Assembly: GCA_012960975.1 (NCBI GenBank)
Contig: DUAE01000024.1
Location: forward strand, 1-35,131
Source: Candidatus Poseidoniales archaeon
Lineage (GTDB): Archaea; Thermoplasmatota; Poseidoniia; Poseidoniales; Thalassarchaeaceae
DNA length: 35,131 nucleotides
Direction of reading: 5' to 3'
Below the pieces are notes generated by a model. That model searched no databases. It saw only the letters and a list, made by a program, of their open reading frames with translations, and was not told the DNA's origin. Positions 1 to 35,131 of the stretch are shown piece by piece (within the stretch, counting starts at the first letter, position 1; every line of letters begins with the position of its first letter). A program made the translations under genes and the position numbers.

Positions 1-969
1 AATAATACGAGTGTAACCGTAAACCAAGATTTCCACTATTACAATAATACGACAACAACAAATGAAAATACAGACAACTCGGTGTCTAACATCAACGGCT
101 CAGGAGTTGGTTCCACATCCACGATGCAGATGTTCACAGTGAATTGGAACCATGCTGATGGCATACAAATTATCGACTATGGCAGCAGGATTGTGACATT
201 GAATGACACATTACAGCAGACCTCAGGCGAACCTGATTTGCTCTATGCACTTGTCTATAACGGCAACCTAATTGAGTTCAGAGATGTAAACTGCGAGCAG
301 TTTTACAGTTATTCCCAGTTAGATGACAACGATTGGGAAGATTATCTAATGCATAATTACCAGCGAAATGATGATGATTGGTATGAACTCGGCGCTGCAA
401 CTAGTGATTTGGAGGATTTCTGGCAACAAAACGGTGGCAGTTACGGTAACAGCATCAATGCAGATGGCGAGAGTGTACATCAGCAATGCCGCTTTAATTC
501 AAATGAATATGGAAATGTCCACTATCCTGTTGTCTTCCAAATTCAACTTTCAGTAGGTCAAGTTTTGGATTTCCTTTCCCTACTTAATTTACATAATATT
601 ATGCTGGAGTGCGATGATGGTTACACAGGGTCTTCGAACAATGGTTCATTAGGGAATTATCTCGGGGGTCAAGCTAATTGTACGGTTTCTGGCATAGTGC
701 GAGTTACCAGTTATCACCACTATGGTTTACAATACGATTTTCAAACTGAAGCGGGTTCTAGCGCTAACAACAGTTCCGGCAACAACTCGGATATGGATCA
801 TGATCTTTCCAATATTCCCGATTGGTGGGAATGGGAGTATTGGTATTTTTATGAAAACGGCACATCTTGGAGTGACATGAATTATGATACGTATAGTAGT
901 ACGCCACTAGAATTCGTGGTTTACTTCAGGACTTATTTCGTGGAAGTCTATGACTTGGACTCACAATGA
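1..969 (+). CDS. Asn/Ser-rich secreted or surface protein, 5'-truncated by window edge
   Basis: The reading frame is open from base 1 to the TGA at 967-969 (322 residues visible), so the true start lies upstream of the window; the first internal GTG, at 82, is not a convincing start. The protein is rich in Asn, Ser, Tyr, Asp and Gly and has many N-x-S/T sequons, for example in NNTS, NNTT, NNGS and NNSS contexts. That suggests an exported, N-glycosylated protein of the cell surface. No membrane segment is visible near the C-terminus (it ends VYDLDSQ), so any signal peptide or anchor would be in the missing part. No family is recognised. The gene ends 3 bases before the encoded 3' CCA of the tRNA on the opposite strand. 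Confidence 0.75.
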   Translation, partial: NNTSVTVNQDFHYYNNTTTTNENTDNSVSNINGSGVGSTSTMQMFTVNWNHADGIQIIDYGSRIVTLNDTLQQTSGEPDLLYALVYNGNLIEFRDVNCEQFYSYSQLDDNDWEDYLMHNYQRNDDDWYELGAATSDLEDFWQQNGGSYGNSINADGESVHQQCRFNSNEYGNVHYPVVFQIQLSVGQVLDFLSLLNLHNIMLECDDGYTGSSNNGSLGNYLGGQANCTVSGIVRVTSYHHYGLQYDFQTEAGSSANNSSGNNSDMDHDLSNIPDWWEWEYWYFYENGTSWSDMNYDTYSSTPLEFVVYFRTYFVEVYDLDSQ

Positions 970-972
970 AAG

Positions 973-1124
973 TGGTGCCGGGAGGGGGACTTGAACCCCC
1001 GACCTTCGGATGTCTCAGACATTTTCGGTTAGGCTGTTGCGCTCATCGTAAGTTCCGTAGAGGAAAATCCTCCACAGAAAAATACCCTATGAGTCCGACG
1101 CGCTACCAACTACGCCACCCCGGC
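973..1124 (-). tRNA. Elongator tRNA-Met (CAT) with a 76-nt intron
   Basis: On the minus strand the 5' acceptor arm GCCGGGG (1124-1118) pairs with TCCCGGC (983-977), followed by discriminator A (976) and an encoded CCA (975-973). The D stem GCGT/GCGC encloses AGTTGGTA. The anticodon stem TCGGA (1098-1094) pairs with TCCGA (1010-1006). The T arm is GGGGG-TTCAAGT-CCCCC. The anticodon CAT occupies 1091-1089, and the spliced loop is CTCATAA. The GCCGGGG acceptor and overall sequence fit archaeal elongator Met, not initiator or the CAT-anticodon tRNA-Ile2, though that choice rests on family knowledge. An intron interrupts the loop after A37. The mature tRNA would be 76 nt including CCA. Confidence 0.95.
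1012..1087 (-). other. tRNA-Met intron with canonical bulge-helix-bulge splice motif
   Basis: Outer helix TCGGA:TCCGA is followed by a central 4-bp helix in which CTCA (1093-1090) pairs with intron TGAG (1017-1014). This is flanked by two 3-nt bulges, TAG (1089-1087) and ACA (1013-1011). Cutting each bulge after its second base (A1088^G1087 and C1012^A1011) removes exactly 76 nt and restores a 7-nt anticodon loop, as the archaeal splicing endonuclease requires. An inner helix follows (1086-1078 with 1018-1026, with three G-T pairs). Inside it is a 9-bp hairpin (1077-1069 with 1063-1055, loop ATTTT). Confidence 0.92.
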
Positions 1125-1225
1125 AATTAAGCCGCTCCACCGGCAAACCCCATTTGATTCTAACCATTGAATTACAACGAGTTTTCTAAAGATTACTTGA
1201 AAAGGAGTAAGGGGAGGGGGGAATT

Positions 1226-1807
1226 ATGCACACAGCAAGCAAGGTAGTTCTCGGACTCGGTGTAATCATCACTCTATTCGGAGGGATTTTAATGGGAATG
1301 GGTGGAAATGACCTAGGTGAATCGGTAGGTGATTTGGAATTCGACTTCGATGGAAAAGAATTGTATTCTAGCGATCAAGGTGGTAATTTCGAGACACCTG
1401 GAGAGTGGTATGAAATCAATGTGTATGCGGTCGGTTCGAATGAAACGATTGATTGTGATAGTTTCGCTGACCAAATTATCGTTACTAACAAAACTTCGGA
1501 ACGCGTTTTCGACAAGAATTGTGATTCAGATGAAATGGATGAGTTTGACAAGACATTCTTGGGTTGGATATGGAACAAACATCCCGATGAATTAACCATT
1601 GAAGCGACCGAGGGAGAAGTGGAAGTTATCGCTTACGGAATCAGCGGAGACCTCGATGGCGCCGGAGGCGCAGTTTTATCATTTTTATCTGGAATCTTTG
1701 TGCTTTGCTGCGGTATTTTCATTCTTTTGATTGGGTTTGTGATGGCAATGACTATGACCGATACTAAACAATCTCAGGTAACTTATCAACAGGTTGGCAC
1801 GCAATAA
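1226..1807 (+). CDS. Two-TM membrane protein of unknown function
   Basis: This 193-residue protein is not recognised. Residues about 6-27 form a hydrophobic segment (VVLGLGVIITLFGG...) and residues about 148-174 form a second one containing a CC pair (VLCCGIFILLIGF). The roughly 120 residues between them are acidic and include three further Cys (CDSF, NCDS), so they probably form an exported domain that may carry a disulfide. The tail is short, polar and Gln-rich. A strong purine-rich ribosome-binding stretch (AGGAGTAAGGGGAGGGGGG) sits just before the ATG at 1226 and fixes the start. The gene follows the tRNA, which lies on the other strand. The following membrane protein gene is on the same strand after a 77-bp gap. 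Confidence 0.7.
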   Translation: MHTASKVVLGLGVIITLFGGILMGMGGNDLGESVGDLEFDFDGKELYSSDQGGNFETPGEWYEINVYAVGSNETIDCDSFADQIIVTNKTSERVFDKNCDSDEMDEFDKTFLGWIWNKHPDELTIEATEGEVEVIAYGISGDLDGAGGAVLSFLSGIFVLCCGIFILLIGFVMAMTMTDTKQSQVTYQQVGTQ

Positions 1808-1884
1808 CCCACAAAGCAAACTTGGTTCGAAGAGTGAGTTAAATCACTACGAACCATTGATGAGGCGTTTACCCTCGCGAAAGC

Positions 1885-2751
1885 ATGGTCGACGTCAACA
1901 CAGCGCTGCAAGCCAGTGCTTACAACGACCGAAAACGCAAGTCTGGCGGTTCTGCTAAAGACGATGATTCAAAATCACGAAAAATTGAGCCATTCGATCC
2001 TATTGCTTATGCAAAAAAGGAAACTGCAGACATGTATTCGATGTGGCTTGTTATCATCTACGGTTTAGGTATCGCTGCACTTCTACGTTATGTCATGATG
2101 CCTACAATGACTGAACCAGACGCAATTCTATACCTAATCCCCCTACTTCTTTGTGTTACAGTTCCTTCACTTCACAAATTACTCATACCCAAAAAGCATT
2201 ACGAACTTTACACGAAAGGAAATTGGTTTCGTGCCTGTATGTTGTTCATATTTTCATGGCTCGCCCTCTCGTTTGCGTTGGTCAATCCACCGATAGCAGA
2301 TATCGCACCACCAACAACAGCAGGTGGATTGGACATCGAGGTGACAGATGGTATCATCGATGCGACGTGGAAAGGTGGCGAATACACTATTGGATTGGAT
2401 CAAGGAACTGTCGATATAGTGTTAGGATTCGCTGTTCGAGACAATGTCGATGCTGAAACCGCGATGCTTTCTGGTGAGATTTTATATCGCGGTGAAATTA
2501 TTCAAACGATTTCGTCCGGAACTGTAATCTCTCATACGGACGAAATAGCTACTTTTGATGCGATCGAAAATTGGACTCGTGGGGCAAAAGTTGCTCCACA
2601 TGAAATGGATATCGGACTTGCTTGGGATTTAGGGACTTTGAGCCCAGGTGAATATACCGTCCATATCGTTTTGAGCGAACAGGGCGATCCTTGGGAAAAT
2701 GTCTGGGATAAGACTTACACAATTATCATCGCTCAAACTTCAACCGCTTGA
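1885..2751 (+). CDS. Three-TM membrane protein with C-terminal beta-rich domain
   Basis: A 288-residue protein of no recognised family. The first 50 residues are charged and Lys/Asp/Ser-rich (cytoplasmic in character). Membrane segments follow at about 52-72 (WLVIIYGLGIAALL), 80-99 (ILYLIPLLLCVTV) and 114-133 (FIFSWLALSFALV). Residues from about 148 to the end look like one extracytoplasmic beta-sandwich domain (alternating EYTIGL, TVDIVLGF, EYTVHIVL strands, ending in KTYTIII). No Shine-Dalgarno-like sequence is evident before the ATG at 1885, which may indicate leaderless translation. It is convergent with rfcS, with a stem-loop between them. Confidence 0.7.
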   Translation: MVDVNTALQASAYNDRKRKSGGSAKDDDSKSRKIEPFDPIAYAKKETADMYSMWLVIIYGLGIAALLRYVMMPTMTEPDAILYLIPLLLCVTVPSLHKLLIPKKHYELYTKGNWFRACMLFIFSWLALSFALVNPPIADIAPPTTAGGLDIEVTDGIIDATWKGGEYTIGLDQGTVDIVLGFAVRDNVDAETAMLSGEILYRGEIIQTISSGTVISHTDEIATFDAIENWTRGAKVAPHEMDIGLAWDLGTLSPGEYTVHIVLSEQGDPWENVWDKTYTIIIAQTSTA

Positions 2752-2773
2752 GTTTGCGAATCTTAGCGGATTC

Positions 2774-2811
2774 AAAATTTGCTTCTCAATTCAGATTAGT
2801 GAGCAAATTTT
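2774..2811. terminator. Inverted repeat between convergent genes, overlapping the rfcS stop
   Basis: AAAATTTGCT (2774-2783) is a perfect reverse complement of AGCAAATTTT (2802-2811), with an 18-nt loop that can itself extend the pairing (CTCA with TGAG in an alternative register). It sits where the plus-strand membrane protein gene and the minus-strand rfcS gene meet tail to tail and covers the rfcS stop codon. A bidirectional transcript end or 3' stabilising hairpin is the simplest reading. Function is inferred only from position and symmetry. Confidence 0.45.
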
Positions 2812-3741
2812 CGCAGTCATAGCATCGAGTTGAAGGGTTTCTCCACCGCCTTCGACCATTCGATAATCGGTTTCGGCCATCGCTTCTGTGACTTTCAGTT
2901 TCTGTAATTCATCGAGGAATGCAACATTACCGAGTTCTCGATGTAATTGATTGACCAGATCTGTACCTGCGAGTCCGAAGCGGTCGAGTAAGTCCCGTAG
3001 GCGGCGGCGGGCGGGTTGGAAGCCATCTTGTTGGCACGCGAGAAAGAATCCATGCAATTCTTCTGGCGGAGCGGTTGCAGTCGTCTCGTAAATCAATTCC
3101 CTGGTGACATCTTTGTCAAGTGAAGCTGCAACCTGAAGAGATGTGATGGCTTTTCTGAGATCACCAAGACTGACATGAACTATTGCATCAGCAGCCTCGG
3201 GGTGAAGATTGATTCCTTCTCTTTCAGCGACTGAGACAATCATTTCCCTCACTTGGTCGTCCGCAATTGGACGGAATCTGAAAATCGCACATCGTGACTG
3301 GATTGGTTCGATAATTTTTGATGAATAATTACAGGATAGAATAAATCTACAAGTCGCTGCATTTTGTTCCATTATTCGACGAAGCGCACCTTGAGCATCA
3401 GGAGTTAGTGCGTCGGCTTCGTCGAGGAAGATGACTTTGAATGAAGTTCCAGGAATTGGAGCAGTTCGTGCAAAGGATTTGACTTTCGTTCGAATCGATT
3501 CGAGCTTTCGCTCGTCGCTAGCATTCATTTCTAACATATTTCGGCGATAATCATCACCGAAAACATCCTTGGCCAGCGCCAACGCAGCCGTTGTCTTGCC
3601 AGTTCCCGGTGGACCGGCGAGCAATAAATGAGGGAAAGTGCGATTGTTTGCATATGCCTTGAGCCGGTCAACGACTGCGCGCTGACCTTTGATATCGCCA
3701 ACCGTAGCCGGTCGATGGCGTTCAACCCAAAGTTCACTCAT
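2791..3741 (-). CDS. rfcS: Replication factor C small subunit (clamp loader)
   Basis: AAA+ ATPase subunit of the archaeal clamp loader, which opens PCNA and places it on primer-template junctions. Walker A is GPPGTGKT (residues 43-50), Walker B VIFLDEAD (103-110), sensor 1 LSCN (135-138), and the clamp-loader SRC motif with its trans-acting arginine is at 149-151. The 316-residue length is normal for RfcS, and the N-terminus (LWVERHRP) matches the family start. The C-terminal half is the expected helical collar. No large subunit gene is in the window, but its partner PCNA is at 29414. The gene lies downstream of panB on the same strand (59-bp gap). Confidence 0.97.
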   Translation of the reverse strand: MSELWVERHRPATVGDIKGQRAVVDRLKAYANNRTFPHLLLAGPPGTGKTTAALALAKDVFGDDYRRNMLEMNASDERKLESIRTKVKSFARTAPIPGTSFKVIFLDEADALTPDAQGALRRIMEQNAATCRFILSCNYSSKIIEPIQSRCAIFRFRPIADDQVREMIVSVAEREGINLHPEAADAIVHVSLGDLRKAITSLQVAASLDKDVTRELIYETTATAPPEELHGFFLACQQDGFQPARRRLRDLLDRFGLAGTDLVNQLHRELGNVAFLDELQKLKVTEAMAETDYRMVEGGGETLQLDAMTAKICSLI

Positions 3742-3800
3742 ACAATTTACCTCTCAACATCGAGCGTCCTTGAAGGTTATGTTCGGTCTGCTGCCGTTCC

Positions 3801-4616
3801 TCAATACGATTCATCATCAGTAGGGAATGTCCTGTCTCGGACATCGCTAATGTAAGCCTTAACAGCACCATCAATCGAAGCCCCTAGATCACCATACCGA
3901 CGCAAAAAGCGTGGAGAAAAGTCCTTGGTAATTCCCAACATATCGTGTAAAACCAGAACTTGTCCATCACAATCAACGCCGGCTCCGATTCCGATGGTTG
4001 GAATCGTTAGTTCTTCGCTGACTCGCTTGGCAAGTTCAGCAGGAATTTTTTCGAAGACGATAGCGAAGCACCCCGCTGCTTCGAGCGCCTTCGCATCCTC
4101 GATTAATTTCTCTGCTTCAGTATTTTCTTTAGCGCGGACGGTATATGTGCCGAACTTGTAAATCGATTGTGGCGTGAGGCCTAAGTGACCCATTACAGGG
4201 ATTCCAGCAGTGAGGATTCTCTCAATTGATTCAACGACTTCAATCCCTCCTTCGAGTTTAACAGAATGCCCTCCTGATTCTTTCATGATGCGGATGGCTG
4301 AGTCGAGGGCTGTTTTGGAATCTCCTTGGTAACTGCCAAATGGCATATCGACTACAACTAATGCACGCTCGACTCCATTAACTACGCATTGAGCATGGTA
4401 AATCATGTGCTCCAAAGTGATTGGAACTGTTGATTCATTGCCAGCCATCACATTTGAAGCAGAATCACCAACGAGGATGACATCAATTCCAGCAGCGTCG
4501 ACAAGGCGGGCTAATGAGTAATCATAAGAGGTTAACATGGTGATTTTTTCACCATTGCTTTTCATTTCTTGAAGAGTATGTGTAGTGACCTTTTTTGCGC
4601 CGGATGCAATTGCCAT
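3801..4616 (-). CDS. panB: 3-methyl-2-oxobutanoate hydroxymethyltransferase
   Basis: PanB adds a hydroxymethyl group from methylene-tetrahydrofolate (or an archaeal pterin) to 2-oxoisovalerate, giving ketopantoate, the first step of the pantoate branch of coenzyme A synthesis. Family landmarks are [14 protein letters not shown] near the N-terminus, the metal ligands in ILVGDS and [26 protein letters not shown] and the IGIGAG...[12 protein letters not shown] block. I chose the ATG at 4616 (MAIASGAKK, 271 aa), which has a GAGGCGAG ribosome-binding stretch just upstream, over the in-frame TTG at 4631. No other pantothenate genes are adjacent. Confidence 0.95.
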
Positions 4617-4710
4617 AGACTCGCCTCGCAAGGCTTGCGAGCACGATACCTACCTTCAATTACACGATGAAGGTTTCAATCGGAGATTACGATTAGTTTA
4701 CAGTATCAGC

Positions 4711-6150
4711 TCAGAGGATTTCATCTTCGCCGATGTGTAAATCACCTTCAAAAATCGCAACTAATTCATGAATGTCAATTTGACCATCATGATTTACATC
4801 GATGTTCTCGAACATTGCCGCCAAATCATCTTCGTCGATCTCTTCTCCCATATTATCAATTATCGTCAAAAATCTTTTCAGCGCATATTCTCCTTTTTCT
4901 CGGCGGCTTTGTTGTGAGTCTTGTAGTGGAATGAGTGCAGAAAATAACATCGGAGCGAATACCACAGTGATGATTGCTACGAGAATAATTGCTGAATTCA
5001 TTGCTTCATTGATGATTTCAAGATCTAATGCAATCATTGAGGCGGCAATGATTAGTGAAAGACGCGCAGAGAGAAGTGAACCAGCGGCAATCGATTCCTT
5101 CCAGCTAAAAGCAAATCGGAAGATTAGAGATGGAATGAACTTGACTGCGATTGCCGCGCCCAGAATCACTGGAACTATCAACATCGCTTCTCTTGAGTTG
5201 ACCAATTCTGGAAGATTAAATCCGACTCCTACGAGGACAAAGAAGATTGGGATAAAGAAGGAAAATCCAAAGGCCTCTAATTCTCTCTTGACACGCCTAT
5301 CTTTGGAAGTGCTCAGTAAAGAAATAATAACACCAGCGATGAAAGCACCGAGGATCATTTCTGTGTTCAGCACCTCAGCGAGAACGATAAAAGAAACCAT
5401 CAATGCAAGGCTTGCACGCAATTTGATTTTTGCGGTAGCGTGAGAAAGATCTTCGAGCAAATTAGAAAACATTGGGATGCTTTGGATAATCTTACCGGTG
5501 CGATAAAGTGCGGCGAAGGCGACAAATAGCAGGAATACGAGCAACATCTTCGGACTAATCGAGCCTTCTACAAGATAGGTAGCATAAAGTGAAATCAATA
5601 ACATTGTCACAAAATCAGCGAGCAAAGCAGTCAACAAAATAGTCTGACCAAATGTGGTTTCGTTCAAATGACGTTCTTTCAAAACCGGCAAGACCACACC
5701 GAGTGAGGTTGTTGATAGAATTAACGCGAGCATCCATGGGTCGACGATGAATCCTTGTTGGACGATAAGAAGGGAGAGAATTACAGAGGTCGCAAGAGTC
5801 ATCGAAAAGGAAGCCGGACCGAGAATTATCGGATTTTGATAGAAGGCCAAATCCTGACGCTCACGAGATTTTTTCGCGATTTCTCCGAGTATATTGAAAT
5901 CGATTTCCATTCCTGCAATAAACATCAGATAAGCGAGGCCGAAATCGCGCATGAATAGTATTACTTCTGAATCTATAATGACCAAATCTAAAACGCTGGG
6001 GCCAAGAATAATTCCAGCAATAATTTCACCAACAACTATCGGTACTTGTAAGGTAGTATTTCTTGAAAGCAATATTGGGACAAGAAAAGCGGCCAATAAA
6101 ACGAACATTAAAGAAATGAAATTGGTATCAAAAATTGCTTCTGCAGTCAC
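4711..6150 (-). CDS. CPA2-type cation/proton antiporter with C-terminal EF-hand
   Basis: A 479-residue protein. Residues about 10-405 form a multi-helix monovalent cation:proton antiporter domain (KefB/NapA-like), with the characteristic EIIAGIILGPSVL, LLADF, EMILGAFIAGVII and FFIPIFFVLVGVGFNL segments. Instead of the TrkA-N/C regulatory domains usual in Kef proteins, it ends in an acidic cytoplasmic tail with a canonical 12-residue EF-hand loop, DVNHDGQIDIHE (residues 451-462, bases 4765-4800). Ligand positions 1, 3, 5, 9 and 12 are D, N, D, D and E, and Gly is at 6. This suggests Ca2+-gated or Ca2+-sensed ion exchange. The ion is unknown. It is divergent from the PLC-like gene, with a 116-bp gap. 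Confidence 0.88.
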   Translation of the reverse strand: MTAEAIFDTNFISLMFVLLAAFLVPILLSRNTTLQVPIVVGEIIAGIILGPSVLDLVIIDSEVILFMRDFGLAYLMFIAGMEIDFNILGEIAKKSRERQDLAFYQNPIILGPASFSMTLATSVILSLLIVQQGFIVDPWMLALILSTTSLGVVLPVLKERHLNETTFGQTILLTALLADFVTMLLISLYATYLVEGSISPKMLLVFLLFVAFAALYRTGKIIQSIPMFSNLLEDLSHATAKIKLRASLALMVSFIVLAEVLNTEMILGAFIAGVIISLLSTSKDRRVKRELEAFGFSFFIPIFFVLVGVGFNLPELVNSREAMLIVPVILGAAIAVKFIPSLIFRFAFSWKESIAAGSLLSARLSLIIAASMIALDLEIINEAMNSAIILVAIITVVFAPMLFSALIPLQDSQQSRREKGEYALKRFLTIIDNMGEEIDEDDLAAMFENIDVNHDGQIDIHELVAIFEGDLHIGEDEIL

Positions 6151-6266
6151 CTGAATTCACCCCCAATTGTAGACGGTCGGCATTCGCTCTGCGTGTTAAT
6201 GTTGTGAAGTCGATTAGCTGCAAACCTGCAATCGAATGCTTATTCTCTAATGGGGCGGCTGACTGA

Positions 6267-7298
6267 ATGAAAATGAACCGCCTCGCATCGATTTTGGCTT
6301 TGCTGATGATAACAACTATCTTCAGCGGATGTCTTGGATTTGGGGACGGGGAATCATCGATTTTTGATGATGACCCGACACCGCTGAATATCAATCATAT
6401 TCAGGTAAAAGGCACACATAATTCGTACCATATCAAGCCGTTTGGACCGACGGCGAGAGCATATGAATACACGCATGAACCCTTGGATGTTCAAGCAGGT
6501 GAGTTTGACGTTCGGCAGTTTGAACTCGATGTTTGGTGGGATCCACGAGGCGATTTACGAGTTTATCACAATCAATACGATTCTAGAAGCACCTGCAATA
6601 CTCTCGCTGATTGTTTAGGTGTGTTGAATACTTGGTCAGATGCTAATCCAACCCATGTACCATTGATGATTTGGGTAGAGCCAAAAGAATGGGTAGAACA
6701 AGCTTCTGATATTACGACCATTGCCGAGCTGCAAGGCATGCTCGAAAAAATTGAAGAAGAAATTAAGCAAAATTGGCCTGATGAGAAATTGATTACTCCC
6801 GACGATGTACGTGGAGAGGCAGCGAGTTTGTCCGAGGCTGTAACAACAAATGGCTGGCCATTATTAGAAGAGTCTCGCGGCAAGGCGATTTTCATTCTGT
6901 TAGCGGGTGGAGGAATTAGGGAAGAATACCACCAAAATTTTCCTGGTTTAGTCGGCTCAACAATGTTCACAATGTCTGTTGAAGGTACACCAGAAGCGGC
7001 AATTTTCTCCAATACCGACCCGATTGGTAATGGAGATCAAATTCGCAATCTTGTCGAAGAAGGATACATCGTTCGCAGCCGAGCAGACGATGCCGAGGAT
7101 GGAGAGGCTGATAGCAATAATACAGTGAGATTGGAGGCTGCAATTGCTAGTGGTGCTCATTCGATTTCAACCGATTATCCCGCTAAGGTAGAAGATATCG
7201 ACTACTGGGTTGAGTTGCCGGATGGGCCAGTCGCTTGCAATCCGGTTTCTGCACCACCGGACTGTACAGCCGAACGAATAGAATCGTCACCAACCTAG
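6267..7298 (+). CDS. Lipoprotein related to Ca2+-dependent phosphoinositide phospholipase C
   Basis: 343 residues. The N-terminus is a lipoprotein signal: a hydrophobic stretch (LASILALLMITTIF) then lipobox FSGC with Cys22. The domain that follows has the PI-PLC layout: KGTHNSYH with catalytic-type His51 and Asn52, RQFELDVWWD with Glu/Asp metal ligands at about 87-89, and VYHNQYD with the second His101. These match the Ca2+-dependent PI-PLC family, which cleaves phosphoinositide or glycerophosphodiester head groups. Family-level substrate is known, but the substrate here is not. The protein would be anchored outside the membrane. It is divergent from the EF-hand antiporter and convergent with the RidA-fusion gene. 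Distant glycerophosphodiesterases are the alternative reading. Confidence 0.78.
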   Translation: MKMNRLASILALLMITTIFSGCLGFGDGESSIFDDDPTPLNINHIQVKGTHNSYHIKPFGPTARAYEYTHEPLDVQAGEFDVRQFELDVWWDPRGDLRVYHNQYDSRSTCNTLADCLGVLNTWSDANPTHVPLMIWVEPKEWVEQASDITTIAELQGMLEKIEEEIKQNWPDEKLITPDDVRGEAASLSEAVTTNGWPLLEESRGKAIFILLAGGGIREEYHQNFPGLVGSTMFTMSVEGTPEAAIFSNTDPIGNGDQIRNLVEEGYIVRSRADDAEDGEADSNNTVRLEAAIASGAHSISTDYPAKVEDIDYWVELPDGPVACNPVSAPPDCTAERIESSPT

Positions 7299-7334
7299 AT
7301 ATCTATTGACCAGAGAAGCCTGATTAATTCAATC

Positions 7335-7988
7335 TCAGATTTTAGCGATAACCTTCAACTCGACCGCAATAGAGGTTGGAAGGGCGCGAACAGCACAAGT
7401 AGTTCGAGCACATAGAATCTCAGAGAAATACTCTGCATAGACCTCATTATATCCTGCAAAATCCCGGTCCATATCAACGAGGAAAGATAGGCAATCAACC
7501 ACCTTGTCTAAGGATGAGCCAGCATCTTCAAGAATTATTTTGATATTCTCGATTACCGCTCTAGTTTGTGCTCGAATATCGTAATCGAGAGGATCGCCAT
7601 TCGCATCTTTAATCGGGCCACCCGGAATTTTATTGGTAATCGGTTGGCGCGGACCAATACCTGATACAAAAAGCAAATTTCCAACACGGAATGCATGAGG
7701 ATAAGCCCCAACTGCAGACGGTGCATTCTCTGAAATTATTGGTCCGTCTTCGTTAATTATTGTGCCCGCAGTTTTCCTCCCAACAACTCCGCCAACAATT
7801 GCTCCAACCGGTCCACCAACTGCAATACCAGCTGCTGCACCGAGTGCTCCACCAGCCGAGTAGGCCATCGATTTACCGTAATTATCATACAATTTTTCAA
7901 TAAATTCATCAGGAGCATCGATAATTCCTGCGATTAAGGCTCGTCGATATTCAAAACTAGTCTGTTCATCGACATCCTCTGTCATCAC
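7335..7988 (-). CDS. RidA/2-aminomuconate deaminase-like protein with N-terminal glycine zipper
   Basis: 217 residues, against about 130-145 for ordinary RidA. Residues 45-72 are a glycine-zipper segment (GGALGAAAGIAVGG, GAIVGGVVG) of the kind that inserts into or packs against membranes. Residues about 85-217 are a complete RidA/YjgF domain with LLFVSGIGP, a core helix IENIKIILEDAGSSLDKVV and the CARTT...AVELK block, in which Arg195 and Glu210 align with the imine-binding Arg105 and Glu120 of E. coli RidA. The start ATG overlaps the stop of the upstream LigB-like gene (ATGA), so translation is coupled. Bacterial 2-aminomuconate deaminases belong to this family and sit beside AmnB/AmnA dioxygenases, as here. 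A generic enamine/imine deaminase is the alternative. Confidence 0.8.
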   Translation of the reverse strand: MMTEDVDEQTSFEYRRALIAGIIDAPDEFIEKLYDNYGKSMAYSAGGALGAAAGIAVGGPVGAIVGGVVGRKTAGTIINEDGPIISENAPSAVGAYPHAFRVGNLLFVSGIGPRQPITNKIPGGPIKDANGDPLDYDIRAQTRAVIENIKIILEDAGSSLDKVVDCLSFLVDMDRDFAGYNEVYAEYFSEILCARTTCAVRALPTSIAVELKVIAKI

Positions 7989-8920
7989 AGCATCCCCTTA
8001 TCGAGCACATCACGGTCCCCGTGGTAGAATTCAACATCATCTTCATCAAATTCTTTATCGCCAAAAGACCCATCGGTTGGAGTCAAAGTAATTACCGCTC
8101 CACCAGAGCCATGTAGGGCTTCGTAAGCCAACACTTCGCCAGCGTAATTATTGTGCTGACCCATGGTTGCAGCCATCCACCAGGCTGGCTTGTATGCCAC
8201 CACTTTGCTGACTCTTATTTGACCGTGAATGTCTCGACTTAATTGACTCAAATCCTCTAATCGTCCTGCTGCGAAGAATTCCAATATTTTTCGATTCCAA
8301 TCATCGTCTTTTTGTGAATGAATCCGGTCATCTACCTCATCGATGTGTTCGGTAAACATACGATTTGACAAACTTGCTACAACTACGACAATCGCCTTCT
8401 TGCCCTGTTCTGCCAGAACATCACGAGCAGCCTTGCCGAGAACGATTGTTTCGGCTCGATTCGCATACATATTGCTCGATACTATACAAGCTGGAATTCG
8501 GTTGTCTGGATTCAATAATTGCAAAGCAACAACCGAGCCGGTATCGATTGGGAATCCCTCATATGCAACTGTGCGCGAATGGAGTCCTCGTTTCTCTGCT
8601 GCACTTGCGTATCCATTCGCAAAATCAACATCTATTTTGAAGTCGTATGGCATACCTCCAAGATAATGAAAATCATCGTCAACATGTGTCCAAACAGGAT
8701 TTTCGAGCGCTTGAATTTGATGTCCGACAATGCTCGGCCATGTCGTCGAGTAAATCAAAATTAAATCGGCTTCACTCTCTTCTATGCGCTTGCGGCATGC
8801 ATCGTATGCTGAACGCAGTTTACCATAACCTTCGTTTGCTTCAGGGCATAGCAGAGGATGAGGATGGGGTGGACAGTATATACCGAATAAAATCTCAGGT
8901 TCATTCATTTCTTCAGCCAT
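7985..8920 (-). CDS. LigB-family dioxygenase, AmnA-like non-catalytic subunit
   Basis: 311 residues, a diverged paralogue of the next gene upstream. The fold markers remain (CPPHPHPLL near residue 20, PIDTGSVVALQLL, ASLSNRMF, WWMAATMG), but metal ligands are lost. The PHW motif of the catalytic subunit is STTWP here (about residues 58-62), and the Glu before the C-terminal WMM segment is missing. This is the pattern of the alpha subunit of 2-aminophenol 1,6-dioxygenase, which forms a heterotetramer with the beta subunit and binds no iron. A GAGGTGA ribosome-binding site precedes the ATG and overlaps the stop codon of the upstream gene, so the two subunits are translationally coupled. It overlaps the RidA gene by 4 bp. 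Confidence 0.85.
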   Translation of the reverse strand: MAEEMNEPEILFGIYCPPHPHPLLCPEANEGYGKLRSAYDACRKRIEESEADLILIYSTTWPSIVGHQIQALENPVWTHVDDDFHYLGGMPYDFKIDVDFANGYASAAEKRGLHSRTVAYEGFPIDTGSVVALQLLNPDNRIPACIVSSNMYANRAETIVLGKAARDVLAEQGKKAIVVVVASLSNRMFTEHIDEVDDRIHSQKDDDWNRKILEFFAAGRLEDLSQLSRDIHGQIRVSKVVAYKPAWWMAATMGQHNNYAGEVLAYEALHGSGGAVITLTPTDGSFGDKEFDEDDVEFYHGDRDVLDKGML

Positions 8921-8929
8921 AATCTCACC

Positions 8930-9838
8930 TCAAAGAACGTACTCCCGCGTTTCGTCATTTGGATCCCAAGAAGCAATTAAGTTTCCAGTACCAATAACTG
9001 ATTGATAACCATATATTTCTGCAGAATAATCTGGGTGTCCCATTGCAGCCATCATCCAAATCAGTCCGCCACCCTCAGTTTCTGCAATCGTTTGCTCAGT
9101 AAATTCTGGCATAATATCGATGACTTCACGACTTTTTCCTTGGCGCATCAAATCGATAATTTTCATATCCCAAACGTATTGACTATGATTGTAAATGTGC
9201 TCTAAACTCATGTCCTCGGGCAAAGGCGCCTCGGTGACGAAATGTCTGTGAGAAAGGCTGTGGCTTGATACCAAAACGACGCGCTTGCCGCTTTCTTCGA
9301 TTGCTTTGGCGCAAGCGCGACCCAGCGCGCCAGCCTGCTCGATCATAACTTCTGGTGAGTAATAATGAGTATTCCGATTCGATGAAATCGTCACGATTGG
9401 CTTATCCCAATCGGGATTCAATAAATGGCAACTGGTTATCGTGCCATAATCGACACGAAAATCAGGATTAGTCATCATCTTGGTAATTATTCCAGCCTCA
9501 TCTGCCGCCTCACGCATTTTTTCAGCAAGATCAACATCGACTTTTAGGTCGTAATTGAAACGGAATAGATTTGGGAAAATAGGGTCAACAGATTTCGATT
9601 TGAATTCTGGTAAGCCAAGGAAATGTGTGCCGATATAGGTTTGCCAATGTGGCGTGAAAATAACTATTGCATCATAATCGATATTTTTCAATTTTCTAGC
9701 GAGGCGAGCATATCCCCACCGAAGCGTTTCCCATCCACCTTCGGAATAAGCTTCATTTTGAGGAGGATTATCTGCATAAACAAGGTGAGGTGGATGTGGT
9801 GCGAGGCATCCAAGAACGATTTCACCTTTGGACATCAT
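8930..9838 (-). CDS. LigB-family extradiol dioxygenase, AmnB-like catalytic subunit
   Basis: 302 residues, a class III extradiol ring-cleavage dioxygenase. Recognised features are LAPHPPHLVY with His15, FTPHWQ with His65, the SSHSLSHRHF segment with candidate base His198 (or His194), and ETEGG before WMMAAMG, with Glu254 or Glu256. His15, His65 and Glu254 correspond in spacing to the Fe(II) ligands His13, His62 and Glu251 of Pseudomonas AmnB. The GGWETLRW and KSVDPIFPN segments also look AmnB-like (recalled, not aligned). The family opens the ring of 2-aminophenols or catechols with O2. It is the first gene of a three-gene operon (catalytic subunit, structural subunit, RidA). The exact substrate cannot be read from sequence; protocatechuate-type substrates remain possible. 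Confidence 0.88.
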   Translation of the reverse strand: MMSKGEIVLGCLAPHPPHLVYADNPPQNEAYSEGGWETLRWGYARLARKLKNIDYDAIVIFTPHWQTYIGTHFLGLPEFKSKSVDPIFPNLFRFNYDLKVDVDLAEKMREAADEAGIITKMMTNPDFRVDYGTITSCHLLNPDWDKPIVTISSNRNTHYYSPEVMIEQAGALGRACAKAIEESGKRVVLVSSHSLSHRHFVTEAPLPEDMSLEHIYNHSQYVWDMKIIDLMRQGKSREVIDIMPEFTEQTIAETEGGGLIWMMAAMGHPDYSAEIYGYQSVIGTGNLIASWDPNDETREYVL

Positions 9839-9855
9839 TTGCCGGAGCGTCGTTT

Positions 9856-9868
9856 CAGTTATGATACA
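9856..9868 (-). promoter_or_regulatory. Candidate TATA box for the LigB/RidA operon
   Basis: The minus strand reads TATCATAA (9866-9859), centred about 25 bases before the ATG at 9838. There is no ribosome-binding sequence before this ATG. The spacing fits an archaeal TATA box serving a leaderless transcript. Weak evidence: one motif and one distance. Confidence 0.3.
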
Positions 9869-9922
9869 GTCGCTCTGGGCAATTCACAGTATTCTTCAGC
9901 AATGTGCGTCCGCAGTCCATTC

Positions 9923-10327
9923 ATGAAATGGGAAGAACCGCCACTTTGGCCCGTTGCGATTCCATCAGGGTTTGGTTTTCTTATCGGAATTTTACCATAT
10001 CTGACCGAAGTACCTTACCTGTCTAAAGAATCGATTAATTTCTCGGTTCTAGTTTTGTTAATCGCTGCATTGAGTTTGTTCCTTTTGAATGAGAAATACG
10101 GAAATAAATTCGAGCTTTATGCGGGTTACCTTGCCGGAATTTTCATTGGATTTTTACCCATTAAGGCCTTCGCAGTTTGGTTTATCATCGTCGGATTAAC
10201 ATGGGTATTCCAATCCACCTACATGTGGAAATACAATTTCCCACCATTCAGGATTGGAATCTGGATTGCCCTAGGTTCGATGACTGGATTATATGTCGGT
10301 GGAATTGTCGCATACAATATTCCATGA
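9923..10327 (+). CDS. Small multi-TM membrane protein of unknown function
   Basis: 134 residues from the ATG at 9923 (MKWEEPPLWP). An in-frame ATG at 9902 would add seven residues, and there is no ribosome-binding sequence to decide between them. The frame stays open further upstream, but that part is antisense to the dioxygenase gene. Four or five hydrophobic segments are visible: about 10-29 (VAIPSGFGFLIGILPYL), 38-54 (VLVLLIAALSLFLL), 65-97 (YLAGIFIGFLPI, then FAVWFIIVGLTWVF) and 110-132 (IWIALGSMTGLYVGGIVAY). No family recognised. It is divergent from the dioxygenase operon and convergent with the PAP2 gene (11-bp gap). Confidence 0.6.
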   Translation: MKWEEPPLWPVAIPSGFGFLIGILPYLTEVPYLSKESINFSVLVLLIAALSLFLLNEKYGNKFELYAGYLAGIFIGFLPIKAFAVWFIIVGLTWVFQSTYMWKYNFPPFRIGIWIALGSMTGLYVGGIVAYNIP

Positions 10328-10338
10328 ATAAAAATTGC

Positions 10339-11751
10339 TTATTGTGTAGCACTTGTGGTGCGAGGACGGGTAATACCTTCGATGACTATTCCCGTAATAA
10401 AAAATGCTGGCATACTAGCCAGAAGAGCAGAGTAAATCAGTTCGTCATCGACATAATGTGGAGTTATTCTCAATTCACCTATACCTCCTCCACTCACCGA
10501 TTCATCAGAAATTCGAGCAATGATTAGGTGTGTATCGAAAAGGCTGTTAGGAATAACTGAGAAATCGATTGACTCATCTATTGGAATTTGTGTTATTTGT
10601 TCGAAATTAGAAATTGAATTCCAATCGATTTTTCCTCGAGTCATATGTCCCTCAGCCGATTTCAAGTCTACCAGCATAACCTCAACTGGATATTCTCCGA
10701 CATTTTTTACTATCATCGTAACCGGATAATTCAGCGAATGTACCTCGATGACGTCGATAATCACATCACCCTCGCCGAAGCGGAAATTAGCTTGATCCTC
10801 ATCGACACCGGCCCCATCGACAACCCCGAGCATCAACCAAGATGAACAGACTAATGCGACTCCAATAGCAGCGATGGTCTGCCGACGATCAGGCAATAAT
10901 GAAGCCAAACCCTTCTCTTGACGTGCACGAACAATCGGCTGTACAGCATGGACAAATCCAGCGGTAATTATTGCCATCATTAATCCCGGAATCACATCGA
11001 AAACCCAGTGAATCCCAAGGTATTGAATAGAAAATAAATAAATAAATAAATTTCCCATGATAAACAAGTCAAATTCTCGATGGCGCCAATCGGAAATCGA
11101 AATTCCTAATTCGCGAACATGTAATCTATTGATCATCAAAAGTGAGGCCGACAATCCGATGTGTAAACTCGGAATTGAATTGTCCATCGGATCATTGTCG
11201 ACAAAGAATCGTAAAGTAAAGTCATCATGATACAATAAAGCGTCCATCCCAGGAATGAACGAAGAGGTTACTTCGACATTGAAGAAAAGGTATAGTGGTA
11301 CACTAAGAATGTAGATTAGGAAGTAATTCAGAGCCGCTTTGTCAGCCATTCTCTCGTCGCGGCTGAGCATGTAATACATCGGGCTGAACCAGATAATGAA
11401 TAGGTACATGAAGAGGTAATGAGCCGACAAAATATCCGTCAAAAGGTCATTTTCAAAAGCCTCTTGAATGCGTAAAGTCCAATCTCCCTCAATCGACCAA
11501 AACCAATGTGTAAATCCTCCAACGCGTGCCTTCATCGGCTCGTTATGGTGATCTATCAACGCCTTGTAAATGAACATCAAGACGTAGAGAGCGATGTGCC
11601 AACCGTATCCCTTCTTCCGGATTTCACCAGGTAACTCGCGAAGTCCGACTCGCTTTTCCGGCTCATTTCTTGTGAGGAACCAATGGACGGGTAGTGTCAT
11701 CAGCAATAGTGCACCCATCGAAGTCCCGTAGGGTCCGACTGGCCAAACCAT
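10339..11751 (-). CDS. PAP2-superfamily membrane enzyme, AUR1/inositol-phosphotransferase-like, with extra C-terminal domain
   Basis: 470 residues. The N-terminal 290 residues hold about six to seven membrane helices and the PAP2 active-site motifs: NSIPSLHIG (PSLH at 194-197) and YLGIHWVFDVIPG (His248, Asp252). The PSLH form and the spacing resemble the AUR1/inositol-phosphorylceramide-synthase branch and related inositol-phosphotransferases, rather than soluble phosphatases, which have PSGH. After a seventh or eighth helix (TIAAIGVALVCSSWLML, about 292-308) comes an extracytoplasmic, beta-rich domain of about 130 residues of unknown role, then a final helix (MPAFFITGIVIEG). Likely role: transfer or removal of a phosphate-linked head group on membrane lipids. 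It is divergent from the VOC-cupin gene. Confidence 0.75.
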   Translation of the reverse strand: MVWPVGPYGTSMGALLLMTLPVHWFLTRNEPEKRVGLRELPGEIRKKGYGWHIALYVLMFIYKALIDHHNEPMKARVGGFTHWFWSIEGDWTLRIQEAFENDLLTDILSAHYLFMYLFIIWFSPMYYMLSRDERMADKAALNYFLIYILSVPLYLFFNVEVTSSFIPGMDALLYHDDFTLRFFVDNDPMDNSIPSLHIGLSASLLMINRLHVRELGISISDWRHREFDLFIMGNLFIYLFSIQYLGIHWVFDVIPGLMMAIITAGFVHAVQPIVRARQEKGLASLLPDRRQTIAAIGVALVCSSWLMLGVVDGAGVDEDQANFRFGEGDVIIDVIEVHSLNYPVTMIVKNVGEYPVEVMLVDLKSAEGHMTRGKIDWNSISNFEQITQIPIDESIDFSVIPNSLFDTHLIIARISDESVSGGGIGELRITPHYVDDELIYSALLASMPAFFITGIVIEGITRPRTTSATQ

Positions 11752-11864
11752 ATCTTGAATCGAATGGCTTCGCTTTGAAAGAAGTTTAGATTTAATTTTC
11801 TAGTGATTTTTGTGAGAACTAAAAAGAAAATCCCAAAGATATTCGGATTACGTTAAGGTTATCG

Positions 11865-11874
11865 TTATAATAAA
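11865..11874 (+). promoter_or_regulatory. Candidate TATA box for the VOC-cupin gene
   Basis: TTATAATAAA, centred 25-26 bases before the ATG at 11895, lies in a very A/T-rich 125-bp gap between divergent genes. The spacing fits an archaeal TATA box with transcription starting at or near the start codon, and it favours 11895 over the ATG at 11886 as start. Confidence 0.4.
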
Positions 11875-11894
11875 TTTTGATTAAGATGTGTATA

Positions 11895-12977
11895 ATGACT
11901 AATGAAGGATGGGTAATTCTGCCATCAAAAGTATTGGATGATGACATTAGATTTTTCACAGAAACATTAGGTATGAAAATGGATACAATCTATCCTGCAG
12001 ATCATCCAAGAGTCGCAGAATTTTCAGGGATGGGATTGCGACTCAGAATCGATATGGATGAAAAGATTTCACCGGGTCTATTACGAATTTGCACCGATGA
12101 AAAGGATGAAAAATTTGCTGGCCATACCCAAATGGTAGCGCCGAATGGAACGGTCGTCGAAATTGCCCCAAACAATCCACCGATGGTAATTCCAAAGACC
12201 GAACATAGTTTCCAAACACGTCGACTAGCCGATAGTGATTCATGGGTAATTGGGCGAGCCGGAATGTATTACCGAGACCTGATTCAAGGTAGACTTGGGG
12301 GTTCGATAATCGCGAGTCATATCAGAATAGCCGAAGGCGGGCCAGTTCCAGATATGGTGCATTATCACAAAGTCGGATTTCAGCTTATTTTCTGCATAAA
12401 TGGCTGGGTTGATGTTGTCTATGAAGATCAGGGTGAACCGATTCGATTAACCGCGGGTGATTGTTTTATTCAACCGCCAGAAATTCGCCATCGAGTGTTG
12501 TTTTCAGGCGATAATTTAGAGGTTGTCGAGATTGGTGTACCGGCAGATCATGTCACAGTCATCGACCATGAAATGGAATTACCGACCGAACATTTGCGAC
12601 CTGATAGGGAATGGCAAGGTCAGAAGTTTGTTCACAATCAAGCCTCGGAAGCGACTTGGCAAGAATTCAGATTACCGGGATTTGTTTGCCGCGACACAAC
12701 AATTTGTGAGAATACCAAAGGTGTCGCGAGTGTTCAGGTTGTCAAACCAAGTGAAGGCAAAACGGTTTGGTCGAGTCACGAAGGAGATATTTTGTTCAAT
12801 TATATCATGAGTGGTGGCTTAACACTCGAAGGAGAAGGCGTAGAGTCACAGATTCTTGGAAAAGGAGATGCATTCGTCATCCCACCAGGAATGAGGGTGA
12901 AATATTCTGATGCGATGCAAGATTTGGAATTGATTGAAGTCTCCGTCCCTGGTGAATTCAAAACTCAATTCGATTAA
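11895..12977 (+). CDS. VOC (glyoxalase-like) domain fused to two cupin domains
   Basis: 360 residues from the ATG at 11895; an ATG at 11886 and a TTG at 11877 are also in frame. Residues about 1-105 resemble a VOC/glyoxalase beta-alpha fold (ILPSKVLDDDIRFFTETLGM, then MGLRLRIDM and VEIAPNNPP). Residues about 155-215 form a cupin with likely metal ligands His156, His158, Gln163 and His199 (HYHKVGFQL, then PPEIRHRVL). Residues about 290-350 form a second cupin (SSHEGDILFNYIMSGG, then GDAFVIPPG) that keeps the fold but few ligands. Such bicupins are often small-molecule dioxygenases or isomerases; the substrate is unknown. It lies two genes from the LigB/RidA operon, so a shared pathway is possible but unproven. 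It overlaps the next, convergent gene by 4 bp. Confidence 0.78.
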   Translation: MTNEGWVILPSKVLDDDIRFFTETLGMKMDTIYPADHPRVAEFSGMGLRLRIDMDEKISPGLLRICTDEKDEKFAGHTQMVAPNGTVVEIAPNNPPMVIPKTEHSFQTRRLADSDSWVIGRAGMYYRDLIQGRLGGSIIASHIRIAEGGPVPDMVHYHKVGFQLIFCINGWVDVVYEDQGEPIRLTAGDCFIQPPEIRHRVLFSGDNLEVVEIGVPADHVTVIDHEMELPTEHLRPDREWQGQKFVHNQASEATWQEFRLPGFVCRDTTICENTKGVASVQVVKPSEGKTVWSSHEGDILFNYIMSGGLTLEGEGVESQILGKGDAFVIPPGMRVKYSDAMQDLELIEVSVPGEFKTQFD

Positions 12978-13717
12978 TTATCGTCGACTAGTAAATCTAT
13001 TTCAGGGATAAAAGACGCGAGCACTGCACCGAGACTGAAAACCATTAGCCATTCGAAGAAAGCTGCTCGAGTGAGTATAGGCGATGCTAATTCGGTGCAG
13101 ATAACAACACTATCTAGATAAGATTCTACACTTGATAAATCACCTTCACCGCCAACGACCAGCCCGAAATGAATACTCATCAGAATAAAACTTGAAACTG
13201 AAATTGTCGCAGCGATAATTCTGTTTTTCAAAATTAATGAAAAACTCTCGTCAATTTCTGACATTTTTATACTCACAAAACTTGCGATAACAACCCAAAT
13301 TGCTGCACCTGTGAATATTATTATCGCCTGAAAAATATGCAAAATCATCTGTTCATGCCATGGTGTGAATGCTATCCAAGAGGTTGTCAATCCGGATGTA
13401 ACTCCTGCCAAAGTCGACATTTTATTCCAAAATATCAGGCGGCTTTCAATATCATATTTTTCCAGCCAATTTTGGCGTAACGTCCCTATTTGAATAAAGG
13501 CAAGTGTGAGCATAATACCAGTAATTGAGAGGCCGATAGTGAATGGAATTCCAGATTCTGGATTGACATCGGTATCTGAAATAAAAGGCAGCCAAGGATC
13601 ACATCCTTCACGGACCCAAACGAAATAACTTAACAGAATTGTTGAAAAAATTCCAAAGATTGTCGCAATGTGATTGAATCGGACCCACTTTGCTTGAAGC
13701 AACCTCTGCATGAACAT
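12974..13717 (-). CDS. Frag1/DRAM/Sfk1-like six-TM membrane protein
   Basis: 247 residues with about six hydrophobic segments: TIFGIFSTILLSYFVWV, IGLSITGIMLTLAFI, MSTLAGVTSGLTTSWIAF, IFQAIIIFTGAAIWVVIASF, IIAATISVSSFILMSI and EWLMVFSLGAVLASFIP. Segment LPFISDTDVNPESG after the first helix is typical of the Frag1/DRAM/Sfk1 family, whose members act in GPI-anchor remodelling, autophagy or lipid asymmetry in eukaryotes. The archaeal role is unknown. The start is the ATG at 13717 (MFMQRLLQ). It is divergent from the YbaK gene with only 50 bp between them. Confidence 0.6.
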   Translation of the reverse strand: MFMQRLLQAKWVRFNHIATIFGIFSTILLSYFVWVREGCDPWLPFISDTDVNPESGIPFTIGLSITGIMLTLAFIQIGTLRQNWLEKYDIESRLIFWNKMSTLAGVTSGLTTSWIAFTPWHEQMILHIFQAIIIFTGAAIWVVIASFVSIKMSEIDESFSLILKNRIIAATISVSSFILMSIHFGLVVGGEGDLSSVESYLDSVVICTELASPILTRAAFFEWLMVFSLGAVLASFIPEIDLLVDDN

Positions 13718-13767
13718 CGGTCAGACCACCCTGACCTTCAATTCAACGCCCCAATGATGAAGTTCAG

Positions 13768-14250
13768 ATGCGAACATCAGAGATTATGGGTGGGCACGAG
13801 GTATGGCTTGCTGAATGTGCTAAATTGAATTTTAAACCGAATCCAAGGCGATATGCAGCGGGCACTCGGACGAGTCAAGATGCGGCTGAACAACTTGGTT
13901 GTGAAGTCGCACATATTGCAAAATCCATCGTATTCAAGGGTGAATTGAGCGCAATTGTAGTCATCACTTCTGGGGCGAATAGAGTAGACCGAAAGCGCAA
14001 AGTGAAGCGTATTTTGGGCTACAAACCATCGATGGTTGATGCTGATTATATCATTGAAAATACAGGTTATGCACCGGGAGGAGTTCCACCCTTCGGCCAC
14101 CTAAAGCCATGCATCATGCTGATGGATGAAGATCTGTTTCAATATGACCTCATCTGGGGAGCAGGTGGCTCTGCAGACAGTGTTTTTCCAATTACTCCCG
14201 ATGAATTATGCGAGCTTACTGATGCGCTCGTCGGAGATGTCAAACAATAG
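13768..14250 (+). CDS. YbaK/ProX-type aminoacyl-tRNA deacylase
   Basis: 160 residues with the YbaK/EbsC fold: AAEQLGCEVAHIAKSIVF with the conserved catalytic-site Lys52, a strand pair around AIVVITSGANRVD, and the signature TGYAPGGVPPFGH (99-111). The family clears misacylated tRNA (Cys- or Ala-tRNA-Pro and relatives) in trans; which tRNA is served here cannot be told. It starts at 13768; an ATG at 13786 is also in frame. The stop at 14250 is followed after 8 bp by the SMUG1 gene, so the two are probably co-transcribed. Confidence 0.9.
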   Translation: MRTSEIMGGHEVWLAECAKLNFKPNPRRYAAGTRTSQDAAEQLGCEVAHIAKSIVFKGELSAIVVITSGANRVDRKRKVKRILGYKPSMVDADYIIENTGYAPGGVPPFGHLKPCIMLMDEDLFQYDLIWGAGGSADSVFPITPDELCELTDALVGDVKQ

Positions 14251-14258
14251 GTGAGAAA

Positions 14259-14990
14259 TTGTTAGAATCACTATTGATCGATGCTGCGGCAAGATTGCGA
14301 GATGATGTTGAATCGTATGCAGATGATTTGGTCGAACAAGGCTTGGTTGATTGCATCTACAATCCTCTTGTTTATGCTTGGCAACCTCATCTCGCTTATC
14401 TAAAAAAAGCTGCGAAAGGAAAGGCAAATACACTCCTGTTGGGAATGAATCCAGGCCCGCATGGCATGGGGCAAATGGGAATTCCTTTCGCTGCAACCGC
14501 TATGGTTCGCGAAATATTAGAGATTCGCGATTTACCAGTCGAGCAGCCACGAAATTTGCATCCTAAGCGGCCGGTTAGCGGGCTGGATTGGCCCAAAGAA
14601 GAAGTGTCTGGAACAAGGCTCTGGGGTTTGCTTTCAGACCATTATGGTTCGAGTGAAAATATACTTTCGAAGGTTTTCCTCGTTAATCACTGTCCGTTGA
14701 TGCTATTCTCAGGGGAACGTGCAACAAATATCACTCCGGACAAAATTTCCGGGTTAACAAATCGATTACTACTCGAACGATGTGATGAGCATCTAAGGGA
14801 AATTGTAGATATTTTTGGAATCACTACTGTCATTGGAGTGGGGAAATTCGCAGAAAAACGCGCATTAAAAGCTCTATCAAATACCGATGTAGAAGTCAAG
14901 ACCTGTTGGCATCCGAGTCCTGCTTCACCCCTCGCGAATAAAAATGGTGGATCAGATTGGCGAGACAATGTCCGCACAGTCCTTCCATGA
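14259..14990 (+). CDS. smug1: SMUG1-type (family 3) uracil-DNA glycosylase
   Basis: 243 residues. It has the SMUG1 signature GMNPGPHGMGQMG (62-74), in which Asn64 corresponds to the active-site Asn of human SMUG1 (NPGPFGM), and HPSPASPLANKN with the second catalytic-site His218. Internal blocks HPKRPVSGLDWP, VSGTRLWG and VIGVGKFAEKRA also track the animal and bacterial enzymes. It excises uracil and oxidised pyrimidines such as hydroxymethyluracil. The start is a TTG at 14259 with AGGTGAG just upstream; no ATG fits the conserved N-terminal helix. It is 8 bp behind YbaK. The family is uncommon in archaea, which suggests acquisition from bacteria (inference). Confidence 0.93.
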   Translation: MLESLLIDAAARLRDDVESYADDLVEQGLVDCIYNPLVYAWQPHLAYLKKAAKGKANTLLLGMNPGPHGMGQMGIPFAATAMVREILEIRDLPVEQPRNLHPKRPVSGLDWPKEEVSGTRLWGLLSDHYGSSENILSKVFLVNHCPLMLFSGERATNITPDKISGLTNRLLLERCDEHLREIVDIFGITTVIGVGKFAEKRALKALSNTDVEVKTCWHPSPASPLANKNGGSDWRDNVRTVLP

Positions 14991-15076
14991 GAATGCCAAT
15001 AATACCTGATAACCTAGGTATAATCCTGACTCATCCTACACGGAGTTGTTAAGAGAAATACATCCTTCCGAGATTG

Positions 15077-16867
15077 ATGTCGAGTATGACCACCCCCCTG
15101 TATCTGTTAAGAAATGCACAAGAATATGCGAATGAGGCTGCTTTTTCATCAAAAAATGCTTCAGGAGGTTGGGATACAACTACCTGGTCTGAATTTTATG
15201 AATATGTCATGGATATTTCAAAATCGTTAATCGATATAGGATTTGAGATTGGAGATAAACTTTCAATTTACTCTTACAATCGAAAAGAATGGTATGGTGC
15301 ATATGCTGCTTCTCAAATGCTCGGTGGAGTAGGCGTTGGTGTTTACCACACATGTTCTCCCGAAGAGGTTGAATGGGTTGTAGGAAATTCTGAATCAAAG
15401 GTTGTCTTCGTCGGCAATAACCCCATGGATGGGGGTAACCCATCAAAAATGCCTTGCCATCGACTCGCATCCATTTTGGACAAACTCGATGATGTGCAAA
15501 GTGTTGTGATAATGGATGGTTGTGATGTTCCAGACCACTCGAAAGTAACGACATGGTCTGAATTTTATACCCGAGGGAATGCATTGGCAGATTCTGTTGT
15601 CCTTGAGAGATCTAATGCTATTACCCCAGATGATACTTCTGCATTAATCTACACATCTGGGACTACTGGAAATCCAAAAGGCGTTGAATTGACCCATGAT
15701 AATTGGATTTACGAAATAGATGAATTAGAAAAGTGCTTCAGGTTCGGACAAGGTGATAGATATCTCTCTTGGCTGCCGCTCGCGCACGTTTTCGGACAAG
15801 CGCTAGACAATCATTACTGGATTCGATACGCCATGCACCTATACTCGTGTGATAACCCTCTGATGGTAGTCGATTACGCCAAAGAAATTCAGCCTCATCT
15901 CTTTATTGGAGTACCTCGGATATACGAGAAGATTTATTCAACTCTCAGCGCAGTAATCGCAAGTAAAGCAATTCTGAAAATTGGCTTGAAAATCCCTGGT
16001 TTAAAATCAGTCTTCCAAAAGAAATTGAAAGCAGCGGTCGGATTTTCCGATCTCAAAGTGGCAATTTCAGGCGCTGCACCAATTAATCCAGATATCCTAA
16101 CTCTCTTCACATCATTGACAATTCCAATCTTTGAAGGGTACGGAATGACAGAAAATACAGCTGGTGCCACCTTAAATTACCCTGGTCATAACAAAATCGG
16201 TTCAGTAGGTAAAGCACTTGAGAGTACAGAGATGATGATCGCTGATGATGGAGAAATTATGATGCGCGGTCGCCACGTCATGAAAGGATATTACAAAAAT
16301 TCGGAAGCGACCGCGGAAGCAATCGATTCGGAAAATTGGTTACACACCGGCGATATCGGAAAAATCGATTCAGATGGATACGTATTTATCACTGGCCGAA
16401 AGAAAGAAATTTATGTTTCGAGCGGTGGAAAGAACATCGCACCATTAGTCATTGAAGAGACTTTCAAAGCGATTCCAATCGTTTCACAATGTTTCCTAGT
16501 CGGTGATGGTCGAAAGTATTGTAGTGCGCTGTTTACGCTTGATATGAGCGCAATATTACGAGACAAAATTGGCATTCCAATTCCAGAAATTCCAAAGAGT
16601 CCAGACGACCAATATGCATTGATTCAAAGTTCAGGACATAGTTTGGAAGAATACACCGCTGGTGAAGAAGTCCGAGCAGAGATTCAAGCTGCTGTGGACA
16701 AGTTGAATGGGAAATTTGCTAACCCTGAACAATTGAAGAAATTCGCAATTTTACCAAGAGATTTTACTGTCGATGATGGCGAATTGACTCCAACTCTGAA
16801 AATTCGTCGTATCCAAATTCGTGAGAATTGGGCAGATGTCATAGAAGCGATGTATGCAGATGCTTGA
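15077..16867 (+). CDS. Long-chain acyl-CoA synthetase (AMP-forming, FadD15-like)
   Basis: 596 residues from the ATG at 15077 (an in-frame TTG lies just before it and an ATG at 15086). It has ANL-superfamily motifs: the phosphate loop YTSGTTGNPKGVELTH (about residue 190), the YGMTENT adenine motif, HTGDIG...DGYVFITGRKKEI and a C-terminal hinge and Lys region (SSGGKNIAP). The length and the ETFKAIPIV-type C-terminal domain fit the long-chain or bubblegum-type branch. It activates a fatty acid with ATP and loads it onto CoA. It is followed by the LysE exporter gene on the same strand, with only 17 bp between them. With IcmF (18947) it suggests fatty or branched acyl-CoA use. Confidence 0.93.
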   Translation: MSSMTTPLYLLRNAQEYANEAAFSSKNASGGWDTTTWSEFYEYVMDISKSLIDIGFEIGDKLSIYSYNRKEWYGAYAASQMLGGVGVGVYHTCSPEEVEWVVGNSESKVVFVGNNPMDGGNPSKMPCHRLASILDKLDDVQSVVIMDGCDVPDHSKVTTWSEFYTRGNALADSVVLERSNAITPDDTSALIYTSGTTGNPKGVELTHDNWIYEIDELEKCFRFGQGDRYLSWLPLAHVFGQALDNHYWIRYAMHLYSCDNPLMVVDYAKEIQPHLFIGVPRIYEKIYSTLSAVIASKAILKIGLKIPGLKSVFQKKLKAAVGFSDLKVAISGAAPINPDILTLFTSLTIPIFEGYGMTENTAGATLNYPGHNKIGSVGKALESTEMMIADDGEIMMRGRHVMKGYYKNSEATAEAIDSENWLHTGDIGKIDSDGYVFITGRKKEIYVSSGGKNIAPLVIEETFKAIPIVSQCFLVGDGRKYCSALFTLDMSAILRDKIGIPIPEIPKSPDDQYALIQSSGHSLEEYTAGEEVRAEIQAAVDKLNGKFANPEQLKKFAILPRDFTVDDGELTPTLKIRRIQIRENWADVIEAMYADA

Positions 16868-16884
16868 GGCGAGTGTGCAATCCC

Positions 16885-17514
16885 GTGAACCCCGAGGCTT
16901 GGATTGCTCTAGCAAGCGTATTCATTGTCGGTGCGATGAGCCCCGGACCGAGTCTGGCTGTCGTTTTGCGGAATACTGCAGCAGGAGGTAGGGCGAGTGG
17001 GGTCGCCACTGGTATTGGCCATGGGATTGGTTTTGGAATCTATGCATTTTCTGCTGCTTTTGCAATAGCGACAATGCTAGCTTTCGATGAAACGATTGCT
17101 ACAATATTGCGATATGCAGGAATAGTGCTATTGCTATACCTTGGATTTATCTTCCTCAAACATGCCATGACCCCAGTAGAAACCGCCTCACAAGACGCGG
17201 ATGATTTTCACACTCTATCAGAGCGTGCAGGTTTTGTTCAAGGGTTTTTGATCGCAATCCTTAATCCAAAAATCCTTGCTTGGTTCTTAGCACTATATGC
17301 ACCTTTTATCGAAGCAGGTATTAGTTTGCAAACCCTGTTGGGGATGGGGGCTATGGGAATGGTCATTGACGGAACATGGTATGTTACTGTCGCCACTGTT
17401 TTGACCCGAGGAAATGGCGTAGATAGATTACGAGCAAACGCAAGAAAAATAGATGGAGTGATGGGTGTATTGATGTTTATTTTCGCAGGATTACTCGTCG
17501 GTGGAGCCTTTTGA
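16885..17514 (+). CDS. LysE/RhtB-family amino-acid exporter
   Basis: 209 residues from the GTG at 16885; the GTG at 16873 is an alternative, with GAGGCGA directly before it. About six hydrophobic helices are visible. The N-terminal family motif is present as GAMSPGPSLAVVLRN followed by GRASGVATGIGHGIGFG, and the central AILNPKILAWFLAL block is typical of LysE/RhtB proteins. Members export basic amino acids, homoserine/threonine or similar small molecules driven by proton motive force. Substrate unknown. Transcription is probably shared with the acyl-CoA synthetase gene upstream. It is convergent with the next gene, with 11 bp between stops. Confidence 0.9.
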   Translation: MNPEAWIALASVFIVGAMSPGPSLAVVLRNTAAGGRASGVATGIGHGIGFGIYAFSAAFAIATMLAFDETIATILRYAGIVLLLYLGFIFLKHAMTPVETASQDADDFHTLSERAGFVQGFLIAILNPKILAWFLALYAPFIEAGISLQTLLGMGAMGMVIDGTWYVTVATVLTRGNGVDRLRANARKIDGVMGVLMFIFAGLLVGGAF

Positions 17515-17532
17515 AAAATTAAAAATTAAAAA
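17512..17532 (-). terminator. T-tract terminator for the minus-strand membrane protein gene
   Basis: On the minus strand three TTTTT runs separated by AA (17532-17514) bracket the stop codon at 17526. Successive oligo-T tracts are the standard archaeal termination signal. No hairpin is evident. Confidence 0.5.
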
Positions 17533-18329
17533 TCATTATAAAATATCATTGACACTATTAGCCCAGATAAACAGAAGGTGACTCCCCCGGTCAGAAGTCC
17601 TGCTAACAATCCATATCCAAGCTCTTTTTTACCTGAATTGAAGCTATAAATCAATAATCCAATGTAAATAATTACCATCAGAATCGGTATAATTACCAAT
17701 GAGATTTCGTTATCTATATCATTCACAAATTCACCATCTACTCTAGATGAGGATGGAGATTTTGTCGTGTCTACGGCGAATGTGAATGTACTTCCATCGT
17801 AGGAAACATACCCCTGAGTATTTTCTAAATTATCACCATAACAATCTAGGTCATACCAAAGAATTCCATCATCGATTGAACTTACGCTATAAAAATTATT
17901 TTCACTTGCAGAACAACCATTCCAATTATTAGAATTATAGAAATCTATTTCCACATATATCCATTCACTATTAGTCGGAACTGGGTCTTTCTGAAAATCA
18001 AATTCATGGTACCAAGAATTGTAAGTGGCTCCATCGATTGTGACTTCCTCTGGCTCGGAAAGTGAATTAGTCCAATCATTAAAATAGTTATTATTTTCAT
18101 CATTTGAAACAACATTAAATGCCAAGATAAATCCAATAATTGGAGCGATAACCAAGAGACCTAAGAAAAATAAGCTCCATTTAAATCCATCAGAACCTGG
18201 ACCGTTTTCACTAGATGTATAGACATTATTCTCAGATGAAAATGACGACACATCTCCTGAAAAGATGTTAGAACTTGGAGTTGAGTTGGAAGAGCCTACC
18301 GATTCAGACGATGAATCTTGGCGAGGCAT
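17526..18329 (-). CDS. Three-TM membrane protein with Asn/Tyr-rich extracytoplasmic domain
   Basis: 267 residues, no family recognised. The N-terminal 45 residues are Ser-rich and unstructured in character. A helix at about 51-72 (LFFLGLLVIAPIIGFILAF) is followed by about 135 residues rich in Asn, Asp, Tyr and Trp with three Cys, likely outside the cell. Two further helices (VIIPILMVIIYIGLLIYSF and GLLAGLLTGGVTFCLSGLIVSMIF) end the protein. The DNA is A/T-rich compared with its neighbours. AAGGAC stands directly before the ATG. It lies 13 bp behind the zinc-ribbon gene on the same strand, so the pair are probably one transcript. Confidence 0.7.
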   Translation of the reverse strand: MPRQDSSSESVGSSNSTPSSNIFSGDVSSFSSENNVYTSSENGPGSDGFKWSLFFLGLLVIAPIIGFILAFNVVSNDENNNYFNDWTNSLSEPEEVTIDGATYNSWYHEFDFQKDPVPTNSEWIYVEIDFYNSNNWNGCSASENNFYSVSSIDDGILWYDLDCYGDNLENTQGYVSYDGSTFTFAVDTTKSPSSSRVDGEFVNDIDNEISLVIIPILMVIIYIGLLIYSFNSGKKELGYGLLAGLLTGGVTFCLSGLIVSMIFYNDF

Positions 18330-18342
18330 GTCCTTGCCGCAT

Positions 18343-18828
18343 TCAAATTAACACAAAAGGTAGATGGAAAAGAACTTCAAGAACTATAGATAGAGTCTTT
18401 GCTTCTGATGTAGCAGTTTTTTCAGTGGAGGTCTCTTGATTTGAAGGATAGGATTCGATGGTCGGAGAAATCCGTTGCAATTCGCTAGCGTCCAGCCAAA
18501 ATGAAGAGCATGATGGGCACCCGTCGATTTCAATTAATTCCGTTAGGCTACCATCGAGCTTGCGGAATGCAAAATCACGGACTCGCATTCCGGCAATACA
18601 AAATGGGCATAAAATTTCAACAGGGGCGCCCTGATCGGTAAATCCGTCATGGAGCTCCTCGAGTTTTTCAGCAGAAATAGCCGAAGCGGCTGCCTTTGCA
18701 TGTAGGGCTAATCCCGCGCATTCTGGACAATGATAAATACCATGCTGAGAAAAGGCCGTGTGCTTGGTTGTCTCAGGTGAAATTAGGATTGTTCCATCAC
18801 GAGGACAATGCAGATTATCATCAGCCAT
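18343..18828 (-). CDS. zf-TFIIB-type zinc-ribbon protein with hydrophobic C-terminus
   Basis: 161 residues from the ATG at 18828 (MADDNLHCPRDG); an upstream GTG at 18930 would add 34 residues of non-conserved sequence and would start inside an inverted repeat. Two zinc-ribbon halves are visible: CPRDG...YHCPECAG near the start and ILCPFCIAG...GCPSCSSFWLDASEL further on. The CPSC-x-x-x-WLD-x-x-EL form is the signature of the zf-TFIIB (PF13453) family, whose members are widespread but mostly uncharacterised. The last 17 residues are hydrophobic (VLEVLFHLPFVLI), possibly a tail anchor. It is upstream of the membrane protein at 17526 and divergent from icmF. Confidence 0.75.
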   Translation of the reverse strand: MADDNLHCPRDGTILISPETTKHTAFSQHGIYHCPECAGLALHAKAAASAISAEKLEELHDGFTDQGAPVEILCPFCIAGMRVRDFAFRKLDGSLTELIEIDGCPSCSSFWLDASELQRISPTIESYPSNQETSTEKTATSEAKTLSIVLEVLFHLPFVLI

Positions 18829-18923
18829 ATTGGTTCGAGTGCTTCCCCTACCTTGAATGCATACCCAGCATTGGTGATTTTCCCCCGTATTCTTGAAAAT
18901 TGATGACACCCGGCGGTTTCTTG

Positions 18924-18940
18924 GGGACACTTAGTGTCCC
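18924..18940. promoter_or_regulatory. Perfect 7-bp inverted repeat upstream of icmF (candidate operator)
   Basis: GGGACAC (18924-18930), spacer TTA, GTGTCCC (18934-18940). The repeat stops one base before the GAGGTC ribosome-binding stretch and six bases before the icmF ATG at 18947. It lies in the 118-bp gap between divergent genes. A bound dimeric regulator, or an RNA hairpin in the icmF leader, would affect icmF most directly. Only the symmetry is seen; the role is inferred. Confidence 0.45.
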
Positions 18941-18946
18941 GAGGTC

Positions 18947-21900
18947 ATGGCAGGGGGAGCCGAGGATGAGATGTCCAGCGAAGCAAAGGCTGGAAATCTG
19001 GGTGTAACTCGTGAAATAGAAGGCGGTACCGCACGCGCTTCAAATGGCAAAATGCCGTTACGAATAATTACCGCAGCAGCGATTTTCGACGGACATGATG
19101 CAGCAATAGGTATTTTTCGTCGAATATTTCAATCGATGGGATGTGAAGTAATTCACCTAGGTCACGATCGTGGAGCGGATGATGTTGCACGGGCGGCAAT
19201 TCAGGAGGATGCTCATTGTGTCGCAATCACATCATACCAAGGTGGAGCAGTTGAAATGTTCACACACACAAAGCAATTACTTGACGAAGCCGGTTACGGA
19301 CATGTCCTTCTCTTCGGGGGTGGTGGTGGAACAATATTACCTCATGAAATTAAACATTTACGCGATTCTGGCATCGCCCGTATCTACTCTACCGATGATG
19401 GCCGAGCCATGGGTTTGACCGGCATGGTTGCGAATGCAATTGAGGAAGCAAGTAAGATTGATTTGCTTGAGGCGGGGCGTTTTAATTCACTTTTGGAACC
19501 AATTTCTGCGGGAGATCATGGAGCAGTATCGCGAATGTTGACCTTGGCAGAAAATTCTGATGAAGAAGAATTCAATCTGGTTTTGGAACGAATTCGTTCT
19601 GTCGATTCCACCTCTGCTTGCCCTGTCATAGGCCTTACCGGAACTGGCGGTGCTGGAAAATCCAGCCTAACCGACGAATTGATGCTGCGTATTCAGCGTG
19701 ATAATCCAGGCTCTAAAATCGCGCTATTGGCGACAGATCCAACCCGAAAAAGAACAGGTGGAGCGCTACTCGGCGATAGGATTCGAATGAATTCGCTCTC
19801 CGATGAAAATTTATTCATGCGCTCATTTGCAAGCCGAGATAGCGGCCGAGAAATCGCGGATTGTATAGGTAATGCAGTCGAACTTTGTCAAGCGGTCGGT
19901 TTCGATTTGGTTATCGTCGAAACCAGTGGAATCGGACAAGGTGACGATGCGATTACCGAAGTTGCAGATATTTCGATATATGTTACGACAAGAGAATATG
20001 GCGCCCCCAGTCAACTCGAGAAGCTTGAGATGTTGGATTCTGCTGACATCGTTGTGCTCAATAAATTCGATCGACCTGGCGCTGAAGATGCTCTTGCTGA
20101 AATTCGTAAACAATTCAAGCGAAATCGAGAATTATGGGAAGCTGAAGATACCGCACTTCCAGTAATTCCAACGATTGCGAGTCAATTTGCGGACGCAGGC
20201 ATCGACCAACTTTGGCAGCACCTCTCCAATATCTTGAACAGCCTCCACAATCAATCATTTGCGGCGGCTGAACCTCGGCTCGGCGCTGATGGATTGCCAC
20301 ACCGAGCCGCACCAATTCCACCAGAAAGACAAGGCTATCTCGCAGAAGTAGCTGCATCGGTCAGAGATTACCATTCTCGAACAGAAGATGCTGCAGCAAA
20401 GATGCGCCTCGTTCAACATCTTGAAGCATCTGCCGTCCAAATGAGGCAAACTGAAAATTCCAATGCCGCTGATGAACTCATTTCCGAGGCTGACAATATC
20501 CGTTCCAGCATCCCAGCGGGAGCTTGGCGAATCCTCAAAGAATTTGAGAAAAAATCCACCGAATATCGCTCTGGGCAAGCGAGTTACACCGTCCGAGGCA
20601 AAGATATCTCGGTCAAAACCACTAGAGAAACCCTCTCTGGATTGAAATTACCACGAGTTGCACTACCCGACCACACTGATTGGGGAGATACTCTCGAATG
20701 GATTCGTCGAGAAAACACTCCTGGTTCTTTCCCTTACACTGGCGGAGTTTTTCCGTTCAAGCGTGAAGACGAACTTCCAGTTCGAATGTTTGCTGGTGAA
20801 GGCAGTGCTGAGCGCACAAACAAGCGCTTCCATTTCCTCTCTGAAGGTCAGCCTTTCAATCGCATATCAACTGCCTTTGACTCCCCCTCACTCTACGGTC
20901 ATGACCCAGTTGAGCGCCTCGATATTTTCGGAAAAGTATGCGAGAGTGGAGTAAGCATCAGCACTGTTGAAGAAATGGAAATTCTCTTCGATGGCTTTGA
21001 TTTATGCGCATCAAATACCAGCGTTTCAAAAACTATCAATGGCAATTACTGGTGGCATCTAGCCGCTTTCTTCACCGTTGCAATTCGCCAACAGGTTAAG
21101 AAATTCGAAAAAGAAAACCAACGAACACCCACCGATGCAGAGCTCAAAGAAATCCGCACTTACACTCTCAGCACCATCAGAGGAACCGTTCAAGCCGATC
21201 AACTCAAGGAATCGATGGGGCAAAACACACTTGTTTTCAATCTTGACACCGCGCTTCGTATGATGGGGGATGTCGCCGAATTTTACGTCGAAAATAACAT
21301 CAGAAATCATTACTTTGTCAGCATCAGCGGTTATCACATCGCTGAAGCTGGGGCAAACCCAATTACACAAGCAGCATTGACGCTTTCAAACGGTCTAACA
21401 TATGTTGAGTTGTTCAAGGCTAGAGGCATTGACCCAAACAAATTTTTGAGAAACTTCAGTTGGTTTTTCTCAAACGGAATGGATCCTGAATACGCCGTGA
21501 TAGGCCGAGTCGCAAGGCGAATCTGGGCGATTGCAATGCGCGATATTTATGCCGTTGACGAGCGAGGGCAGAAATTGAAGTACCACATTCAAAGCAGTGG
21601 GCGAAGTTTACACGCACAGGAGTATACTTGGAACGATTATCGCACGACTTTACAGGCACTTTACGCACTCTCAGACAACGCAAATTCACTTCACACAAAC
21701 TCTCGTGACGAGGCGTTTGGGACACCGACTGAAGAAACAGTCAGAGATTCGATGGCAATTCAGCTCATACTCTCAAAAGAATATGGGTGGCTACAAAATG
21801 AGAACCCGATTCAAGGATCTCATATCGCTAGTTGGTTAACCGATACGGTCGAAGAAGAAATTTTGAAAATATTCGAAGAAATGCACCGCCGCGGCGGAGT

Positions 21901-22297
21901 ATTGGGTGCGCTGGAAGTGAATTACCAGCGCAACCGAATTCAAGATGAGTCGATGATTTACGAGCATAGAAAGCATTCTGGAGAATTACCAATAATTGGA
22001 GTGAATACTTTCGAAGAAGACATCGATAATTCAAATGAGTCGAATGAAGAAGATGATTTCGACATCGAGGTAACACGTTCGAATGAAGCAGAGAGGATGA
22101 TGGTTATCGAACGAAATCAGAAGTTCAAAAAAACCCATTCGAAAGAGGCTGAAGCAGGACTAGAGAAGTTGAAACAAGTCGCTCGAGATGGCGGTAATCT
22201 ATTCGAAGTAATGATGGAAATCGTCGAATATTGCTCGGTTGGACAAGTCACACAAGCGCTGTTTGAAACCGGCGGAAAATTTCGTCGAAATATGTGA
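18947..22297 (+). CDS. icmF: Fused isobutyryl-CoA mutase (IcmF): B12 domain, G-protein chaperone, mutase
   Basis: 1116 residues, full length for IcmF. Residues about 38-170 are the B12-binding domain with FDGHDAAIG; His50 is the expected lower cobalt ligand. Residues about 225-430 are the MeaI-type GTPase chaperone with P-loop GTGGAGKS (about 231-238), LLATDPT, VIVETSGIGQ and NKFD. Residues about 555-1116 are the TIM-barrel mutase, with FPYTGGVFPFKRE, MFAGEGSAERTN and STAFDSPSLYG; the Phe-containing GVFPFKRE block favours an ICM-type rather than methylmalonyl-type pocket. It interconverts isobutyryl-CoA and n-butyryl-CoA using adenosylcobalamin; related substrates such as pivalyl-CoA are possible. 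The fusion is a mainly bacterial architecture. GAGGTC precedes the ATG. Confidence 0.95.
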   Translation: MAGGAEDEMSSEAKAGNLGVTREIEGGTARASNGKMPLRIITAAAIFDGHDAAIGIFRRIFQSMGCEVIHLGHDRGADDVARAAIQEDAHCVAITSYQGGAVEMFTHTKQLLDEAGYGHVLLFGGGGGTILPHEIKHLRDSGIARIYSTDDGRAMGLTGMVANAIEEASKIDLLEAGRFNSLLEPISAGDHGAVSRMLTLAENSDEEEFNLVLERIRSVDSTSACPVIGLTGTGGAGKSSLTDELMLRIQRDNPGSKIALLATDPTRKRTGGALLGDRIRMNSLSDENLFMRSFASRDSGREIADCIGNAVELCQAVGFDLVIVETSGIGQGDDAITEVADISIYVTTREYGAPSQLEKLEMLDSADIVVLNKFDRPGAEDALAEIRKQFKRNRELWEAEDTALPVIPTIASQFADAGIDQLWQHLSNILNSLHNQSFAAAEPRLGADGLPHRAAPIPPERQGYLAEVAASVRDYHSRTEDAAAKMRLVQHLEASAVQMRQTENSNAADELISEADNIRSSIPAGAWRILKEFEKKSTEYRSGQASYTVRGKDISVKTTRETLSGLKLPRVALPDHTDWGDTLEWIRRENTPGSFPYTGGVFPFKREDELPVRMFAGEGSAERTNKRFHFLSEGQPFNRISTAFDSPSLYGHDPVERLDIFGKVCESGVSISTVEEMEILFDGFDLCASNTSVSKTINGNYWWHLAAFFTVAIRQQVKKFEKENQRTPTDAELKEIRTYTLSTIRGTVQADQLKESMGQNTLVFNLDTALRMMGDVAEFYVENNIRNHYFVSISGYHIAEAGANPITQAALTLSNGLTYVELFKARGIDPNKFLRNFSWFFSNGMDPEYAVIGRVARRIWAIAMRDIYAVDERGQKLKYHIQSSGRSLHAQEYTWNDYRTTLQALYALSDNANSLHTNSRDEAFGTPTEETVRDSMAIQLILSKEYGWLQNENPIQGSHIASWLTDTVEEEILKIFEEMHRRGGVLGALEVNYQRNRIQDESMIYEHRKHSGELPIIGVNTFEEDIDNSNESNEEDDFDIEVTRSNEAERMMVIERNQKFKKTHSKEAEAGLEKLKQVARDGGNLFEVMMEIVEYCSVGQVTQALFETGGKFRRNM

Positions 22298-22301
22298 TTT
22301 A

Positions 22302-22496
22302 TCAAACAGCACAAGTCATATCAGAGCCGCAACACATTGGCGACTTGATTTTACCGCAACCAGTTGGACAACGTGTTACTGAGACTACTCTTCCATCTGC
22401 TGTTGTGATGGCATCTGGGACTAATTCACAATTACAAGATGCACACTTCATGCCTACGACACCCATACCACACGAACTACATGAATATTGAATCAT
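22302..22496 (-). CDS. Ten-cysteine zinc-binding mini-protein
   Basis: Only 64 residues, but the cysteine pattern is very regular: CSSC (6-9), CASCNC (18-23), CPTGC (43-47), CC (54-55) and C61. This suggests two metal sites. The phrase GCGKIKSPMCCG and the ADGRVVSVTRCP stretch resemble small CxxC proteins I recall from Nitrosopumilus-type Thaumarchaeota; that link is recalled and not searched. Function unknown; a zinc-ribbon adaptor or metal-handling role is plausible. It lies head to tail after the aquaporin gene on the same strand, and tail to tail with icmF (4 bp apart). The reading frame on the other strand lacks such a pattern. Confidence 0.75.
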   Translation of the reverse strand: MIQYSCSSCGMGVVGMKCASCNCELVPDAITTADGRVVSVTRCPTGCGKIKSPMCCGSDMTCAV

Positions 22497-22566
22497 AATC
22501 TCACGAATGAGTTCGAGTTAATATCATTTTAGTTTAGTGAGAGTTCTCCTTGATTGCTTGAATATA

Positions 22567-23226
22567 TTACTGAGTCGCCTTGTAGGCCAGAACTGCAATG
22601 AATGATCCGGCCAATTGCGGAGCTATGTGTAACCAGAGAACCTCTGCTAATTTTAATCTGCCAACTGCAACTAAAGAAATAGATACAGCAGGGTTGAATG
22701 AAGCCATAGATACTACACCCACAGTAAGTGCTCCCGCAAATACAACTGATGCTATTGCGAAGCCGAAGTAATGATTGCCAGAAGTTTTCTCTGAAGTAGC
22801 TACATTCAATATAACAAATACTAAGGCAAAAGTAAACAATAATTCTGCCAATATTACTGGTGAATAATTATGACTGGTTAGTAACGAAACAGCCTCTAAT
22901 GGTATTTGAAACTCTTCAGTATAGATTAGTATAGATGCTCTAGCACCAAAGATTCCTGCAATGACCTGTGTGACAATATATGGTGGCACATCTGATTTAT
23001 CACAAGCACCTCTAATCCAGATTCCCATGGTCACAGCCGGATTGAAGTGAGCCCCAGAGACATGTCCGAGTCCATATATCATTACCATTAAAGTCGCAGC
23101 AATTGGGAAGGCTGGATGAGTTGAAGATGAAGATCCGAATACAGCAGTGAGACAAATGGTCAAAGTTAGAAAGAAGGTACCGATGAATTCGGCTATCAGC
23201 TTTTGTTGTAGTGTATGCTCAGTCAT
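22567..23226 (-). CDS. Aquaporin/MIP-family channel with non-canonical second NPA
   Basis: 219 residues with six helices and two half-helices. The first NPA is in SGAHFNPAVTMG (62-64) and the second in ASFNPAVSIS (about 180). MIP proteins pass water, glycerol or small neutral solutes across the membrane. In most aquaporins the second motif is NPAR, whose Arg narrows the selectivity filter. Here the Arg is replaced by Val, so the pore may be wider or differently selective. The start is the ATG at 23226. The next gene on the same strand is the Cys-rich mini-protein 70 bp downstream. Confidence 0.92.
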   Translation of the reverse strand: MTEHTLQQKLIAEFIGTFFLTLTICLTAVFGSSSSTHPAFPIAATLMVMIYGLGHVSGAHFNPAVTMGIWIRGACDKSDVPPYIVTQVIAGIFGARASILIYTEEFQIPLEAVSLLTSHNYSPVILAELLFTFALVFVILNVATSEKTSGNHYFGFAIASVVFAGALTVGVVSMASFNPAVSISLVAVGRLKLAEVLWLHIAPQLAGSFIAVLAYKATQ

Positions 23227-23393
23227 ACCCTTGGCCTAAATCGAACGCTCATCAACATTTGTAAACATATTCTTGATTCAGAATACTAGATTGAAACTAT
23301 TATCATGCTTACTTTTCTAGGCTTAATCAAACCAACATAGATGAATGTGAATTATTATTCTAAGTTGTTGAAAAAGTGGTGAGATGATCAATT

Positions 23394-23741
23394 ATGGTTG
23401 AGTTAGAAACCTTAGACTCAAATTCATGGAAAGAATTTCTTTCCTCACCAAAAGCTGTATTGATAATTGGCAAAACCGGTTGTATTTCTTGTGATGCATG
23501 GACACGTGAACTCAGTGATTGGCTTGGTTCTGATAATCCATCTACCGGTGTTAAATTTGGAAAAATATTACTCGATGCCCCACGATTAACGAAATTCAAA
23601 ATAGAAAATCAATGGATTCAGAATATTTCGATTTTGCCACATAATTCAATTTTCATCGATGGAAAACAAGTTTGTCAATGGCCTGGAAAAGGAATTGAAA
23701 AATTACAAAACCATCTCGACTCATCGAATATTAGTCTATGA
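23394..23741 (+). CDS. Thioredoxin-like protein with CISC active site
   Basis: 115 residues, the size of thioredoxin. The active-site motif GCISCDAW (Cys30 and Cys33) follows a central strand AVLIIGK, and ILPHNSIFIDG supplies the cis-proline (Pro82) and the next strand. The rest of the fold is diverged. Likely role: thiol-disulfide exchange in the cytoplasm (no signal peptide). GGTGAGATG precedes the ATG at 23394 and supports the start. The 3' end overlaps the convergent gene at 23731 by 11 bp. Confidence 0.8.
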   Translation: MVELETLDSNSWKEFLSSPKAVLIIGKTGCISCDAWTRELSDWLGSDNPSTGVKFGKILLDAPRLTKFKIENQWIQNISILPHNSIFIDGKQVCQWPGKGIEKLQNHLDSSNISL

Positions 23742-24342
23742 AAAAGTGGTACGGCTTTTCCGGTGGCCCAGGCAGGTGTATCACATCTATTTTTTTCTGA
23801 TTTGAAATTATTTTACCCAAGTCAAAATAATCCTCTAATGTCGATTGCTCATTCGGCTCTGAACTAAGAATATCTCCTCTGCCTAGAGCCCAAGCTAAAC
23901 GATTGTCAGTTAGGGGTACAGCACGCATCCAAATTTTTTGAGGCAAATCCGAGTGACTCCAGTCAACTGGCATCATTTCGAAAGAGCCCAAACCTACCAC
24001 CGAACCGAATGAGGCTCTCTGACTCCAATAACCCATCCCGTGGCACGAATTACGCTTCTTACTGAGAAAAATGCGGTCAAATTCAAACCAACCTGCTGTC
24101 TTAATTTTAGTATTACTTAATTCAAGAACAAAACCTGATTCTAAAGCCTCATCAACGAGGTTGGATTCTTTCAAAATTTGAATAATACCCGTAGGAAGGT
24201 TTTGCTTTTGATGAAACTCAACCTCCTCGGTTTTTCTTCCGAATGCAAAAATTGCATTTTCAACATTGCTTTCTTGGGCGTAGCCTCCGGACCGAAAAAT
24301 TGTCAAGGTCCAGACATTGGTAACTATTGGTTTTCTGCTCAT
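23731..24342 (-). CDS. Unrecognised 203-aa soluble protein
   Basis: No family recognised. The protein has no signal peptide or membrane segment. It has a mixed alpha/beta look, with strands such as WTLTIF, NAIFAFG, GFVLELSN and KIWMRAVPL and only one Cys. A GGTGA ribosome-binding site stands a few bases before the ATG at 24342, which supports it as a real gene. It shares an 11-bp tail overlap with the thioredoxin-like gene and has a 203-bp gap upstream that contains a 24-bp perfect inverted repeat. Confidence 0.65.
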   Translation of the reverse strand: MSRKPIVTNVWTLTIFRSGGYAQESNVENAIFAFGRKTEEVEFHQKQNLPTGIIQILKESNLVDEALESGFVLELSNTKIKTAGWFEFDRIFLSKKRNSCHGMGYWSQRASFGSVVGLGSFEMMPVDWSHSDLPQKIWMRAVPLTDNRLAWALGRGDILSSEPNEQSTLEDYFDLGKIISNQKKIDVIHLPGPPEKPYHFFID

Positions 24343-24395
24343 ATTTTCACCTTATTATTGTTTAATCTGCCAACATTATTCGCAACATATGTGCG

Positions 24396-24419
24396 CCTGT
24401 TCAAATGTAATTGAACAGG
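24396..24419. repeat. Perfect 9-bp inverted repeat in a divergent intergenic gap
   Basis: CCTGTTCAA (24396-24404), loop ATGTAA, TTGAACAGG (24411-24419). It lies 54 bp upstream of the 203-aa orphan gene and 127 bp upstream of the SDR gene, which are transcribed away from each other. Either a regulator-binding operator or a hairpin. The rest of this 203-bp gap shows no gene; TATA-like A/T-rich stretches flank the repeat. Confidence 0.5.
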
Positions 24420-24545
24420 AATCTTCGGAAGAAACACAGCTCTCCTTGTCGGCAGAGTATATCGCACTCCAAGGACTATAAACAAATCGTTTTCATGTTG
24501 AGAAAATGCAATTGAATGAAAAAGACGAACGGCTTTGCGAATCAT

Positions 24546-25313
24546 ATGAGCGAGAGGCCAGAACGAGCGTTAGTCACCGGAGCATCGAGTGGAATAGGTA
24601 GAGAAATTGCAAGAATATTAGCGAGCCAAGGCACAAATTTAGTAATCTGTGCAAGAAGGCAAACTGAGCTAGAAGAATTAGCCACTGAACTCAATGAAAA
24701 ACACGGAACTGAAAGCCAAATTATCATTTCAGATTTGTCAACAGAAGAAGGTGTAAACCAACTTATCAAGGAAGCTGGAGAAGTAGATATTTTAGTAAAT
24801 AATGCTGGTTTTGGAACGAGTGGAAAACACACTAAAGTGGATATCGATCGGCAGTTACAAATGATTGATTTGAACATTCGTGGACTTACTCAACTCTCTC
24901 ACGCCTACGCGAAGAAAATGAAGCGAGGAAATCGTATTTTGAATGTCGCATCAGTTGCGGGATTCATTCCAATACCATCGATGGCAGTTTATGCTGCGAC
25001 AAAGGCGTACGTACTCAGTTTCTCCCGTTCACTTCACGCTGAACTGAAAAAAGACGGAATCAGTGTGACAGCACTTTGCCCCGGTTATGTGCCATCTGGA
25101 TTTCAAGAAGTTGCGGGTATCGACCAGAGTCGGATCGGATCGTTCGGATCGACCAGTGCGGAAGCAACAGCCCGCTCAGCAGTTCGAGCGATGCGCAATA
25201 GTCGCCGTGAAGTCGTCGCTGGATGGATTAACAAGCCATTTCCTCTAATATTACGAACTGCACCCATTAGAATGCAACTTTTTGTTTCAAAATTATTGAT
25301 GGAAAGCAACTAA
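24546..25313 (+). CDS. Short-chain dehydrogenase/reductase (DltE/YqjQ-like)
   Basis: 255 residues from the ATG at 24546 (MSERPERALVTG); an ATG at 24516 would add ten unconserved residues. Classical SDR features: NAD(P)-binding TGASSGIG (about residues 9-16), CARR after strand 2 (suggesting NADPH), NNAGFG, catalytic Ser in NVASVAG, and YAATK. The C-terminal part (VTALCPGYVPSGF, then WINKPFPLILRTAP) resembles the YqjQ/HSD-like subgroup acting on lipophilic substrates. Exact substrate unknown. Its stop directly abuts the stop of the convergent mutM gene. Confidence 0.92.
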   Translation: MSERPERALVTGASSGIGREIARILASQGTNLVICARRQTELEELATELNEKHGTESQIIISDLSTEEGVNQLIKEAGEVDILVNNAGFGTSGKHTKVDIDRQLQMIDLNIRGLTQLSHAYAKKMKRGNRILNVASVAGFIPIPSMAVYAATKAYVLSFSRSLHAELKKDGISVTALCPGYVPSGFQEVAGIDQSRIGSFGSTSAEATARSAVRAMRNSRREVVAGWINKPFPLILRTAPIRMQLFVSKLLMESN

Positions 25314-26162
25314 TTAATTTTGACATTTTTTACAATAAAATGTTGAACGTCCCGCCTGAACAATCCGTAGAATTGTACCGGTACATCCGGATTTCTTGCA
25401 TGGCTCACCCTCGCGATTAAAAGCAGTAAATTGATGTGTAAAATAGCCTAAATCTGCCTCGCCAGAAACCCCTCGGAAATCGGATATGGTCGAACCCCCT
25501 GCTTCGATTGCCTCAAAAATAACTTCGTTGATTTGCCGATGAATTCGTTCAATTTTATTGTTGATATGGTCGCTTTTACCAGCGACTTCAGCAGCGGTTT
25601 TAAGCGGAGAAATCCCTGAGCGGTGAAGTATTTCACTGACGTAAATATTTCCTAAGCCAGAAACGATTTTTTGATCTAAAAGAGCGGTTTTTATTGGAGT
25701 TCGCCGTCCTTGTAATCCCGATTTTAAGGCAGCATAAGTGAACTCATCAGTCAGTGGTTCTGGACCTAAATTTTGCAATAATTTTTGATTGGCTTCTTCA
25801 CTCGTTTCAAATAAATCCATGAAGCCGAATCGGCGCGGATCATTGTAGACTGAAGTCACCGCGCCATCATCAAATTCGATGTAAAAATGATCGTGTTTAG
25901 CTTGACCATCCGCACCGATTGTCCAAACTCCAGACATCCCGAGGTGGCTCAACCAAGTTTTCCCAGTAGATAATCGAATCAAGAGATATTTCGAGCGTCG
26001 ATCGATGCGCTCGATGACCGCATCGGTTAACGATTCTTCAAAGTCTTCTGGAAAGGGAAATCGAAGATTAGGCCGACGTAAATCGACGAAAGTTATTCGC
26101 CGGCCTACCCAATTAGGAATTAAGCCTGAACGGACCGTTTCAACCTCAGGCATTTCCGGCAT
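25314..26162 (-). CDS. mutM: Formamidopyrimidine-DNA glycosylase (Fpg/MutM)
   Basis: 282 residues. I chose the ATG at 26162 because it gives MPEMPEVET, which aligns with E. coli MPELPEVET and leaves the catalytic proline as residue 1 after Met removal, with Glu next to it; the ORF could begin two codons earlier. Other family marks are the helix-two-turn-helix segment (KIVSGLGNIYVSEILHRSGISP) and the C-terminal zinc finger (CKKSGC...GRSTFYCKKC). It removes 8-oxoguanine and formamidopyrimidines and nicks the strand. Fpg is largely bacterial, so its presence in an archaeon suggests transfer. It is divergent from the DUF4190 gene with only 24 bp between. Confidence 0.96.
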   Translation of the reverse strand: MPEMPEVETVRSGLIPNWVGRRITFVDLRRPNLRFPFPEDFEESLTDAVIERIDRRSKYLLIRLSTGKTWLSHLGMSGVWTIGADGQAKHDHFYIEFDDGAVTSVYNDPRRFGFMDLFETSEEANQKLLQNLGPEPLTDEFTYAALKSGLQGRRTPIKTALLDQKIVSGLGNIYVSEILHRSGISPLKTAAEVAGKSDHINNKIERIHRQINEVIFEAIEAGGSTISDFRGVSGEADLGYFTHQFTAFNREGEPCKKSGCTGTILRIVQAGRSTFYCKKCQN

Positions 26163-26186
26163 GAGCAAGGCTAATGCAAGAGGGTC

Positions 26187-26630
26187 ATGAGCATATCTAA
26201 TTCGTATAGAGACAATACAATAGTTGAAATTGAGTCGTCACTTCCACCAATCATGGAAGAAAAGGGAGAACAGCAATGGTTTGAAGGTACACCAACCGCA
26301 GAGCCAAATTCTGCTCCTGAATCAGTTTATGTTCAAGGTGCTCCAATGGGTCAATTTACTCAAACAAATGCAATGTTAGCGTTGATATTGTCTATCATTG
26401 GAATCATCTTAACTTTTACTGCCGGATGTGGAATAATTCTCGCAATTCCTGCTGTAATTCTCGCTAATGGTGCCCTGACTATTACAAATGGACAACCGAG
26501 TCATCCTGACTCAGGATCTGCGAAAGCAGCTCAGGTTATCTCATGGATTACTATCGGCTTGACAATTATTGGAATTATTGTTATTATCATCTTCATCGTC
26601 GCTCTCGGTGGCTTCGCGGCAATGGGCTAA
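26187..26630 (+). CDS. DUF4190-like two-TM membrane protein
   Basis: 147 residues. The first 60 are polar and acidic. Two hydrophobic segments follow, about 62-95 (MLALILSIIGIIL, a short Cys-containing turn, then IILAIPAVILANGAL) and 112-140 (VISWITIGLTIIGIIVIIIFIVAL), with a short Gly/Pro loop between. The ALILSIIGI...AIPAVILANGAL pattern fits the DUF4190 family of small membrane proteins found in Gram-positive bacteria and archaea; function unknown. Start at the ATG at 26187 with AGAGGGTC upstream. Its stop abuts the stop of the convergent flpA gene. Confidence 0.7.
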   Translation: MSISNSYRDNTIVEIESSLPPIMEEKGEQQWFEGTPTAEPNSAPESVYVQGAPMGQFTQTNAMLALILSIIGIILTFTAGCGIILAIPAVILANGALTITNGQPSHPDSGSAKAAQVISWITIGLTIIGIIVIIIFIVALGGFAAMG

Positions 26631-27338
26631 TCAGAGCCGCTGACAAAAATAAATTCGATGTTGCTCTTCGAAATGTGAGATATCTATCTCTTCAATGAGT
26701 ACGATTTTTTCTGATAAGTCAATCAATTTTCTCGCGCTATCAAAACGAGAATCATCTCCTCCTTCACTCCATCGCTCGCTCGCTGCTTTCAGTGAAAGTA
26801 ATCCGCAGCCTCCTTTTTTCAAAAAAGTCTCAGACATTTTCAAAAATATTTCAGCCTGGTCAGCAATGCTCAAATCCTGATGTAACCAATCGGCCTTTTC
26901 ACGCAGATATGGAGCTATGACTGATAGTTTTCGAGCATCGCCCAGAACCGGGATTAATCCAGGTCGATTCTCGGCTAAATTTGCCAAGTCACGCATCATC
27001 CGCGGTGCGATTTCAACAGCGATGACTTGCCCACCATGATGATTCCCAGCGCCACAAACATGGTCATGAATATGGCTAACTGTCGAGCCTGTTGAAGCAC
27101 CTAGATAGAGGCAAGTTGAGCCTGTTTCGGGGAGTAATTCACTAGGATCGGTTTTTGATTTGATTAAACTCGCTGCAACTTTCGATTTCGAAGGATTCCA
27201 TTGGCGCCATTCGATTCGGCCATCTTTTTTCCGCCGCTCATCACTCACAGAAACCCCCTTCACTGCATTTCTTGTCCACAAAACCCTACCTTCTCGGCGG
27301 ACACCCCAACCGATCTGAATCGGTTTTCTTCGGGCCAT
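26631..27338 (-). CDS. flpA: Fibrillarin-like rRNA/tRNA 2'-O-methyltransferase
   Basis: 235 residues, normal for archaeal fibrillarin. The SAM-binding motif I is LYLGASTGSTVSHIHD, with the acidic loop IAVEIAP and VLGDARK later; WNPSKSKVAA precedes it, as in the family. The enzyme methylates ribose 2'-OH groups on rRNA and tRNA at sites chosen by C/D-box guide RNAs, working in a complex with Nop5 and L7Ae. It starts 4 bp after the nop5 stop on the same strand, the conserved archaeal arrangement. No L7Ae gene is in the window. Confidence 0.96.
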   Translation of the reverse strand: MARRKPIQIGWGVRREGRVLWTRNAVKGVSVSDERRKKDGRIEWRQWNPSKSKVAASLIKSKTDPSELLPETGSTCLYLGASTGSTVSHIHDHVCGAGNHHGGQVIAVEIAPRMMRDLANLAENRPGLIPVLGDARKLSVIAPYLREKADWLHQDLSIADQAEIFLKMSETFLKKGGCGLLSLKAASERWSEGGDDSRFDSARKLIDLSEKIVLIEEIDISHFEEQHRIYFCQRL

Positions 27339-27342
27339 TTTC

Positions 27343-28344
27343 TCACTTCCTTCTCGGAGGCTTAGGGAATCTTGCTTTGATTGCCTCCGTTTCTTTATGA
27401 ATTTCTGCTATTTTTTCCTCACTCCAAGGTTCGCCGCCGAAATGATCGACCCGAACCGCGATGCTAGCTTTACCGGCTAGGTACCTCGCAATTTTGCCGC
27501 GGACCCATCTCGGGCTACGACTAATGGCCGGCATGGAAAACAAAATCGCACCGTGTTTGGGTGGTGGCGCACCCCGTCGATGGGCAGCCATTGCTGCGGA
27601 TGCTCCTAGAACTTGTAAACTCCCAGATGGCATCCGAGCGAGGCGTTCTCTCCCACCGGCTAGAACCAGTAATTTCGCTGCTCCGAGCGGTCCGATTAAT
27701 TTGGATAAAGAAGGTACATAATCATACGAAACCGCACGTATTGCATCCTCGTGTTCAGACAATTGTTTCCCGAGATTTACAACGCCATTCGCATGAGCAT
27801 TTATCGAATTCCATTCCAATTCATCAGGCTTGTGTGGTGGTTGGCTGACATTCAATTTTTCAGCCGCGGAGTCCATCGAATCTGACTCTGCTACCGCGGC
27901 TGGAATTGCATCTCTCTGACCGTCTAAATCAACCTCGGACAGAAATAATCCAACCCATTCTACACAACGTGCTTCCGAAGTTGTCCAAGCAGAACGAAGT
28001 TCATTCGCTGAGCTAACCATCATATCGAGGCGACGATCTATATCTGCTGACGAATCGGCAACTCCGCGTTTGGCTAAACGACGAGAGGCTTCTGTGAATA
28101 ATTCAATTTCTTCAGCGCTTTCTTCAGGCCAATCATCTGTCGATAATGCACCTAATGAATCGACTTCTGCATCCTCAAATCGATTTGCCAGAACACTGGC
28201 TTCGTGGCTCATTCGACCGGATTGTAAATTTGCTAATCTATCAACCAAAGCACCTGTGCTTTGACGCTCCCAAACCAACTCATCGAGAATAATCCCCTCC
28301 TCGTCGACGACGCGGGCTAATCTCCAATCGTAGATGATGCGCAC
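27343..28344 (-). CDS. nop5: Nop5 (Nop56/58-type C/D sRNP core protein)
   Basis: 333 residues, at the short end for the family. The Nop domain is clear: NVVNLGKQ-type helix, then SYDYVPSLSKLIGPLGAAKL and GGRERLARMPSGSLQVLGA, which bind the guide RNA-L7Ae complex. The region before it (residues about 70-180) is helical, as expected for the coiled coil that dimerises Nop5, and the N-terminal part should contact fibrillarin. The tail is short and basic (FPKPPRRK). It is the first gene of the nop5-flpA pair and is divergent from crcB, with an 81-bp gap. Confidence 0.95.
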   Translation of the reverse strand: MRIIYDWRLARVVDEEGIILDELVWERQSTGALVDRLANLQSGRMSHEASVLANRFEDAEVDSLGALSTDDWPEESAEEIELFTEASRRLAKRGVADSSADIDRRLDMMVSSANELRSAWTTSEARCVEWVGLFLSEVDLDGQRDAIPAAVAESDSMDSAAEKLNVSQPPHKPDELEWNSINAHANGVVNLGKQLSEHEDAIRAVSYDYVPSLSKLIGPLGAAKLLVLAGGRERLARMPSGSLQVLGASAAMAAHRRGAPPPKHGAILFSMPAISRSPRWVRGKIARYLAGKASIAVRVDHFGGEPWSEEKIAEIHKETEAIKARFPKPPRRK

Positions 28345-28425
28345 AATTCACTCCGCGTCGACTTCCCGCTTCAATCCAACGCTATATGGCGAAGCGGTGA
28401 AAACAGAAAGCACACAGCGCTCGAT

Positions 28426-28800
28426 ATGGAAGCACGGCTCGTTCTACTCGTCGCGTTCGGCGGCGCTATCGGTGCTGCCCTTCGTTACATTATCTCAAAC
28501 ATCGTACCAGCTGAAACTATGCCATATGGCACGATGACGGTAAATTTAGTCGGATCACTCCTGCTAGGAATCATGTTCGGTGCCCTCGCAGCAGGCGCAC
28601 TAATCAGCCAAGATAACCTGCTTCTATTCGGCACCGGCGTGCTCGGTGCTTTCACGACGATGTCGACCTTCGCTCTCGAAACAATTCAACTCTCGCAAAA
28701 GGCTCCTTCCAGTGCAGCAATGTATGTGACTTTGACCATTATTGGAAGTTTGACATTTGCATGGGCAGGCTATAAGGCTGGAATTGCACTGATTTCATAG
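28426..28800 (+). CDS. crcB: CrcB/Fluc fluoride ion channel
   Basis: 124 residues with four hydrophobic helices, normal for Fluc subunits, which work as dual-topology dimers. Family motifs are GGAIGAALRY (helix 1), TMTVNLVGSLLLG (pore Asn in helix 2) and GVLGAFTTMSTFALE (helix 3 with the Na+ site and Phe box). It exports toxic fluoride. I looked for a fluoride riboswitch in the 81 bp upstream and saw none. Confidence 0.95.
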   Translation: MEARLVLLVAFGGAIGAALRYIISNIVPAETMPYGTMTVNLVGSLLLGIMFGALAAGALISQDNLLLFGTGVLGAFTTMSTFALETIQLSQKAPSSAAMYVTLTIIGSLTFAWAGYKAGIALIS

Positions 28801-28901
28801 ATTTGGTCAAGGTTTCTTGCATTTTTAGTGGTAATGTTCAATAACACAATGGTTCAGCACTGAATGGTTAGTGATTAACTGCCAGCGTTGAGAGTGAGAA
28901 T

Positions 28902-29282
28902 ATGTTTTGCCCAGAATGTGGAACCTTAGGATTCATGGAAAATAATGGAAATATCCGTTGTACAAATTACAAATGCCTCTACGAGGGTCCACTTACGGGC
29001 AAAGATGGTAAAGGCGCAGAATTCACCGACCCGATGACTGGAGAAACTCTCGATTTAGGTAATGCTAGCACGACGAGTGAGTCGAGTTCGTTGAAACATT
29101 TGACGGAAGTTGTCGAGGAGCCGGTTGCTCAAGGAACACTTTGGGTCGGCGATTATCGATGCCCCAAGTGTGACGAAGACCGCATTTTCATCGTGTTAAT
29201 GCAAACGAGATCTTCCGATGAACCAGAAACAAAAATCTGCACTTGTGAAGGCTGTGGTCATCGATTTAGGGAATATCAATAA
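28902..29282 (+). CDS. tfs: Transcription factor S (TFIIS-like RNA polymerase cleavage factor)
   Basis: 126 residues, slightly longer than the usual 100-110. The N-terminal zinc ribbon is CPEC...C...C (Cys3, 6, 20, 25). A flexible linker rich in Ser/Thr/Glu follows. The C-terminal ribbon uses CPKC (87, 90) and CEGC (115, 118), with the catalytic acidic tip QTRSSDEPET (Asp106, Glu107). TFS enters the polymerase secondary channel and promotes RNA cleavage to rescue stalled complexes. The ATG at 28902 follows GAGAGTGAG. It lies just upstream of pcn on the same strand. Confidence 0.95.
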   Translation: MFCPECGTLGFMENNGNIRCTNYKCLYEGPLTGKDGKGAEFTDPMTGETLDLGNASTTSESSSLKHLTEVVEEPVAQGTLWVGDYRCPKCDEDRIFIVLMQTRSSDEPETKICTCEGCGHRFREYQ

Positions 29283-29299
29283 TTTCTAATCATTGTATT

Positions 29300-29328
29300 C
29301 ATTAACCCTCAGCAATAATCTGTTAATG
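29300..29328. repeat. 7-bp inverted repeat between tfs and pcn
   Basis: CATTAAC (29300-29306) and GTTAATG (29322-29328) are exact reverse complements with a 15-nt loop, 18 bases after the tfs stop. It may help end the tfs transcript or mark the pcn promoter. Weak, from symmetry only. Confidence 0.3.
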
Positions 29329-29413
29329 ATGAAAATTGAACTTATCCTACGGATGTATCAGTGGTAATCATGAAGAACCCGCAGTTAGGACAGGGATAGG
29401 GAAGGATGCTGGA

Positions 29414-30163
29414 ATGCTCAGAGTAACCGCTAATACACAATTAATGAAGGAGATTGTTGATCTTCTTTCAGTCCTAACAGAAGATGCAAAATTGGTCTGG
29501 GGTGAGAATGGTCTTCATGTCAATGTAGTCGATGGTTCTCACGTGGCTTTACTATCCGCTACAATCAGTGATGCTTGTTTTGAAACATATGAAGTCGAAC
29601 CGGTCGAAATTGGCATCGAACTTTCAAAAATTCGTGATTTGTTAACACTCGCTGGACCGTCCGACCTAGTTGAATTCGATTATGATGAAGCGGTCGGTGC
29701 GATTAATATCCGCGTAGGTGAAGTTCACAGGATTCTACGTGGACTCGACACCGGCACGATGAATGAACCGAAGATGCCAGTGTTAGATTTCAGCAGTAGG
29801 GCATCTATCGATGCCGAGAAACTTTCACGCGCTCTTCGCGCGGCAAAGATGGTCGGTGAATTGGTTGATTTGAGTCTCGACTCTAACCAAATGTCTGTTT
29901 CAGTTAGTGTCGAAGCTGGCGAATCGGTCAACGTCCGATTCGATGCTGGTGAATTGAGCGAATTAGTTTGCCCAAATCCAACAAATTCGACCTATTCGCT
30001 ACAATTCCTAGATCCATTGACTCGAAAATTAGCGAGCGGATTGACCGATGTAATTAATCTTGAATTCCAAGATAAGTATCCACTTCGACTCACCTGGACA
30101 AGTAATGGTGGCGGAGCGTCTTGGACTTACTTCCTCGCCCCGAGAGTCACCAATGACCCTTGA
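29414..30163 (+). CDS. pcn: DNA polymerase sliding clamp (PCNA)
   Basis: 249 residues from the ATG at 29414 (MLRVTANTQ), the usual PCNA length; the longer frame from 29336 adds 26 residues with no PCNA character, and GGATGCTGGA precedes the chosen ATG. Landmarks: LKEIVD-like start of the first domain (LMKEIVDLLSVLTEDAKLVW), MDGSHVALL-type loop as VDGSHVALLSATI, interdomain connector region, PLRLTW near the C-terminus and YFLAPRV as the last strand. It forms the trimeric ring that tethers polymerase, ligase and repair enzymes. Its loader subunit rfcS is at 2791. Confidence 0.96.
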   Translation: MLRVTANTQLMKEIVDLLSVLTEDAKLVWGENGLHVNVVDGSHVALLSATISDACFETYEVEPVEIGIELSKIRDLLTLAGPSDLVEFDYDEAVGAINIRVGEVHRILRGLDTGTMNEPKMPVLDFSSRASIDAEKLSRALRAAKMVGELVDLSLDSNQMSVSVSVEAGESVNVRFDAGELSELVCPNPTNSTYSLQFLDPLTRKLASGLTDVINLEFQDKYPLRLTWTSNGGGASWTYFLAPRVTNDP

Positions 30164-30185
30164 ATGGGATTCTCTATTGTAATAA

Positions 30186-30208
30186 TCGCTGTTCCAGCGA
30201 ATATTTTT
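30186..30208 (+). terminator. Hairpin plus T-run after pcn
   Basis: TCGCTG (30186-30191), loop TTC, CAGCGA (30195-30200), then ATATTTTT. A 6-bp hairpin followed by a T-run 22 bases after the pcn stop looks like a terminator; archaea rely mainly on the T-run. Confidence 0.5.
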
Positions 30209-30231
30209 GCTGAAGCTCCTGAATACGAAAA

Positions 30232-31362
30232 ATGAGATTGCTTGAAAGCAGAGGCGGACACGCCAAAGGCGTGAGTAACCCTAGCGTCTGTGTAATTATT
30301 CCTTCAGTTCGCAACTCGAATGAGTTGGCCATAGTTCTGGAGGGTTTGGCTGAGCAAACATATTCTGGGCCACTCGAAATTATCGTTGTCGGGCCTCGAA
30401 ATGATCCGGGAAGGGCGGTTGCTGAGGCTGCAGGTGTGCGTTTTGTCGATGATGCTGGTTCTCGCACACGGGCTGATGCTTGTAACGTAGCAATAGAGGC
30501 AACAAATTCAGAATTGATTCTATTCACCGATGACGATGTAATTGTACCTGAAGATTGGGTTGCAAAACTTGCTCATTGGTTTGAGCGTGAAGATGTTGCA
30601 GGAGTTGGTGGACCTAACTTTGCACCGGTCGAGGAGTCGACTTTGTGGCAACGCGTCATAGATGTCGCATTCTGTTCGACAATTTATACAGCAGGAACAA
30701 ATTATGGAAAAGTCGGTGATTCAGAACTTACTGAAGTCAACCAATTACCCGGAGTAAATTCGGCTTATCGGCGCTCAGTCCTCGAGCAAGTTGGCGGTTT
30801 TGATGAAGGTGCTATCGGGGCTGAAGATGTGATGCTCGATCACAGAATTCGCATGGCAGGTCACAAGTTGTGGACTGACCGCACCGCAGTGATGTGGCAT
30901 CGTCGACGTAACCTTTTACGAGTCAAGAAACAGATTGGTAATTATGGACTTGTGCGTACTCTCGCAAGCCATCAATACCCCGAATTACACACATTCACGC
31001 ATACGATGACGGCTGCATTTCCTCCACTAGTCACCGCAGCCTTCGCATTCTTTTTCTGGGGTTTGTTAAATGGTGGGCTCGCTTGGCCGGAATTCTGGGA
31101 TATCAGCACCGAAACCATCCCTATGGGTTGGCCGAGGGCAGGAGTTCACACACTCCTCTCGCTCATTCTGCTGTACAACTTGCTCGCCTGGTTCGGCTCG
31201 GCCAAGGGCAATTCTCCGAGCAAGACCAGTAAGACAATTTTCCTCTCCTCAATTGTAACCTATACGTTACACTGGAATTACGGAATGGGAGTTCTACGTG
31301 GGAAATGGCGGATTCTGACCGGAGGAGCCGGACTCCAGATTGATGATCGATCTCGCGATTGA
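30232..31362 (+). CDS. Family 2 glycosyltransferase, membrane-anchored
   Basis: 376 residues. The GT-A domain covers about 15-240: VCVIIPSVRNSNEL at the nucleotide-sugar site, LEIIVVG, the metal-binding FTDDDVIVPEDW (near residue 100), VNSAYRRSVLEQVGGFDE and the GAEDVMLDHRIR acceptor/base region, then WHRRRNLLRVKKQ. Three hydrophobic segments follow (AFPPLVTAAFAFFFWGLL, LLSLILLYNLLAWF and FLSSIVTYTLHW), placing the enzyme on the membrane. It probably adds a sugar to a lipid carrier, lipid or exported glycan; the substrate is unknown. The ATG at 30232 lacks a clear ribosome-binding site. Confidence 0.9.
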   Translation: MRLLESRGGHAKGVSNPSVCVIIPSVRNSNELAIVLEGLAEQTYSGPLEIIVVGPRNDPGRAVAEAAGVRFVDDAGSRTRADACNVAIEATNSELILFTDDDVIVPEDWVAKLAHWFEREDVAGVGGPNFAPVEESTLWQRVIDVAFCSTIYTAGTNYGKVGDSELTEVNQLPGVNSAYRRSVLEQVGGFDEGAIGAEDVMLDHRIRMAGHKLWTDRTAVMWHRRRNLLRVKKQIGNYGLVRTLASHQYPELHTFTHTMTAAFPPLVTAAFAFFFWGLLNGGLAWPEFWDISTETIPMGWPRAGVHTLLSLILLYNLLAWFGSAKGNSPSKTSKTIFLSSIVTYTLHWNYGMGVLRGKWRILTGGAGLQIDDRSRD

Positions 31363-31513
31363 TTTGTGAAATTCTAGTCTATCGTCTTCGAATGATATCC
31401 GGCAATGTAATTTAAGAATATAATATACATGGTAATTTCTGACACTCGGTGTTAGCAACTTCACCTAGTCTTCATCAAGGTTGAGGGGCAGGATTAGGTG
31501 GAAGTGTTGTGAG

Positions 31514-32173
31514 ATGGAGAATATCTCACGGTTGCATATTGCCCCCTACTCCAAGGCTGAAGAGTTCGCCAACACAATCACCCACGGTTTTGGCACCCTA
31601 CTCGCCATTGTCGGACTCTACTTTCTAGCTGTTGAAGCAAATCTAACAGGCGATTATTGGAAGATTGGATCGAGTATCACATTCGGCTTGTGCATGATTA
31701 CCTGTTATCTATGCTCGACTTTGTATCATGCGGTGAGTAATCTTGAGATGAAACACCGTATGAGAATCGCAGATCATATCGGAATTTACCTGATGATCGC
31801 GGGATCGTACACCCCATTCGTGCTGGTAACGATGCATGGATGGATCGGTTGGACATTCTTTGTATTGATTTGGGGGTGTGCAATTACCGGAATCGTTGCG
31901 AGAGTGTTGAATCGAAATATTCCGGAATATGTCTCAGCAACCCCTTATGTCATCATGGGCTGGTTAGCTATTATTGCTATCAAACCGCTTTTTGATTCCC
32001 TAGGCTGGGAAGGGATAAACTTGATTTTACTTGGCGGCATATTCTACTCAATCGGTGTGCTATTCTATCGCGCTGATAATTTTCCTTTCAATCATGCAAT
32101 ATGGCACCTATTCGTTCTCGCGGGCTCAATCGCACACTATTTCGCAATCCTGAACAGCGTCATCCAGGGTTAG
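31514..32173 (+). CDS. Hemolysin III/PAQR-family membrane protein
   Basis: 219 residues from the ATG at 31514 (MENISRL); the frame extends to a TTG at 31481 without conserved sequence. Seven helices are expected and visible. The PAQR signature residues are present: EFANTITHGFG, CSTLYHA, DHIGIYLMIAGSYTPF and, near the end, HAIWHLFVLAGSIAHYF, which together supply the zinc-binding Ser/Asp/His set. Bacterial members are called hemolysin III or YqfA and eukaryotic ones are adiponectin receptors with ceramidase-like activity; the archaeal role is not established. It overlaps the convergent helicase gene by 4 bp. Confidence 0.92.
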   Translation: MENISRLHIAPYSKAEEFANTITHGFGTLLAIVGLYFLAVEANLTGDYWKIGSSITFGLCMITCYLCSTLYHAVSNLEMKHRMRIADHIGIYLMIAGSYTPFVLVTMHGWIGWTFFVLIWGCAITGIVARVLNRNIPEYVSATPYVIMGWLAIIAIKPLFDSLGWEGINLILLGGIFYSIGVLFYRADNFPFNHAIWHLFVLAGSIAHYFAILNSVIQG

Positions 32174-34983
32174 GTGAACACGCTCTTGCGGTGGAAGGAA
32201 GATTTAGGAGCCAGTCCGGCCATCTTAATCTCGCTGACCCACTCCTTCCCTTTCTTGCTGTGACCGTACATCACCTCGCCGGGACTTACCTTCCAGTTCC
32301 ACTGCTGCTCGAAGACCTTGGCATCCTCTAGATTCCGACACAGCTTGCTAGGCACTACATGATACATCGACAGGATGTTCTCGCTTCTTCGGAAGTACTT
32401 GGCGATGACTTTTGGGAGCATCTCGCTGAGCCAGGTCTCGCTGACCACCTTGACCTCTCTCGGTATAACATATCGGGGGTTGTCCAGAGGCCCTAGAATC
32501 TCCTGCATTGCCTCGGCGAAAATCTCTGACTCCTCCTCTGAAGCATCCTCGAGGTAAGCCCTCATCCAGCCCCCTCCTCTGCTCCCTCCCCCTACCTTGG
32601 CATCGAACCTGATTAGGCCCAAAGCCTGTAGGGAGCAAGCGACAGCATCCCCGATTGCTTGAATCAGGGATTCGTCTGACCACGCGACAAGACCGATCCT
32701 GTTAGCCGGAGGGAATCCTTCTCCGAATGATCCTTTGATTTCGATTGCTTCTCTTGGCACTGCGTTGAAGGGTTGTCCAATCCCCCACAGTTCTCTTGCC
32801 CTTCCTCTGTTCCTTGCCCTCATCAGCATCTCCTCGTTGAATATCTCCATCGTTTCCGAGACGCCTTCCGGCTCGGCTTCAGTGAAAGCAGCGTGAACGT
32901 GCCCCACTCCCTTCTCAATGGCGCCGTCGTCGCAGACTCCGTACAACTGCTTATGCTTCCTCTTGAATCGGAGATAGTCATCGAATCCTTTGGTGAACTC
33001 GTCAGCCAGACAGACTATGTCCCAATTATTAGCTACCTTCTCAGGCCAGTGCTTGTCCAGCCTGAACGACCTTCCTCTCAGTTGATTTATACTCATGCTG
33101 GTGGTCACTGTGGTCAGATCCACTAGGACGTTAATCCTGCTCGCGTCCCAGCCCTCGCCGAGTAGCCCCCTTGTTCCCACCAAGCACTTCGTCACTCCAT
33201 CTTGGAACATCTCGGTAATCATCATCGTATAGTGGCGTGGCAGCCAGTCCTTTCCCTTACCTCTGATTTCGAAGTAACCGCCTCTCTCGATGTAATCGAA
33301 CTTGATGTTCAGATTCCTCTCGGAGACCCACTGCTCAAAACGAGGGAATATCCGCTCTAAGAGGTCGTCGTCCACCAATACGGTCGTGCCCGTCATCAGC
33401 ACCGGGTCCAGCCTGTCAGTCGACTCGCATCCGAGCACTGCTCTGTATGCTGCTACTGCTCCACCGGCGTCATCATCGAGGACGCCTTCTACCAAGGCAG
33501 TAGCCGAGGTCTTCTCGAAGTCGGTCACGATCACTGCCCGAATGTCCGGTCCGAGGGTCTCCATCTCCGCCCTCAGTATGTCTCGCAGAGCATCGTACTT
33601 GGCGGAGGCGTAAGCCATCACCCTGCCGACAGGTGAAGCGCATAGTCTGGGGCCGCCCCCAGTAATCTGGACGCCAAGCATCCTCAGTTTGCTCTTCGCA
33701 TCCTCAGCAAGGGCATGGTCCTCCTCGCTTTCCGACCTCATCAGACCATTCCTGATGTAGCGATCGAGTATCGTGATCAGCACATCCATACTATTGCCTC
33801 CAGCTACGAGTTCAGCCGACGGCTGCGGTACACCTTCGGGCAGGTTTAGTTCGCCTGATGCGAGGTAGGCTCTAGCAGCGTCCGCGAGCCTCGGATCTCT
33901 TCTATGGAAAGAGTTCCAGTCCTTTGCTCTGCCAGCCGGCAGAATCAGTCCATCGAGCACTCTGGCGATCCAGACCTCAAGTTTTGGTGTGCGCCCCTTG
34001 ACGTTCTCCGCCCCCCCCTTCAGTTCACCTAGTAGGCTCTTGAAGTCCTCATCTACATTAGCGATGTATCTCAATTCTCCCGGAGAGGGGCGTACGAAGT
34101 ATGCGAGGTCCTGGTAGGGAGCGAGATTGCCGTCCCTGACTAGGGCAGGAACGGGGACCTCGTAGTCCACCTCTCCGAACAGGTCAAAGTATTGATCGAC
34201 CGAGGAGTTGCTGGCCCCCTCAGGAGGAGTAGCAGTGAGACCGAGAACAACTGGATTCCCGAGGAATTCCATGGCCTCGATGAGAACCCTGCCCCAGTGA
34301 TCCATCAGGTGATGGCACTCGTCGAGGATGACTAGACCGACTCCTACTTCCAAGAGTCTCTTCAGATTGGCCTTGGCGGACTCGTGGAGGATCCATAGGG
34401 CATTCCCATGCTCGGATAGCGAATCCCTGACCTTTTTCCTGTAGTGCCCCATCCTGTCAGAGTAGTATTCGAAGTTCTTCTCCCGCAGGTCAGCGATCCA
34501 GGCTAATGCGCTTTCACGATCGTCCGCCTCGACCGAACCGTCGTTCAAGTCAGGAGTCATCAGACTGGATATCCACAGCTCCATCGCAGACTCGTCTAGC
34601 TCGCCTCCTCCTCTCTTCGGGAGAGTCACCGACTGGTAGGTCAGCGAGGTCAGAATACCCGGGTTCTCTGGGTCAGTGCCTATTTCTGACTCCCTGTCAT
34701 CCAAGTGGAATAGTTCCTTGGCTCTCTCGACCCATTGGGCCTGTATGGCCGAGTTCGGGCTAAGCACCAACGTGGGCAGTCTGACCAGATCTGACCAGAC
34801 GTACAGTCCAAGTACGGTCTTCCCGGAACCAGGAGGAGCCACGATTAGCAGTTCTCTTGATCCAGATTCCAACTCCTTCCTGATTATGCTGGAAGAAGCC
34901 ACCTGAGAAGGCCTGAGTGTTCCCGAGAAACCAATCTTGCCGAAGCCATCGCTCATACTAGTTTCATGCTGGACGGGTTTCAT
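32170..34983 (-). CDS. Large SF2 DEAD/DEAH-type helicase, GC-rich
   Basis: 937 residues. Helicase motifs: LRPSQ near 23-27, Walker A VAPPGSGKT (48-56), LVLSPNSAIQAQW (Ia), VILDECHHL (about 218-226), GLTATPP (about 246-252), and, in the second RecA domain, VGTRGLLGEGWDASRINVLV and SINQLRGRSFRLD (about 630-642). About 300 residues of insertion separate the two RecA domains, and about 260 residues after motif VI match nothing I know. No nuclease, HD or methylase motif is visible. The architecture resembles uncharacterised large helicases I recall from Actinobacteria. Base composition is clearly richer in GC than all other genes here. The ATG at 34983 (or 34956) has no ribosome-binding site. It may be a transferred defence or repair gene. 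Confidence 0.85.
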   Translation of the reverse strand: MKPVQHETSMSDGFGKIGFSGTLRPSQVASSSIIRKELESGSRELLIVAPPGSGKTVLGLYVWSDLVRLPTLVLSPNSAIQAQWVERAKELFHLDDRESEIGTDPENPGILTSLTYQSVTLPKRGGGELDESAMELWISSLMTPDLNDGSVEADDRESALAWIADLREKNFEYYSDRMGHYRKKVRDSLSEHGNALWILHESAKANLKRLLEVGVGLVILDECHHLMDHWGRVLIEAMEFLGNPVVLGLTATPPEGASNSSVDQYFDLFGEVDYEVPVPALVRDGNLAPYQDLAYFVRPSPGELRYIANVDEDFKSLLGELKGGAENVKGRTPKLEVWIARVLDGLILPAGRAKDWNSFHRRDPRLADAARAYLASGELNLPEGVPQPSAELVAGGNSMDVLITILDRYIRNGLMRSESEEDHALAEDAKSKLRMLGVQITGGGPRLCASPVGRVMAYASAKYDALRDILRAEMETLGPDIRAVIVTDFEKTSATALVEGVLDDDAGGAVAAYRAVLGCESTDRLDPVLMTGTTVLVDDDLLERIFPRFEQWVSERNLNIKFDYIERGGYFEIRGKGKDWLPRHYTMMITEMFQDGVTKCLVGTRGLLGEGWDASRINVLVDLTTVTTSMSINQLRGRSFRLDKHWPEKVANNWDIVCLADEFTKGFDDYLRFKRKHKQLYGVCDDGAIEKGVGHVHAAFTEAEPEGVSETMEIFNEEMLMRARNRGRARELWGIGQPFNAVPREAIEIKGSFGEGFPPANRIGLVAWSDESLIQAIGDAVACSLQALGLIRFDAKVGGGSRGGGWMRAYLEDASEEESEIFAEAMQEILGPLDNPRYVIPREVKVVSETWLSEMLPKVIAKYFRRSENILSMYHVVPSKLCRNLEDAKVFEQQWNWKVSPGEVMYGHSKKGKEWVSEIKMAGLAPKSSFHRKSVFT

Positions 34984-35073
34984 GGTTTACTATTTCCCTA
35001 CTGCAGATTAGAGGGTAGCGTTCAGACTGGCCCACTGAAAGCCCATCAAACTACCATCTCCAGATGGAAGGGT

Positions 35074-35102
35074 TTCGGATGACCCCTTGCGACTTATCCG
35101 AA
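35074..35102. repeat. 7-bp inverted repeat upstream of the helicase gene
   Basis: TTCGGAT (35074-35080) and ATCCGAA (35096-35102), exact reverse complements with a 15-nt loop. A second, smaller palindrome, CCATCT-CC-AGATGG (35054-35067), lies just before it. The remaining 148 bases from 34984 to the window end hold no gene that I can see. Confidence 0.35.
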
Positions 35103-35131
35103 TCAATTAGTTGATACTATTGACTTGTTTC

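Follow-up and report, generated by a model that had tools for sequence, protein, structure and literature searches.

The stretch of DNA analysed here (the window, 35,131 nucleotides) comprises positions 1 to 35,131 of the forward strand of contig DUAE01000024.1 in assembly GCA_012960975.1, from a Candidatus Poseidoniales archaeon of the Thalassarchaeaceae whose genome (G000) is 82% complete. As the original prediction held, three co-directional open reading frames lie at 7335-9838, all on the reverse strand. The first (8930..9838) encodes a 302-residue AmnB-like protein, a catalytic subunit of the 2-aminophenol 1,6-dioxygenase beta type. It is followed by the gene for a 311-residue AmnA-like, alpha-type subunit (7985..8920) and by that for a 217-residue RidA-family protein (7335..7988), a proposed 2-aminomuconate deaminase. 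A ribosome-binding site had been claimed within the upstream stop, and a Shine-Dalgarno-like GAGGTGAG (8924..8931, reverse strand) indeed overlaps the beta stop codon ahead of the alpha gene. The overlap proposed at the alpha/RidA junction, read there as ATGA, is also present: the alpha TGA (7987-7985) overlaps by 4 bases if the RidA gene starts at GTG, and by 1 if it starts at the ATG at 7985.

The beta-type protein matches the LigB family (PF02900, 1.7e-27), and its best match in the PDB is 3vsg_B, the beta subunit of 2-amino-5-chlorophenol 1,6-dioxygenase (354.7 bits, E 3.9e-105). Its predicted iron ligands H15, H64 and E253 align with H13, H62 and E251 of 3vsg_B, which we take to be iron-binding residues; His15 had been named correctly at the outset, and the other two were off by one (His65 and Glu254). 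H15, H64 and the conserved H197, a predicted second-sphere His of the catalytic type, occur in all 53 aligned beta rows and E253 in 52, the sole exception (L131) stopping at a contig end. The alpha-type protein belongs to the same family (PF02900, 9.2e-15), with the alpha subunit 3vsg_A as best PDB match (E 1.1e-39), and lacks the iron ligands, as had been recognised from its sequence. Among the 45 alpha rows, His is found at the first site in 2 and at the second in none, and Glu at the third in 2; four of 27 alpha loci (L125, L157, L171 and L180) were left out of the alignment and the tree.

A phylogeny had been suggested as a check on the first protein, which falls beside the known AmnB rows. 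The tree came from a quick search without bootstrap, with a small, long-branched outgroup on which the tool issued a long-branch warning and with MEMO, PcmA and LigAB absent; in it the 53 beta rows, including 3vsg_B, 8ihg_A and 7txy_B, form an AmnB-type clade (SH-aLRT 99) apart from four other LigB-family dioxygenases, and the alpha rows group with known alpha rows (SH-aLRT 99). Proteins in five plasmid records share 50-53% identity with the beta protein across 96-97% of its length; one is annotated as CnbCb, the 2-aminophenol 1,6-dioxygenase beta subunit of Comamonas CNB-1, and another comes from an aniline-contaminated site. By sequence comparison, the two genes encode an AmnB-type dioxygenase subunit with a predicted intact His-His-Glu site and its AmnA-type partner.

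The RidA protein matches PF01042 over residues 87-216 (2.8e-26). Its best PDB match is the 2-aminomuconate deaminase AmnD (6izh, 88.0 bits), tied with another RidA protein, 2csl (87.2 bits). Linkage of the three genes is conserved in relatives, where alpha and RidA are often fused; the two form a single open reading frame at all 11 loci of family f2. PDB matches, ligand alignment and this recurrence support a gene set of the 2-aminophenol meta-cleavage type.

A beta-type match is present in 90 of 97 related genomes, and in all 27 of those at least 90% complete. The semialdehyde dehydrogenase had been reported as missing, which is true of the window and not of the genome: an aminomuconate-semialdehyde-type dehydrogenase lies at G000:C1:80720-82174, in one block with a formyltransferase-like protein, an SDR, a luciferase-like monooxygenase (LLM) and an asparaginase-II-like hydrolase. 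The dehydrogenase is found at E <= 1e-100 in 89 of 95 relatives. For the homologue at L035, the top seven PDB sequences all belong to 2-aminomuconate-semialdehyde dehydrogenase, the AmnC enzyme, with scores of 449-424 bits and the next at 368. Against TIGR03216 the protein of the window's own genome (L088) scores 557 bits and that of L102 568, the cut-off for 2-hydroxymuconic semialdehyde dehydrogenase being 693. Tryptophan 2,3-dioxygenase (TDO; PF03301) is encoded in 92 of 95 relatives, including G000, and in 19 of 19 bacterial cluster genomes. The parts are spread over three contigs in G000, so that their linkage rests on relatives.

At L102 the order is TDO, SDR, LLM, asparaginase-like, dehydrogenase, beta, alpha, RidA and formyltransferase-like gene, with junctions of -11 to +12 bases. 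With score limits chosen for this analysis, the same nine families stand in the identical order at L149, L152, L172, L175 and L182, and in four of these five the gap between dehydrogenase and beta is about 1 kb. Clusters of the order TDO, SDR, LLM, asparaginase-II-like hydrolase, dehydrogenase, beta, alpha/RidA and one further gene are hosted by marine group III, another Thermoplasmata archaeon, Planctomycetota, Myxococcota, Acidobacteria and others. The last gene encodes an arylformamidase in bacteria, whereas in Poseidoniia it encodes a formyltransferase-like protein.

The scan of LLM neighbourhoods covered the best 80 of 422 relatives, with similarity to an actinomycete protein as the ranking criterion, so the resulting counts are not a census. 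These 80 loci are 31 from Poseidoniia and 49 from other organisms. Counted on the LLM strand only, with score limits set for this analysis and with contig ends concealing some genes, the 49 others carry an SDR at 38, the asparaginase-like gene at 33, the dehydrogenase at 33, beta at 21, alpha at 20, a KynB-like gene at 18 and TDO at 17. An asparaginase-like gene lies at most 250 bases downstream of the LLM gene at 62 of the best 80 loci and was not seen at 16. It is absent from nine of the 31 non-Poseidoniia loci with room for it (L106, L107, L116, L120, L123, L126, L128, L148 and L159); at L106, L120, L126 and L128 the LLM gene stands alone, and at L107 it is accompanied by TDO only. No TDO occurs within the 19.9 kb of L100. 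An LLM homologue of S. clavuligerus was discarded as an example of the cluster, the other query families matching nowhere in its 25.2 kb.

Close neighbourhood of TDO and its pathway partners was rejected for Poseidoniales, where inspection by eye of 14 loci showed what look like heme A/CtaB-type genes, a thiolase and others; it is marine group III and bacteria that supply the TDO link. Since the genes cluster with TDO in these relatives, the substrate is probably derived from tryptophan. The early suggestion that the route might be short or different was thus a good one, with a substrate probably made from tryptophan and the dehydrogenase elsewhere in the genome.

Removal of the formyl group may be solved in two ways. 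The formamidase of the clusters matches TIGR03035 (E 1.3e-59, 201.6 bits; cut-off 223). Among the best 80 of 422 LLM loci, KynB-like genes occur at none of the 31 Poseidoniia loci vs 18 of the 49 others, and formyltransferase-like genes at 29 of the 31 vs none of the 49, which in terms of gene content is a reciprocal replacement. KynB-type arylformamidase (PF04199) was likewise found in none of the 25 Poseidoniia genomes searched but in 8 of 14 controls, and it is present in both other Thermoplasmatota examined. Kynureninase (TIGR01814) exceeded its cut-off in none of the 19 bacterial cluster genomes (completeness not given) and in 1 of 24 archaeal genomes, G000 not being the one; 2 of 14 controls did so. 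Matches below the cut-off were seen in three further archaeal genomes (G018, G025 and G061) and in 4 of the 19 bacterial ones. For 3-hydroxyanthranilate 3,4-dioxygenase (PF06052), 2 of 24 genomes, not including G000, and no control genome were over the cut-off: G028, which also has a full-scoring kynureninase, at 162 bits, showing that the search works, and one other at only 25.5 bits.

The predicted LLM model (pLDDT 89.4) has monooxygenase 2i7g_A (E 2.2e-15) and bacterial luciferase 1luc_A (2.4e-14) among its Foldseek matches. Z reaches 30.3 for luciferase-group flavin monooxygenases, with luciferase at 29.8 and 3,6-diketocamphane monooxygenase, a type II Baeyer-Villiger enzyme, at 26.0; F420-dependent enzymes of the same fold, at Z about 25, are not far below. 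The model shares the fold of luciferase-like flavin monooxygenases across its entire chain (Z 26-30), but the protein is only 11-19% identical to the solved structures listed. The LLM alignment holds 34 of 37 rows; L119 was omitted for a stop codon, and L157 and L180 as a precaution. The fold neighbour RslO1 was dropped as support because PMC7221717 assigns the Baeyer-Villiger role to RslO9.

For the asparaginase-like proteins the alignment reference was an annotated asparaginase from Rhizobium; we take its numbering to be that of ReAV minus 2, and two of 64 loci were left out. All 72 rows have the residues that correspond to the two Ser-Lys dyads of ReAV, a feature shared with Class 3 L-asparaginases (Rhizobium etli ReAV/ReAIV, PF06089). 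PMC8602277 describes the residue roles of ReAV, its Zn site of Cys135, Lys138 and Cys189, and a Zn that is dispensable for catalysis. Unlike in ReAV, the Lys138 position is Glu or Gln and the Cys249 position Asp in 72 of 72 rows, and Cys135 and Cys189 are each retained in 63. Because Lys138 of the Zn site is replaced throughout, the hydrolase is not classed as an L-asparaginase.

We consider it likely, at a probability of about two in three, that the three window genes provide ring cleavage and deamination within a pathway for degrading tryptophan, near-universal in the sampled Poseidoniales genomes, in which kynurenine is cut via the LLM and the asparaginase-like hydrolase. Gene order in relatives establishes the operon and its tryptophan link at the genomic level; the chemistry from kynurenine to 2-aminophenol, and everything past the deaminase, we infer. 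TDO would form N-formylkynurenine, from which the formyl group would be taken off by arylformamidase in bacteria and by the formyltransferase-like protein in Poseidoniia, giving kynurenine. Baeyer-Villiger oxidation would convert kynurenine to the aspartyl 2-aminophenyl ester, or to its asparagine-anilide isomer, and the asparaginase-II-like enzyme would hydrolyse either to L-aspartate and 2-aminophenol. Ring opening by AmnB/AmnA would yield 2-aminomuconate 6-semialdehyde, the dehydrogenase would oxidise it to 2-aminomuconate, and RidA would hydrolyse the enamine to 4-oxalocrotonate and ammonia. We give slightly better than even odds to the wider proposal of a kynureninase-free pathway, shared by Poseidoniia and many uncultured bacterial phyla, that reaches aspartate and 2-aminophenol by a Baeyer-Villiger enzyme and an asparaginase-derived hydrolase, with the formyltransferase-like protein of Poseidoniia recovering the formyl group, possibly onto a folate-type carrier. 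For the lower pathway, the aldolase model TIGR03217 was over its cut-off in 0 of 27 genomes, as in 0 of 14 controls including E. coli, with weak matches in 25 of 27; 25 of 27 also have the FAA-hydrolase family PF01557, which is too broad for assignment. The scheme leaves the SDR without a role, which we count against it.

With no change in the genes or in their link to tryptophan, the LLM could also be a hydroxylase instead of a Baeyer-Villiger enzyme. Kynurenine would then become 3-hydroxykynurenine, an ortho-aminophenol whose ring AmnB/AmnA would open directly, dehydrogenase and RidA acting on the substituted product and the asparaginase-like hydrolase removing the side chain later. AmnB/AmnA may need just the ortho-aminophenol group, and kynureninase would not be required. 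However, the best-known luciferase-group enzymes are not known for aromatic hydroxylation, AmnB and the dehydrogenase resemble enzymes acting on unsubstituted substrates, and the asparaginase-like gene directly after the LLM gene at 62 of the best 80 of 422 loci suggests consecutive steps. This order of events seems unlikely to us.

A divergent kynureninase could instead lead along the canonical route to anthranilate or 3-hydroxyanthranilate, to be cleaved by AmnB/AmnA. TDO is present, G028 has both canonical enzymes at full score, and G018, G025 and G061 have kynureninase matches below the cut-off; yet the scarcity of kynureninase (over the cut-off in 1 of the 24 archaeal genomes and in none of the 19 from bacteria) and of 3-hydroxyanthranilate dioxygenase (2 of 24, one at only 25.5 bits) makes this very improbable, and the LLM and asparaginase-like genes would be left without a role. 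The AmnB/AmnA/dehydrogenase/RidA set has the make-up of amn/cnb, and the plasmid relatives, with CnbCb and the aniline-site record, would suit an ordinary catabolic route in which free 2-aminophenol or another aromatic amine is taken up and broken down, as Pseudomonas sp. AP-3 does, with no tie to tryptophan. TDO lies within the operon at six Poseidoniia loci (L102, L149, L152, L172, L175 and L182), however, and among the non-Poseidoniia loci from the best 80 of 422 it is on the same strand at 17 of 49 and the KynB-like formamidase at 18 of 49. Near-universal presence in the sampled relatives would moreover be odd for a xenobiotic route, and we hold this origin to be the most improbable of those considered.

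Compared with the amn/cnb pathway (Pseudomonas sp. AP-3, Comamonas CNB-1), the relatives' clusters have in common the His-His-Glu beta and ligand-less alpha subunits, with an aminomuconate-semialdehyde-type dehydrogenase and a RidA protein encoded alongside. They differ in being tied to TDO, formamidase, LLM and an asparaginase-like gene, and in an alpha subunit often fused to RidA; searches by tblastn or blastp found no LLM or asparaginase-like gene in the CNB-1, Novosphingobium and Burkholderia loci. With the kynurenine pathway they share the TDO start and, as far as bacterial clusters and two Thermoplasmatota outside Poseidoniia are concerned, the KynB-type arylformamidase, but they have the LLM and asparaginase-like hydrolase, with kynureninase and 3-hydroxyanthranilate dioxygenase over the cut-off in few genomes.

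Poseidoniales are abundant surface-ocean archaea, and if the proposed pathway is correct they gain a near-universal, oxygen-dependent route that opens the tryptophan ring. It would offer a possible reason for genomes with TDO but without kynureninase, assign functions to two families, an uncharacterised one of luciferase-like monooxygenases and the asparaginase-like one, and provide a natural setting for an aminophenol dioxygenase module familiar from pollutant degraders. A literature search that covered few subscription papers and no bioRxiv preprints found no published description of the pathway, nor, judged mainly by the openings of abstracts, an account of such a pathway in Poseidoniales/marine group II. 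The main text of PMC11237513 mentions none of dioxygenase, aminophenol or RidA, and the available part of PMC10384668 names 2-aminophenol once, within a reference.

The RidA protein of the window also carries an N-terminal extension of 85 residues (1-85; 7734..7988, reverse strand) with a glycine-zipper-like stretch, a feature absent from the original prediction. In a comparison that left out 3 of 29 formyltransferase-like loci, several genera of the family retain the extension, and in fused relatives it lies between the domains.

The beta gene (8930-9838, reverse strand) encodes a protein whose best PDB match is 3vsg_B, the beta subunit of 2-amino-5-chlorophenol 1,6-dioxygenase (354.7 bits), with solved beta subunits also at ranks two and three; five plasmid-borne relatives share 50-53% identity with it. 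In the alignment, its H15, H64 and E253 correspond to H13, H62 and E251 of 3vsg_B. The alpha protein (7985-8920, same strand) has alpha subunits as its best PDB matches and lacks equivalents of these three residues, a general trend also seen in the alpha rows of the alignment. A maximum-likelihood tree from a quick search (102 rows, with four other LigB-family dioxygenases as the outgroup) placed each window protein inside its own clade (SH-aLRT 99 each), which upholds the original reading of an AmnB-type and an AmnA-type protein. The 45 beta rows from the gene cluster form one clade (99) at an unresolved fork with seven known AmnB rows (99) and 7txy_B, and the 40 cluster alpha rows (98) adjoin five known alpha rows (99); the root is weak, as the outgroup branches are long and, by the tool's own warning, the alpha and beta sides may have been joined falsely. 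The domain of the RidA protein (7335-7988, same strand) spans residues 87-216 and is nearest to 2-aminomuconate deaminase 6izh, by a lead of less than 1 bit. We assign a probability of about 0.9 to an AmnB/AmnA-type dioxygenase being encoded in the window and to tryptophan breakdown being what the pathway does.

A beta-type match was obtained in 90 of 97 related genomes, including all 27 that are at least 90% complete with at most 5% contamination; in one genome (G056) the sole match was, judged by score, of the alpha kind. The window's genome, in which the window is contig C24, is archaeal, 1.59 Mb in size and 82% complete, and we take its family, Candidatus Thalassarchaeaceae (order Candidatus Poseidoniales), to be marine group IIb. 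The predicted three-gene linkage is kept in archaeal relatives: alpha and RidA form a single ORF of 463-518 aa at all 11 loci of another family (f2), and the fusion is clear at five loci of the window's family (L024, L028, L029, L032 and L048). Their fusion as one gene is good evidence that both products act jointly. The N-terminal extension of the window RidA protein (7734-7988) carries a glycine-zipper-like hydrophobic stretch (GGALGAAAGIAVGGPVGAIVGGVVG); it also occurs in other genera of the family, lies between the domains in the fused L024, L028 and L029, and is missing from some relatives (e.g., loci L040, L041 and L045).

The semialdehyde dehydrogenase, noted earlier as missing, is indeed absent from the window but has a homologue elsewhere in the genome, at 80720-82174 of contig C1. 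It is homologous to the dehydrogenase of locus L035, for which the top seven PDB sequences are all 2-aminomuconate 6-semialdehyde dehydrogenases. The C1 block runs formyltransferase-like gene, SDR-family gene (SDR), luciferase-like flavin monooxygenase (LLM), asparaginase-II-like hydrolase (asparaginase-like) and dehydrogenase. In f2 and some genomes of the window's family, the last three precede the beta-alpha-RidA block; in f2 further genes, one of them for ketopantoate hydroxymethyltransferase, separate the two groups.

Tryptophan 2,3-dioxygenase (TDO, PF03301) was found in 92 of 95 relatives and lies at 6632-7627 of contig C19 in the window's genome. In a class-mate (G174), locus L102 holds nine genes on one strand with junctions of -11 to +12 bases, in the order TDO, SDR, LLM, asparaginase-like, dehydrogenase, beta, alpha, RidA and formyltransferase-like. 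This order recurs at L149, L152, L172, L175 and L182, all of which except L152 have a gap of about 1 kb between dehydrogenase and beta. The gap in L149, L172 and L182 contains an ORF of 322-336 aa, a hydrolase by eye (12064-13041 in L149 and 13783-14751 in L182, both marine group III operons), which is possibly another pathway step. An archaeon of a different lineage (G150) has a TDO ORF (PF03301, 2.5e-31) upstream of LLM, asparaginase-like, dehydrogenase, beta and a fused alpha-RidA gene. The cluster is also present in G120, including a KynB-like (arylformamidase) gene, and no TDO was found in the stretch read there.

A scan of named genomes with the LLM alignment retained the best 80 of 422 relatives, which our reading of record names and gene content divided into 31 Poseidoniia and 49 others. 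The latter include Planctomycetota, Myxococcota, other former Deltaproteobacteria, Acidobacteria, Latescibacterota and Krumholzibacteriota, together with two actinomycetes and one other Thermoplasmata archaeon (L141). Among these best 80, where contig ends cut the cluster in many loci, the LLM strand of the 49 others carried SDR in 38, asparaginase-like and dehydrogenase in 33 each, beta in 21, alpha in 20, and TDO and RidA in 17 each; that of the 31 Poseidoniia carried SDR, asparaginase-like and dehydrogenase in all 31, beta, alpha and RidA in seven each and TDO in six. Of the 49 other loci, 31 extend 2.5 kb or more upstream and 6.5 kb or more downstream; asparaginase-like was present in 22 of these and beta in 16. 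Among the cluster families tested, LLM stood alone on its strand in L106, L120, L126 and L128, and with TDO only in L107. In Paractinoplanes pyxinae (L106:5553-11227), the LLM relative lies near tryptophan synthase alpha, an ornithine cyclodeaminase-like gene and a PALP enzyme (tryptophan synthase beta by eye); the locus also has, at its far edge, a TDO match that is short and weak (45.8 bits). In Amycolatopsis antarctica (L107:8203-11248), a TDO-like ORF (34% over 127 residues) adjoins the LLM relative beside a methyltransferase-like ORF (by eye), and none of the other cluster genes tested for was found; this is perhaps a biosynthetic use of the pathway's first steps. A record named Klebsiella pneumoniae (L122) has SDR-LLM-dehydrogenase; this metagenome-assembled genome is probably misnamed.

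In bacterial clusters, the gene after alpha-RidA matches the arylformamidase model TIGR03035 (E 1.3e-59; 201.6 bits, below the cut-off of 223). Within the same best 80, and on the LLM strand, this KynB-like gene occurs at 18 of the 49 other loci and none of the 31 Poseidoniia loci, whereas the formyltransferase-like gene occurs at 29 of the 31 and none of the 49. A profile search found PF04199 in none of 25 Poseidoniia genomes and in the two other Thermoplasmatota searched, G120 and G150, where it adjoins the fused alpha-RidA gene. In the formyltransferase-like proteins (PF00551), all 37 aligned rows retain the motif Asn-x-His-Pro-Gly and, further downstream, an Asp; Asn, His and Asp are the catalytic residues of formyltransferases. 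The pattern looks like one enzyme in place of another at the same step.

The canonical kynurenine route is sparsely represented. Among 24 archaeal genomes, kynureninase (TIGR01814) exceeded the cut-off in one, G028, and three more gave weaker matches. Among 19 bacterial cluster genomes, which are metagenome bins whose completeness is not stated, it exceeded the cut-off in none; four had weaker matches and all 19 had TDO. 3-Hydroxyanthranilate dioxygenase exceeded its cut-off in two of the 24 archaeal genomes and was strong in G028 only. G028, through its contigs C29 and C44 (L071 and L065), is the sole relative among the 24 with a full-scoring kynureninase and a strong 3-hydroxyanthranilate dioxygenase; it may have the canonical route in addition, or these contigs may be foreign.

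We consider it fairly likely that 2-aminophenol is reached via Baeyer-Villiger oxidation and hydrolysis. The LLM structure model (34 sequences, mean pLDDT 89.4) has monooxygenases of the luciferase group as its best structural matches, and bacterial luciferases and diketocamphane monooxygenases have been classed as type II Baeyer-Villiger monooxygenases (PMC8706424). The asparaginase-like proteins share with the class 3 L-asparaginase of Rhizobium etli (ReAV) the positions Ser48, Lys51, Ser80 and Lys263 in all 72 rows, and in every one of them differ at Lys138 (Glu or Gln) and Cys249 (Asp), as numbered via a plasmid Rhizobium homologue with an offset of 2. ReAV variants at the four shared positions are inactive, and its zinc ligands are Cys135, Lys138 and Cys189, zinc not being needed for catalysis (PMC8602277). 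That the hydrolase core is conserved and the pocket altered in every row suggests that the substrate has changed. LLM would oxidize kynurenine to a beta-aryl ester of aspartate, the electron-rich ring being the group that migrates. In ortho-amino aryl esters the acyl group is prone to shift onto nitrogen, and such a shift would yield N4-(2-hydroxyphenyl)-L-asparagine. Both compounds are asparagine analogues, which would explain an asparaginase-type enzyme beside LLM; hydrolysis of either would release 2-aminophenol, the classical AmnB/AmnA substrate. Later steps would follow the amn pathway, which is reviewed in PMC4539516; the search for the classical aldolase of the steps after 4-oxalocrotonate was passed by no control genome.

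Among the other window genes, a double-cupin protein with a TTG start (11877-12977) had no counterpart in the 20 neighbourhoods compared. The 1116-aa ORF at 18947-22297 reads like a cobalamin-dependent acyl-CoA mutase fused to its G-protein chaperone. A sodium/hydrogen exchanger (4711-6150) ends in an EF-hand-like C-terminal segment, and a Ca-dependent phosphoinositide phospholipase C-like protein, here in an archaeon (6267-7298; PF16670, 6.3e-72) has, by eye, a lipoprotein-like start.
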